From an uncultured Eubacterium sp. (lineage in GTDB: Bacteria; Bacillota; Clostridia; Lachnospirales; Lachnospiraceae): a stretch of 48,924 nt of DNA. The notes below the pieces were generated by a model, which worked only from the letters and a program-made list of their open reading frames with translations, had not been told where the DNA came from and ran no database searches. The stretch's first letter is position 1, and every line of letters starts with the position of its first letter. Shown here piece after piece: positions 1 through 48,924 of this stretch. The translations under genes were made by a program, and so were the position numbers. The stretch spans positions 1 to 48,924 of the forward strand of contig CAMDYG010000020.1 in assembly GCA_945910225.1 (NCBI GenBank), read 5' to 3'.

Positions 1-2
1 GT

Positions 3-1070
3 ATGCAGATTGCTGTATCTGATGAAGATGTAGTTGAATTCATGAACATCATCAACAGAATTAAGCAGGATCATCCAATCCTTGTTGATAAGTACCTTAT
101 GGGTAAGGAAATCGAAGTTGATGCTGTATGCGATGGTGAAGATATTCTTATTCCTGGTATCATGGAGCATATTGAGAGAGCAGGTATCCATTCAGGAGAC
201 AGTATTTCAGTATATCCTGCTAAGTCAATATCACCTAAGATTGTTGACATGATTGAAGATTATACAGGAAGACTTGCAAGAGCACTTCATGTAAAGGGTA
301 TGATCAACATTCAGTTTATCGTATATAATGACCAGGTATATGTAATTGAGGTTAACCCTCGTTCAAGCCGTACAGTACCATATATCAGCAAGGTTACAGG
401 TATTCCAATTGTCAAGCTTGCTACACAGGTTATTATCGGAAAGACAATTAAGGAATTGGGATATGAGCCTGGACTTCAGAAGGCAGCAGATTACTATGCT
501 ATCAAGATGCCTGTATTCTCATTTGAGAAGATCAGAGGTGCTGATATCAGCCTTGGACCAGAAATGAAGTCTACAGGTGAGTGCCTTGGTATATCTAAGA
601 GCTTTGATGAAGCACTTTACAAAGCATTTGAGGGAGCCGGAATCAGACTTCCAAAGCATAAGCAGATTATCATGACTCTTGCAGATAAGGATAAGCAGGA
701 TGGTATTGATATTGCACAGAGATTTGAGGCACTTGGTTATAAGATATATGCTTCAAGAGGAACTGCTAAGGTTCTTAAAGAAAATGGAGTACATGCAATT
801 CAGGTTAACAAGATTGGACAGGAAGCTCCTACACTCCTTGATCTTATCTTAGAGCATAAGATTGACCTTGTAATTGATACACCAGAGAGTGGTATTGAGA
901 GAGCCAAGGACGGATTCCTTATCAGAAGATATGCTATCGAGACAGGTGTTCACTGCCTTACAAGTCTTGATACAGCCCATGCACTTATTTCAAGTCTTGA
1001 GCATGCATTTAATAATCAGGAATTATCTATAGTTGATATTGCCAAGATTGATAATCGCGGAAATAATTAA
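3..1070 (+). CDS. carB: Carbamoyl-phosphate synthase large subunit, C-terminal part (cut by window edge)
   Basis: This is the last third of the large subunit that makes carbamoyl phosphate from bicarbonate, ammonia and two ATP for pyrimidine and arginine synthesis. About 355 of the usual roughly 1,070 residues are present. The reading frame is open at the left edge, so the first ATG is internal and not a real start. The first half is the second ATP-grasp domain, with EIEVDAVCDG, a GIMEHIERAGIHSGDS block and EVNPRSSRTVP. The last 130 residues form the MGS-like regulatory domain, with YKIYASRGTAK and DLVIDTPESG. The gene ends the transcript, with a terminator about 50 bases downstream. Identity is certain from these blocks. 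Confidence 0.97.
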   Translation: MQIAVSDEDVVEFMNIINRIKQDHPILVDKYLMGKEIEVDAVCDGEDILIPGIMEHIERAGIHSGDSISVYPAKSISPKIVDMIEDYTGRLARALHVKGMINIQFIVYNDQVYVIEVNPRSSRTVPYISKVTGIPIVKLATQVIIGKTIKELGYEPGLQKAADYYAIKMPVFSFEKIRGADISLGPEMKSTGECLGISKSFDEALYKAFEGAGIRLPKHKQIIMTLADKDKQDGIDIAQRFEALGYKIYASRGTAKVLKENGVHAIQVNKIGQEAPTLLDLILEHKIDLVIDTPESGIERAKDGFLIRRYAIETGVHCLTSLDTAHALISSLEHAFNNQELSIVDIAKIDNRGNN

Positions 1071-1120
1071 TGAATATCGATATATAAATGCATATAGTAA
1101 AATAAAAGGCTTTAAACATT

Positions 1121-1152
1121 AAAGAGAGTGGTGTAATAGCCGCTCTCTTTTC
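1121..1152 (+). terminator. Rho-independent terminator after carB
   Basis: AAAGAGAGTGG pairs with CCGCTCTCTTT across an 8-base loop (one G-T pair), followed by a short T-rich tail. It separates carB from the symporter gene. Confidence 0.85.
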
Positions 1153-1215
1153 TTGACCTTGCTTATATTATTAGGTATAATTTATAAATATATTTTAAAA
1201 AGGGAAGGTTATGAA

Positions 1216-2616
1216 ATGAACGAGAATCGTAATTCATTCAAGGGCTCTATAGGGTTTGTCCTGGCAGCTGCGGGTAGTGCTGTAGGACTTGGTAACATAT
1301 GGAGATTTCCTTATCTGGCAGCTAAAGATGGAGGAGGATTATTCCTTGTTATATACATTGTTTTAGCATTAACATTTGGATTTACACTACTCACAACAGA
1401 AATTGCTATTGGCAGAAAGACCAAGCAGAGTCCGCTTACAGCATATGGAGCACTTAAGAAGAAGTGGAAACCATTAGGTATCATTGCATGTATTGTACCT
1501 GTAATGATATTTCCATATTATGTAACAATAGGTGGATGGGTACTTAAGTATCTTTTGGTATATATTACAGGTAATGGTCATGCAGCAGCACAAGACGGAT
1601 ATTTTTCCGGATTTATTGGAGAAACTGCAGAACCAATCATAATGATGCTTATATTTACAATAATAGTGGTGTTTATTATATTCAGAGGTGTTAATAATGG
1701 TATTGAATCTTCGTCTAAGATTATTATGCCATTACTTATAATTCTTGTTCTTGGTGTATCAGTATACTCTCTTACAATTAAGTATACAGATATTGATGGA
1801 ACAACCAGAACAGGTTTACAGGGATTAGGTGCTTATGTAATACCTAATATGAAGGGAATTACTGTTAAACAGTTCTGTACAGTTCTTATGGATGCTATGG
1901 GACAGCTTTTCTACAGCTTAAGTGTTGCTATGGGTATTATGATTGCATATGGCTCATATGTAAGCGACGATGCTAATCTTGGAAAGTCAATTAATCAGAT
2001 TGAGATATTTGATACTATAGTTGCCTTCCTTGCAGGTGTAATGATTATCCCTGCTGTATTTGTATTTATGGGAAGAGATGGAATGACTGCATCAGGTCCG
2101 AGCCTTATGTTTGTATCACTTCCTAAGGTATTTGATTCTATGGGATTTGCTGGTAATGTAATAGGAACAATATTCTTTGCAATGGTTTTCTTTGCAGCTC
2201 TTACTAGTGCTGTTTCTATTATGGAGGCAATTGTATCAAGCTTTATGGATGAATTTCATGTTACAAGAAACAAGGCTACAGCTATAGAAACAGTAATTGG
2301 AATTTTAGTAGCTGTTATTGTATGCCTTGGATATAACAAGTTATTATTTGACATTAAACTTCCTAATGGTGTACATGCACAGATACTTGATATTATGGAT
2401 TATATAAGTAATAATGTGCTTATGCCTATTGTATCAATTGGAACATGTATTCTTATTGGCTGGATACTTAAGCCGCAGACAGTAATAGATGAAGTTGAAA
2501 AGAATGGCGAAAAGATGGGAAGAAGAAAGTTATATATTGTAATGGTTAAATGGATAACTCCAATTCTTTTATTCCTCTTATTGCTTAAGTCATTAGGAAT
2601 ACTTACAATTATTTAA
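1216..2616 (+). CDS. Neurotransmitter:sodium symporter (NSS/SNF) family transporter
   Basis: This is a sodium-coupled amino-acid or amine importer of the LeuT fold. The NSS signature is at the N-terminus: GFVLAAAGSAVGLGNIWRFP, then DGGGLFLVIY and EIAIGRK. About 11-12 hydrophobic segments follow, ending near SLGILTII. At 466 residues it is the usual length of a prokaryotic NSS protein. The frame is open from 1153, but the start at 1216 (MNENRNSF) fits better: AGGGAAGG lies 7 bases upstream and the extra 21 residues are not part of the family. The substrate cannot be read from sequence; tyrosine, tryptophan or small neutral amino acids are typical. It seems to stand alone after the carB terminator. 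Confidence 0.93.
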   Translation: MNENRNSFKGSIGFVLAAAGSAVGLGNIWRFPYLAAKDGGGLFLVIYIVLALTFGFTLLTTEIAIGRKTKQSPLTAYGALKKKWKPLGIIACIVPVMIFPYYVTIGGWVLKYLLVYITGNGHAAAQDGYFSGFIGETAEPIIMMLIFTIIVVFIIFRGVNNGIESSSKIIMPLLIILVLGVSVYSLTIKYTDIDGTTRTGLQGLGAYVIPNMKGITVKQFCTVLMDAMGQLFYSLSVAMGIMIAYGSYVSDDANLGKSINQIEIFDTIVAFLAGVMIIPAVFVFMGRDGMTASGPSLMFVSLPKVFDSMGFAGNVIGTIFFAMVFFAALTSAVSIMEAIVSSFMDEFHVTRNKATAIETVIGILVAVIVCLGYNKLLFDIKLPNGVHAQILDIMDYISNNVLMPIVSIGTCILIGWILKPQTVIDEVEKNGEKMGRRKLYIVMVKWITPILLFLLLLKSLGILTII

Positions 2617-2658
2617 AGACACAGAATATAAAGTGATATATCTGTAAGAGGTTAATAT

Positions 2659-3543
2659 ATGATAAGGAAAAAATGCTGTTTAGTGGCTGGATTATCTCTC
2701 ATTATATCGTTGATGACTGCGGGATGCAGCAATATGGTTAAGAATCCTATGCAATATATAATGGATGAGGATGAGACCAGACAGGGAGATGATGTAACAA
2801 AAGAATCTGAAAGCTCAGATGATAAGGAGCAGAAAGAAACATCAGAAGAACAGACAACTAAAGAAGTATGCATACTTGGTACAGATAAAAGAACCGACTA
2901 TTCTTCTAAAGCAATGGTGTCAATAGCACAGGAGATTAATGAGAAACTCGAAGATAATACGGTTCAAGGAGTTATTCTGCTTCAGGATAAGAATTATATT
3001 GAAGATATATCATATTTCCTTTCACTTACAGTAAAGGATGATAAGCCTCTGATAATTATACCCCGTGATTATGAGGGGGATGAACCTGTAGAATATGTTA
3101 ATCAGGCTAAGGCGTATATAACTGATAATGAAGCGGATGTTGTATTACCAGAAGATGTTATACTTAACCATAATACATCAGTTTATTATGATATTTCGGA
3201 CGCTAAGGATCTGCCGGATGTTACAATTATATATGATTATGCAGGCAGTACAGGAGATGATTACATACGTGCAATCAATAAGTGTGATGGTGCTGTTATT
3301 GTATCATTTTCAGATACAGCAGAGGTATCATATGCATATGGGGAATACCTGTCTGATAAAAATATTATACCTACAGTGATAGCATGTGGAATATCTGATA
3401 TAGGTTCAATAGAAGAAAAAGAGTATAATTCAGACGTCTCTTATACTAATATCAGCCCATCTAAAGCAAGATTGCTGCTAATGCTTTCTCTTAATTCAAA
3501 GGAAAGTCAGGAACAAAGAAATAAAGCATTTCAACAGAATTAA
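2659..3543 (+). CDS. Lipoprotein with a degenerate L-asparaginase-like fold
   Basis: The protein begins with a lipoprotein signal (MIRKK, hydrophobic stretch, LMTAGC; lipidated Cys23), then an acidic low-complexity linker of about 40 residues. The rest follows type I/II asparaginases segment by segment: GVILLQDKNYIEDISYFLSL stands where enzymes have GxVxTHGTDTMEETAYFLSL, followed by the VKDDKP block. VTIIYDYAGSTGDDYI matches the family's VxIxYxYPGxDxxxI, and the AVIVSFS...IIPTVIACG stretch follows. Both catalytic threonine motifs are replaced: TGGTI by GTDKR, and HGTDT by QDKNY. Catalysis therefore looks lost. I infer a surface binding or structural role, which is unproven. AAGAGG precedes the ATG by 7 bases. 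The next gene follows by about 70 bases. Confidence 0.7.
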   Translation: MIRKKCCLVAGLSLIISLMTAGCSNMVKNPMQYIMDEDETRQGDDVTKESESSDDKEQKETSEEQTTKEVCILGTDKRTDYSSKAMVSIAQEINEKLEDNTVQGVILLQDKNYIEDISYFLSLTVKDDKPLIIIPRDYEGDEPVEYVNQAKAYITDNEADVVLPEDVILNHNTSVYYDISDAKDLPDVTIIYDYAGSTGDDYIRAINKCDGAVIVSFSDTAEVSYAYGEYLSDKNIIPTVIACGISDIGSIEEKEYNSDVSYTNISPSKARLLLMLSLNSKESQEQRNKAFQQN

Positions 3544-3615
3544 CTGTGTTGAAAGCTGTGATTGAGTGTGATATTCTATACAGAGAAGATATTTACAAAT
3601 GGATTGGAGATTATA

Positions 3616-4572
3616 ATGGATTCGATTAAAGCACAGGATATTATAAGACATATTTTGAAGGATGAAGATAAGGGATGTGAATATATTAAAGGAATGTCTC
3701 TTACAGATGGAGTTGAGGTCCTTACAAAAATCCTTCCGGAATTGATAAGCAAGGCTGAGGAAAAGAAGAATGTTAATGATATTGGTTACTTTAATAGTGT
3801 CGGAGTAATATATCGTAAGCTCGTAGTAGAAAAGCTTCTTAATGCAGAGCATTTGTGGACAATCTATTGCAATAGCACAGGATATCCTTATATGCTGGAT
3901 GGAGATATAGTTGTATTATATGATTATACATCACATAGTAAGGTTGAAGAGCAGCTTAAAAAATATGGATATGATATTACACTTGGCATTGAGGATAAGG
4001 AATCTGCCCTTTATGAGATTGGTCATATGTACAGGAACGGATATAAGAATGTAAGATTTATAGATGGCAGGGATAATATGCTTGTAGTGCCAAGAGAGGA
4101 GATTGCCTCATTTGATAAGTTCTTCAAGGAAGATTATGTTACTAATCCAGGACTGCAGAGTGCGTTAATAGCATATTTCCAGGAGTACAGAAAGGCTGGT
4201 AAACAGTCAGACAAGGCAATGTTACTTGGAACTAAAGAGTCAGAAGTTAAGATTGCACTCAGAAATGCTGATTATATGGTGCCATGTACTAAAGAAGAGA
4301 GTGATGAAGAGGTATCAATTGCACATCCTTATGTAGATATTACAGACAAAGTTCCACATAATGATGGAGAACAGGTACTTGCACTGCCAGTCTTCACAGA
4401 CGGATTTGAGATGGAAAAGTGCTACACAGGGAAACATGAGAACATGTTATATAATTATATGGAATTATTAAAATCTGTTAAAGAGATAGGAGCATCTGGA
4501 ATAGTTATTAATCCTTTAGGAGTAAGCTATTATGTTCCAGTTGATATTATGAAGCAGATTGTTACTTTATAA
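3616..4572 (+). CDS. SseB-domain-like protein
   Basis: This soluble protein of 318 residues has no signal peptide or membrane segment. The last 90 residues (ALPVFTDGFEMEKCY ... GASGIVINPLGVSYYVP) resemble the SseB N-terminal domain, common in Firmicutes proteins of unknown role. A weaker related pattern occurs in the middle (MLDGDIVVLYDYTSHSKVEEQ ... VRFIDGRDNMLVVPREE), suggesting two diverged copies. The frame is open from a TTG at 3562, but the ATG at 3616 has GGAG six bases upstream and gives a clean start. The gene lies between the asparaginase-like lipoprotein and cheX, with a 40-base gap to the latter, so co-transcription is likely. Function is not known. Confidence 0.6.
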   Translation: MDSIKAQDIIRHILKDEDKGCEYIKGMSLTDGVEVLTKILPELISKAEEKKNVNDIGYFNSVGVIYRKLVVEKLLNAEHLWTIYCNSTGYPYMLDGDIVVLYDYTSHSKVEEQLKKYGYDITLGIEDKESALYEIGHMYRNGYKNVRFIDGRDNMLVVPREEIASFDKFFKEDYVTNPGLQSALIAYFQEYRKAGKQSDKAMLLGTKESEVKIALRNADYMVPCTKEESDEEVSIAHPYVDITDKVPHNDGEQVLALPVFTDGFEMEKCYTGKHENMLYNYMELLKSVKEIGASGIVINPLGVSYYVPVDIMKQIVTL

Positions 4573-4612
4573 TTAACTATGTTATATGACAGCTTATAAC
4601 GGAGGTATGGTT

Positions 4613-5089
4613 ATGGAAGAGATGAATGTTGATTATATTAACCCTTTTCTTGAAGCTGCGATATCAATAATAAGAGATGCATGCCAGGTTCAGCTTAAAG
4701 TTGGCAAGCCATATGTCAGTGCTATTAATTTTACAGATGATACTGTAATAATACTGATTGGTGTAACCGGTGAGATGCGTGGACAGGTAGTTTTATCTAT
4801 GAATGTGGATAAAGCATGTGGAATTGCTTCGAGAATGATGATGGGAATGCCGGTTGAACAGCTTGATGATATGGCTACCAGCGCAATAAGTGAGCTGGGG
4901 AATATGATAATGGGTAATGCTGCAACGATATTCTCAACAAAGGATATTGGAATAGATATAACTCCTCCGACGATTGGAAGAGGTTCAGGACAGATTGACA
5001 CATTATATTCAAAAAATATTGCAATACCATTATTGCAGGATGATGGTGAGATATTTTTAGAAATGAATATCGCAATGAAAATTGGTTAG
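4613..5089 (+). CDS. cheX: CheX-type chemotaxis phosphatase
   Basis: The protein is a CheC/CheX-family CheY-P phosphatase. At about 158 residues it is the usual CheX size. The active-site helix is present as ISELGNMIMGNA, giving the Glu94-x-x-Asn97 pair the family uses, and it is preceded by the MRGQVVLSMN strand pair. The protein has the single phosphatase helix of CheX; CheC has two. The start at 4613 is chosen over an upstream in-frame ATG because GGAGG sits 7 bases before it. No cheA or cheY lies nearby, but the protein encoded at 42584-43891 carries a CheX-like domain joined to a receiver. It is the last gene before a strong terminator. Confidence 0.85.
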   Translation: MEEMNVDYINPFLEAAISIIRDACQVQLKVGKPYVSAINFTDDTVIILIGVTGEMRGQVVLSMNVDKACGIASRMMMGMPVEQLDDMATSAISELGNMIMGNAATIFSTKDIGIDITPPTIGRGSGQIDTLYSKNIAIPLLQDDGEIFLEMNIAMKIG

Positions 5090-5110
5090 AATTATTATCA
5101 AAGTAATAAT

Positions 5111-5143
5111 AGGACACACTGGTGTATGCTGGTGTGTCCTTTT
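5111..5143 (+). terminator. Rho-independent terminator after cheX
   Basis: A perfect 9-bp stem (AGGACACAC with GTGTGTCCT) around a 12-base loop is followed by TTTT. Confidence 0.9.
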
Positions 5144-5178
5144 GTAAGCTGAAAATACAATGATTGGGGAGGATTAAT

Positions 5179-6546
5179 ATGGACAGAGTATATATTGCTA
5201 TAGATCTTAAGTCTTTTTATGCAAGTGTCGAGTGTGTTGAAAGAAATAAAGATCCTCTTACTACTAATCTTGTTGTTGCAGATGCATCAAGAACTTCTAA
5301 GACAATATGTCTCGCAGTTACTCCGTCATTGAAAAAGTATGGATTATCGGGGCGAAGCAGACTTTTTGAGGTTGAGCAGAAAGTTAGGGAAATAGAGAAG
5401 AATACAGGAAATAAAATCAGCTATGAGATAGCAGTTCCAAGGATGGGATTATATATTGAATATTCATCAAGGATATATTCAATATATCTTAAATATTTTA
5501 GTAAAGACGATATAACAGTGTATAGCATAGATGAGGTATTTATAGATGCTACAGATTATATGAAATTATATAATATGTCAGCGAGAGAACTTACAGAAAA
5601 GGTTATTGAGGAAGTATATAATGAAACTGGTATAACGGCAACAGCGGGAATAGCACCTAATCTATATCTGTGCAAAGTAGCCATGGATATAGTTGCCAAG
5701 CATATCCAGGCTGATAGCAAAGGTGTGCGTATAGCAGATCTGAGCGTAATTGATTATAGAAAAATGTTATGGACACATACGCCAATCACTGATTTCTGGA
5801 GAGTCGGACCAGGTATAGCAAAACAACTTGAAAGACATGGAATCAGGACAATGGGGGATATTGCAAGAATGTCTCTGGAAGATGAAGACTGGCTGTATAA
5901 GCAGTTCGGTGTTGATGCAGAGATTCTTATAGATCATGCATGGGGATATGAGCCATGCACTATTGCAGATATCAAGAAATATAAGCCTAAGGCAAGCAGC
6001 CTGTGCTCAGGACAGGTATTGAAAGAACCATATACATTTGAAGATGCAAGAATTGTAGTTGGTGAAATGGCAGATGAGCTGGCATTAGATTTGGTAGACA
6101 AAGGTCTTGTGACAGATTCTATTGCGTTAAATGTGACTTATGACAGGGTAAATGTTGATAAAGGAAATTACAAGGGAGAAATCCATGTAGACAGATATGG
6201 AAGAGAAGTTCCACAGGGACTTAACAAATCTGTTTCGCTTACAACATGCACGTCATCATCAAAGCAGTTAAGAGAGGCTTTTCTTGATATATATGACAAA
6301 TATGCCAATAAAAGATTATATATAAGAAAGTTGAATCTTACAGTTGCTAATCTTACTAATGAAGGTTTTCAGCAAGTTGATATGTTTACAGACCAGACAC
6401 AGCTTGAACGCGAAAAGAAAATGCAGCATGCCATGCTTGATATCAAGAAAAAGTTTGGTAAAAATGCTGTTATGAAAGCCAACAACCTGCAGAGCAAGGC
6501 AACTGCGATTGAAAGAAATGGTCAGATAGGAGGTCACAGGGCATAG
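5179..6546 (+). CDS. Y-family DNA polymerase (UmuC/UvrX-like translesion polymerase)
   Basis: This is a translesion polymerase of the ImpB/MucB/SamB family. The N-terminal catalytic motif is AIDLKSFYASVECVERN (metal-binding Asp9), the palm motif is YSIDEVFIDAT, and helix-hairpin-helix regions follow around FWRVGPGIAKQLERHGI. The little-finger domain occupies the last 120 residues. At 455 residues it is longer than DinB because of the UmuC-type insertions. The ATG at 5179 follows GGGGAGG by 6 bases; the frame also opens at TTG 5164, which is less likely. Three bases downstream lies a YolD-like gene, the usual partner of Gram-positive UvrX-like polymerases. No LexA box was recognised upstream. 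Confidence 0.92.
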   Translation: MDRVYIAIDLKSFYASVECVERNKDPLTTNLVVADASRTSKTICLAVTPSLKKYGLSGRSRLFEVEQKVREIEKNTGNKISYEIAVPRMGLYIEYSSRIYSIYLKYFSKDDITVYSIDEVFIDATDYMKLYNMSARELTEKVIEEVYNETGITATAGIAPNLYLCKVAMDIVAKHIQADSKGVRIADLSVIDYRKMLWTHTPITDFWRVGPGIAKQLERHGIRTMGDIARMSLEDEDWLYKQFGVDAEILIDHAWGYEPCTIADIKKYKPKASSLCSGQVLKEPYTFEDARIVVGEMADELALDLVDKGLVTDSIALNVTYDRVNVDKGNYKGEIHVDRYGREVPQGLNKSVSLTTCTSSSKQLREAFLDIYDKYANKRLYIRKLNLTVANLTNEGFQQVDMFTDQTQLEREKKMQHAMLDIKKKFGKNAVMKANNLQSKATAIERNGQIGGHRA

Positions 6547-6549
6547 CTT

Positions 6550-6762
6550 ATGGGTAAATATGATGATATAATCAATATGAAATGGCCAAGACCGGGTAAC
6601 AGGCCAAGAATGGATATGGAAAGCAGGGCAAAGATATTCCTGCCCTTCTCAGCATTGAAGGGACTGGGAAATGCCATTGACGAGCAGAATAAGACCAGGG
6701 ATAATATGAGAGAGTACGAATATTTTGATGAGGAAAACAAGGGAGAAGAATTTTATGAGTGA
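6550..6762 (+). CDS. YolD-like small protein
   Basis: This 70-residue protein has the YolD-like core: a short DIINMKWPRP segment, RPRMDMESRAKIFLPFSAL, GLGNAID, and a charged tail. In Firmicutes this family is encoded beside Y-family polymerases. Here it starts three bases after the polymerase stop and its end overlaps the start of the next gene by 8 bases, so all three are probably translated from one mRNA. The biochemical role is not established; a polymerase accessory or regulatory role is the usual inference. Assignment rests on the motif and the context. Confidence 0.8.
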   Translation: MGKYDDIINMKWPRPGNRPRMDMESRAKIFLPFSALKGLGNAIDEQNKTRDNMREYEYFDEENKGEEFYE

Positions 6763-8116
6763 CACAATAAAAGAAAACAAGATGGGAACAATGCCGGTTA
6801 ATAAGCTGCTTATTAATATGGCACTTCCTATGATGATATCAATGCTTGTGCAGGCACTGTACAATGTTGTTGACAGTATATTTGTTGCAAGAATAAGTGA
6901 AGAAGCACTTACGGCGGTATCAATGGCGTTTCCAATGCAGAATCTTATGATTGGCGTTGCAGGTGGTGTGGGCGTAGGTACTAATGCATTACTTTCAAGA
7001 GCTTTAGGAGAAGGAAGACATGAAGAAGCTGATAAAATGGCTGTTCAGGGTATATTTATAACAGCCTGCAGCTATATAATATTTCTTGCAATAGGACTTT
7101 TCTTTGCCAGAGAGTTTTTTGTTATTCAGGGAGCTAATGATGTTATTGCTGATTATGGCTATGATTACCTTTCGGTTATTCTTATTGTCAGTTTTGGCTG
7201 TCTGTTCCAGATGATATTCGAGAGATTACTGCAGGCTACCGGAAGAACATTTTACAGCATGATTACACAGGGGACGGGAGCATTTATTAATATTATTCTT
7301 GACCCGATACTTATATTCGGTCTGTTTGGTGCACCTAAGCTTGGTATTGTCGGTGCGGCAGCAGCCACAGTTGCAGGTCAGATTATTGCCGCCATTATGG
7401 CTGTGATATTCAATATTAAGGTTAATAAAGAGATACATATTACATTTAAAGGGTTCAAGCCATCTGGAAAAAGAATTGGAAATATCTTATTCATAGGTAT
7501 TCCATCAGTTATTATGATGGCAATTGGCTCTGTTATGACATTCTGTATGAATAAGATTCTGGTTGTATTCACATCAACAGCGGTTGCTGTATTCGGAGTG
7601 TATTTTAAACTGCAGAGTTTTGCATTTATGCCGATATTTGGTATGAACAGTGGAATGGTTCCTATAATTGCTTTTAATTATGGAGCAAAGAGAGAAGACA
7701 GAGTTATTCAGACACTTAAGCTTGCAGTAATGTATGCAGAGATAATAATGATACTTTTCATGATTGTAGTACAGATATTCCCAGTCCCAATGCTGTCAAT
7801 ATTCAGTGCATCGTCAGATATGATACGAATGGGTGTTCCTGCTTTAAGAACAATATCAATAAGTTTTATATTTGCAGGAATATGTATTATATGCAGTTCA
7901 TTCTTCCAGGCACTTGGAAGCAGTATATACAGCATGTTTGTATCATTTGTAAGACAGATTATATTCCTTGTGCCATGTGCTTATATTTTTTCCAGAACAG
8001 GGAATGTTAATCTTGTATGGTGGGCATGGCCTATTGCTGAGCTTGCTTCAGTTGCATTAAGTGTATTCTTCTTTGTCAGAGTAAGAAAGAAGAAGTTTGC
8101 ATTTATGGAACAGTAA
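6755..8116 (+). CDS. MATE family efflux transporter
   Basis: A multidrug/Na+ or H+ antiporter of the MATE (DinF/NorM-like) family with about 12 membrane segments in 453 residues. Family blocks are visible: NKLLINMALPMMISMLVQALYN, VDSIFVARISEEALTAVSMAFP, GVGTNALLSRALGEG in the first half and MNSGMVPIIAFNYGAKRED at the start of the second half. The start at 6755 (MSDTIKENK) has GGGAGAAG upstream, whereas the frame itself is open from 6725. It overlaps the YolD-like gene. Two other MATE loci in this window (12041-12514 and 32706-33211) are broken, so this is the only intact copy here. Confidence 0.93.
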   Translation: MSDTIKENKMGTMPVNKLLINMALPMMISMLVQALYNVVDSIFVARISEEALTAVSMAFPMQNLMIGVAGGVGVGTNALLSRALGEGRHEEADKMAVQGIFITACSYIIFLAIGLFFAREFFVIQGANDVIADYGYDYLSVILIVSFGCLFQMIFERLLQATGRTFYSMITQGTGAFINIILDPILIFGLFGAPKLGIVGAAAATVAGQIIAAIMAVIFNIKVNKEIHITFKGFKPSGKRIGNILFIGIPSVIMMAIGSVMTFCMNKILVVFTSTAVAVFGVYFKLQSFAFMPIFGMNSGMVPIIAFNYGAKREDRVIQTLKLAVMYAEIIMILFMIVVQIFPVPMLSIFSASSDMIRMGVPALRTISISFIFAGICIICSSFFQALGSSIYSMFVSFVRQIIFLVPCAYIFSRTGNVNLVWWAWPIAELASVALSVFFFVRVRKKKFAFMEQ

Positions 8117-8147
8117 CTGATATAATTCAGAAAGATGAGGATAAGAT

Positions 8148-8543
8148 ATGAACAGACATATAGAAAAAGCTAAAGAACTCCGTTCACCAGAAAAATGTTA
8201 TAACTGTGCGGAAACTATTATGATGGCTTATGCTGATGATTTAGGATTAAGTGAGACACAGGCAGAATGTCTTGGCTGTAATTTCGGTGGTGGTATGAAA
8301 TGTGGTGGAACATGTGGCGCAATCACAGGAGGGCTTATGGTGCTTGGAGCATTGGGGGTAAGCAGTCCGTCTGTTGTTGGTGCATTTCAGAGAACTATCA
8401 GAGATAACCATGATGGAATGACTAACTGTGCAGATCTTTTAAGAGATAATGCTTTAAAAGGTGGAGAGAAGAAAGCACATTGTGACAGTATGATTATGGA
8501 ATCAATAAGACTTATTGATGAGCTGGCTGATAAAGATAAATAA
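8148..8543 (+). CDS. C_GCAxxG_C_C family redox-type protein
   Basis: This 131-residue soluble protein carries the Cys pattern that names the C_GCAxxG_C_C family: YNCAE near residue 20, ECLGCNFGGGMKCGGTCGAITG in the middle, then NCADLL and HCDSM. The Gly/Cys-rich centre suggests metal or cofactor binding or thiol redox chemistry, but the family has no settled function. GAGGATAAG precedes the ATG. It lies 31 bases behind the MATE gene and ahead of a terminator, so it probably closes the polymerase-YolD-MATE transcript. Confidence 0.85.
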   Translation: MNRHIEKAKELRSPEKCYNCAETIMMAYADDLGLSETQAECLGCNFGGGMKCGGTCGAITGGLMVLGALGVSSPSVVGAFQRTIRDNHDGMTNCADLLRDNALKGGEKKAHCDSMIMESIRLIDELADKDK

Positions 8544-8610
8544 AATGCTGCAAAACTGTTGATAATGTTTATCAATAAGATATAGTGAATTATATAGTAA
8601 AATGTGATAA

Positions 8611-8651
8611 AGTAAGCATGGTTAGGGTGTTTTAACCAATGCTTACTTTTT
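8611..8651 (+). terminator. Rho-independent terminator
   Basis: AGTAAGCAT-GGTTA pairs with TAACC-A-ATGCTTACT (one bulged base) around an 8-base loop, followed by a run of T. Confidence 0.9.
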
Positions 8652-8681
8652 TTGTGTCTGTTAATGATGAATTTTTATATA

Positions 8682-8709
8682 TTGACACAAAATTTTGAAG
8701 TGGTAATAT
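8682..8709 (+). promoter_or_regulatory. Sigma-A promoter for the ABC transporter pair
   Basis: The -35 TTGACA (8682-8687) and the -10 TAATAT (8704-8709) are separated by 16 bases. The pair lies about 60 bases before the ABC ATPase start and just before a palindrome. Confidence 0.75.
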
Positions 8710-8716
8710 AATGAAT

Positions 8717-8736
8717 ATATGAATGATTGTTCATAT
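8717..8736 (+). promoter_or_regulatory. Palindromic operator overlapping the transcription start
   Basis: ATATGAA and TTCATAT are perfect inverted arms around a 6-base spacer, placed 7 bases after the -10 box, where a repressor would block initiation. The form resembles TetR-family operators, but no TetR gene is adjacent. The nearest regulator is the HxlR stub at 11940. Confidence 0.6.
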
Positions 8737-8770
8737 GAAGATATGAAAAATGAGTCTGAAGGAGGCAAAT

Positions 8771-9469
8771 ATGTTTTTAGAGATTAAGGGAATCAAAAAG
8801 CATTATGGAGAAGGCGAAAGCCGGGTGGAAGTACTGAATGGTATTGACATAGAAGTTAATAAAGGGGAAATTGTTGTATTACTTGGTCCATCAGGTTCTG
8901 GTAAGTCAACACTGCTTAATATAATTGGTGGTATTGACGATGCAGACGAAGGTTACATATCAATAGATGGCGAAAAGACAGCAGATATGAATGAGAAGCG
9001 TCTTACACAGTACAGAAGAAAGCATCTCGGATATGTTTTTCAGATGTATAATCTTATACCTAACCTTACTGTAAGAGAGAATATTGAGGTTGGTGCTTAC
9101 TTAAGTGACAAGGCACTTGATACAGATGAGATTCTTAATACATTAGGACTTTCAGATCACGCTGATAAGAAGCCTAACCAGTTATCAGGTGGTCAGCAGC
9201 AGAGAACTTCAATAGGAAGGGCACTTATTAAAAATCCTGATATCCTGTTATGTGATGAGCCTACAGGAGCACTTGATTACAACACATCTAAGGATATATT
9301 AAAGCTTATTGAAGACGTTAATAAGAAGTACGGTAATACTATAATAATAGTTACACATAATGACGCTATCAAAAATATGGCAGACAGGGTTATTACATTA
9401 AGAGATGGCAGAATCCGTAAGAACTATGTTAATGACAACAAGATTGCAGCAGCAGACCTTGAATGGTAA
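8771..9469 (+). CDS. ABC transporter ATP-binding protein (MacB/LolD/SalX type)
   Basis: The cytoplasmic ATPase of an FtsX-type exporter or mechanotransmission system. Motifs in order: Walker A GPSGSGKST (residues 39-47), the Q-loop at YVFQMYN, signature LSGGQQQR, Walker B LLCDEPTGALD and the switch His in IIVTHND. At 232 residues it is full length. The start at 8771 follows GGAGG by 5 bases; the frame is open from 8750. The permease begins 14 bases after the stop, so the two form one operon under the promoter and palindrome upstream. Substrate is unknown; peptide-antibiotic resistance or stress sensing are common roles for this class. Confidence 0.93.
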   Translation: MFLEIKGIKKHYGEGESRVEVLNGIDIEVNKGEIVVLLGPSGSGKSTLLNIIGGIDDADEGYISIDGEKTADMNEKRLTQYRRKHLGYVFQMYNLIPNLTVRENIEVGAYLSDKALDTDEILNTLGLSDHADKKPNQLSGGQQQRTSIGRALIKNPDILLCDEPTGALDYNTSKDILKLIEDVNKKYGNTIIIVTHNDAIKNMADRVITLRDGRIRKNYVNDNKIAAADLEW

Positions 9470-9483
9470 GAGAGGAGTTAAGT

Positions 9484-11790
9484 ATGAGAAATCCTTTAAA
9501 TAAGCGTCTGCCAAGAGAATTAAAGCATGACTTTGGTAAATATCTTGTTATATTCTTATTTATGGTTATGATGATTTCGTTAGTAAGCGGATTCCTTGTG
9601 GCAGACAACAGTGTTAAGCACTCATATGATGAGGGCTTTGAAAAATATAATCTTGAAGATGGACATTTTGCATTAGATAAAGAGCCTGACGGTTCTCTTA
9701 TAAAAGATATTGAGAATAAGACTGACAGCAAGCTTTACGACTTAAGATATTTTGAGGAAGATGAGGCTGACAGCGGTGATACAATCAGAGTGTATAAAGA
9801 CAGGACAGAGGTTAATCTTGAGTGCGTTATGGAAGGCAAAATGCCTGCTAACGATAACGAAATAGCACTTGACCGTATGTATGCACAGAATGCAAAGATT
9901 AAGATAGGCGACACAATTAAGCTCGCAGGAAAAGAATTAAAGGTTACCGGTTTTGTTGCAGTTCCTGATTACAGCTGTCTTTTTGAGAATAATTCAGACA
10001 TGATGTTTGATTCAACTAATTTTTCAATTGCTGTTATGACTGATAAGGGCTTTGAAAATGTTTCAAGTAATCATGTCAAATATAATTATGCATGGAAATA
10101 TAACAAAGAGGTTACAGGAGATAAGGCTGAAAAAGAGGCTTCTGAAGATTTTCTTGAAAATCTTGGCGATGTTATCAAAGAATATGATACAAATCTTATT
10201 ATGAGTGGCAATAATGAGATTATGAACATATCTGATTATCTTCCAAGATACACTAACAAGGCTGTTAATTTCACAGGAGATGATATGGGTTCAGATAAGG
10301 CAACAATTATGCTTTTTGACTATATTGTAGTGGTTGTAATTGCATTTGTATTCGCTGTTACAACATCTAACACAATCAGTCAGGAGGCAGGGGTTATCGG
10401 AACTCTCCGCGCATCAGGTTATAAGAGAAGTGAGATTGTAAGACATTACATGGTTCTTCCTGTTGCTGTAACACTGGTTGCTGCTGTTGTTGGTAATATA
10501 CTTGGCTACACTCTTCTGGAGAAGTTTTTTGTAAATGTGTATTATAACAGCTACAGCCTGTGTACTTACACGACACTGCTTAATGCAGAAGCATTTGTTG
10601 ATACGACAGTTGTTCCAATTATTATTATGTTTGTTGTTAATCTTATTGTGCTTGAAAAGAAGCTCCGGCTTTCTCCGCTTAAGTTCTTAAGACATGAGCT
10701 TACTAACAGAAAGAGAAAGAAGCTTATAAAGTTAAGTCACAAGCTTCCTTTCATGACAAGATTCAGATTAAGGATAATGTTCCAGAATATACCTAATTAT
10801 CTGACATTGTTCTTAGGAATACTGATTGCAGGTGCACTTGTTGTATTCAGCATCATGTTTGAACCGCTTATTGATGATTATGCTGATGTTGTTAAGAAGT
10901 CACAGATATGTGATTATCAGTATGTGTTAAAAAGTCAGGCAGAAACTGATGTTTCTGGTGCAGAAAAGTACTGTGTGACATCGCTTGATACAACTGATGA
11001 AAAATACATGACAGATGATATTATGATATATGGTATTCAGGATAATAGCAAGTACGTTGATATAGATATCAAGGATGATGAGATACTTGTTTCTAACGGA
11101 GTAATGGTTAAATTCGGACTTAAAAAGGGCGATACATTTAAACTGAAAGATCCGTATTCAGATAATGAGTATGAATTCACAATAGCAGGAAGTTATAAAT
11201 ATGATGCTGCACTTGCAGTATTCATGACAAGAAAAAACTTTATTGATACATTTGACAAGGCTGATAATTACTTCACTGGATACTTCACAGACAAGAAGCT
11301 GACAGATATTGATAACAAATATGTTGCTTCAATAGTTACATATGAAGACCTTATCAAAGTGTCTAACCAGATGAAGGTTTCAATGGGCGAGATGATGTAT
11401 ATATTGAAGTATTTTGGAATTATAATGTTCGTACTTCTTATGTATCTGTTATCAAAGCAGATTATTGAAAAGAATGCACAGTCAATTTCAATGACTAAGA
11501 TTCTTGGTTTTAAGAATGGAGAGATTGGCGGACTGTATATTGTAGCTACTTCAATTATGGTAGTTATATCACTGGTTGTTTCTGTACCTATAGTAAATGC
11601 TATGCTTAAATGGACCTTCTCATCATATCTGTACACTTCGATGACTGGATATATTCCATACATGGTAAGAAGAAGCTGCTTTGTTGATATGGTTATTCTT
11701 GGAATTGTATGCTATGCGGTTGTTGCTGTGCTTCAGCTTGTGAAGATTTCTAAGATTCCTAAGACAGATGCACTTAAGAATGTGGAGTAA
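9484..11790 (+). CDS. FtsX-like ABC transporter permease
   Basis: The membrane partner of the preceding ATPase. A first membrane segment (residues about 15-40, FGKYLVIFLFMVMMISLVSG) is followed by a large extracytoplasmic domain to about residue 270. Three segments follow with the FtsX-type pattern (AGVIGTLRASGYKRSEIVRHY), a central segment near residue 440, a second external domain, and a C-terminal FtsX domain with MTKILGFKNGEIGGLY. This duplicated layout and the 768-residue length fit the larger MacB-like/ABC-4 exporters. The start at 9484 has AGAGGAG upstream. A strong terminator follows at 11843. Confidence 0.9.
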   Translation: MRNPLNKRLPRELKHDFGKYLVIFLFMVMMISLVSGFLVADNSVKHSYDEGFEKYNLEDGHFALDKEPDGSLIKDIENKTDSKLYDLRYFEEDEADSGDTIRVYKDRTEVNLECVMEGKMPANDNEIALDRMYAQNAKIKIGDTIKLAGKELKVTGFVAVPDYSCLFENNSDMMFDSTNFSIAVMTDKGFENVSSNHVKYNYAWKYNKEVTGDKAEKEASEDFLENLGDVIKEYDTNLIMSGNNEIMNISDYLPRYTNKAVNFTGDDMGSDKATIMLFDYIVVVVIAFVFAVTTSNTISQEAGVIGTLRASGYKRSEIVRHYMVLPVAVTLVAAVVGNILGYTLLEKFFVNVYYNSYSLCTYTTLLNAEAFVDTTVVPIIIMFVVNLIVLEKKLRLSPLKFLRHELTNRKRKKLIKLSHKLPFMTRFRLRIMFQNIPNYLTLFLGILIAGALVVFSIMFEPLIDDYADVVKKSQICDYQYVLKSQAETDVSGAEKYCVTSLDTTDEKYMTDDIMIYGIQDNSKYVDIDIKDDEILVSNGVMVKFGLKKGDTFKLKDPYSDNEYEFTIAGSYKYDAALAVFMTRKNFIDTFDKADNYFTGYFTDKKLTDIDNKYVASIVTYEDLIKVSNQMKVSMGEMMYILKYFGIIMFVLLMYLLSKQIIEKNAQSISMTKILGFKNGEIGGLYIVATSIMVVISLVVSVPIVNAMLKWTFSSYLYTSMTGYIPYMVRRSCFVDMVILGIVCYAVVAVLQLVKISKIPKTDALKNVE

Positions 11791-11842
11791 AACCAGAATT
11801 TACCTGTTGACAATACAAAAATAATTTAATAATATACTAACA

Positions 11843-11900
11843 AACAGTGAGTAGCATTACAGCATAAATCCGACTGTAATGGGACTCACTGTTTTTTTTT
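11843..11900 (+). terminator. Rho-independent terminator after the ABC permease
   Basis: AACAGTGAGT...CATTACAG pairs with CTGTAATG...ACTCACTGTT around an 11-base loop with a small internal mismatch, followed by nine or more T. Confidence 0.93.
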
Positions 11901-11939
11901 ATGCAAAAAACACCATTGCAGTAGGAAAAGGAGGCAACA

Positions 11940-12040
11940 ATGAAACTGAAAAAACAGTACGACTGCAATCTTGTTATGATGAATGATCTTATTGGTGGAA
12001 AATGGAAATTAAGGATTTTGTGGCATATTATGAATACAGC
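11940..12040 (+). pseudogene. HxlR-family regulator, N-terminal stub
   Basis: The first 30 codons read MKLKKQYDCNLVMMNDLIGG then KWKLRILWHI, matching the start of HxlR winged-helix regulators (Cys near the N-terminus, IGGKWKxxIL). A good AAGGAGG precedes the ATG. After about MN the similarity stops and the sequence continues as the middle of a MATE transporter in another frame. The rest of the winged helix and the dimer helices are absent. The frame runs on to 12137 only by reading the MATE remnant out of frame. I infer a deletion that joined an HxlR gene to a downstream MATE gene. Confidence 0.75.
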
Positions 12041-12514
12041 AGAAGGCGGGCGTCATTTATTTCACAGAATGTCGGTGCAGGTAACGAAAAGAGAGCCAAG
12101 AAAGCCATGTTTTGAGGTATTGGTGTCGGTCTTGTGATAGGCTGCATAGTATTCGTGCTTGTAATGTTTAAGGGCAACCTTCTTACAGCAATATTTACAA
12201 CTGATGAGGCTGTTATACAGAATGGTTATGACTATCTTAATAGCTTTGCTTTAGAGACAATTGTTACAGCAATCTTATTCAGCATGATTGGTTACTTTAA
12301 TGGACATGACAAGACAGTATGGGTAATGATTCAGGGACTTGTTCAGACCTTGCTTGTCCGTCTGCCATTTGCATATTATATGAGTATCCAGCCGGATACT
12401 AATCTTACAAAGATTGGTTTATCTGCGCCTGTTGCAACTATTTTCGGAATTGTGTTAAATGTGGTATTCTATATCTGGTGTAACAGAAAAGATAAGGCAA
12501 AGCACAATGAATAA
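12041..12514 (+). pseudogene. MATE transporter, C-terminal remnant
   Basis: From about 12050 the frame reads ASFISQNVGAGNEKRAKKAM, the start of the second MATE repeat, then hits a TGA at 12113-12115 and continues GIGVGLVIGCIVFVLV up to RKDKAKHNE and a stop at 12514. The N-terminal two thirds of the transporter are missing, replaced by the HxlR stub in a different frame. With a 5' deletion, a frame mismatch at the junction and an internal stop, it cannot make a working pump. The remaining C-terminus is well preserved, so the loss is probably recent. Confidence 0.85.
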
Positions 12515-12555
12515 TGATAAGAAATATCAATAAATATGTTTTGCAATGTGAAATA

Positions 12556-12584
12556 TTGACATGAAAATTTAAAGATAATATACT
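12556..12584 (+). promoter_or_regulatory. Near-consensus sigma-A promoter in front of a broken ABC exporter
   Basis: TTGACA (12556-12561), a 17-base spacer and TATACT (12579-12584). It now drives only a short leader with a hairpin at 12633 and then the ABC pseudogene. It is probably the surviving promoter of the lost operon. Confidence 0.75.
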
Positions 12585-12632
12585 CATAGCTGGTTTTAGC
12601 GTAATATACAGCGAATGTAAATAATAATATAT

Positions 12633-12660
12633 GGCTGTCAGTAATGGCAGCCTTTATTTA
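12633..12660 (+). terminator. Short hairpin with weak T tract
   Basis: GGCTGTC pairs with GGCAGCC (one G-T pair) around a 6-base loop, then TTTATTTA. It lies about 50 bases after the promoter at 12556, so it may be a terminator or attenuator of the decayed operon. Confidence 0.5.
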
Positions 12661-12702
12661 AAAACACAGGTTAGTACTGTCTTACTCTGAATAGTGCTAT
12701 AT

Positions 12703-13891
12703 ACTGAAACCTATATTGCGCACCAGTTTCCTGACAAATGTGTTGCAACAGCCATACTAATCGCGCTTGCAATTCTTCTTTTAGTGTTTGACTGGAGATT
12801 AGGACTTCTGTGCCTTATTCCAGTAATAATCGCATTTGCAGTAATGAGCTGCATGATGTGAGAAAACATGAAAAAGAAGATGGCAGAGTACCAGAATGCA
12901 TTGGAAGAAATGTCTAGCGAGGCCGTTGAATATGTAAGAGGAATTCCAGTTGTCAAGACATTTGGACAGTCAGTATTCTCGTTCAATAGATTCAGGGATT
13001 CTATCAAGAAATATGAGAAGTGGACAATAGCATACACAAAGGATTTAAGGATTCCAATGATGGGTATACTGCTGCAATTAACGCTGTATTTGCAATTCTT
13101 ATTGCGGGAACATTCCTTTTTGGGGGAATTAAGAGCGGTACAGTAAACAACACATTTTTACTGAATCTGATGTTTTATATAATTATTACGCCTATTATTA
13201 CAGTCACACTTACTAAAATGATGTATGCAGGCGAGAATACAATGATTGTCGAGGACGCGCTATCAAGAATCAATGGTATATTAGACAGAAAGCCATTAGA
13301 GCAGGAAACTGATAAGAAGCATCCTGCTGATACTTCTATTACATTTGAAAATGTATCATTCAGATATCCGGGTGCGGCAGATGACGCACTGCATGATGTG
13401 ACTCTAAAGATAAATGCTGGTGAACAGGTAGCATTTGTCGGACCTTCCGGCGGTGTAAATGTTAAAAACATTGATGAGAAAGAGCTTATGGATACAGTAT
13501 CTTTCGTATTTCAGGACAGCCACCTGCTTAAGATGTCCATAATGGATAATGTCCGTATGGGAAAGAAAGATGCCACAAGGCAGGAGGTTATGGAGGCATT
13601 AAAGAATGCCCAGTGTGGTGATATTATTGAGAAACTTCCAGATGGCACAGACACAGTAATCGGTTCTAAAGGAACTTACCTGTCAGGCGGTGAAGCTCAG
13701 AGAATTGCTATTGCAAGACAGTAATGATAATAACTCACAGAATGAGAACAGTAGCAGACGCCGACAAGATAGTAGTACTAAAAGAAGGCAAAGTAGCCGA
13801 AACCGGCAACCCAGAAGAACTAATGTCAAAGAACGGAATATACAAAAACATGGTAACTACCTAGCTAGCCGCCACCAACTGGAGCCTATAG
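12703..13891 (+). pseudogene. ABC exporter (fused membrane + ATPase) pseudogene with several deletions
   Basis: The remnants follow a half-size multidrug/siderophore-type ABC exporter. TETYIAHQFPDKCVATAILI starts abruptly inside the membrane domain. A TGA interrupts at 12859-12861. A frameshift near 13060 moves the reading from KDLRIPMMG to YTAAINAVFAILIAG. The ATPase domain begins ITFENVSFRYPG, but Walker A is cut: GPSGG is followed directly by VNVKNIDEKELMDTVSFVFQ. The signature LSGGEAQRIAIAR is present, then Walker B and about 35 codons are missing and the frame changes to VMIITHRMRTVADADKIVVL. A TAG at 13862 precedes the family's usual C-terminal WSL. Both nucleotide-binding motifs are lost, so it is non-functional. 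Confidence 0.92.
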
Positions 13892-13965
13892 TATCTCTTA
13901 TATAGGGCGAACACATACTTCCGACAGGTGTTGTTTAGGGTCTGGCTCGATTTATTACAAGCTGT

Positions 13966-14080
13966 GTGGGAGTCGATGCCGCTGTATACAAAAGGTCGGC
14001 TGGAAAAATCTCGTTCAAGCGAAGCGCGTTTGATTTTCGCAGCCGTAAAAAACTATATAGACAGAGGCATTTACTCCCAC
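13966..14080. repeat. 115-bp imperfect palindrome between two pseudogenes
   Basis: The outer arms GTGGGAGT (13966) and ACTCCCAC (ending 14080) continue inward with matching ATGCC/GGCAT and CTGT/ACAG blocks. An inner stem follows (CGGCTG at 13997 with CAGCCG at 14040, then AAAATC with GATTTT) and a small GCG-rich apex. It is more GC-rich than its flanks and has no open frame of note. It may be a MITE-like element, a structured RNA, or a strong bidirectional terminator. I saw no clear target-site duplication and no second copy in the window. Confidence 0.55.
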
Positions 14081-14159
14081 TAAGCGAAGTAATCCATGAG
14101 AGAATATGCCTTAAATTAACCTTTGGCTGAAGGGGTTGTCACGCTGCCACATCACATCG

Positions 14160-14606
14160 TTATAAGATAAGATGCAAGTACATGATACAGCCCACCCTCT
14201 CAAGGAGCATCTTGGCAACATATATATTGATTTCATTATCTTCAACAAGAAGAATCCTGGCATCCTTAAGACTTTCTCTGTGTACATTTTCAGATGTGCC
14301 AACAACATCAGCCGGATTGGCAAGTGGAAAATACATATCAATTGTGAACTCAGTTCCCACATTTAATTCACTCTTCACAGAAATAGTACCATCCATAGCG
14401 TCAACGAGGCTCTTTACAATAGGAAGACCAAGTCCGGTGCTGTTAGAGTTGTCTGTAAGTTTGGAACGCTCCTGTGAAAATGCATCATACATATGAGGGA
14501 TAAATTCAACCATTCCACCAGATGGGGTAAACTTGGAAGCGTTAGATAAAAGGTTAAAGAATATCTGATTAATTGCGTTCATAGGAGTTCTTATATCATG
14601 GCTCAT
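14160..14606 (-). pseudogene. Hybrid sensor histidine kinase, collapsed remnant
   Basis: Read on the minus strand, it starts at the H-box (MSHDIRTPMNAI), jumps to the N-box (NQIFFNLLSNASKFTP), then to SGGMVEFIPHMYDAFSQERS, and keeps the G-box (STGLGLPIVKSLVDAMDGTI). A receiver domain starts ARILLVEDNEINIYVAKMLLERVG and stops soon after. A normal enzyme would have about 100 more residues between H-box and N-box, more between N- and G-boxes, the receiver's phospho-Asp, and a sensor part before the H-box. All are missing. The two internal junctions keep the frame. It cannot act as a kinase. Neighbours on both sides are also remnants. Confidence 0.88.
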
Positions 14607-14770
14607 GTCAGCTTAAAGAATAATCCGGAAGCGCAAAAATATCTGTTTCAATATGCCACATAAATCCCCCAAAAAACATTAGTAAACACGAAAACAATAA
14701 GCTATAATTAAGTTTAACATACTATGAGTGGAAAAGTAACAAAAATATAAAAATATGTCTGTTAAGATAT

Positions 14771-14799
14771 TTGCCACAATATGTAATGCATGTTATAAT
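14771..14799 (+). promoter_or_regulatory. Sigma-A promoter for the MocR-type gene
   Basis: TTGCCA (14771-14776), a 17-base spacer, TATAAT (14794-14799); the start codon is 50 bases downstream. Confidence 0.75.
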
Positions 14800-14849
14800 A
14801 ACTGACATTAATACAAAGAAGGATTTCGTGAAAGAAATAAGGTCAGATT

Positions 14850-16253
14850 ATGTTAACATATTCATTTGAGAATATCGGAAAAGAAGCGTTATATGAATAT
14901 TTATACAAATGTATCAAGAAAGATATAATTGAGGGAAGGCTTGCGAAGGGAGAGCATCTTCCGTCAAAGAGAACACTGGCTGTCAATCTTGGAATAAGCA
15001 CTATAACAGTAGAGAATTCATATGGTCAGCTTATGAGTGAAGGATATATATATTCTGTTCCCAAGAAAGGCTATTATGTTTCAGATATTTCAGGAGTGGC
15101 AAAGATAAAGCCTGTAAAGTATGAGGTGCCTGAAATAATTGTAAATGAACAGCCTAAGTATAAGTCAGATTTATCATCCAACAGGACAGATCCTGAAAGC
15201 TTTCCATTTGCAACATGGGCGAAGCTTATGAGAAAGGTTATAACAGATAAACAGGACGAGCTGATGAAAATCTCACCAAGCGAGGGAACATGGGAATTGA
15301 GGAAAGCGATTGCAATGCATCTAGCTTCATTCCGTGACATGCAGGTAGCACCAGAACAGATAATAATAGGAGCTGGAACAGAGTATATGTATGGACTGCT
15401 GATACAGCTTCTTGGAAGAGACGAGATATATTGCGTTGAGAATCCTGGATATGCCAAGATTGCAAGAATATATGCAAGCAATAATGTGAAGTGTTGTTAT
15501 GCGGATATGGATGAGGAAGGAATGAAGCCTGATGCAGTACGGGAATGTAATGCGGATATTGTCCATATAAGTCCGACACATCATTATCCTACAGGAATTA
15601 CAATGCCTGTAAGCAGGCGCTTTGAGCTTCTTGCGTGGGCTAATGAACATAGTGACAGATATATAATAGAAGATGACTACGATTCAGAATTCAGAATGAC
15701 AGGAAAGACAATTCCTACTATGAAAAGCATAGATATAAGTGAAAAGGTTATATATATGAATACATTTTCAAGGACACTTACGCCTACGATACGTATCAGT
15801 TATATGGTATTACCTCCGCATCTTGCAGCACTTTATCATCAGAAGCTTAACTTCTATGCCTGTACAGTTTCTAATTTTGAACAATACACACTGGCAGCTT
15901 TTATTAATGAGGGATATTTTGAAAAACATCTGAACAGGATGAGACTGTTTTATACAAGGCAGAGAGAAGCTGTCCTTTCAGTGCTAAGAGAAGAACAGAA
16001 CAGGAGTGTTGGCAGAGTAAGAGAGGCAGATTCAGGATTACATTTTATCCTTGAATTAAATACAGACCTTTCAGATGATGAGGTTAAGAGAAGACTTGAA
16101 GCAGACGGAATTCATATAAATGCATTGTCAGAGTATTATCATAATCAGAGACGTGCAGACAGTCACAGCTTTGTTATAAGCTACTCTAATATAAAAATAG
16201 ACAGCTTCAGGCTGGCATGTAGTAAAATAGCCGGATTAAAATGTAACGACTGA
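14850..16253 (+). CDS. MocR/GabR-type regulator: GntR helix-turn-helix joined to an aminotransferase-like domain
   Basis: Residues 1-75 are a GntR-type winged helix (YEYLYKCIKKDIIEGRLAKG, LPSKRTLAVNLGISTITVENSY). The remaining 390 residues are a type I aminotransferase fold, with SPSEGTWELRKAIA, SPTHHYPTG, the PLP-contacting IIEDDYDSEFR, and RISYMVLPP. Length (467) is normal for the family. One position is odd: in the conserved FSKxLxP motif the PLP-binding lysine is arginine (TFSRTLTP, residue 308, codon AGG at 15771). Without it PLP cannot form the internal aldimine. MocR proteins usually control vitamin B6, GABA or amino-acid genes, but none lies beside it. A promoter is present and the frame is intact. 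Confidence 0.9.
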   Translation: MLTYSFENIGKEALYEYLYKCIKKDIIEGRLAKGEHLPSKRTLAVNLGISTITVENSYGQLMSEGYIYSVPKKGYYVSDISGVAKIKPVKYEVPEIIVNEQPKYKSDLSSNRTDPESFPFATWAKLMRKVITDKQDELMKISPSEGTWELRKAIAMHLASFRDMQVAPEQIIIGAGTEYMYGLLIQLLGRDEIYCVENPGYAKIARIYASNNVKCCYADMDEEGMKPDAVRECNADIVHISPTHHYPTGITMPVSRRFELLAWANEHSDRYIIEDDYDSEFRMTGKTIPTMKSIDISEKVIYMNTFSRTLTPTIRISYMVLPPHLAALYHQKLNFYACTVSNFEQYTLAAFINEGYFEKHLNRMRLFYTRQREAVLSVLREEQNRSVGRVREADSGLHFILELNTDLSDDEVKRRLEADGIHINALSEYYHNQRRADSHSFVISYSNIKIDSFRLACSKIAGLKCND

Positions 16254-16347
16254 AACAGGAACTGTTCACGGGTTGCAAATAATGCCAATAAGCTGTAAAA
16301 TTATTGTGTATCATTTGTAAATTATGTGAGAGGGTTTTAACAAAAGT

Positions 16348-17055
16348 ATGGTTGATTACAGCATTTTTCCGCTTGATGATGATATTAAATACAAGCTTGC
16401 ACAATTAGAGATTAGCTATGCATTTCAGCCTATATTTTATGCCGATGGCAGGGAAATATATGCGCATGAGGCTCTTATGAGACCTAAGAATATCTCAGTT
16501 ACAGATTTAATTGAAGAATTCAGGCAAAAGGATGATCTTCATACACTGGAGGTTGCTACGATATTTGGAGCTGTGCAGTGTTATGCTAAGCGAGGATATC
16601 ATTCATATATTGCAATCAATTCTTTTCCGGCAGAGTCATTCACAGATGAAGAACAGGCTATATTTGATAAGTTCTATGCAGATGTTCTTGGAAATAAGGG
16701 AATAATAGAGATTCTGGAATATACTGCTCTTGATGTTGAAAAGTGGCAGTCCAAGAAAGGAACAATTAACAGGAGCAGATTCAATATTGCACTCGATGAT
16801 TTTGGTACAGGAAATAATAATATGATGGCGGTAGATATATTTTCCCCACATATAGTAAAGCTGGACAGAAGCCTTATTACAGGAATTGAGGATGATGTTG
16901 ATAAGCAGGAATATTATTTCTATTGCAGGGATAATTTTCACAGAAGAGGAATTAAAGTTCTTGGTGAAGGAATTGAATCAAGGGAAGAGTATGAATTCCT
17001 CAGAGATAATGGCATAGATTATGTTCAGGGATTCTATCTTGGAAGACCGGAATAG
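16348..17055 (+). CDS. EAL-domain cyclic-di-GMP phosphodiesterase
   Basis: A stand-alone EAL domain of 235 residues without sensor or membrane segment. Catalytic and metal positions look intact: HEALMR (Glu41), IAINSFP (Asn), EILEYT (Glu), LDDFGTGNNN (two Asp), VKLDRSLI (Lys and Asp), GEGIES (Glu) and VQGFYLGRP (Gln). It should hydrolyse c-di-GMP to pGpG. The ATG follows a GAGAGG placed about 14 bases upstream, which is a weak spacing. It lies about 95 bases after the MocR-type gene on the same strand and before a terminator; no link between the two is obvious. Confidence 0.9.
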   Translation: MVDYSIFPLDDDIKYKLAQLEISYAFQPIFYADGREIYAHEALMRPKNISVTDLIEEFRQKDDLHTLEVATIFGAVQCYAKRGYHSYIAINSFPAESFTDEEQAIFDKFYADVLGNKGIIEILEYTALDVEKWQSKKGTINRSRFNIALDDFGTGNNNMMAVDIFSPHIVKLDRSLITGIEDDVDKQEYYFYCRDNFHRRGIKVLGEGIESREEYEFLRDNGIDYVQGFYLGRPE

Positions 17056-17170
17056 TTAGGGGCTGCAGTTTATATTTTTTTAGAAATACTTTATATAATA
17101 TATATTAACATATTTGAGTTGATGTTATATTATGATGGAGTAAAGAAAACATTTTTTCTCCCTCATATTT

Positions 17171-17215
17171 AAAAAGAGCGATGGCAGAGTGAGTTTTTCC
17201 ATCGCTCTTTTTTTG
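17171..17215 (+). terminator. Rho-independent terminator after the EAL gene
   Basis: AAAAAGAGCGATGG pairs perfectly with CCATCGCTCTTTTT around a 14-base loop, followed by more T. Confidence 0.95.
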
Positions 17216-17287
17216 TTAAGAAATAAAATATATCACTTAAAATATAATACTTGCATTTTTATATATAAATATTACAATATAAGTAAC

Positions 17288-17303
17288 TTGAAACGGGTTT
17301 CAA
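17288..17303 (+). promoter_or_regulatory. LacI-family operator upstream of the ribose regulator
   Basis: TTGAAAC and GTTTCAA are perfect inverted arms around GG. This is the shape of LacI/CcpA-type operators and lies about 90 bases before the LacI-family start, so autoregulation or carbon control is likely. The rest of 17056-17393 holds only the terminator and this site. Confidence 0.75.
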
Positions 17304-17393
17304 AAGGAATAATGCACAAATAATGTATTCAGGGGTGTGTGCGTGATTTTGAAAGCATTATATGAAACCTACGTCCGGACAGGAGATGTGCCT

Positions 17394-18362
17394 ATGGCAA
17401 GTATAAGGGATGTTGCAAGAATTGCAGGAGTATCGCCAGCGACAGTGTCGAGGGTAATGAATGGTACTGCGAATGTGGATGCGGATAAGACAAAGCGGGT
17501 TTATGATGCTATCAGGAAGACAGGATTTGTTCCTAACGAAGTGGCAAGGTCGCTTTTTAAGAAATCGGCTAAGCTTATAGGACTTATTATACCAAGCATA
17601 ACTAATCCATTTTTTACAGAGCTTGCAGATGCTGTGGAGAAGGCAGCAGATGAAAAGGGCTTCAGGGTGGTTTACTATAATACGGATAATAAACCGGAAA
17701 AAGAGAAGATGGCAGTTGGAATGTTAAAGTCCATGAATGCAGATGGAATAATAATTACATCTAATAATCAGGAACTTATAGATGTGATTGATAAAAGTGG
17801 CATGTCAGTCGTAATGATTGACAGGAACATGTCTTCGGAAAGTACATATACACTTATAACAAGTGACCATTATTATGGCGGGCAGCTCGCATCTAAGTGT
17901 CTTATAGAAAGTGGATGTAAGAATATTGTCTGTATCCGTGGGGAACAGAATATTTCAAGTGCAAGAGACCGATTTGTCGGCTTTTCTGATGTATGCAGAG
18001 AGAATGGACTGGAGATCAGATATATTGATTGTGAGCATGATTTTACATATGAAGGAGATATTGTTACAGCTATCAGGAATATAAGTCCCAATGCTGATGG
18101 TATATTTGCGTGTAATGACATGATGGCATTATCTGTATATAAGCAGCTTACACTTAATGGAATAAGGGTTCCACAGGATATATCTATAGTTGGTTTTGAC
18201 AATGTTATGCTTTCACAGCTGGTAACGCCAGAGATAACCACTATTGCACAGCCTATTGATAAGATGGGAAGGATAGCAGTACAGGTTATAACAGGAGAAC
18301 AGATTTCACAGAAAGCATTTGTGTATAAGCCGGAGCTGATAAAACGTGATACAACTAAATAA
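17394..18362 (+). CDS. rbsR: LacI-family regulator of the ribose operon (RbsR-like)
   Basis: A LacI-family repressor of 322 residues. The helix-turn-helix is at the N-terminus (SIRDVARIAGVSPATVSRVM, then NGTANV), followed by the hinge helix and a periplasmic-binding-protein-like sensor domain (IGLIIPSITNPFFTELADAV ... DGIFACNDMMALSVY ... VGFDNVMLSQLVTPEITTI). The frame is open from 17337, but the ATG at 17394 has AGGAG eight bases upstream and starts exactly at the domain. Right behind it come rbsD, rbsA, rbsC, rbsB and rbsK sequences, so it was probably the ribose repressor. The gene looks intact although most of its target operon is broken. Confidence 0.88.
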   Translation: MASIRDVARIAGVSPATVSRVMNGTANVDADKTKRVYDAIRKTGFVPNEVARSLFKKSAKLIGLIIPSITNPFFTELADAVEKAADEKGFRVVYYNTDNKPEKEKMAVGMLKSMNADGIIITSNNQELIDVIDKSGMSVVMIDRNMSSESTYTLITSDHYYGGQLASKCLIESGCKNIVCIRGEQNISSARDRFVGFSDVCRENGLEIRYIDCEHDFTYEGDIVTAIRNISPNADGIFACNDMMALSVYKQLTLNGIRVPQDISIVGFDNVMLSQLVTPEITTIAQPIDKMGRIAVQVITGEQISQKAFVYKPELIKRDTTK

Positions 18363-18377
18363 AAGGAGTGGTAGTTT

Positions 18378-18782
18378 ATGAAAAAATAAGGGATTTTAAA
18401 CAGTGATATTTCAAGAGTTTTATCTTACATGGGACACACAGATACCATTGCTATAGGTGACTGCGGACTTCCAATCCCGGATGAAACAGAAAGGATTGAT
18501 CTTGCACTTACATTTGGAGTTCCATCATTTATTGATGTGTTAAAATGCGTTGTTTCAGACTGCAAGGTGGAAAAAATCACACTGGCAGAAGAGATTAAGG
18601 AACAGAACAAGAAAGTGTTAGAACAGGTGGAAGATATATTTAAAGATATGGACGTAGAGATATGTTTTGTACCGCATGAAGAATTAAAGAGACAGACTAA
18701 GGATTGCAAGGCTGTTATAAGGACAGGGGAAACAACTCCTTATGCCAATATAATTCTTCAGTCTGGCTGCATATTTGCCTGA
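18378..18782 (+). pseudogene. rbsD: D-ribose pyranase with a stop at codon 4
   Basis: After a good AAAAGGAGTGG the frame begins ATG AAA AAA TAA, then continues in the same frame as GILNSDISRVLSYMGHTDTI and stays open to 18782. That is RbsD from its first residues (normally MKKTGILNS), including the catalytic His in GHTDT, the GLPIP motif and the C-terminal TGETTPYANIIL. The only lesion seen is the TAA at 18387-18389. Restart at the internal ATG 18429 would keep the His but lacks a ribosome site and drops the first strand. RbsD converts beta-pyranose to furanose ribose. It is probably silent, or made poorly. Confidence 0.9.
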
Positions 18783-18802
18783 TTTACAAGGGGGTGTTGT
18801 GA

Positions 18803-19448
18803 ATGAATATTGTAATGAAGGGCATTGATAAAGCATTTGGAAACAATAAGGTGCTTAAGAATGCCGGATTTGAGCTGGCTGATGGTGAGGTGCATGCACT
18901 TATGGGTGAGAATGGTGCCGGAAGAACAGAGATTATGCAGGCAATATTTGGCAACCTGCCTTGTGAGAAGGGGAATATATATTAATGGTGAAAAGGTTGT
19001 TATTAAGAAGCCGGCACAGGCTATTAAGGCGGGAATTGGTTTTATAACTGAGGACAGAAAAACTGAGGGACTTCTTCTTGAAAAGAGCATAACTGACAAT
19101 ATTGAGATTGCTAATCTTGGAAAGGTATCTGTCAAGGGAGTAATCAGGAAAGATAAGAAGAAGTCGCTTGTGTTACAGTCAATTGAAGAGTTCAGGATCA
19201 AATGCTTTAACGACTCGCAGGAATGTGGAAGTCTTAGCGGAGGTAACCAGCAGAAGGTTGTTCTTGCCAAGTGGGTACATACAGATCCTAAGATTCTTAT
19301 TCTTGACGAGCCAACAAGAGGAGTAGATATAGGTGCCAAAAAAGAAATATACAATGTTATTAACGATATGGCAGCCAAGGGTGTTGCAATTATCATGGTA
19401 TCATCAGAACTCCCAGAAGTGCTTGGTATGAGTGACAGAATTCTTGTT
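18803..19448 (+). pseudogene. rbsA: Ribose ABC transporter ATPase, collapsed by recombination between its two ATPase halves
   Basis: RbsA normally has two tandem ATPase domains in about 500 residues. Here the first domain starts normally (MNIVMKGIDKAFGNNKVLKN, DGEVHALMGENGAG) but inside Walker A it turns into the second domain: RTEIMQAIFG, the sequence following GAG in the second half of RbsA. The rest of domain 2 follows: GFITEDRKTEGLLLEKSI, LSGGNQQKVVLAKW, ILDEPTRGVDIGAKKEIY. A frameshift at 18978-18985, consistent with loss of one TA in a TATATA run, separates GNIY from INGEKVV. Only the degenerate half remains. It then joins rbsC after MSDRILV. Confidence 0.92.
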
Positions 19449-19796
19449 GCAGGAACACTTCTTGGAATGGTAAGCGGATTCCTTGTGACTAAAGGAAGAC
19501 TACAGCCATTCATTGCAACACTTATTACAATGACAGCATATAGAGGCTTTGCACTTATTCTTACTAATGGTAAGCCAGTATCAAGACTTGCAGCTAATAT
19601 AAGCAGTTCATCTGGAGCATTTTTATTTAAGGTACTTGGAAAGGGAAAGCTTGTATTAGGACCTGATGATATTATATCAATTCCAATTCCCGTTATAATT
19701 CTTATTGTTGCTTTTGCAGTTATGTATTTTGTGCTTCATCATACAACATTTGGCAAGAGAATATATGCTACAGGAAGTAATGAAAAGTGTGCCAGA
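19449..19796 (+). pseudogene. rbsC: Ribose ABC transporter permease, internal fragment fused to rbsA
   Basis: Straight after the RbsA sequence MSDRILV the same frame continues AGTLLGMVSGFLVTKGRLQP, then FIATLITMTAYRGFALILTN. This is the middle of the RbsC permease (cytoplasmic loop and conserved GxxxTKGxxxPFIATL). It runs to FGKRIYATGSNEKCARL, where the frame leaves RbsC. The N-terminal membrane segments and the C-terminus are missing, so no complete permease can form. The rbsA end, the intergenic region and the rbsC start were removed in one event that kept the frame. Confidence 0.88.
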
Positions 19797-20137
19797 CTGC
19801 TAACTTTAACAGAACAGAAGGAATGACTGTTATGGAGAATATGCTTCAGGCTGATGGTGATATCAAGGCAGTATTTGCAGCTAATGATGAGATGGCACTT
19901 GGTGCAGTTGAGGCAATTTCTGGAGCTGGCAAGAATATAATGGTAGTTGGATTTGATGCTACGGATGATGATATTGCAGCTATTAAGGCTGGAAGAATTG
20001 CAGCAACAGTTGCACAGCAGCCAGAACTTATTGGACAGACAGCTGTTGAGAATGCAATTAAACTTATCAATGGAGAGACAATTCCTGAATCAATTCCTGT
20101 TGAGGTAACACTTATTACCAAGGATAATGCGTCTTAA
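19797..20137 (+). pseudogene. rbsB: Ribose-binding protein, C-terminal fragment
   Basis: From about 19797 the frame reads QTANFNRTEGMTVMENMLQA, then DIKAVFAANDEMALGAVEAI and VVGFDATDDDIAAIKAGRIA to the stop at 20137. This is the last 110 residues of RbsB, the secreted ribose receptor. Signal peptide and N-lobe are lost. The frame differs from that of the rbsC fragment before it. With rbsD, rbsA and rbsC also broken, ribose uptake by this system should be dead. Confidence 0.9.
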
Positions 20138-20146
20138 GGAGGTTAT

Positions 20147-21022
20147 ATGAAAGTATTGAATATAGGTTCACTAAACCTTGATTATGTATATTCTGTTCCA
20201 CATATTGTAGGTGCTGGAGAAACTCTTGCAAGCCGTGATATGAACATATATCTGGGCGGTAAAGGAATCAACCAGTCAATTGCATTAGCTAAAGCTGGTG
20301 CAAATGTATATCATTGTGGAATGATTGGTGATGATGGTATGGTATTTTTAGATGCGTGCAGGGAATATGGAGTTAATGCAGACTATATAAGACAGATTGA
20401 TACTAAGACAGGACACGCAATTATACAGATTGATGATAATGCCCAAAACTGTATTCTTATATATGGCGGCGCCAACCAGCAGCTTACCAAGGAATTCATT
20501 GATGATGTAATTGACAGATTTGATAAGGGCGATGTATTACTTTTGCAGAATGAGGTCAATGACATAGCATACATTGTAGATAAGGCATACGAGAAAGGTC
20601 TAACTATTGCCCTTAATCCATCACCTTATAATGAGAAGTTAGATGCAGTTGATATGAGTAAGATAAGTATCTTTCTTCTTAATGAAGTCGAAGGAGAGCA
20701 GATTACAGGAAAGAAAGAGCCTGATGAGATAATTAAGAGTCTGATTGAGCATTTTCCGGAAGCAAGAATAGTTCTTACTCTAGGAGGTGACGGCGCTGTA
20801 TATGCTGACAAAGATACCCAGATTACCCAGCCGGTATTCAAGGTTGATGCAGTTGACACAACTGCGGCAGGGGATACATTTACAGGATATTTTCTTGCTG
20901 GAATCATAGAAGGCATGCCGATTGCAGATGTTTTAAGAATGAGTGCAAAGGCGTCTTCGATTGCAGTTACAAGGAAAGGTGCGATACCATCAATTCCATA
21001 TAGAAAAGAAGTTGAATATTAG
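20147..21022 (+). CDS. rbsK: Ribokinase
   Basis: A PfkB-family kinase that phosphorylates ribose to ribose 5-phosphate. The N-terminal motif is GGKGINQSIALAKAGA, the ADP/ATP site is VLTLGGDGAVY, and the catalytic motif is DTTAAGDTFTGYFLAG with the base Asp; the family's GAGD appears here as AAGD. At 291 residues it is full length. AAGGAGG sits 5 bases before the ATG. It is the last gene of the decayed rbs operon and the only catabolic one still intact, possibly kept for ribose from nucleosides. Confidence 0.92.
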   Translation: MKVLNIGSLNLDYVYSVPHIVGAGETLASRDMNIYLGGKGINQSIALAKAGANVYHCGMIGDDGMVFLDACREYGVNADYIRQIDTKTGHAIIQIDDNAQNCILIYGGANQQLTKEFIDDVIDRFDKGDVLLLQNEVNDIAYIVDKAYEKGLTIALNPSPYNEKLDAVDMSKISIFLLNEVEGEQITGKKEPDEIIKSLIEHFPEARIVLTLGGDGAVYADKDTQITQPVFKVDAVDTTAAGDTFTGYFLAGIIEGMPIADVLRMSAKASSIAVTRKGAIPSIPYRKEVEY

Positions 21023-21028
21023 GAAAAT

Positions 21029-21059
21029 GTGCAGGATGTCAATTAGGGGTGTCCTGCAC
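21029..21059 (+). terminator. Hairpin after rbsK without a T tract
   Basis: GTGCAGGA pairs with TCCTGCAC around 15 bases. No T run follows, so it may be a processing or mRNA-protecting hairpin and not a true terminator. Confidence 0.45.
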
Positions 21060-21082
21060 TTGTCATGTGTGCTACAATATTT

Positions 21083-21101
21083 ATTGATAAGAATTATCAA
21101 T
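21083..21101 (+). promoter_or_regulatory. Fur-like box upstream of feoAB
   Basis: ATTGATAA and TTATCAAT are perfect inverted arms around GAA, 19 bp in all, close to the Fur consensus (GATAAT/ATTATC type). It follows a TACAAT -10-like hexamer at 21073-21078 and lies 38 bases before the FeoAB start, fitting iron-dependent repression. Confidence 0.75.
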
Positions 21102-21139
21102 AATGACTTAGGAAGATTATTTAGAAAAGGAAAACACAC

Positions 21140-23476
21140 ATGAAGTTAAATGAACTTAGGATTGGACAGTGTGCAAGAATTACCGAAGTAGGTGGTGAAG
21201 GCGCATTAAGACAGCATTTTCTTGATATGGGTGTAATTCCGGGCGCGGAAGTTACGCTTGTAAAACTGGCACCCATGGGTGACCCAATGGAATTACAGAT
21301 ACATGGCTATGAACTGACTCTTCGTGTTGCAGATGCGGGAGAAATTACAATAGAACCTATTGATGAGAGAACAAGGAAACACGAAAGACCTGACCGGATA
21401 TATAAATCAGAGCACCCAGGTCTTGGAGAAACCGGTAAATATCATTCCAAGGGTGACGGGGAAAAGCTTCCTGATGGAACAAAGCTTACATTTGCACTGG
21501 TAGGCAATCAGAATTGCGGAAAGACAACACTGTTCAACCAGCTTACAGGATCTAACCAGCATGTTGGTAACTTTCCGGGAGTTACAGTTGACTGCAAAAG
21601 CGGCATGATTAAGGGACATGAGAATACGTCAGTAACAGATTTACCAGGTATATATTCTATGTCTCCATACAGCAGTGAGGAGATTGTTTCAAGAAATTTT
21701 GTACTTAATGAGAAGCCAAAGGCGATTATTAATATTGTTGATGCAACTAATATTGAAAGAAACATGTATCTTACAATGCAGCTTTTAGAGATGGATGTTC
21801 CTATGGTGCTTGCACTTAACATGATGGACGAGGTAGTTGGCAATTCAGGTTCTATTGATATTAACGGCATGGAAAATATGCTTGGAATACCAGTTATTCC
21901 TATATCTGCTGCTAAGAATGAAGGAGTTGACGAGCTTATAAGACATGCACTTCATATCGCAGAGTATCAGGAGAAGCCGGCAAGAAAGGATTACTGTGAC
22001 GAGAATGATTTTGGAGGAGCGGTACACAGATGTATTCACGCGGTTATTCATCTTATAGAAGATCATGCAAAGAGGGCTGATATTCCGGTAAGATTTGCTG
22101 CAAGCAAGATTATTGAAGGCGATCCTCTTATATTAAATCTGTTACAGCTTGATGAGAATGAAAAAGAAATGCTTGAGCATATTGTACTTCAGATGGAGAC
22201 TGAGCGAGGTCTTGACAGAAGTGCGGCAATAGCAGATATGAGATTTACATTTATAGAGAAGATATGCGAAGCTAATGTCGTTAAACCTAAGGCAAGCAAG
22301 GAAAGAATACGAAGCCAGAAGATTGATAAGATTCTTACCGGCAAATATACAGCGATACCTTGTTTTGTGGCGATTATGCTTGCAATATTCTTTCTTACAT
22401 TTAATGTGATAGGTGCATTTTTACAGAATGTTCTGCAGATGGGAATTGATGCACTGACTAGCGTTGTCGATAATGCACTTGCGGCAGCAGGTGTGAATAA
22501 GGTTATTCACAGTCTTGTAATTGATGGAATATTTGCGGGTGTTGGCTCTGTGCTTTCATTTCTGCCTATTATTGTTACACTGTTTTTCTTCCTGTCGCTT
22601 ATGGAAGACAGCGGCTATATCGCAAGAGTAGCATTTTTTATGGATAAGCTGTTAAGAAAGATTGGTTTGTCAGGCAGAAGTATAGTGCCTATGCTTATTG
22701 GATTCGGATGTACTGTTCCTGCGGTTATGGCAACAAGGACACTTCCGAGTGAAAGAGACAGGAAGATGACAATTCTTCTTACTCCATTTATGAGCTGTTC
22801 AGCCAAGCTGCCAATATATTCATTCTTTGTAAGTGCATTTTTCCCGGGAAAGGGAGCACTTATAATGGGTGGATTATATTTCTTTGGAATTATTATGGGA
22901 ATTCTTGTGGCACTGCTTTATAAGGGAACATTATTCAAGGGAGAAGCTGTGCCATTCGTTATGGAACTTCCTAATTACAGACTTCCTGGAATGAAAAATG
23001 TTTTGCAGTTATTATGGGAGAAAGCAAGAGATTTCCTGCAGAGAGCGTTCACAGTTATATTTGTTGCGACTGTAATTGTCTGGTTTTTACAGAGCTTTAA
23101 TCTGCACCTTAATCTTGTTACAGATTCAAAGGACAGCATACTTGCACTTATTGCAGGAATTATCGCACCTGTATTCGCACCTTTGGGACTTGGCGACTGG
23201 AGAATATGTACATCGTTGCTGTGCGGTGTCATGGCAAAGGAAAGTGTCGTATCAACAATGCAGATACTTTTCGGAACAGGCATACAGACAGCACTTTCGA
23301 CAGCCGGAGCAGCCGCAATGCTTGTATTCAGCCTCTTGTACACACCTTGTATTGCAGCAATTGCATCAGTAAAGCGTGAACTTGGCGGAAAATGGGCTGT
23401 TATAATGGTTGTATGGCAGTGTCTGATTGCGTGGGTAATGGCATTTGTTGTGCATGGGGTAGTGATGCTGTTCTGA
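21140..23476 (+). CDS. feoB: Ferrous iron transporter FeoA-FeoB fusion
   Basis: Residues 1-75 are a FeoA (SH3-like) domain (LNELRIGQCARI ... GGEGALRQHFLDMGVIPGAEV ... LRVADAGEITIEPI). A linker of about 40 residues leads to the FeoB G domain: G1 VGNQNCGKTTLFN, the GNFPGVTVD switch, G3 DLPGIYSMSPYSSEE, G4 NMMD and G5 ISA. The membrane part (from about residue 410) has the Gate motifs GFGCTVPAVMATRTL and LYTPCIAAIASVKREL. At 778 residues it is complete. It imports Fe2+ across the membrane. FeoA and FeoB are usually separate genes; the fusion is known in Firmicutes. A Fur-like box lies upstream. Confidence 0.95.
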   Translation: MKLNELRIGQCARITEVGGEGALRQHFLDMGVIPGAEVTLVKLAPMGDPMELQIHGYELTLRVADAGEITIEPIDERTRKHERPDRIYKSEHPGLGETGKYHSKGDGEKLPDGTKLTFALVGNQNCGKTTLFNQLTGSNQHVGNFPGVTVDCKSGMIKGHENTSVTDLPGIYSMSPYSSEEIVSRNFVLNEKPKAIINIVDATNIERNMYLTMQLLEMDVPMVLALNMMDEVVGNSGSIDINGMENMLGIPVIPISAAKNEGVDELIRHALHIAEYQEKPARKDYCDENDFGGAVHRCIHAVIHLIEDHAKRADIPVRFAASKIIEGDPLILNLLQLDENEKEMLEHIVLQMETERGLDRSAAIADMRFTFIEKICEANVVKPKASKERIRSQKIDKILTGKYTAIPCFVAIMLAIFFLTFNVIGAFLQNVLQMGIDALTSVVDNALAAAGVNKVIHSLVIDGIFAGVGSVLSFLPIIVTLFFFLSLMEDSGYIARVAFFMDKLLRKIGLSGRSIVPMLIGFGCTVPAVMATRTLPSERDRKMTILLTPFMSCSAKLPIYSFFVSAFFPGKGALIMGGLYFFGIIMGILVALLYKGTLFKGEAVPFVMELPNYRLPGMKNVLQLLWEKARDFLQRAFTVIFVATVIVWFLQSFNLHLNLVTDSKDSILALIAGIIAPVFAPLGLGDWRICTSLLCGVMAKESVVSTMQILFGTGIQTALSTAGAAAMLVFSLLYTPCIAAIASVKRELGGKWAVIMVVWQCLIAWVMAFVVHGVVMLF

Positions 23477-23497
23477 TTAATACATAATTAAATTATA

Positions 23498-23551
23498 AAT
23501 ACGCATATTATATGTATCTTTAATTATAAGGAGACCTATAATATGCGTATT
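23498..23551 (+). promoter_or_regulatory. 15-bp inverted repeat enclosing the ribosome site and start codon of the 2-hydroxyacid dehydrogenase
   Basis: The left arm (23498-23512, core ATACGCATATTATA) is perfectly complementary to the right arm (23537-23551, core TATAATATGCGTAT). The ATG at 23543 lies inside the right arm and the AAGGAG ribosome site lies in the 24-base loop. In mRNA this would bury the start codon in a helix. At DNA level it could be an operator. Confidence 0.8.
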
Positions 23552-24532
23552 ATTTTTTATGATTCAAAAAGTTACGATAAGCAGTCTTTTGACAAAGCAC
23601 TGAGACATTTTAGTGAAATATCAATTGAGTATATGGTTGCTGATTTAGATGCGAGGACAGCGGTGTACAGCAAAGGTTATGATGCTGTGTGTGCATTTGT
23701 TAATTCTGTTATTGATGCAGATGTATTGAAGATTCTTTATGATAACGGAATCAGGCTGGTACTTATGAGGTGTGCAGGATTTAATAATGTTGATGTTAAT
23801 GAGGCTGACAGGCTTGGAATAACTGTGATGAGAGTGCCAGGATATTCGCCAGAGGCGGTTGCAGAGCTTGCTATGGGGCTTGCACTTGCTGCACAGCGAA
23901 GGATTCACAAAGCGTACATTAAAGTACGGGAGAATAATTTCAGCCTTCAGGGACTTACAGGTGTAACACTTCATGGAAAAACTGCGGGAATTGTTGGGAC
24001 AGGTAAGATTGGAGCGGCAATGTGCCGTATATGCAGAGGATTTGGAATGAAGGTTCTTGCCTATGACAAATATCATAATGAAAGCCTTGATTTTGTTGAG
24101 TATGTGGAGCTTGACAGGCTGCTTTCTGAAAGTGACCTGATATCACTTCATTGTCCGCTTGATGATTCAACTTACCATCTAATTGATGATAAAACTATAG
24201 ATATGATGAAAAATGGAGTGATATTAGTAAATACTTCAAGAGGTGCAATAGTTAATACAGACGCACTTATCAAGGGTATAAGGGATATGAAGTTTCATGC
24301 AGTCGGGCTTGATGTGTATGAGGAAGAGTCTGATTATGTGTTTGAAAATCTTGAGGATGATATACTGCAACATTCAATAACGGCAAGGCTTCTGTCATTC
24401 CCGAATGTTATCGTAACTTCACATCAGGGTTTTCTTACAGAGGAGGCGCTTGATGCCATAAGCGAAACAACATTAAGAAATGCGGAAGCATTTATTTCAG
24501 GTGACATTACTGGTGAAAATGTGGTAAAATAA
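23543..24532 (+). CDS. D-2-hydroxyacid dehydrogenase (D-lactate dehydrogenase-like)
   Basis: An NAD-dependent D-isomer-specific 2-hydroxyacid dehydrogenase of 329 residues, likely reducing pyruvate to D-lactate. Seen: substrate-side motif MRCAGFNNVDV, the Rossmann signature GIVGTGKIGAAMCRICRGFG, the catalytic Arg in NTSRGAIVNTDALI, Glu in GLDVYEEESDYVFENLEDDI and His in SHQGFLTEEAL. The long VYEEE insertion is typical of the LdhA branch. AAGGAG lies 9 bases before the ATG, but both are caught in the inverted repeat listed separately, so translation may be controlled. It follows feoAB by about 65 bases; a functional link is not obvious. Confidence 0.92.
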   Translation: MRIIFYDSKSYDKQSFDKALRHFSEISIEYMVADLDARTAVYSKGYDAVCAFVNSVIDADVLKILYDNGIRLVLMRCAGFNNVDVNEADRLGITVMRVPGYSPEAVAELAMGLALAAQRRIHKAYIKVRENNFSLQGLTGVTLHGKTAGIVGTGKIGAAMCRICRGFGMKVLAYDKYHNESLDFVEYVELDRLLSESDLISLHCPLDDSTYHLIDDKTIDMMKNGVILVNTSRGAIVNTDALIKGIRDMKFHAVGLDVYEEESDYVFENLEDDILQHSITARLLSFPNVIVTSHQGFLTEEALDAISETTLRNAEAFISGDITGENVVK

Positions 24533-24561
24533 CATAAGATTATGCTAAAAGCAAGGAGCGG

Positions 24562-25277
24562 ATGCTTATTCTGGGACTTATTAATATGCATGTTCATCTT
24601 GCAGGCAATGGAAAGCCTCAGAAGAAGCACTTGTGCAGGTTGATGTTGCAAAAAAACAGAAAGTTGATCTTATTAAGCTTATTATTACAGGCGGTGTACT
24701 TGATGCAAAGGCTAAGGGCGTGCCAGGTGAGTTAAAGATGAAGCCTGATGATGAGATAATACATTTGTTTAAGGAGAATAATGCATTTTTATGTACAACA
24801 TTATCACCTGCACTGCCATATGCACTTTTTGACAGAAGCGTATCTAATGCGTCAGAGGTTGAACAGTACAATGGCAATATCGTGTTTGAGGGAATCAAGG
24901 AATGTGCTAAGGCTGTAATTGATAATGATATTCCGGTTGTGCTTGGTAATGATGTGGGATGTCCGTGGATTACACAGTATGATTTTTGGAGAGAGCTTTA
25001 TTATTTTCACAAATATGTGGGAGTCAGCAATGCATTTGCATTATACACAGCTACGCTTAACAGTGCAGTAATGGCAGGAATCGGTAGAGATACAGGTTCT
25101 GTTGAAGCCGGTAAATGTGCTGACCTGATTGTGACTAAGAATAATCCATTAGATGATCTTCGGGCACTACGCAATGTGGACTTAGTCATGGCAAGAGGAA
25201 GATTGTATAATAATCCAAAGTTTAAAACGAAAAATATTGTCACTAAAGAACTGGATAAATTTTGCGATTTATGTTAA
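24562..25277 (+). pseudogene. Amidohydrolase-family protein with catalytic segments deleted
   Basis: The first codons read MLILGLINMHVHLAGNGKPQ, the metal-binding HxH start of an imidazolonepropionase-like amidohydrolase, but without the usual beta-sandwich before it. The frame then changes, and ASEEALVQVDVAKKQKVDLI, KLIITGGVLDAKAKGVPGEL and KMKP follow. At KMKPDDEIIHLF the central part with the other metal His residues and the IEHG motif is missing. The end is normal: LCTTLSPALPYALFD, VVLGNDVGCPWI, then SVEAGKCADLIVTKNNPLDD. Three segments are lost (N-terminus, a piece after HVHL, the metal-binding centre). It should have no activity. Confidence 0.88.
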
Positions 25278-25312
25278 TTTTATTAAAGAATTTTACTTAA
25301 AGGAATAAGATT

Positions 25313-26800
25313 ATGAAGATAGGATTTGATAACGACAAATATTTAAAAATGCAGTCTGAGCATATTAAGGAGAGAATTGCCAAGTTTGACAATAAGTTAT
25401 ATCTTGAATTTGGCGGAAAGCTGTTTGATGATTACCATGCATCAAGAGTCCTTCCAGGTTTTAAACCGGATTCAAAGCTTCAGATGCTTTTACAGTTAAA
25501 GGATCAGGCGGAGGTTGTTATAGCAATCAGCGCAGAAGATATTGCAAGCAACAAGATTCGTGGTGATTATGGTATTACTTATGATCAGGAAGTGTTAAGA
25601 CTTATTGACGCATTTACAGAATACGGACTTTTCGTTGGAAGTGTATGCATTACCAAGTACTTCCAGCAGCCGGATGTTGATAATTTCATTAAGGTGTTAG
25701 ATGCACATGGAATTAAGAATTTCAAGCATTACAAGATTGCAGGATATCCTAATGATGTTGCCAAGATTGTAAGTGACGAAGGATACGGAAAGAATGAATT
25801 TATTGAGACAAGCAGACCGCTTGTAGTTGTTACTGCACCGGGACCGGGAAGCGGAAAGATGGCTACATGTCTTTCACAGCTTTACCATGAATATAAGCAT
25901 GGCGTTAAGGCAGGATATGCCAAGTTTGAGACATTCCCAATCTGGAATATTCCACTTAAGCACCCTGTTAATCTTGCTTATGAGGCAGCTACAGCAGACC
26001 TTAACGATGTTAATATGATTGATCCTTTCCATTTGGAAGCATACGGAAAGACAACAGTTAATTATAACAGAGATATTGAGATATTCCCTGTACTTAATGC
26101 AATGTTTGAACTTATTGCCGGCGAGAGTCCATACAAGTCACCAACAGACATGGGCGTTAATATGGCTGGTAACTGTATTGTTGATGATGAGGCATGCCGT
26201 TATGCTTCTAATATGGAGATTATCAGAAGATACTACAAATGTTTATGTGACCAGAAGAAAACTGGTGTTAATAGTCAGGAAATATACAAGATTGAGCTTT
26301 TAATGAATCAGGCTGGAATAACAACTTCTTCAAGACCAGTTGTTAATGCTGCACTTGAAAAGTCAGCAAAGAACGGCGACAAGCCGGCAGTTGCAATTGA
26401 GTTGGAAGATGGAACAGTTGTTACTGGAAAGACAGGGGATCTGTTAGGTGCTGCGTCATCAGCATTGCTTAATGCATTAAAGCAGCTTGCAGGAATTGAG
26501 GATTCAGTTGATCTGTTATCACCGGAGTCAATCAGTCCTATCCAGACATTAAAGACTAATTATCTTGGCAGCAGGAATCCAAGACTTCATACCGATGAAA
26601 TCCTTATTGCACTTTCATCATCAGTTGTAGCCAATCCTTTAGCTGATAAGGCATTAAAGCAGATTCCTAAGCTTTATGGCTGTGATGTCCATTCAACAGT
26701 TATTCTTTCATCGGTTGATAAGGATACATTTAAGAGGCTCGGCATGAATCTTACATGTGAGCCAGCTTATGAGGAAGAGAAAAGATTTCATAAAAACTAA
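25313..26800 (+). CDS. DUF1846 family protein (UPF0371)
   Basis: A 495-residue protein matching DUF1846 from end to end: MKIGFDNDKYLKMQSEHIKE, LPGFKPDSKLQMLLQL, a P-loop-like VTAPGPGSGKMATCLSQLYHE, FPIWNIPLKHPVNLAYEAAT, and the C-terminal NYLGSRNPRLHTDE. The family is common in Firmicutes gut and oral bacteria and structurally known, but its function is not settled. Starts with AAAGGAAT upstream and ends at a strong terminator. It stands 35 bases after the amidohydrolase remnant and seems intact. Confidence 0.93.
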   Translation: MKIGFDNDKYLKMQSEHIKERIAKFDNKLYLEFGGKLFDDYHASRVLPGFKPDSKLQMLLQLKDQAEVVIAISAEDIASNKIRGDYGITYDQEVLRLIDAFTEYGLFVGSVCITKYFQQPDVDNFIKVLDAHGIKNFKHYKIAGYPNDVAKIVSDEGYGKNEFIETSRPLVVVTAPGPGSGKMATCLSQLYHEYKHGVKAGYAKFETFPIWNIPLKHPVNLAYEAATADLNDVNMIDPFHLEAYGKTTVNYNRDIEIFPVLNAMFELIAGESPYKSPTDMGVNMAGNCIVDDEACRYASNMEIIRRYYKCLCDQKKTGVNSQEIYKIELLMNQAGITTSSRPVVNAALEKSAKNGDKPAVAIELEDGTVVTGKTGDLLGAASSALLNALKQLAGIEDSVDLLSPESISPIQTLKTNYLGSRNPRLHTDEILIALSSSVVANPLADKALKQIPKLYGCDVHSTVILSSVDKDTFKRLGMNLTCEPAYEEEKRFHKN

Positions 26801-26818
26801 TACTTAGATTTAACTATA

Positions 26819-26869
26819 GTGTGTGAAAACAAGGCGTTTTAATTAAACATGTTTTCACACACTTTTTTT
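26819..26869 (+). terminator. Rho-independent terminator after the DUF1846 gene
   Basis: GTGTGTGAAAACA pairs perfectly with TGTTTTCACACAC, followed by seven T. Confidence 0.95.
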
Positions 26870-26908
26870 GTATATATTTGACGCACGACAAATAAAGGAG
26901 GCATGGCT

Positions 26909-27501
26909 ATGGATAATAAAGTGATATTAGAAAAGCAGGATCTGACATAGAGATAGAAGGTAATATATATAATACTTATCTGTGCTCTTCAGATGAGTTA
27001 AAGAAGCGTGGAGAGAGCAAAATGGCGCTGGATGATTATTATCGTGCTAATGCTTTGGAGAAGGAATCACATTATGATTTCTGTGTCCGCTGTGGCTGGA
27101 AAGATTATATAGATACTATGATTGCAGTAGATTATATTATACTTAACAGAGACAGACATGGAGCTAATATAGAAGTACTGAGGAATGCAAGAGCACATGC
27201 GCTGAGAATAGCACCATTATTTGACCATGGATTAACACTGATGTATTCATGTATGACAGATAAAGATGCAGAAGCATTTGATATATTAGAAGATAAGCGA
27301 TGCCAGAATTTTATAGGAACATATTCATGTTTTGATAATCTTAAGCTGATAAAGAAAAGTAAAAATGTATTTAGTGAAAGTCTGAAACCAGATGATAAAG
27401 AGTACATTTTTGATGGGTTGGAAAATGTATTATCAGATGTTTTTATTGAGAAAATCTGGAACATGATATATGAGAGGTATAAGATATATGAAAATCTTTG
27501 A
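26909..27501 (+). pseudogene. HipA-like kinase, truncated and frameshifted
   Basis: A GGAGG with good spacing starts an ORF that stops after 13 codons (TAG at 26948). One frame over, GSDIEIEGNIYNTYLCSSDE leads into an open frame to 27501. That part keeps kinase-like motifs of the HipA-C/CtkA group: the catalytic loop YIILNRDRHGANIEVL and the metal motif PLFDHGLTL. The N-terminal lobe, with the Lys that binds ATP, is missing. A complete protein of this kind has 250 or more residues before the catalytic loop, so both a frameshift and a large deletion are likely. Confidence 0.75.
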
Positions 27502-27968
27502 AATTATTGATGAAGAAAATAATATGTCAATTGGAGTGTTACAGTACTATGAAAAACAGAAAAACTGTATTATTGAATTGCAGGCAAACTTAGATGAGTG
27601 GACTGCGCCATTATTGTTCACTTCATATGTTAATAAGCATATATATACAATGCCAAGAGATATTAGTTTTATGTGGCAAACAGCTTAATGCTTTGCCGGA
27701 TTATGTAATTGAGAGAAAGAAAAGAAACATTATAGATTGTGTAACATTAGATAATAATGTTTTATTATGCTTTTTTGCAGATGATTCCACAAAGAAAATA
27801 GATTTGCATATGCTGGAATATGTTAAAGTAGTAGACAAGATAATTAAGAATAAGTCTTTGTATGAATCTGGAATGGTGGGAACAGATGGCTATTTTGCAA
27901 CATTTAATGATTCTATAGATATTCCGTCTGATATTCTTTATAAAGCAGGAGCAGTTGGGTACTGTTAA
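27488..27968 (+). pseudogene. Unrecognised small gene beside the HipA-like remnant, broken in the middle
   Basis: The ATG at 27488 overlaps the end of the kinase remnant. It reads MKIFEIIDEENNMSIGVLQY ... APLLFTSYVNKHIYTMPRDI and ends at 27688; another frame continues LNALPDYVIERKKRNIIDCV, LLCFFADDSTKKIDLHMLEY and on to 27968. Together they look like one protein with a lesion near 27670-27680. The second half, with its short strands and a closing IDIPSDILYKAGAV, faintly resembles DUF2442-type domains. The overlap suggests that the two genes formed a translationally coupled pair, perhaps a toxin-antitoxin-like unit. I do not recognise the family securely. Confidence 0.55.
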
Positions 27969-28033
27969 AGAAGAAGTACGGGGAAGTCTTTATTTAAAAG
28001 GCGAAGTTGTGAGCAAAAAATGGTAAAATCTTA

Positions 28034-28062
28034 TTGACACACATGCAGGCATTTGATATTAT
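28034..28062 (+). promoter_or_regulatory. Sigma-A promoter of the Mn riboswitch transcript
   Basis: TTGACA (28034-28039), a 17-base spacer, TATTAT (28057-28062), placed about 20 bases before the riboswitch. Confidence 0.8.
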
Positions 28063-28079
28063 TTATCAAGTAATTTAAT

Positions 28080-28180
28080 ATTCCATGAGGGAGTAGTTAG
28101 CGCGAAAGTGTGATTTGTCAACATTCTGATTATAATTAAAGAGTATAATCTGGCAAATCTTAAATAATGAGACTCATGTA
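28080..28180 (+). promoter_or_regulatory. yybP-ykoY (Mn2+) riboswitch aptamer
   Basis: The conserved yybP-ykoY features appear in order: GGGAGTAG (28089-28096), GTCAACAT (about 28117), CTGGCAAATCTT (about 28150) and AATGAGACTCATG (28167-28178). The closing helix P1 can form between CATGAG (28084-28089) and CTCATG (28173-28178). That same CTCATG is also the left arm of the terminator that follows, so P1 and terminator exclude each other: Mn2+ binding should favour P1 and read-through. The genes behind it are cation transporters including a GDT1-family Mn exporter, the classic target. Confidence 0.88.
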
Positions 28181-28240
28181 TATCAATTACACACCTGATA
28201 TAACATCAGATGTTAATTGATATACATGAGTTTTTTTTTA
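28172..28240 (+). terminator. Riboswitch-controlled terminator
   Basis: An 18-bp perfect stem (28172-28189 with 28214-28231), extended inward by CTGAT/ATCAG pairs, and followed by nine T. Its left arm overlaps the P1 helix of the riboswitch. Confidence 0.92.
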
Positions 28241-28311
28241 TCTGCTGGATTACTTGTAATGGCAGGAGTTTTTGCTGATGACACTTTGTGGATGGATAAA
28301 AGGAGAAAGAT

Positions 28312-29313
28312 ATGGAAAAATTAATTAACAATTCACCATTTGCTCTTGTACTTGTATTTCTTGTAATTGGTTTTGTACTGCTTATTAAAGGTGCGGACTT
28401 TTTCGTAGAAGGAAGTTCAAGTGTAGCAAAGAGACTTCATGTTCCGTCTATTATTATCGGACTTACAATTGTTGCAATGGGAACATCGCTGCCAGAAACA
28501 GCAGTTAGTGTATCGGCATCAATTACAGGAAACAATGAGCTTGCAGTAAGTAATGTAGTAGGTTCTAACATATTTAATCTGATGGTAGTCATTGGTGTGT
28601 GTGCAATGATTGCTACAGTAAATGTTGCAAAAGAAACAATAAACAGGGATATACCTCTTTCACTTATATGTGCAGGACTCCTGATGCTTTTAGGAATTCT
28701 CGGACTTGGTGATAAGTCTGGTATGACACTTGGGCATATTGATGGTGTAATATTCCTTTGCGTGTTTGCAGGATACATTATATACATGATTAAGATTGCG
28801 TTAAAGGCAAGTAAAGAAGGCAAGAAAGTAGAGATAGAAGGCGGTTCTGATGAAGATATCAAGTTGGTTTCAGTTCCTCTTAGTATTTTGTTTATTGTTG
28901 GAGGTGCCGCTGCGATTGCAGTTGGTGGAGACATTACTGTAGATGCTGCTTCAAGAATAGCAAGTGATCTTGGAATGAGCCAGACACTTATTGGACTTAC
29001 AATCGTTTCAATAGGAACATCACTTCCAGAACTTGTAACTTCAATAGTTGCAGCCAGAAAGAACGAAGTCGACATGGCACTTGGAAATGCAATTGGTTCA
29101 AATGTATTTAATATACTTATGGTACTTGGTATTGCATCAGCAATCAGTCCAATCAGCATAATTACTGAGAATATTATTGATCTGTGTGTGCTTATTGTAT
29201 TTACAATATGTGTATGGATATTTGCTGGAACAAAGAAGAAAATTGGAAGAATTGAAGGATTTACAATGGTTGCTCTTTACGCAATATATGCAGTTTATAT
29301 AATAATAAGATAA
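28312..29313 (+). CDS. CaCA-family cation/sodium antiporter (YrbG-like)
   Basis: An inner-membrane Na+/Ca2+-exchanger-type protein of 333 residues with two inverted halves of five segments each. Both alpha repeats are clear: GTSLPETAVSVSASITGNNE followed by VVGSNIFNL in the first half, and GTSLPELVTSIVAARKNEVD followed by AIGSNVFNILMVLG in the second. AAAGGAG lies 8 bases before the ATG. It is the first gene behind the Mn2+ riboswitch, so it is probably made when Mn is high. Mn2+ export, alone or alongside Ca2+, is therefore a reasonable inference beyond the family's default Ca2+ annotation. Confidence 0.92.
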   Translation: MEKLINNSPFALVLVFLVIGFVLLIKGADFFVEGSSSVAKRLHVPSIIIGLTIVAMGTSLPETAVSVSASITGNNELAVSNVVGSNIFNLMVVIGVCAMIATVNVAKETINRDIPLSLICAGLLMLLGILGLGDKSGMTLGHIDGVIFLCVFAGYIIYMIKIALKASKEGKKVEIEGGSDEDIKLVSVPLSILFIVGGAAAIAVGGDITVDAASRIASDLGMSQTLIGLTIVSIGTSLPELVTSIVAARKNEVDMALGNAIGSNVFNILMVLGIASAISPISIITENIIDLCVLIVFTICVWIFAGTKKKIGRIEGFTMVALYAIYAVYIIIR

Positions 29314-29329
29314 ATGAGGTAACATACAA

Positions 29330-30022
29330 ATGTTGTTATTTTTTAAAGTATTTTTTACTGAATTCATAGCTGAGATGGGGGATAAAACACAGCTTATGCT
29401 TATTGCTCTCACATCAAAATACAAGTTAAGAGACATTATATTAGGAACTGCTGCAGCAATTCTTGTGCTTAACGGACTTGCTGTTTTAGCAGGCGGACTT
29501 GTCAGTGAATTTATTCCTGACTGGCTTATAAAGACTATTGCAGCACTCGCATTTCTTTATTTTGCTGCATCGACTATTGCAGGAGATGATGATGACGAAG
29601 AGGAAGGCAACGGCAAATCAAAGATTAAGTTTGCACCACTTGCTGTTTTCTGTACATTTTTCGTGGCAGAGCTTGGTGATAAGACACAGCTTACAGCCAT
29701 AACATTTGGCGCTAATGAAGGTATGGGTGCAGCACTTGTTGTATGGATTGGATGTTCACTCGGACTTTTTGCGGCAGACATTCTTGGCATGTTAGTCGGA
29801 TACCTGTTAAAGAGCAAGACTCCTGAAGGACTTCTTAATACTCTTGCATTCGTAATATTTGCAATATTCGGTATATACACACTTTATCAGGGACTTAAGC
29901 TTATAAGGGCATCTGTCTGTCCAATCCCTGTATGGCCAGTGCTTATAGCAGCAACAGTTATTTTTGCGGCTTTATGTCTCTGTCTATTTATAAGAAGAGA
30001 GAAGAAAGCGTATGAAAAATAA
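29330..30022 (+). CDS. GDT1/TMEM165 (UPF0016) family Mn2+ exporter
   Basis: A 230-residue protein with six or seven membrane segments in two homologous halves, each with the family motif E-x-G-D-K-T: FIAEMGDKTQLMLIAL (residues 15-20) and FVAELGDKTQLTAITF (114-119). An acidic loop (DDDDEEEGNGK) separates them. Bacterial members export Mn2+ and are often controlled by yybP-ykoY riboswitches, as here. The spacing of GAGGTAAC to the ATG is a little long. It follows the antiporter by 16 bases and overlaps the next gene by 11 bases. Confidence 0.93.
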   Translation: MLLFFKVFFTEFIAEMGDKTQLMLIALTSKYKLRDIILGTAAAILVLNGLAVLAGGLVSEFIPDWLIKTIAALAFLYFAASTIAGDDDDEEEGNGKSKIKFAPLAVFCTFFVAELGDKTQLTAITFGANEGMGAALVVWIGCSLGLFAADILGMLVGYLLKSKTPEGLLNTLAFVIFAIFGIYTLYQGLKLIRASVCPIPVWPVLIAATVIFAALCLCLFIRREKKAYEK

Positions 30023-30743
30023 AAAGAAATTACGGATAGCAGCTATAATTATTGCAGTATTTGTTGTATTGACGGGAAGTGTATTCATTTATCTTGGTAT
30101 TTACTACAAGGCTGAAAATGTAGATTTATATATGGCCAGTAACGACAGCGTAAATGTGACCAGGACGGATTATGGATATTTCTTTGATGGAAGCGGTACA
30201 GATAATGCAATTATATTCTATCCAGGTGCTAAAGTTGATGAAAAAGCGTATGCACCAGTGCTTTCAAAGCTGGCTAGTGAGGGAATTGACTGTTTTCTTG
30301 TGAGCATGCCTTTTCATATGGCAATATTTGATGTGGACAAGGCACAGGAAATTGTTTCCCAGTATGACTATAATAAATGGTACATTGCCGGACATTCAAT
30401 GGGTGGAGCTATGGCTGCCCAATTGGTATCACAGCTAAAGGATACACAGAACTTTGCAGGATTAATATTCTTTGCAGCATATACGGCAAAGGATATAAGT
30501 GATACACATATTCCTGTTTTATCGTTATATGGGGATAATGATGGTGTGCTTAATATGGATAAGGTTGAAAAGGGCAGAAAACTGGTTGATAGTGATAAAT
30601 ATTCTGAAGTAGTCATAAAGGGTGGCAATCATGCAGGGTTTGCAAGTTATGGCAGACAAAAAGGCGATAATGAAGCGACCATAACTAAGGAAGAACAGTG
30701 GAACCAGACAGTTTCGGCTGTTAAAGAATTTATAAACAGATAG
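30012..30743 (+). CDS. Membrane-anchored alpha/beta hydrolase
   Basis: An N-terminal membrane segment (residues about 9-31) anchors a 210-residue extracytoplasmic alpha/beta hydrolase. The nucleophile elbow is GHSMGGAMAAQ, the acid is probably the Asp in LYGDNDGVLNMD and the base His is in GGNHAGFASYG. The strand order and the oxyanion region FYPGAKVDEKAY fit the dienelactone-hydrolase-like "alpha/beta hydrolase family" group. Its start lies 11 bases inside the Mn exporter gene, so it is co-translated and should respond to the same riboswitch. The substrate is unknown; why it is coupled to Mn export is an open question. Confidence 0.85.
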   Translation: MKNKKKLRIAAIIIAVFVVLTGSVFIYLGIYYKAENVDLYMASNDSVNVTRTDYGYFFDGSGTDNAIIFYPGAKVDEKAYAPVLSKLASEGIDCFLVSMPFHMAIFDVDKAQEIVSQYDYNKWYIAGHSMGGAMAAQLVSQLKDTQNFAGLIFFAAYTAKDISDTHIPVLSLYGDNDGVLNMDKVEKGRKLVDSDKYSEVVIKGGNHAGFASYGRQKGDNEATITKEEQWNQTVSAVKEFINR

Positions 30744-30748
30744 ATAAA

Positions 30749-30788
30749 AATAATCGTATCATTTTTATATGGTGCGATTATTTTTTTT
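30749..30788 (+). terminator. Rho-independent terminator closing the riboswitch operon
   Basis: AATAATCGTATCAT pairs with ATGGTGCGATTATT (two G-T pairs), followed by a run of T. Confidence 0.9.
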
Positions 30789-30866
30789 GTAAATATGCCG
30801 ATATATTATAAAGAGAAGTCATGGAAGACTTTATCCAATACATTTACATTCAAGGAGGAATGAATT

Positions 30867-31646
30867 ATGAGTAGTGTATCTTCAGGAAATTATTCCCAGA
30901 TAGCCGGTTCGTATACAGATACAACGGCTGTTTATTCTAAGTCAGATGTAGCTAAGACTGATGATGCAGGCGGCAAAAAGAAAGTCAGCGGTCAGACTAT
31001 CGGAAATCCCCAGTTAAGCGAAAAAGCAAGTAAGTATTATGAACAATTAAAGAAAAAGTATTCTAATATGAACTTCATTCTTGTAAGTGAGGATCAGAAG
31101 GAGAATGCCAAGGCTAATGCTGCAGGTTATGCTAACGCTAATAATATGGTTGTTCTTATTGATGAAGATAAGATTGAAAGAATGGCATCTGATGAGAACT
31201 ACAGAAAGCAGTATGAGGGAATTATTGCCAATGCTGCAAGTGGAATGTCTCAGCTTGCAAGTAGTATTTCAGCAACAGGAGCTACAGTAAAGGGATACGG
31301 AATGCAGGTTAATGATAATGGAACAGCGTCATATTTTGCTGTTCTTGAGAAGTCAAGTGCTGCGCAGAAAGAGCGTATTGAAAAGCATGCTGAAGATAAG
31401 AAGGAAGCTAAGAAGGCTGCAGAAAAGAAAGCGGAGAAAAAGAAAAATCAGGAACGGCTGGAAAAGAAGCGTAATGAAACAGGTGATGTTGATGACACTG
31501 ATGACACAGAAATGGTAACAGTCACTGCATCATCTATAGAGGAATTACTGGAGAAAATAAAAGACCAGCAGCAGCTTTTTTTGAGCGATACAGTAAGAAC
31601 AGCACAGGAGAAGAATGTAGGACAGAATGTTGATTTTTCTGTATAA
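30867..31646 (+). CDS. DUF6033-like protein
   Basis: A 259-residue soluble protein. A Ser/Thr-rich first 50 residues is followed by a conserved block: TIGNPQLSEKASKYYEQLKK, YSNMNFILVSEDQKENAKAN and NNMVVLIDEDKIERMASDEN, then YRKQYEGIIANAASGMSQLA. I associate this with DUF6033 of Clostridia from memory. A long Lys/Glu-rich helix (residues about 170-205) looks like a coiled coil, and the end has MVTVTASSIEELLEKIKDQQ. AAGGAGGA precedes the ATG. No signal peptide is seen. The function is unknown. It is paired with the next gene (18-base gap), and both have coiled-coil tails, suggesting they work together. Confidence 0.7.
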   Translation: MSSVSSGNYSQIAGSYTDTTAVYSKSDVAKTDDAGGKKKVSGQTIGNPQLSEKASKYYEQLKKKYSNMNFILVSEDQKENAKANAAGYANANNMVVLIDEDKIERMASDENYRKQYEGIIANAASGMSQLASSISATGATVKGYGMQVNDNGTASYFAVLEKSSAAQKERIEKHAEDKKEAKKAAEKKAEKKKNQERLEKKRNETGDVDDTDDTEMVTVTASSIEELLEKIKDQQQLFLSDTVRTAQEKNVGQNVDFSV

Positions 31647-31664
31647 TGTCAGGAGGTGTGCCTA

Positions 31665-32534
31665 GTGATATTATCAGGAACAATAGCAAGTACTGTACAA
31701 CTGCAAATGCTTAACAATAAGTGGATGCAGAAAAAAGAATCAGGTAATGTTTTATCTAAGCAGGAGTTAAATGAGCGTTCTACATGGACATCTGAGCAGT
31801 TCATGATTGCAGATTTTCAGGATCAGTTAGAACATAATCGTGAAGCAGAGAAGCGTCAGAAGATAGATAATAAGATTATGTCAGGTGGAAGTCTTTCACC
31901 TGAGGAGATATCTTATCTTGAAAAAAATGATCCAGCTGCTTTAAAGAAATATCGTGAAACAAAAGAAGAAAAAGAAAGCTATAAGGAAAAACTCAGACAG
32001 TGCAGGACTAAGGAAGAGGTTGACCGTGTAAAACTGCAGAAGCTTGGAGAACTCGAAAGCTCATTAAGCAGTGTCGTCAATGATGCTACAATTCCTAAGA
32101 GTGCCAAGTTAGCAAAAGCACAGGAAATACTGGCAAAGACTAACAACATTGAGACTGCGCATCTTGAGTTTGTTAAATCTGCGGAGTATCAGAGTATGCC
32201 TATGGAAGAAGAAAAGAAAGAACAGGAGGCAGCAGATAATGAGATATCAGGGGAGATAACATCGGATGAAATAACAGACAGCAAGAAAGCTGATGATGCT
32301 GAGATTACTGATACATCTGATAGTACACAGAATAAAGCAGATAATGTAACTGATGATAATAATAATCAGGTTTCTGATATTGAAAATCTGGATACCATGG
32401 ATACAAATGCATCCGAGAAAACATCTGAAAAAGATAATCACAAGAAAGAATACAGTACGGAAATCAGGAAAGTTACCAAGAAGCTTAAAGAAGGCTTTGA
32501 AGCGGCAGACATGCATGTTGATATAATTGTATAA
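31665..32534 (+). CDS. Coiled-coil protein of unknown function, partner of the DUF6033-like gene
   Basis: I do not recognise a named domain. The protein (290 residues) starts ILSGTIASTVQLQMLNNKWM, has a charged helical middle (SPEEISYLEKNDPAALKKYR ... KEEVDRVKLQKLGELESSLS), then a strongly acidic, low-complexity tail and a basic end (STEIRKVTKKLKEGFEAADM). The frame is open from 31656, but the GTG at 31665 has AGGAGG 8 bases upstream and gives a better start. No signal peptide or membrane segment. It lies 18 bases after the DUF6033-like gene and ahead of a terminator, so both form a two-gene operon. Confidence 0.65.
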   Translation: MILSGTIASTVQLQMLNNKWMQKKESGNVLSKQELNERSTWTSEQFMIADFQDQLEHNREAEKRQKIDNKIMSGGSLSPEEISYLEKNDPAALKKYRETKEEKESYKEKLRQCRTKEEVDRVKLQKLGELESSLSSVVNDATIPKSAKLAKAQEILAKTNNIETAHLEFVKSAEYQSMPMEEEKKEQEAADNEISGEITSDEITDSKKADDAEITDTSDSTQNKADNVTDDNNNQVSDIENLDTMDTNASEKTSEKDNHKKEYSTEIRKVTKKLKEGFEAADMHVDIIV

Positions 32535-32550
32535 TTATGTATGATTAGGA

Positions 32551-32594
32551 ATCCACCCGGACATGACTAAGAATAGTTATGTCTGGGTGGATAT
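32551..32594 (+). terminator. Hairpin terminator after the coiled-coil gene
   Basis: ATCCACCC-GGACAT-ACTA pairs with TAGT-ATGTC-GGGTGGAT with one C-A or G-T position; an AT-rich tail follows, although it is not a pure T run. Confidence 0.7.
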
Positions 32595-32647
32595 TATTAA
32601 AAGATGGAAAGGAATAAGATTATGTGAATTGCATTAGCGCAAACACC

Positions 32648-32683
32648 AATCACTTCGTTAAACAAGACTTTAGCGAAGTGATT
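32648..32683. repeat. Perfect 10-bp hairpin next to the MATE remnant
   Basis: AATCACTTCG (32648) is complementary to CGAAGTGATT (ending 32683), with a 16-base loop. It sits just past the 3' end of the minus-strand MATE remnant and could end transcription from either side. Confidence 0.5.
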
Positions 32684-32705
32684 TAAACGTACTCTCAATC
32701 AACAG

Positions 32706-33211
32706 CTACACTTTTTTCAATCTCAGGTAAATCACAATTCCCACGGCATCAGCCAGAAACCAGCCTATAGGAATGGCTGCCCATATCCCAACAACCCCAA
32801 TCGCTGGAACTGCCGATAATACATCTGTCAGAAGCACTCTTGTGCCAAGTGATATGACAGTTAATACAACCGACATCACAGGTTTGTTAACTGCTCTGTA
32901 GTAGCCATACAGCATAAAGAGAATACCGATTCCTATGTAAAATGCGCCTTCTATGGGGAGATACTGCACTCCGGTATTGATAACTTCAACGCTTGTGCTA
33001 TCAACGAATATACTCATAAATGTTCTTGTAAATGTAAATACTATTGCACTTATACATATGCAAAAGATAACAACGCTGATTCCTGCCTGCCGACTACCCA
33101 TGTATCGACAAGATTGTATAATTGCTGTAAGACATTCCCGAGCATCAGTGGTATTGCAAATCCCCACAGCCCTTTTGTTATATTTCCTTTAGTTAAATCA
33201 TTTGTTTTCAT
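32706..33211 (-). pseudogene. MATE transporter with the middle deleted
   Basis: On the minus strand, the ATG at 33211 starts a normal MATE N-terminus: MKTNDLTKGNITKGLWGFAI, then PLMLGNVLQQLYNLVDTWVV. After about 45 codons the frame shifts, and the C-terminal part follows (RQAGISVVIFCICISAIVFT, FVDSTSVEVINTGVQYLPIE ... VIYLRLKKV). Roughly 270 codons, about two thirds of the protein, are gone, and the junction near 33085-33100 is out of frame. The surviving ends are well conserved. Confidence 0.88.
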
Positions 33212-33271
33212 GGGTATTATTATAGCACATATTAAATAGCTATTCTATACACCACAATCTTTTTCAGTCAT

Positions 33272-33727
33272 TTAATCTAAATCCTTAAGCATATTTTCAG
33301 CGTCATCTGCAGCTTTGACCTTATCATTAGCCTTTATGATTATGCCCTGCTCATCAATAAGATATGTAGTCCTTACAACGCCAATAGAAACCTTGCCGTA
33401 ATTCTTCTTTTCTTTCCACACATCATATGCTTCAATTACTTTACGCTCAGGGTCTGCCAAAAGAGTAAATGATAATCCATATTTTTCTTCAAACTTTTTA
33501 TGAGATGCAACAGAATCCTTGCTGACACCAAGTATAACTGCTCCTTTTTCAGTGAATTGTGGATATCTGTCTGAAAAGCCGCATGCCTGTTTGGTGCATC
33601 CTGCCGTATTATCCTTTGGATAAAAATATAATATAACTTTCTTTCCTGTATAATCACTAAGCCTGTGCATATCGCCATTCTGATCAAGTAATTCAAAATC
33701 AGGTGCTTTTGTTCCAATTTCTAACAT
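33272..33727 (-). CDS. bcp: Thiol peroxidase of the Bcp/PrxQ type
   Basis: A peroxiredoxin that reduces hydrogen peroxide and organic peroxides with thioredoxin. Seen: KAPDFELLDQNGD, then FYPKDNTAGCTKQACGF with the peroxidatic Cys44 and the resolving Cys49 five residues on (atypical 2-Cys PrxQ), GVSKDSVASHKKFEEKYGL, FTLLADPERKVIEAYDV and VVRTTYLIDEQG. At 151 residues it is full length. The frame is open from 33742, but that first ATG is part of the GGAGG site; the ATG at 33727 is the better start. Single gene on the minus strand. Confidence 0.94.
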   Translation of the reverse strand: MLEIGTKAPDFELLDQNGDMHRLSDYTGKKVILYFYPKDNTAGCTKQACGFSDRYPQFTEKGAVILGVSKDSVASHKKFEEKYGLSFTLLADPERKVIEAYDVWKEKKNYGKVSIGVVRTTYLIDEQGIIIKANDKVKAADDAENMLKDLD

Positions 33728-33851
33728 ATCTGGTTCCTCCATTTTCCATAATAGTCTGATATTAAATACCCTAATTAATACCTACACTATACCACATAAC
33801 CACGATTCTATGATATAATATCCTAAGAAATTTCTCGTAGGAGGATAATGT

Positions 33852-35222
33852 ATGAAATATGATGTAATTATTATTGGAGCAGGACCTGGTGGAATATTCT
33901 CTGCTTATGAGCTTATGAAGAAATCACCAGAAACAAGAGTTGCTGTATTCGAGGAAGGCAATACATTAGAGAAGAGAAAATGTCCTATAGACGGCAAGAA
34001 GGTTAAATCATGTATCAAATGTCCAACATGTGCAATTATGAACGGATTTGGCGGTGCTGGTGCATTTTCAGATGGTAAATACAATATAACTAATGATTTC
34101 GGTGGAACTCTTTATGAATATATTGGCAGGGATCAGGCAATCGACCTGATGAAGTATGTTGATACAATCAACACATCACATGGTGGTGAAGAGACTCACA
34201 TGTATTCGACAGCAGGCACTAAGTTCAAGACTTTATGTATGCAGAACAAGTTGAAGCTCCTTGATGCTTCAGTAAGACATCTTGGAACAGACATTAACTA
34301 TGTTGTTCTTGAGAATATGTACAATGAGATTAAGGATCATATAGACTTCTACTTTAACACGCCTGTAAGCAACATTGAGGTGATTGATGGAGGTTACAGA
34401 GTATTCTATAAGGACGAGTACATGGATTGTGACAAATGTATTGTTTCCGTTGGACGAAGCGGAAGCAAATGGATTGAGAAGGTCTGTCAGGATCTTGAGA
34501 TTCCAACTAAATCCAATCGTGTTGATATAGGTGTCAGGGTTGAACTTCCGGCAGTTATATTTGCACATCTTACAGATGAACTGTACGAAAGCAAGATTGT
34601 ATACAGAACAGAGAAATTCGAGGATCTTGTTAGAACATTCTGTATGAATCCTAATGGAATCGTAGTTAATGAGAACACTAACGGAATTGTGACAGTTAAC
34701 GGACATAGCTACGAAGGTGCTGAGAAGCAGACAGAGAATACCAACTTTGCGCTTCTTGTTGCAAAGCATTTTTCAGAACCATTCAAGGACAGTAATGGAT
34801 ATGGTGAAAGTATTGCAAGGCTTTCCAACATGCTTGGCGGTGGCGTTATTGTTCAGAGATTCGGCGACCTTATGAGAGGAAGAAGAAGTACAGAGAAGCG
34901 AATTGAGGAGGGACTTGTAAAGCCTACTCTTGCTGCTACTCCGGGTGATTTAAGTCTTGTACTTCCGAAGAGAATACTTGATGGAATTATAGAGATGATC
35001 TATGCACTTGATAAGATTGCACCAGGAACTGCCAATGACGATACTCTTCTGTATGGCGTTGAGGTTAAGTTCTATAACATGGAAGTTGAGATTGACAACA
35101 ATCTTGAGACAAGATATAAGGGGTTATATATAATTGGAGACGGAAGCGGAGTTACACATTCATTATCACATGCTTCTGCCAGCGGTGTATATGTTGCAAG
35201 AAAGATTATAGAAGAAATGTAA
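33852..35222 (+). CDS. NAD(P)/FAD-dependent oxidoreductase (COG2509-type dehydrogenase)
   Basis: A 456-residue flavoprotein. The N-terminal dinucleotide fold is DVIIIGAGPGGIFSAYELMK with the acidic VAVFEEG strand end. A Cys-rich stretch follows (KRKCPIDGKKVKSCIKCPTC), then GFGGAGAFSDGKYN, typical of COG2509 proteins. The second FAD motif is near the C-terminus: LYIIGDGSGVTHSLSHASAS. The four Cys (KCP...SCIKCPTC) may bind a metal or cluster. GTAGGAGGATAA precedes the ATG. The substrate is unknown. It is flanked by the divergent bcp gene and a terminator, so it seems monocistronic. Confidence 0.9.
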   Translation: MKYDVIIIGAGPGGIFSAYELMKKSPETRVAVFEEGNTLEKRKCPIDGKKVKSCIKCPTCAIMNGFGGAGAFSDGKYNITNDFGGTLYEYIGRDQAIDLMKYVDTINTSHGGEETHMYSTAGTKFKTLCMQNKLKLLDASVRHLGTDINYVVLENMYNEIKDHIDFYFNTPVSNIEVIDGGYRVFYKDEYMDCDKCIVSVGRSGSKWIEKVCQDLEIPTKSNRVDIGVRVELPAVIFAHLTDELYESKIVYRTEKFEDLVRTFCMNPNGIVVNENTNGIVTVNGHSYEGAEKQTENTNFALLVAKHFSEPFKDSNGYGESIARLSNMLGGGVIVQRFGDLMRGRRSTEKRIEEGLVKPTLAATPGDLSLVLPKRILDGIIEMIYALDKIAPGTANDDTLLYGVEVKFYNMEVEIDNNLETRYKGLYIIGDGSGVTHSLSHASASGVYVARKIIEEM

Positions 35223-35227
35223 TTACT

Positions 35228-35267
35228 AAAAGGGCACTGTCAGATTATTTCCGGCAGTGCCCTTTTT
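35228..35267 (+). terminator. Rho-independent terminator after the FAD dehydrogenase
   Basis: AAAAGGGCACTG pairs with CAGTGCCCTTTT around a short loop, followed by T. Confidence 0.95.
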
Positions 35268-35335
35268 AGCTGTTCTAGGCTATTATTAGCTACTTTTTGC
35301 AGTAATATAAGAATGAATTTTTACAATATTTTATT

Positions 35336-36862
35336 TTATTGAATTGAAAGAAAGCTTGTTATGCAGTAAAGTGTCTGTCCATTATAGACAACTCTTGACC
35401 ACCCCTGTTCAGTATTATAACCAGTTCTGGTAAGCATCTCTCCATTTTTAACAGTTGCAACGACAACAGAATCTTCATCGGTTACACTAGGTTTGCTTCT
35501 GAGATTGAGTTCTTCTTTAGGAGTTACAGTATCATTACAGTCAGTGAACTTGGTATTAAAGCCTGTAGTAGTGCTTTCAGTTGCCTTAGGTGTAAGGTCT
35601 GTAGTCAGATAACTTGTAACAGCGTATACAGTCTGACCATTATAAGTAAGTCTTGACCAGCCGCTGCTGCTTGTACCGGTTCTGGCAACAGTTTCTCCAT
35701 TAACAAGAGTAGCAATTACAGAAGAGTCAGTATCCTGGCTAGGCTTATCGCGCAGTCTTACTTCGTCTTTGGCTGTAACAGTATCATTCACAGATGAAAA
35801 AGACATATTAGCCTCGACATCAGGACTTGCTGCAGCTGCGGTTTCCCCACTAAGGGAGCTGTTACTTTCAGAATATCCAAAATACGCAACATTAATATCT
35901 ACATTTGAATTAATACCGGACACTGTGCCTTGATTAGTGTACTGCCACATGCTGCATATTCCAGTATAAGATGTTGAGGCAGTTGAAGGGTAAGGTGTGG
36001 ATGGATACTGGGCAACCCACATCTTGAAAGAACCCTCAAGGCTTGCAGTATTCCACTGGCTGTTGTTGGTAAGCTCAGAGGATGCAGCATAGAACATAGG
36101 TGTGTACCCTTTATCATATATTTCCTGCAAAAAGGCTTTGGCTACAGTTGTTCTTTCAGCCTTAGTCATACTCTTCTGCCTGCTTTCAGATGTGTTAAAT
36201 CCTTCGCAGTCAAAAGCAACAGGATAAGTTATGCTGTAATCCGCTATGAATTCAGCGACCCAGTCAGCTTCTTCAATTGCTTCAGACTCATTAACTGCTG
36301 ATGAGAAGAAATATGCACCAACTTTGATTCCATTGGCAGCTGCCTGTTGCATATTGTATCTGGCATTAGTATCAGCATAGATGACACCAGTTTTCTGTGC
36401 TCTGTAGCCAACTCTTATCATTGCAAAATCAACGCCGGACGAAGCAACCTGAGTCCAGTCAATAGTGCCCTGAAACTTAGAAACATCAATTCCTATAGTA
36501 ACATCAGATGTCTCATTACTGTTATTAGAAAGGACAACAGATGCTCCATTGCCGGCGCCCTGATTCATGGAGCCATCATCTTCTGAATATTGCGGATCCT
36601 GTTCTTTTTCTTCATCTGAAGCAAGTGTATTATTACCATCAGCATCTGTAGGACTGACAGAGGAAGTTTCTTCAGATATTGATACATCAGCATTGCTCTT
36701 TTTATCTTTGTGTCCCAATATAATAATGGAAGTTATTATAATCGCAATAATTGCAATGGATATGATTACAATAACAGGAAGTAGTCTTTTCCAGTTAATA
36801 TGTTCATTATCATCAATGTAACCTAGTTCATCATCATTTCCAGATTCAAAAAAATTGTGCAT
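35336..36862 (-). CDS. Membrane-anchored GH25 lysozyme with two SH3-like repeats
   Basis: A cell-wall hydrolase of 508 residues. A cytoplasmic N-terminus of about 25 residues and one membrane segment (LLPVIVIISIAIIAIIITSI) precede an acidic Ser/Thr-rich linker. The GH25 domain (residues about 120-330) shows IGIDVSKFQGTIDW, FAMIRVGYR, AYFFSSAVNESEAIEEADW, VAFDCEGF with the catalytic acids, and SMWQYTNQGTVSGINSNVDI. Two bacterial SH3-like repeats follow (NDTVTAKDEVRLRDKPSQDT ... and NDTVTPKEELNLRSKPSVTD ...), probably binding the wall. It lies 14 bases behind the rhomboid protease gene on the same strand, so it may be a partner or a substrate of it; that is inference. Confidence 0.93.
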   Translation of the reverse strand: MHNFFESGNDDELGYIDDNEHINWKRLLPVIVIISIAIIAIIITSIIILGHKDKKSNADVSISEETSSVSPTDADGNNTLASDEEKEQDPQYSEDDGSMNQGAGNGASVVLSNNSNETSDVTIGIDVSKFQGTIDWTQVASSGVDFAMIRVGYRAQKTGVIYADTNARYNMQQAAANGIKVGAYFFSSAVNESEAIEEADWVAEFIADYSITYPVAFDCEGFNTSESRQKSMTKAERTTVAKAFLQEIYDKGYTPMFYAASSELTNNSQWNTASLEGSFKMWVAQYPSTPYPSTASTSYTGICSMWQYTNQGTVSGINSNVDINVAYFGYSESNSSLSGETAAAASPDVEANMSFSSVNDTVTAKDEVRLRDKPSQDTDSSVIATLVNGETVARTGTSSSGWSRLTYNGQTVYAVTSYLTTDLTPKATESTTTGFNTKFTDCNDTVTPKEELNLRSKPSVTDEDSVVVATVKNGEMLTRTGYNTEQGWSRVVYNGQTLYCITSFLSIQ

Positions 36863-36876
36863 ATACTCTCCTCCAT

Positions 36877-38034
36877 TTATTCAAAGTAGTCCTGACATAA
36901 ATAATTAAACAGTAATGAAGCACTATTGGTATCCATGGTCGTACCATTAAGAGCCATGTAATTAATAGTCAATTCATCGGGATTGTCTGTATAGGAAAAT
37001 TGTATCATAAGCGAAGAATTAACATTATTATATGTGACTTTGCCAGTGAATTCGACAACCTTAACATTGTCTGATGTGGTAAATATAGTCCATTCGGGAT
37101 CTGAACATTTATTATCAAGACATTCACCGAATGTAACACTCTGGTTTTCAAATATACGTTCATTCTTAACAGTATCAATTCTCCAGTCCTGCATCTGGCT
37201 TGCCTTAGTTCCTATACCGGCGCTTCTGATGCCAACAAAGCATATAATAATAGTAAGAACAACAGCTATGACTGTTGTAGCTGTATTGTCCATTATATCT
37301 TCAGATTTGTTACATGTAAGGACAAATACAAGAATTCCTCCGCATATGCCTCCGCCAAGATGTCCAAGAATATCAACATTAGCACCATTAGAAATGATTG
37401 CATAGATTATGATAAATGCTATGGATATAATCACATTAGTTTTCTTAGAGTCAGTTTTATCGCTGAAGCTTATAAAGAAAGCAGCACACATTACACCAAA
37501 TATTGCACCCGATGCACCTGCAGCAAAACGGATTACGTCAGGATGAAGCATATGTGATACATATACAGATGTAAGTCCTGATGCTATTCCTGACACAAAA
37601 TATATAATTGCTGTTCTTAAAGAACCAATGCGGGGTTCAAGAGATGAACCAAATGCAAAGAGAGCAATCATATTATTAACAAAATGTGTAACATTAGCAT
37701 GAAGAAACATATAAGACAGAATTCGTATATATTCTTTATTATTATGAATATATTCATAATTAAGTCCACCTGTATCAAAATGGTTATTGTTAGCTATTAT
37801 ACACATAATGCCAGCAATGAAATTAGCAAGTATTATTATGATTACAACTGGCATTTTGGATAGTCTGATATCAGAATATCGTTTTTTTCCAGGACGTTTA
37901 AAATCTGATGAATTAACTTTATCAGGACTTATTTCGTATATTTCGTCTTCAAGATTAAGATCATCCCCAGGGTATCTGTTCTGGTAATTGATTCCAGAAC
38001 TTTCAGCATAATTGATCTGGTTGTTTGTCTCCAT
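36877..38034 (-). CDS. Rhomboid-family intramembrane serine protease
   Basis: A 385-residue membrane protein. A hydrophilic N-terminus of 60 residues precedes a six-segment rhomboid core: the loop motif LHANVTHFVNNMIALFAFGS, then LEPRIGSLRT, the active-site Ser175 in AAGASGAIFGV, and the partner His225 in DILGHLGGGICGG. An extra segment (VIAVVLTIIICFVGI) is followed by a soluble C-terminal domain of about 110 residues of unknown type. It should cut membrane proteins within or near their segment. The lysozyme gene follows 14 bases downstream, and its product has a single N-terminal membrane segment, the kind rhomboids cleave. Confidence 0.92.
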   Translation of the reverse strand: METNNQINYAESSGINYQNRYPGDDLNLEDEIYEISPDKVNSSDFKRPGKKRYSDIRLSKMPVVIIIILANFIAGIMCIIANNNHFDTGGLNYEYIHNNKEYIRILSYMFLHANVTHFVNNMIALFAFGSSLEPRIGSLRTAIIYFVSGIASGLTSVYVSHMLHPDVIRFAAGASGAIFGVMCAAFFISFSDKTDSKKTNVIISIAFIIIYAIISNGANVDILGHLGGGICGGILVFVLTCNKSEDIMDNTATTVIAVVLTIIICFVGIRSAGIGTKASQMQDWRIDTVKNERIFENQSVTFGECLDNKCSDPEWTIFTTSDNVKVVEFTGKVTYNNVNSSLMIQFSYTDNPDELTINYMALNGTTMDTNSASLLFNYLCQDYFE

Positions 38035-38127
38035 AGATTATCCCCTTAAAAATTATATATTCCACTCTACAAAAAAGAAATTCAGCATACAGCCAAATTT
38101 CTTTTTATTATAACATATAAGTCAATA

Positions 38128-38625
38128 TTAACGAATCTTAAGCTGGGCCTTAAAAAGAATTTTTTGTTCATTGATAACTTTTGCTTTAATGTTACCATTA
38201 TGTTCATTAACAATAGCTTTTGCAATTGACAAACCGAGACCAAAACCTGTCACATTGGCAGCTGTTTCATCAGCACGATAGAATCTGTCAAACATTCTTT
38301 CTGTCATCTTTTTATCAACGTGTTTAACATCATTAATTACTTTGATGTTAATATAATTGCCAGAAGCTGACATGCTGAATGAAATATTACCATTTTCAGT
38401 ACTGTATTTGAAAGCATTGTCTAATCTTAAGATCTTAAGGGCAGTTATTCCATCCATTACAGGCATCATTATATCCATAATGACAAGGTCATAAATGTCC
38501 TTTTTAAGGTATTCTAAGGCAAGCTTTCCATTTTCTACACAGTCAACGGCATAATTGTTCTTTTGTAATATAGTTGATACGGCTCTTGATAACGAGCGTT
38601 CATCTTCTACTAATAATATTCTCAT
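38128..38625 (-). pseudogene. Response regulator fused in frame to a histidine kinase ATPase domain (two-component pair collapsed by deletion)
   Basis: The first 70 residues are an OmpR-type receiver (MRILLVEDERSLSRAVSTIL, phospho-Asp in DLVIMDIMMPVMDGITALKI). After LKILR the sequence becomes the C-terminus of a sensor kinase: LDNAFKYS (N-box), FDRFYRADET (F-box) and GFGLGLSIAKAIVNEHNG (G-box). The rest of the receiver, the DNA-binding domain, and the kinase's sensor and His domains are missing. The frame is kept. The junction holds a tandem 8-base repeat (ATCTTAAG twice, 38424-38439, plus strand). Without the His domain or DNA-binding domain normal signalling is impossible, so I call it a pseudogene; an intact 165-residue product could still be made. 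Confidence 0.85.
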
Positions 38626-38854
38626 AGCATTTCCTCGCTTGTTTTAATTAAGTATATCATTCAGGATTTCTTTAAGTCCATAGTATTATTTTTATATACA
38701 ATAATTTAATAAACATAGTTAAAATGAACCTTAAATTCAGATGATTTATGTTTTTATAATAATAAAATGCTGATAATATTTGATATTTGCCAATATAATG
38801 ATAAAATACATTTTGGTAAAATGCTATAATTAAATATAACGGAGGCAGATTATT

Positions 38855-40024
38855 ATGGATTCGACATTAAGAAGAACATGGGCAGAGATAGATATGGACG
38901 CATTAGCGCATAATTATAAGACATTAAGAGAAAGAATCGGCGATAAGGTTAAATTCCTTGGAGTTGTTAAAGCAGATGCTTATGGACATGGTTCTGTTCA
39001 GGTAAGCAGACTTTTACAGGAACTAGGAGCAGATTATCTTGCAGTAAGCAGCATTGATGAGGCTGTTGAATTAAGACATAATGGAATAACAATGCCAATA
39101 CTTATTCTTGGTCATACGCCTAAGGAAGAAGTATCTGAGCTTATTAAGAATAATATAACACAGGCAGTAACCTGCAAGGCAAAGGCGCTTGAATATAGTG
39201 AAGAAGCCGTCAAATGTGGTGGTACATTAAAGATTCATATAAAAGTAGATACAGGTATGTCCAGACTAGGCTATCTGTGTGATGGGGACTATTTTGACAG
39301 CGGTGTTGAAGGAATATGTGAGGGATGTTCTCTTCCCGGACTTGATGCAGAAGGAATATTTACGCATTTTGCAGTGTCTGATGAACCCGGCGAGGAATGT
39401 AAGGCATATACAAACCATCAGTTTGAATTATTTACCAGTGTAATTGATGCAGTGGAGAAGAATCTTGGAAAGAAATTTAAGATAAGACACTGTGCTAACA
39501 CAGGAGCAGTTGCAAAATATCCGGAAACATGGCTTGATATGGTAAGACCAGGATTGTTGTTATATGGTTATAGTGATTTTGCCAAAGAACTTAATCTTAA
39601 GCCAGTAATGTCTCTTAAGACAAGCGTAAGTACTATCAAGACTTACCCGGCAGGAACAGCAATAAGCTATGGTGGAATATATAAGACCGACAGGAAGACA
39701 AGAATGGGAGTTGTTCCTTATGGATATGCTGATGGCTATTTCAGATGTCTTTCTAACAGATATGAATTAATGACAAAGGAAGGTCTGGTGCCACAAAGAG
39801 GAAAGATATGCATGGATATGTGCATGATAGATCTTACTGACAAAATGAATGTTGATGTTGGCAGTGAAATTGAGATATTTGGAAAGAAGAATCCTATAGA
39901 GCACATGGCAGAGCTTGCCGGTACAATACCTTATGAAATTACATGTGCAGTAAGTAAACGTGTTCCAAGATTATATTTAAGGAATGGTAAGGTTTATGAG
40001 AAAGAATTATTATTACGAGGATAG
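38855..40024 (+). CDS. alr: Alanine racemase
   Basis: A PLP enzyme that makes D-alanine for peptidoglycan. The PLP lysine is Lys39 in VVKADAYGHG and the second catalytic base is Tyr272 in AISYGGIYKT. Other family blocks: HIKVDTGMSRLGY, GIFTHFA, VRPGLLLYGY and ICMDMCMIDLT. Length (389) is normal. GGAGG lies 11 bases before the ATG, slightly long. A TATAAT at 38825 may be the -10 box. The gene after it starts 4 bases past its stop, so alr is the first gene of an operon with a TAXI binding protein, a GltS symporter and a small protein. Confidence 0.95.
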   Translation: MDSTLRRTWAEIDMDALAHNYKTLRERIGDKVKFLGVVKADAYGHGSVQVSRLLQELGADYLAVSSIDEAVELRHNGITMPILILGHTPKEEVSELIKNNITQAVTCKAKALEYSEEAVKCGGTLKIHIKVDTGMSRLGYLCDGDYFDSGVEGICEGCSLPGLDAEGIFTHFAVSDEPGEECKAYTNHQFELFTSVIDAVEKNLGKKFKIRHCANTGAVAKYPETWLDMVRPGLLLYGYSDFAKELNLKPVMSLKTSVSTIKTYPAGTAISYGGIYKTDRKTRMGVVPYGYADGYFRCLSNRYELMTKEGLVPQRGKICMDMCMIDLTDKMNVDVGSEIEIFGKKNPIEHMAELAGTIPYEITCAVSKRVPRLYLRNGKVYEKELLLRG

Positions 40025-40028
40025 ATAA

Positions 40029-40988
40029 ATGAAGAAAATATTGTGTATACTACTCTCCTGCCTGGCAGTCTTTATGACAGGCTGTGGTGGGCATAACAAG
40101 AATATAAGATTCGGAGCAGCTGATATTGGAGGTATGTATTATGAATTTGCCGGTGCATTTACACAGCTTGCCAATAAAGATATTGAAGGCTATTCATTTG
40201 AAACTAAAACAACAGCGGGTTCAGTTGCGAATTTAAGACTTATATCTGATGGATATATAGAACTTGCTATTGTTCAGGCAGATCTTTTAAGTGATGCATA
40301 TAATGGAACTGGTGCATTTTCTGATAAAAAGTACCAGAAAGGATATAAAGCAGTAGCTTCTCTTTATACTGAAGGGTGCCAGATTGTTGTAAGAAAAGAT
40401 TCCGGAATTGAGAACATAGATGATCTGATTAATAAAAAAGTTAGCATTGGAGCTGGGGAATCAGGAACAGAAAAGAATGCTGAACAGATATTAAAGATGA
40501 GCGGAATAACAGATGAACTTATTACAAAAGTTAATATGGATTATACAGAAGCTGCAAAAGAGCTTGAAGCTGGTGAAATTGATGCATTTTTCTGTACTGC
40601 AGGAACGTGCACAGGTGTTATTGAACATCTTGCAAAGCAGTGTGATATTGATCTTATAAGCCTTGATGATAAATGCATAGATAAAATATTGTCAGCGTAT
40701 AAGTTATGTGAAAAGTATGTAATACCAGCCGGAACATACACAGGAATTGATCATGATGTTGTTACTATAGGAGTTAAGGCTGTTCTTATAGCTGAGTCAT
40801 CATTATCAGATGATCTTGTTGAGGCGGTTACAAGGACATTATTTAATCATATAAGCGATTTTCAATATTCTACTTCACTTGATATTGTACTGAATTCTGA
40901 AAATGCGGTTAAAGGTGTTGACATTCCATTTCATAAGGGTGCGGCCAGGTATTATTCTGGTCAGGGAATTAATGTTCTGACAGAATAA
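40029..40988 (+). CDS. TAXI-type solute-binding lipoprotein
   Basis: A secreted lipoprotein of 319 residues: signal MKKILCILLSCLAVFMTGC, lipidated Cys19. The mature part is a TAXI-family (TRAP-associated) binding protein: IRFGAADIGGMYYEFAGAFT, TTAGSVANLRLISDGYIELA, IVQADLLSDAYNG, then VSIGAGESGTEKNAEQIL and AFFCTAGTCTGVIEHLA. TAXI proteins usually serve a fused TRAP permease (DctQM), and glutamate or 2-oxoglutarate are known ligands. Here no TRAP permease is present; the next gene, 41 bases on, is a GltS glutamate symporter. Whether the protein feeds GltS is untested. Confidence 0.88.
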   Translation: MKKILCILLSCLAVFMTGCGGHNKNIRFGAADIGGMYYEFAGAFTQLANKDIEGYSFETKTTAGSVANLRLISDGYIELAIVQADLLSDAYNGTGAFSDKKYQKGYKAVASLYTEGCQIVVRKDSGIENIDDLINKKVSIGAGESGTEKNAEQILKMSGITDELITKVNMDYTEAAKELEAGEIDAFFCTAGTCTGVIEHLAKQCDIDLISLDDKCIDKILSAYKLCEKYVIPAGTYTGIDHDVVTIGVKAVLIAESSLSDDLVEAVTRTLFNHISDFQYSTSLDIVLNSENAVKGVDIPFHKGAARYYSGQGINVLTE

Positions 40989-41029
40989 TATATAAGTTAG
41001 ATTACATGCGATAAAATGGAGAAATATTG

Positions 41030-42223
41030 ATGAAGGTTCAGTTAGATATGTATCAGACGCTTGCAATTGCTGTACTTGTACTGCTTTTGGGAAGCTATTT
41101 ACGAAAGAAAATCAAATTCCTGGAGAGATTCTGTATACCTGCTCCTGTTGTTGGAGGATTACTGTTTGCTATATTTACATGTGTATGCTATGTAACAGGT
41201 ATATTGGAATTTTCTTTTGATGACACACTTAAGGAAGTATGTATGGTATTTTTCTTTACTTCTGTAGGTTTTCAGGCAAATCTTAAAGTACTGAAAAAAG
41301 GTGGAAAATCAATGGCGATTTTTCTGGGACTTGTTATAGTACTTATATTTACACAGAATTGTGTAGCTGTTGGATTATCAAAGGTACTTGGATTGAATTC
41401 TCTTATTGGAATGTGTACTGGTTCTATCCCGATGGTTGGAGGTCATGGTACTGCCGGTGCATTTGGTCCGGTATTAGAGGATTTTAATGTAAAAGGTGCA
41501 ACGACAATCTGTACGGCTGCAGCTACATTTGGACTTATTTTTGGAAGTCTTGTTGGAGGTCCGTTAGGCAAGAGACTTATTGAGAAAAAGGATTTGCTAT
41601 CTACAGCTATTCCTGAAGATGACAGTCTGCTTGTTGAAGATGAAAAGAAGCATGAAAGACATTCAAGAATGTACGCTTCTGCTGTATTTCAGCTTATAAT
41701 TGCCATAGGAATTGGAACGATATTTTCATGGGCGTTAACTAAGACTGGATTAACATTTCCAATATATATAGGAGCAATGATTGCAGCAGCCCTTATGCGT
41801 AATATTGCTGAATATGCGGGAAAAGGAAAGCTCGTTATACACATGGGTGAGATTAATGATCTTGGCGGTATATGCTTATCATTATTCTTAGGTATGGCTA
41901 TGATTACCTTGAAGTTATGGCAGCTGGCTTCACTTGCTCTTCCACTTGTTATACTTCTTGGAGCCCAGGTAGTAGTTATTGTTTTATTCACATATTTTGT
42001 TGTATTTAATGTTATGGGAAGAGATTATGATGCGGCAGTACTTGTTGCCGGAACATGTGGTTTTGGTATGGGAGCAACACCTAATGCCATGGCTAATATG
42101 CAGGCTGTATGTGACAAATATGTTCCATCAGTTAAGGCTTATCTTCTTATACCACTTATAGGAAGTCTTTTTGCAGATTTCCTTAACAGTCTTGTTATTA
42201 CATTCTTTATCAATATATTATAG
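41030..42223 (+). CDS. gltS: Sodium/glutamate symporter
   Basis: A GltS-family (ESS) transporter of 397 residues with about 10-12 membrane segments in two inverted halves. Family blocks: FCIPAPVVGGLLFAI, FFFTSVGFQANLKVLKKGGK, MVGGHGTAGAFGP and the matching second-half CGFGMGATPNAMANMQAV. It imports L-glutamate with Na+. The ATG at 41030 follows GGAG by 8 bases; a TTG one codon upstream is less likely. It sits in the operon alr, TAXI lipoprotein, gltS, small protein. Note that alr makes a D-amino acid and that a binding protein is adjacent, unusual partners for GltS. Confidence 0.93.
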   Translation: MKVQLDMYQTLAIAVLVLLLGSYLRKKIKFLERFCIPAPVVGGLLFAIFTCVCYVTGILEFSFDDTLKEVCMVFFFTSVGFQANLKVLKKGGKSMAIFLGLVIVLIFTQNCVAVGLSKVLGLNSLIGMCTGSIPMVGGHGTAGAFGPVLEDFNVKGATTICTAAATFGLIFGSLVGGPLGKRLIEKKDLLSTAIPEDDSLLVEDEKKHERHSRMYASAVFQLIIAIGIGTIFSWALTKTGLTFPIYIGAMIAAALMRNIAEYAGKGKLVIHMGEINDLGGICLSLFLGMAMITLKLWQLASLALPLVILLGAQVVVIVLFTYFVVFNVMGRDYDAAVLVAGTCGFGMGATPNAMANMQAVCDKYVPSVKAYLLIPLIGSLFADFLNSLVITFFINIL

Positions 42224-42243
42224 TATTCAGAGGAGATAATTAT

Positions 42244-42483
42244 ATGTTTAATATATTCAAAAGAGTTAAGAATAAAGTTAATACAACGAAGAAAGATTAT
42301 AATCTGTCTTATGATAATCTTGCTATTCCAGAGATTCACAAGGCAGATTCAGAAAATGAAGATGATGATGTAGATATTTCATCAGATATGCTGGATGGTG
42401 CTGATAATGAAAAGCCTCATGTTACATATGACAGCGTGGCAGTTCCAGAAGTGCATTTTAGAAAAAATAAAAAAGAACAATAA
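42244..42483 (+). CDS. Small acidic protein with a duplicated YDxxAxPExH motif
   Basis: I do not recognise this 79-residue protein. It has a basic start (MFNIFKRVKNKVNTTKKD), then the motif YDNLAIPEIH, an acidic stretch (ENEDDDVDISSDM), and a second copy YDSVAVPEVH, ending in a basic tail. No signal peptide or membrane segment is seen. GAGGAG lies 8 bases before the ATG. It begins 20 bases after gltS and ends before a terminator, so it is the last gene of the alr operon. A role as a partner of the transporter is possible but only suggested by position. Confidence 0.65.
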   Translation: MFNIFKRVKNKVNTTKKDYNLSYDNLAIPEIHKADSENEDDDVDISSDMLDGADNEKPHVTYDSVAVPEVHFRKNKKEQ

Positions 42484-42518
42484 ATGATTGGATAATAAAA
42501 TAATAGAATAATAAAAAT

Positions 42519-42578
42519 ATGGCTGGCAGTAAAGAGATTTACATCTATGATGTGTATTCTCTTTACGCCAGCCATTTT
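42519..42578. terminator. Bidirectional terminator
   Basis: ATGGCTGGC-GTAAAGAGA pairs with TCTCTTTAC-GCCAGCCAT (one bulged A), with T-rich sequence on the plus side. It lies between the converging alr operon and the minus-strand CheX-REC gene and probably serves both. Confidence 0.9.
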
Positions 42579-42583
42579 AATTA

Positions 42584-43891
42584 TCAGCTTTCAAGAACTT
42601 CTTCAATATTCTTAAGGATTTCTTCTTTATTAAAAGGCTTGGTTATAAAACGGGCAGCTCCATTCTTAAGAGCTTCTATAACCTTATTCTGTTGACCGGC
42701 AGCAGTTATCATAATAACCTTGGCATTAGGATCATAAGACTTAATCTCTTTAAGTGCCTCTGTTCCGTCCATATTAGGCATAGTAATGTCAAGAGTGATT
42801 ATATCAGGATAGTGAGTCTTGTAAGCAAGAACACCTTCAAGTCCATCTGTAGCTTCTGCAAGTACGGCGTAACCATCTTCCTCAAGGATATCTCTTAAAA
42901 TCTTGCGTGACATACCTGAATCATCAACAATTACAATAGTTCCTTTACTGTCAAGTGTTACTTCACCACCAGCTTTTGCCATAATCTTTCTTACAACAGG
43001 CATATTGCCAGGTATTACATTATCAGATGCTGATATATACAGTAATACTTCACTATCATGGATATGGATAGGAAGAACATAAGCATCACCTTTGGCAAAC
43101 TGATTCTCGTAAGCAAACTGTGGTGTGATTTCAAGCTTACTTCCTTTTTTAGAAAGAGCTGTGGCAAAAAGTCCGCTAATGCAATTGGTAAATTCTCCAA
43201 CAGCATCGTATACCTCAATTCCTAACATAGAAACATTGCTTCTGGCAAAACCATTGGCAATATCAATAATAGCCTGTGATTCGCCAGCAGATGCAAATCC
43301 TATTATTACATCAAGATCTCCCGCTAATCTCTGACCAGCCAGACATCTGTATTCAAGCTGTGATATGTGTCTGATCTTATCAATATAGAAATCAGATGTT
43401 ACGAATCGTTCAATATTAGCTAATGCAAGGCGGCAGATATCTGTTACATAAGACTTTGAAGAAAATGCAAAGATTGGTACAACCTGCTCTAAATCATCAT
43501 TCTTCAGACCATCCATATCGTCATCAGTAAAACCTAGTTCTTTCTGGAAATCTTTAAGTAATTCATCGATTTTAGCTGCAGTTATATTAGCAGTTTCAAA
43601 CATAACTGATAGGAATATTGCATAAGCACTTCCCTGTTTATTAAGAAGCATATTTAACTGCTCTTCAGACATGTAACCTTCACCAACAGCTATTTCACCA
43701 AATCGGGCATCTTTAGTTGTCTGCAGATGGTTAATTTCATCAGCCTGACTTTCTGTAATTATACCATCGGCTACAGCAAGAACGCCAAGTCTGGCTCTTG
43801 AGTCAGAAAGCTTCTCCATAATAGAATTATAAGAAGCAGTGTCCAGAACATCTTTTTCAATTAAGTATTTACCAAATAATTGACAAAACAT
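42584..43891 (-). CDS. Three-domain signalling protein: MshEN-like N-terminus, CheX-like domain, receiver
   Basis: A 435-residue cytoplasmic protein. Residues 1-90 look like MshEN/GspE-N repeats (GKYLIEKDVLDTASYNSIME, ARLGVLAVADGIITESQADE, FGEIAVGEGYMSEEQLNMLL), a fold that binds c-di-GMP in other proteins. A CheX-like domain follows (IIGFASAGESQAIIDIANGF ... DAVGEFTNCISGLFATALSK, with the Glu-x-x-Asn pair). The C-terminus is a CheY-like receiver (IVIVDDSGMSRKILRDILEE, phospho-Asp in DIITLDITMPNMDG, MITAAGQ, FITKPFN). The ATG at 43891 has AGGAGG upstream; a longer start at 43909 is unlikely. It may join chemotaxis output to phosphorylation. The EAL enzyme at 16348 is a possible c-di-GMP link. 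Confidence 0.8.
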   Translation of the reverse strand: MFCQLFGKYLIEKDVLDTASYNSIMEKLSDSRARLGVLAVADGIITESQADEINHLQTTKDARFGEIAVGEGYMSEEQLNMLLNKQGSAYAIFLSVMFETANITAAKIDELLKDFQKELGFTDDDMDGLKNDDLEQVVPIFAFSSKSYVTDICRLALANIERFVTSDFYIDKIRHISQLEYRCLAGQRLAGDLDVIIGFASAGESQAIIDIANGFARSNVSMLGIEVYDAVGEFTNCISGLFATALSKKGSKLEITPQFAYENQFAKGDAYVLPIHIHDSEVLLYISASDNVIPGNMPVVRKIMAKAGGEVTLDSKGTIVIVDDSGMSRKILRDILEEDGYAVLAEATDGLEGVLAYKTHYPDIITLDITMPNMDGTEALKEIKSYDPNAKVIMITAAGQQNKVIEALKNGAARFITKPFNKEEILKNIEEVLES

Positions 43892-43967
43892 TATTTTCCT
43901 CCTACACATTCACGATTAATATATTATGTATATATTCTATCAGCATTGAGTGATTATGTAAAGAAAA

Positions 43968-43996
43968 TAACTGCCCGTACGAATACGGACAGTTAT
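43968..43996 (-). terminator. Terminator after metY
   Basis: On the minus strand TAACTGTCCGTA and TACGGGCAGTTA pair (one mismatch) and are followed by TTTTC. It lies about 45 bases past the metY stop. Confidence 0.85.
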
Positions 43997-44041
43997 CTCC
44001 TGATGTAAATATATTATACCGAAAAGGATTCTTATGGCATA

Positions 44042-45352
44042 TTACTGTAAAGCCTTGAATGCTTCGTCAAGATCTTCAATGATATCATCGATATTCTCTG
44101 TACCAATTGAAAGTCTGATTGTGTTAGGCTTGATTCCCTGATCAAGAAGCTCAGCTTCGTTGCACTCTGAATGAGTTGTGCTTGCTGGGTGGATTGCTAA
44201 TGACTTAACATCGGCAACATTTGCAAGAAGTGAGAATAATTCAAGGTTATCAATGAACTTCTGTGCCTCAGCAGCGCCGCCCTTGATTTCAAATGTGAAG
44301 ATTGAACCACCACCATTAGGGAAGTACTTCTTATAAAGAGCCTGCTGTTCTTCGTTAGTAGAGATTGAAGGATGGTTTACCTTCTCAACTAATGGCTGGT
44401 CTTTTAAGTACTGAACAACCTTTAATGCGTTCTCTACATGTCTCTCAACTCTGAGTGATAATGTTTCAAGTCCCTGAAGGAAGATGAATGAATGAATTGG
44501 AGAAATTGTAGCTCCTGTATCACGAAGAAGGATAGCTCTGATATATGTAACGAATGCAGCAGGTGCTGTGTCCTTAGCAAAGCTTACACCATGATAAGAT
44601 ACATTTGGCTCAACAAGCCATGGGAACTTATCAGCAGCTCCAACCCAGTCGAACTTACCACTATCAACAATTACACCACCAAGAGTTGTTCCATGTCCAC
44701 CGATGAACTTAGTAGCTGAATGAACAACAATATCTGCACCATACTCGATAGGTCTTACAAGGTAAGGTGTTGCAAATGTATTATCAACAACAAGTGGAAT
44801 GTTGTGTGCATGTGCAATCTTAGCTATTCTTTCGATATCAACTACCTCTGAGTTAGGATTTCCAAGTGTCTCAATCTGAACAGCCTTAGTATTTGGCTTG
44901 ATTGCAGCTTCGATAGCATCGTAATCAAATGGATCTACGAATGTAGCTTCAATTCCGTAATCTGGAAGTGTATGAGCAAGAAGGTTATATGTTCCACCAT
45001 AGATATTCTTGGCTGCTACAATGTGATCTCCTGCATGAGCAAGTGCCTGGAAAGCATAAGCTAAAGCTGCTGCACCAGAACCAACTGCAAGTGCTGCTAC
45101 ACCACCCTCAAGAGCTGCGATTCTCTTCTCGAATACATCTTCTGTTGGGTTAGTAAGACGTCCATAGATGTTACCTGCATCCTTAAGTCCAAATCTGTCA
45201 GCAGCATGCTGGCTGTTATGGAATACATATGATGATGTAAGATAAATAGGAACTGCTCTTGCATCTGTTACTGGATCAGGCTGTTCCTGTCCTACATGAA
45301 GCTGTAATGTTTCAAACTTTAAATTTCTTTCTGAGTAAGGTTTCTTTGCCAT
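44042..45352 (-). CDS. metY: O-acetylhomoserine aminocarboxypropyltransferase (sulfhydrylase)
   Basis: A PLP enzyme that forms homocysteine (or methionine) from O-acetylhomoserine and sulfide (or methanethiol). The PLP lysine is Lys215 in HSATKFIGGHG. Other blocks: LQLHVGQEQPDPVTDARAVP, YGRLTNPTEDVFEKRIAALE, the SGAAALAYAFQAL cofactor region and VDNTFATPYLVRP. The 436-residue length and the long insert between residues 220 and 260 are typical of MetY, as opposed to MetB or MetC. AAGGATGG lies about 10 bases upstream of the ATG. A promoter is visible 60 bases upstream. It is single, with its own terminator. Confidence 0.95.
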   Translation of the reverse strand: MAKKPYSERNLKFETLQLHVGQEQPDPVTDARAVPIYLTSSYVFHNSQHAADRFGLKDAGNIYGRLTNPTEDVFEKRIAALEGGVAALAVGSGAAALAYAFQALAHAGDHIVAAKNIYGGTYNLLAHTLPDYGIEATFVDPFDYDAIEAAIKPNTKAVQIETLGNPNSEVVDIERIAKIAHAHNIPLVVDNTFATPYLVRPIEYGADIVVHSATKFIGGHGTTLGGVIVDSGKFDWVGAADKFPWLVEPNVSYHGVSFAKDTAPAAFVTYIRAILLRDTGATISPIHSFIFLQGLETLSLRVERHVENALKVVQYLKDQPLVEKVNHPSISTNEEQQALYKKYFPNGGGSIFTFEIKGGAAEAQKFIDNLELFSLLANVADVKSLAIHPASTTHSECNEAELLDQGIKPNTIRLSIGTENIDDIIEDLDEAFKALQ

Positions 45353-45414
45353 AATTAAATACCATCCTTCTTAATTTATTTCAAAAAATGTATTGCTTTC
45401 TTGATGTTGATGAT

Positions 45415-45443
45415 AATATAAACACTTATCCCTACTATGTCAA
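45415..45443 (-). promoter_or_regulatory. Sigma-A promoter of metY
   Basis: On the minus strand: TTGACA (45443-45438), a 17-base spacer, TATATT (45420-45415). The -35 is flanked by CCTA...TAGG half-sites, which could be a binding site of a sulfur regulator, but this is weak. Confidence 0.8.
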
Positions 45444-45719
45444 TAGGTTTGTATGAAATTTTTAAAATTTTTTCATTAAAAAGATCATATTATTTGGGAA
45501 TTGGGCATTTACTGGGGATTGCGCTGAGTGTTTATTTTTCGGCAAGTGAAACCTACGAAAACCTGAATTGATAATAAAATAGTAGGCATTCTTATATGAA
45601 TTAATCATGAAATAAGTCGTAATTGTAAACGTATACATACTAAATTAAGAATTGGTTATATTTTAGTACGCAATACATGTAGATAATAATATATTTTACA
45701 TAGTAAAATATCGTTCCAA
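45444..45719. other. Intergenic stretch between the cysteine desulfurase and metY
   Basis: No gene, riboswitch or long hairpin was recognised in these 276 bases. They are AT-rich apart from a short GC-richer patch (about 45500-45550). I looked for an S-box (SAM-I) leader and a T-box and found neither. Confidence 0.5.
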
Positions 45720-46874
45720 TTAACCACGAAGCCGTGCAACAGCAGCTTTCAGAGCATCTACGGTATAGTCAGCGTCTTCTCTGGTTAAATCCTTATCTAT
45801 GCTTAATCTTAATGCACCTTTAGCTTCATCACTGCTTCGCCCAATGGCAAGAAGCACATGAGAAGGATCAATTGAGCCTGCAGCACACGCTGAACCGCTT
45901 GAGGCACATATTCCATTCATATCAAGCATAATAAGTAAAGAATCACCAGATATATCTTTAAAGCAGAAATGCATATTAGATGGAAGACGTTTGAGACTGT
46001 CAATCTCCGGACCATCAAAAGTAACATCAGGAATTTTACCAAGAATCCTGCTAACTATATAATTACGCATACCACTGATTGCCTGTGTGTCTTTATCAAG
46101 TGTACTTAAAGCAAGCTTTACTGCCTGTCCCATGCCGACAATGCCGGGGACATTGCTTGTGCCGGCGCGTCTTGCACGCTCCTGTGCTCCACCATGGATG
46201 AAAGGCTCTAACTTGGCAGAATTCTTCATGTACATGAACCCTATACCTTTAGGACCATGAAACTTGTGTGCACTTGCACTTAACAGGTCGATGTTCATCT
46301 CTGTGACATTAATTGGAACATGGCACATAGCCTGAACAGCGTCAGTGTGAAAAAGAATACCATGCTTGTGTGCAATCTCTCCTATTTCACGGACAGGCTC
46401 AATTGTTCCGATTTCATTGTTGGCAAACATAACACTTATAAGAATTGTTTTGTCAGTGATGGCATTCTCGATATCTTCTAATGAAACAAAGCCTTCGCTG
46501 TCAACATCAAGATAAGTTACCTCAAATCCATTCTTTTCAAGATATGCACATGTATTAAGAATTGCATGGTGCTCTATCTTAGTTGTTATAATGTGGTTGC
46601 CTTTATCTCTAAGTCCGAATGCAGCAGACTTTAAAGCCCAGTTATCGGATTCGCTTCCACCGCCTGTAAAATATATTTCATTGCTTTTAGAAGCACCAAT
46701 ACTTCCGGCTATAATCTCTCTTGCATCTTCAATAGCCATCTTGCTCTTCTGAGCAAAATTATATACAGAAGAAGGATTGCCATAATATTTAGTAAAGAAT
46801 GGAAGCATTGCTGATACAACTTCTGGTGCAGTTGATGTAGTTGCTGCGTTATCCATATATATAAGTTTTTCCAT
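45720..46874 (-). CDS. Cysteine desulfurase (NifS/IscS type)
   Basis: A PLP enzyme that takes sulfur from cysteine as a persulfide. Seen: start MEKLIYMDNAATTSTAPEVV, PLP lysine Lys204 in SASAHKFHGPKG, His in KIEHHAILNTC and the catalytic Cys330 in CASSGSACAAGS. Length (384) is normal for the IscS/NifS group. It lies 30 bases behind mnmA on the same strand, and MnmA needs persulfide sulfur from such an enzyme, so it is the likely sulfur donor for tRNA thiolation here. No iscU was seen in the window. Confidence 0.94.
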   Translation of the reverse strand: MEKLIYMDNAATTSTAPEVVSAMLPFFTKYYGNPSSVYNFAQKSKMAIEDAREIIAGSIGASKSNEIYFTGGGSESDNWALKSAAFGLRDKGNHIITTKIEHHAILNTCAYLEKNGFEVTYLDVDSEGFVSLEDIENAITDKTILISVMFANNEIGTIEPVREIGEIAHKHGILFHTDAVQAMCHVPINVTEMNIDLLSASAHKFHGPKGIGFMYMKNSAKLEPFIHGGAQERARRAGTSNVPGIVGMGQAVKLALSTLDKDTQAISGMRNYIVSRILGKIPDVTFDGPEIDSLKRLPSNMHFCFKDISGDSLLIMLDMNGICASSGSACAAGSIDPSHVLLAIGRSSDEAKGALRLSIDKDLTREDADYTVDALKAAVARLRG

Positions 46875-46904
46875 AATATTGTCCTTATTAATTAAATACT
46901 ATAA

Positions 46905-47972
46905 TTAAATAATAGTTCCGCCGCCAAGTACATTGTCTCCGTCATATAATACAAGCGCCTGACCCGGTGTTATGGCACGAACCGGCTCGTCAAATGTACA
47001 TTCAAGAGTATTCTCATCAAACATTCTTATAGTACACATAGAACCCTCATGGCTGTAACGTATTTTACCCTTGGCACGCATCTCACCTTCAAGTGAAGGT
47101 ATAGACATGAAATTAAGGTTGTTGGCATAAAGCTTAGGTGAGAATACATCTGAATTATCACCAATTACAACTTCGTTGGTTTCAGGGCGTATAGCCACAA
47201 CAAATGCCGGTTTTCCAAGAGCAAGTCCAAGACCTTTTCTCTGACCGACTGTATAGTGGATTATACCCTGATGTGTGCCGATTACATTGCCATTGACATC
47301 AACGAAATTGCCTGGAACAGAAGTATAGCCTGTTTCACGGGTTATAAAGCCTGCATAGTCATTATCAGGAATAAAGCATATTTCCATGCTGTCAGGCTTC
47401 TTGGCAACAGTAATACCAATCTTAGAAGCAATTTCACGAACCTGATCCTTAGTATAATCACCAATAGGAAGAAGTGTGTGTGATAACTGATCCTGTGTAA
47501 GATTATAAAGGGCGTAAGTCTGGTCTTTCTTGGCAGTTACTGAATTGCATATGGTGTATCTGCCATTAGGAAGCTGGTGGATTCTTGCGTAGTGTCCTGT
47601 TGCAATGTAATCAGCTCCTATTTCAAGACTTCTCCTAAGAAGAGACTCCCATTTTACATAGCGGTTGCAGGCAATACATGGATTAGGTGTGCGGCCTTTT
47701 TTATATTCGTCAACAAAATAGTCGATTACATTACATTTGAACTCATTCTTGAAATTCATTACATAATATGGAATGTCAAGCTGACCGGCAACACGTCTTG
47801 CATCGTCAACAGCACTGATACCGCAGCAGCCGTTCTCAGCGGCTTCTGTTGCATCGTCCTGCCATATCTGCATAGTCACACCTATTACATCATAGCCCTG
47901 TTCCTTTAATAGATAAGCGGCAACAGAGGAATCAACTCCCCCTGACATACCGACAACAACTTTCTTCTTCAT
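46905..47972 (-). CDS. mnmA: tRNA-specific 2-thiouridylase
   Basis: It adds sulfur to U34 of tRNA Lys, Glu and Gln. ATP-pyrophosphatase motif SGGVDSS at residues 10-16; the two catalytic cysteines fall at the E. coli positions, Cys102 in NPCIACNRYVKW and Cys199 in SMEICFIPDND. Also TGHYARIHQ, KDQTYALYNL and the C-terminal barrel. The frame is open from 47987, but the ATG at 47972 follows TTGGAG by 6 bases and starts at the family's N-terminus. It begins 11 bases behind the ThiE-HAD gene and precedes the desulfurase, forming a sulfur-transfer operon. Confidence 0.95.
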   Translation of the reverse strand: MKKKVVVGMSGGVDSSVAAYLLKEQGYDVIGVTMQIWQDDATEAAENGCCGISAVDDARRVAGQLDIPYYVMNFKNEFKCNVIDYFVDEYKKGRTPNPCIACNRYVKWESLLRRSLEIGADYIATGHYARIHQLPNGRYTICNSVTAKKDQTYALYNLTQDQLSHTLLPIGDYTKDQVREIASKIGITVAKKPDSMEICFIPDNDYAGFITRETGYTSVPGNFVDVNGNVIGTHQGIIHYTVGQRKGLGLALGKPAFVVAIRPETNEVVIGDNSDVFSPKLYANNLNFMSIPSLEGEMRAKGKIRYSHEGSMCTIRMFDENTLECTFDEPVRAITPGQALVLYDGDNVLGGGTII

Positions 47973-47983
47973 TATTACTCCAA

Positions 47984-48922
47984 TCAAATATTTTTTATAT
48001 CTCTTATTTCATCAGCAAGTGCGCAGATTTCGCTCCAATGCTTCTTAGAATCTTCATCATAGATTGCGCATATCTTAAATCCGCCCTGCTTGGCTGATTC
48101 AATGCCGTGAAGTACATCTTCGTATACCCATGTATCTTCCGGTTTAAAATGCATTTTTTCAGCGATAAGCTTGTAGCTTTCCGGATTCTTCTTATTATAC
48201 GGAATGTCATATACTGTAAAAATGTTGTTAAAACAGTCAGCTATTCCAAGACGGTTAAGTGCAGCATCAACACAGCCTCTGTCAGAGCTTGTAAATATGC
48301 ACATGTCAGAGCCTGCTTCATGCTCACGTCTGATTAATTCAAGCATGCCGTCTTTAGCCGGAATATCAGTGCTGTAATGCCTTGTCATAATATCAACGGC
48401 AGTCTGTCGCATAGTTGCTGCATCAGTGCTTATGCCTAATTCATCACGGAAATAAGCAGCACACTCATCAATGTCCATTACATAAGTACGCTCGTCAAAA
48501 TCATCAGGCAGCTTGTCAACATACTGCATGGCATATTCCTTGGAAACATTTCTCCAGTAAGGCATGGAATCAAGAATAGTTCCGTCCATGTCAAATATGA
48601 AATTCTTGTGATAGTTTAATACACTGCCTGTTTTTAAGTAAAGCTCTTTCGTTGCAAGTCCCGGATTATCAGCAGCAAATATAGCCGAAACAACGGCAAT
48701 TCCGTCAACACCAGTGCCTGCAAGCTCTATACAGTTGTCATAATCAATACCGCCGATTGCAACGACAGGGATATTAACCGAACCGGCAACCTCAATCAGT
48801 CGTTCACGGGGCATGTATACAGCGTCCTTCTTAGTGCTAGAGCCAAATACTGCTCCGGTGCCGATATAGTCTGCACCAAGTCTTTCGGCTTCTTTAGCCT
48901 GTTCTACTGTTTTGGCAGTCAT
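47984..48922 (-). CDS. Thiamine-phosphate synthase fused to a HAD phosphatase (5' end beyond the window)
   Basis: The visible part starts inside ThiE: VEQAKEAERLGADYIGTGAV, PVVAIGGIDYDNCIELAGTG and VDGIAVVSAIFAADNPGLAT. From about residue 105 a HAD hydrolase follows: motif I FIFDMDGTILDS, cap domain, motif II FTSSDRG, motif III Lys in KKNPESYKLIAEKM and motif IV YEDVLHGIES. ThiE makes thiamine monophosphate; the HAD part could hydrolyse it to thiamine, a step several bacteria need before pyrophosphorylation. The two domains are joined with no lost motif, so it looks like a true fusion. The first half of ThiE lies past the right edge. Confidence 0.85.
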   Translation of the reverse strand: MTAKTVEQAKEAERLGADYIGTGAVFGSSTKKDAVYMPRERLIEVAGSVNIPVVAIGGIDYDNCIELAGTGVDGIAVVSAIFAADNPGLATKELYLKTGSVLNYHKNFIFDMDGTILDSMPYWRNVSKEYAMQYVDKLPDDFDERTYVMDIDECAAYFRDELGISTDAATMRQTAVDIMTRHYSTDIPAKDGMLELIRREHEAGSDMCIFTSSDRGCVDAALNRLGIADCFNNIFTVYDIPYNKKNPESYKLIAEKMHFKPEDTWVYEDVLHGIESAKQGGFKICAIYDEDSKKHWSEICALADEIRDIKNI

Positions 48923-48924
48923 TC

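Follow-up and report, generated by a model that had tools for sequence, protein, structure and literature searches.

We propose that a leader in the window, here meaning the whole 48,924-nt stretch of DNA that was analysed, works as a transcriptional ON switch that belongs to the yybP-ykoY Mn2+ class and drives export of Mn2+ by a CaCA-superfamily antiporter and a GDT1 protein, and we assign this reading a probability of about 0.88. The placing of the switch before two metal-export genes is genuine, and it probably operates in the way that a preliminary description of this DNA first proposed. This kind of control is already known, as is a CaCA Mn exporter under yybP-ykoY (reported in PMC8546581), and the locus is a further instance. 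Downstream of the aptamer, the gene order is CaCA (PF01699), GDT1 (PF01169), and alpha/beta hydrolase (PF12695); all features given below lie on the forward strand.

Leader elements and mutually exclusive folds

An upstream open reading frame ends at 27968, and between it and the aptamer lies a predicted promoter at 28034–28062 (TTGACA, 17 nt, TATTAT, with TG before the -10). The promoter matched 11 of 12 consensus positions in a scan that returned 19 promoter-like sites, compared with a mean of 16.6 in shuffles, and three sites, this one included, reached 11/12. The window and all five of its orthologous leaders have the TTGACA. A search of positions 26501–28100 of the window for a homologue of one upstream protein of E. 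eligens found none.

The aptamer, located with our covariance models R1 and R2, spans 28083–28179 and forms a three-helix junction. Its P1.1 5' strand, CAUGAG (28084–28089), pairs with CUCAUG (28173–28178), as had been read from the DNA letters CATGAG and CTCATG at those positions, and is followed by the 5' side of L1, GGAGUA (28090–28095), which is present in 62/62 rows of alignment A4. The P2 hairpin, GCGC-GAAA-GUGU (28100–28111), is supported by both the fold and covariation (helix 3), and the 3' side of L1, GAGA, runs together with the P1.1 3' strand at 28169–28178. The RAGAC motif, which the window carries along with GGAGUA, is found in 60 of the 62 A4 rows, the two rows without it being weak matches. 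Folding energy alone would have missed the aptamer because the fold of positions 28070–28180 does not stand out from shuffled sequence (z -1.0, 30/200 shuffles).

The 5' side of L3, UCAACAUUCU (28118–28127), was matched by eye to UCAACAUACU of E. coli mntP, and the two L3 loops differ at a single base, where the orthologs have U or C. This comparison rests on eye reading because the model-fitted alignment does not match L3 base for base, the L3 of the window group being out of register with that of most relatives, in which the loop is shorter. The L3 of the Xanthomonas oryzae aptamer reads ACA48UACU, in which A48 senses Mn2+ (PMC6754395); aligned by eye, A28123 of the window corresponds in sequence to this Mn2+-sensing residue. 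E. coli mntP also shares L1 (GGGAGUAG), L3 (UCAACAUNCU/UGG), RAGAC, and the P1-P2-P3 layout with the window (by eye), but it has a P4 hairpin (by eye) and has been called a translational switch (PMC11647493), whereas the window leader lacks P4 and carries a terminator. In the predicted window fold there is no hairpin between P3 and P1.2, and this absence of P4 does not exclude yybP-ykoY membership because a three-way-junction member is on record. That member, S. pneumoniae mgtA, resembles the window in having such an aptamer before a Mn2+/Ca2+ transporter and differs in controlling a P-type ATPase (PMC9495176).

An intrinsic terminator follows at 28172–28240, with an 18-bp outer stem (28172–28189 paired with 28214–28231), an inner hairpin, and a U-tract of eight U at 28232–28239; its folding energy is -29.8 kcal/mol, or z -8.6 against 200 shuffles. 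Aptamer P1 and terminator exclude each other because the CUCAUG strand of P1 falls inside the 5' arm of the terminator stem, which supports the ON-switch reading given in the preliminary description. Folds of the growing transcript without ligand contained P1 in seven lengths ending at 28184–28220 and the terminator from 28226 on, while the best fold of the transcript ending at 28178 lacked P1 (-20.2 vs -19.8 with P1). At full length, the terminator form was favoured over the P1 form by about 17 kcal/mol (-53.3 vs -36.6), so the choice between them would have to fall before the 3' arm has been transcribed. The L. lactis yoaB leader works by the same P1.1 antitermination, its P1.1 3' segment lying otherwise in a terminator (PMC11087558), but its aptamer is a four-way junction with L3 UCA41AUUC (PMC6754395) and controls a P-type ATPase (PMC11477304), whereas the window aptamer precedes CaCA.

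The great stability of the hairpin, which wins in silico at full length, would also suit a simple attenuator or a hairpin that ends the upstream transcript, with the P1 pairing arising by chance. We consider this extremely unlikely, since a promoter stands between the upstream frame and the aptamer, and since the aptamer/terminator overlap is kept in the window and five orthologs while the terminator loop diverges. The terminator itself is present in all six, and in L035 and L036 both of its arms carry changes. A strict search for terminators that use the P1 3' strand, which misses short-loop terminators by design, passed 32/58 leaders, but 53/232 swapped and 22/1160 shuffled controls passed as well; our reliance on it is confined to the window together with the five orthologs.

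Under the ON-switch reading, and by analogy with known members of the class, from which we infer Mn2+ as the ligand, the direction of the response, the start site, and Mn2+ export by both proteins, RNA polymerase would start about 7 nt past 28062. At low Mn2+ the terminator would take the CUCAUG strand and transcription would stop near 28240. Mn2+ bound between L1 and L3 would dock the helix legs and hold P1.1 (CAUGAG/CUCAUG), keeping the 5' arm of the terminator occupied so that polymerase could continue into the CaCA and GDT1 genes, whose products would export surplus Mn2+.

Class membership and the RF00080 model

We built R1 from ten leaders of relatives, leaving out the window and its orthologs, and it matched the window at 35.6 bits (E 4.8e-7); with GGAGUA, RAGAC, and the L3 adenosine in place, the assignment to yybP-ykoY made in the preliminary description stands. 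The held-out E. coli members both scored below the window (alx 21.8 bits, mntP 19.4 bits), and the window group as a whole (30.5–39.6 bits) scored under 12 other leaders from relatives (48.8–106.4 bits), 10 of which are in the model. R2, built with the window group included, gave the window 71.7 bits. In a search of the window's own genome R2 found the window leader and R1 missed it, probably because no more than 150 of its 998 first-look candidates went on to scoring.

Covariation keeps helices P1.1, P1.2, P2, and P3, as read from alignments that were both model-fitted. Among 18 leaders, 94.2% of cells were paired, 23/25 pairs had two-sided changes, and none of 500 shuffles did as well; among 62 rows, a set that takes in two weak matches (E 0.13 and 0.41), the values were 92.6%, 24/25, and 0/500.

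The preliminary description had named a search with Rfam RF00080 as a check and the lack of a hit as refuting the switch. The search indeed returned no match to the window, even at E 10, but we do not regard this refutation as valid, and the miss says little, because the same model gives no match to E. coli alx (E 0.01) and scores E. coli mntP at 41.6 bits, under its own cut-off of 45. Run at E 0.01 on 12 loci (three from the window group and nine aptamers found by pattern), it matched one of the nine, L027, at a sub-cut-off 30.3 bits, and at E 0.1 it matched none of four Lachnospirales leaders (L051, L041, L102, and L092). We rejected RF00080 as arbiter for this insensitivity. Its cut-off does not define yybP-ykoY membership: RF00080 misses clear class members in these bacteria and, at the cut-off, both E. 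coli members too, so the lack of a match should not be taken to mean the lack of a switch.

Probable exporters behind the aptamer

The first gene (28312–29313) encodes a 333-aa YrbG-like cation antiporter of the CaCA superfamily (PF01699 4.8e-66; TIGR00367 over its cut-off) whose best match among solved structures is NCX_Mj. PF01699 matched two stretches, with GTSLPE at 57 and 235, and the acidic residues of the alpha repeats, which we take to be ion-binding, are kept in 58/58 (E62) and 57/58 (E240) homologues, window included. The second gene (29330–30022) encodes a 230-aa GDT1/UPF0016 divalent cation:proton antiporter (PF01169 1e-35), in which EMGDKT and ELGDKT lie within the PF01169 match and conform to the family motif E-x-G-D-K/R-T/S (PMC7380456). 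GDT1 had been called an established target of this riboswitch class, and we agree.

Aptamers of this class recur ahead of genes for MntP, P-type ATPases, GDT1, and CaCA proteins. The CaCA antiporter had been described as a less usual target, but of the 58 aptamers located across 61 related genomes, 30 stand before a CaCA gene; these aptamer counts are likely lower bounds because the R2 genome search scored 65 candidates per genome under stricter filters. The order aptamer–CaCA–GDT1 recurs in five other genomes. MntP was detected neither in these nor in the window's own genome, so it goes undetected in 6/6 genomes with the CaCA-GDT1 pair, and it is present in 13/16 other genomes of the genus. 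Most L. eligens-group genomes with the pair carry a second riboswitch-controlled CaCA alongside it. In G014 and G019 a single aptamer precedes MntP and CaCA as a pair, and the CaCA-GDT1 pair may have arisen from an aptamer–MntP–CaCA operon of this kind. We see an even chance that CaCA antiporters annotated as calcium/sodium exchangers are the main Mn2+-riboswitch-controlled exporters of Lachnospirales and that CaCA and GDT1 replaced MntP in the L. eligens group.

No residue in the two alpha-repeat stretches fully separates the 30 riboswitch-linked CaCA proteins from 28 other homologues. Some residues, such as serine at position 80 (24/30 riboswitch-linked vs 7/28 others) and cysteine at position 97 (22/30 vs 7/28), differ in frequency between the two sets in a way that kinship may explain. 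On a CaCA tree of 58 rows made with a quick method, the aptamer label is scattered, with 15 changes, nine of them forced by starred branches, against a shuffled mean of 19.5 (14/500 shuffles were as low); missed aptamers may account for part of the scatter.

That the antiporter moves Mn2+, as had been suggested, is likely by analogy with a published case. In Bordetella, the calcium:cation antiporter gene BP3410 lies under a yybP-ykoY riboswitch, is induced by Mn, and encodes a CaCA-superfamily protein that exports Mn, while calcium has no effect on its expression (PMC8546581); Bordetella differs in belonging to another phylum, and the accessible part of that source mentions no GDT1 second gene. 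An exporter YRBG appears as a table row for Bordetella (PMC9936198), and V. vulnificus yrbG is reported under yybP-ykoY (PMC13274385). Our literature search, whose scope did not take in the founding papers (Dambach 2015, Price 2015), returned no report joining yybP with Lachnospiraceae and none joining an Mn2+ riboswitch with a calcium antiporter. Many gut Lachnospirales proteins that are named calcium/sodium antiporters sit behind Mn2+ riboswitches and are probably Mn2+ exporters, their name reflecting annotation habit.

The calcium/sodium annotation would also fit a yybP variant that senses another divalent ion, Ca2+ first. GDT1-family proteins transport Ca2+ as well as Mn2+. The window aptamer also lacks P4, and the three-way-junction aptamer of S. 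pneumoniae mgtA binds Ca2+ more tightly than Mn2+, with Mn2+ nonetheless the stronger activator of transcription (PMC9495176). According to another review, other divalent ions are probably the ligands of some common yybP variants (PMC7266159). We nevertheless regard a Ca2+ sensor as unlikely, because the window L3 with its Mn2+-sensing adenosine is nearly that of E. coli mntP, because the same long L3 type precedes 6 of 11 stand-alone MntP genes among related genomes, and because the CaCA-GDT1 operon seems to replace MntP.

The hydrolase gene

Behind GDT1 lies a gene for an alpha/beta hydrolase (30012–30743; PF12695 1.2e-53) with a hydrophobic N-terminal stretch (by eye). It overlaps GDT1 by 11 bases (30012–30022), as first described, and because of this overlap it is probably co-transcribed with GDT1. 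The preliminary description suggested a metal-stress role, and both the probable co-transcription and the position of the gene ahead of a terminator common to relatives would suit a manganese-stress operon in which the hydrolase works as the third member. Such a role is very unlikely, however: no homologue turned up (E 0.001) in any of the five other genomes that carry an orthologous CaCA-GDT1 operon, and of the hydrolase's 44 relatives in the species collection none lies near a CaCA, GDT1, MntP, or TerC gene or an aptamer, within flanks of up to 3.5 kb that were shorter at contig ends. In G018 and G002, moreover, the same terminator and a DUF6033-type gene stand directly behind GDT1, with no hydrolase between. 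This terminator, likely the end of the operon, lies at 30748–30788 in the window, where it was predicted by eye from sequence comparison. We read the hydrolase gene as an apparent lineage-specific insertion that lies outside the conserved unit and would ride along as a passenger on the transcript.

[Eubacterium] eligens ATCC 27750 has the same CaCA-GDT1 unit (EUBELI_RS12130-RS12125), with 90.1% DNA identity over 67% of positions 28000–30800, but a DUF6033 gene follows GDT1 there without a hydrolase between. Its gene table has no riboswitch entry and holds no RNA genes at all; G002 carries the aptamer. The window itself comes from a near relative of Lachnospira eligens that lives in the gut.

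The leader and its aptamer

Between positions 28034 and 30743 of the window, a promoter-like site leads into an aptamer and an intrinsic terminator, and three genes follow in the same direction. The coordinates of this layout in the preliminary description check out, as do the positions of CATGAG (28084-28089) and CTCATG (28173-28178), the 18-bp terminator stem, and the 11-base overlap of the GDT1 and hydrolase genes. The genes encode, in order, a CaCA antiporter (PF01699, 4.8e-66; TIGR00367 above cut-off), GDT1 (PF01169, 1e-35), and an alpha/beta hydrolase (PF12695, 1.2e-53). [Eubacterium] eligens ATCC 27750 shares 90.1% DNA identity across 67% of 28000-30800, so the source organism lies near Lachnospira eligens. 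The promoter's TTGACA is kept in all six members of the window group (the window leader and five orthologous leaders). Just upstream of the promoter are two overlapping ORFs in different frames (27470-27688 and 27594-27968), the latter without a Pfam match.

The Rfam model of the yybP-ykoY class, RF00080, gave zero matches to the window, even at E 10, which formally counts against the aptamer proposed in the preliminary description; however, this silence is uninformative, because RF00080 also found nothing at E 0.01 in the E. coli alx leader, scored E. coli mntP at 41.6 bits (below its own cut-off of 45), and exceeded that cut-off in two of 14 control genomes. The 3' part of this 177-position model is spread across a long loop region, and clear members are missed. 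Ten leaders from relatives, among them that of the second CaCA gene in the window's own genome but none of the window group, were used to make a covariance model, R1. With R1, the window leader scored 35.6 bits (E 4.8e-7) and the five orthologous leaders 30.5-39.6 bits. The two held-out E. coli leaders scored less (alx 21.8 bits, mntP 19.4 bits), and 12 other leaders of relatives, ten of them used to build R1, scored more (48.8-106.4 bits). Across 18 aligned leaders, in an alignment fitted to the model and hence favouring structure, standard pairs filled 94.2% of pair cells, and 23 of 25 pairs had changes on both sides, equalled by 0 of 500 shuffles. The R1 match and the paired changes uphold the yybP-ykoY assignment, and the earlier interpretation of the switch is well supported.

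In the aptamer, CATGAG and CTCATG form P1.1 (28084-28089/28173-28178), followed by L1 (GGAGUA 28090-28095; GAGA 28169-28172), whose GGAGUA occurs in 62 of 62 aligned rows, and P1.2 (GUUA/UAAU, 28096-28099/28165-28168), which in many relatives is GCUU/AAGC, a compensatory exchange. P2 (28100-28111), P3.1 (28113-28117/28154-28158), L3 (UCAACAUUCU 28118-28127 with UGG 28151-28153), and P3.2 (28128-28134/28144-28150) complete it; P4 is absent from the window aptamer, and its three-way junction resembles that reported for S. pneumoniae mgtA (PMC9495176).

CaCA, GDT1 and MntP as targets

We surveyed 61 genomes: the window's own, 21 more from its genus, and 39 from the wider family and order. A search for CaCA gave 58 matches in 45 genomes (identity down to 27%), and at a threshold of E 0.01, R2, a covariance model that includes the window group, detected 58 aptamers, spread over 35 genomes. 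An aptamer lies within 400 nt upstream of 25 of the 58 CaCA genes and one gene further upstream of five more, the intervening gene being MntP in genomes G014 and G019 and, in three genus genomes (loci L044 of G015, L046 of G007, and L049 of G004), a gene for a ~400-aa membrane protein, assigned by Pfam to the AI-2E family in L044, the sole one run, with the other two alike by eye. CaCA is a usual aptamer target in this group, where the earlier view of it as less usual was wrong. In the window's own genome, R2 detects two aptamers at E 0.01, each ahead of a CaCA gene; the second (locus L051 6199-6290, contig C10 28198-28289, minus strand) has the shorter L3 type, and its CaCA is 54% identical to the window's.

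The remaining 28 aptamers lead elsewhere: 11 to MntP alone (BLAST to E. coli MntP), eight to P-type ATPases (recognised by eye; one a fragment), three to GDT1 first, and six to CitMHS/ArsB-like, OadB, TetR-like, two ABC transporter genes (one assigned by Pfam, the other by eye), and one gene without a Pfam match. Clear aptamers at loci L097, L093, L100, and L108 (E 1.6e-15 to 2.1e-10 per genome) precede OadB, the CitMHS/ArsB-like permease, and the two ABC transporter genes, which are unexpected for Mn2+ export.

Experiment is reported to have placed a Mn exporter of the CaCA superfamily, the window's target family, under a yybP-ykoY riboswitch in Bordetella (PMC8546581), so the earlier suggestion that the antiporter may move Mn2+ is reasonable by analogy, and it is not a new idea.

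Among 22 genus genomes, GDT1 was found only in the six with the aptamer-CaCA-GDT1 unit, and MntP was found in none of these six; 13 of the 16 others have MntP, and two of the remaining three are only 59% and 72% complete. On the CaCA tree, the six GDT1-paired genes cluster in a single supported group, so this distribution probably goes back to one evolutionary event rather than six; the neighbour group holds the MntP-linked CaCA of G014 and G019 and two aptamer-free genes, of G017 and G023. The pattern suggests that CaCA and GDT1 took over from MntP, and the pair together with the apparent loss of MntP sets the window unit apart from known systems. In locus L036 (genome G013), a TrkH-type cation transporter gene (PF02386; ORF 1986-3320 nt past the aptamer) follows the CaCA-GDT1 pair.

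The hydrolase gene

The five other genomes that carry the operon gave no hydrolase homologue at E 0.001. In G018 and G002, GDT1 is followed directly by a shared terminator and a DUF6033-type gene, and in the window the hydrolase lies between GDT1 and that terminator; G012, G009, and G013 have different sequence after GDT1. The hydrolase looks like an insertion and probably rides on the operon transcript. Across 44 loci with hydrolase relatives in the species collection, none had a CaCA, GDT1, MntP, or TerC gene in the fetched flanks (up to 3.5 kb) or an aptamer at E 1, leaving the proposed metal-stress role unsupported.

Switching and ligand

The terminator consists of a stem (28172-28189/28214-28231), an inner hairpin and a U-tract, with a predicted energy of -29.8 kcal/mol (z -8.6); the 3' strand of P1.1 forms part of its 5' arm. 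When the transcript is folded computationally at increasing lengths, with no ligand included, P1 is missing at 28178 by a small margin, formed at seven lengths ending 28184-28220, and displaced by the terminator from 28226 onward; bound Mn2+ would hold P1.1 until the polymerase gets past. The L. lactis member, of the same class and switching principle, has a reportedly established mechanism in which the 3' segment of P1.1 becomes part of the terminator if P1.1 does not form (PMC11087558). All six leaders of the window group preserve the overlap, in agreement with the mutual exclusion first described; the stem has changed on both arms in leaders L035 and L036, and the loop has diverged.

Mn2+ as the putative ligand and the direction of the response are drawn by analogy. 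Judged from sequence, a change to another ion is a possible but less likely reading, given that one review anticipates yybP variants with a different ion as ligand (PMC7266159); the window's L3 is of the mntP type and MntP is apparently replaced in genomes with the window-type operon, both of which argue for Mn2+. Compared with the L3 of E. coli mntP (UCAACAUACU/UGG), this L3 has a single base changed, at a position occupied by U or C in the orthologs, and A28123 takes the position of the Mn2+-sensing A48 reported in the X. oryzae structure (PMC6754395); both comparisons were made by eye, because in the model-fitted alignment the window's long L3 and the shorter one found in most relatives are not in register. 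Ahead of MntP-CaCA in loci L037 (7078-7191, G019) and L038 (7131-7222, G014), L3 reads CGACAUAAUGG against GUCA in most others, and a GACA form is likewise seen ahead of MntP in L094, L095, and L104; judged from sequence, these forms could possibly mark a shift in the metal site.
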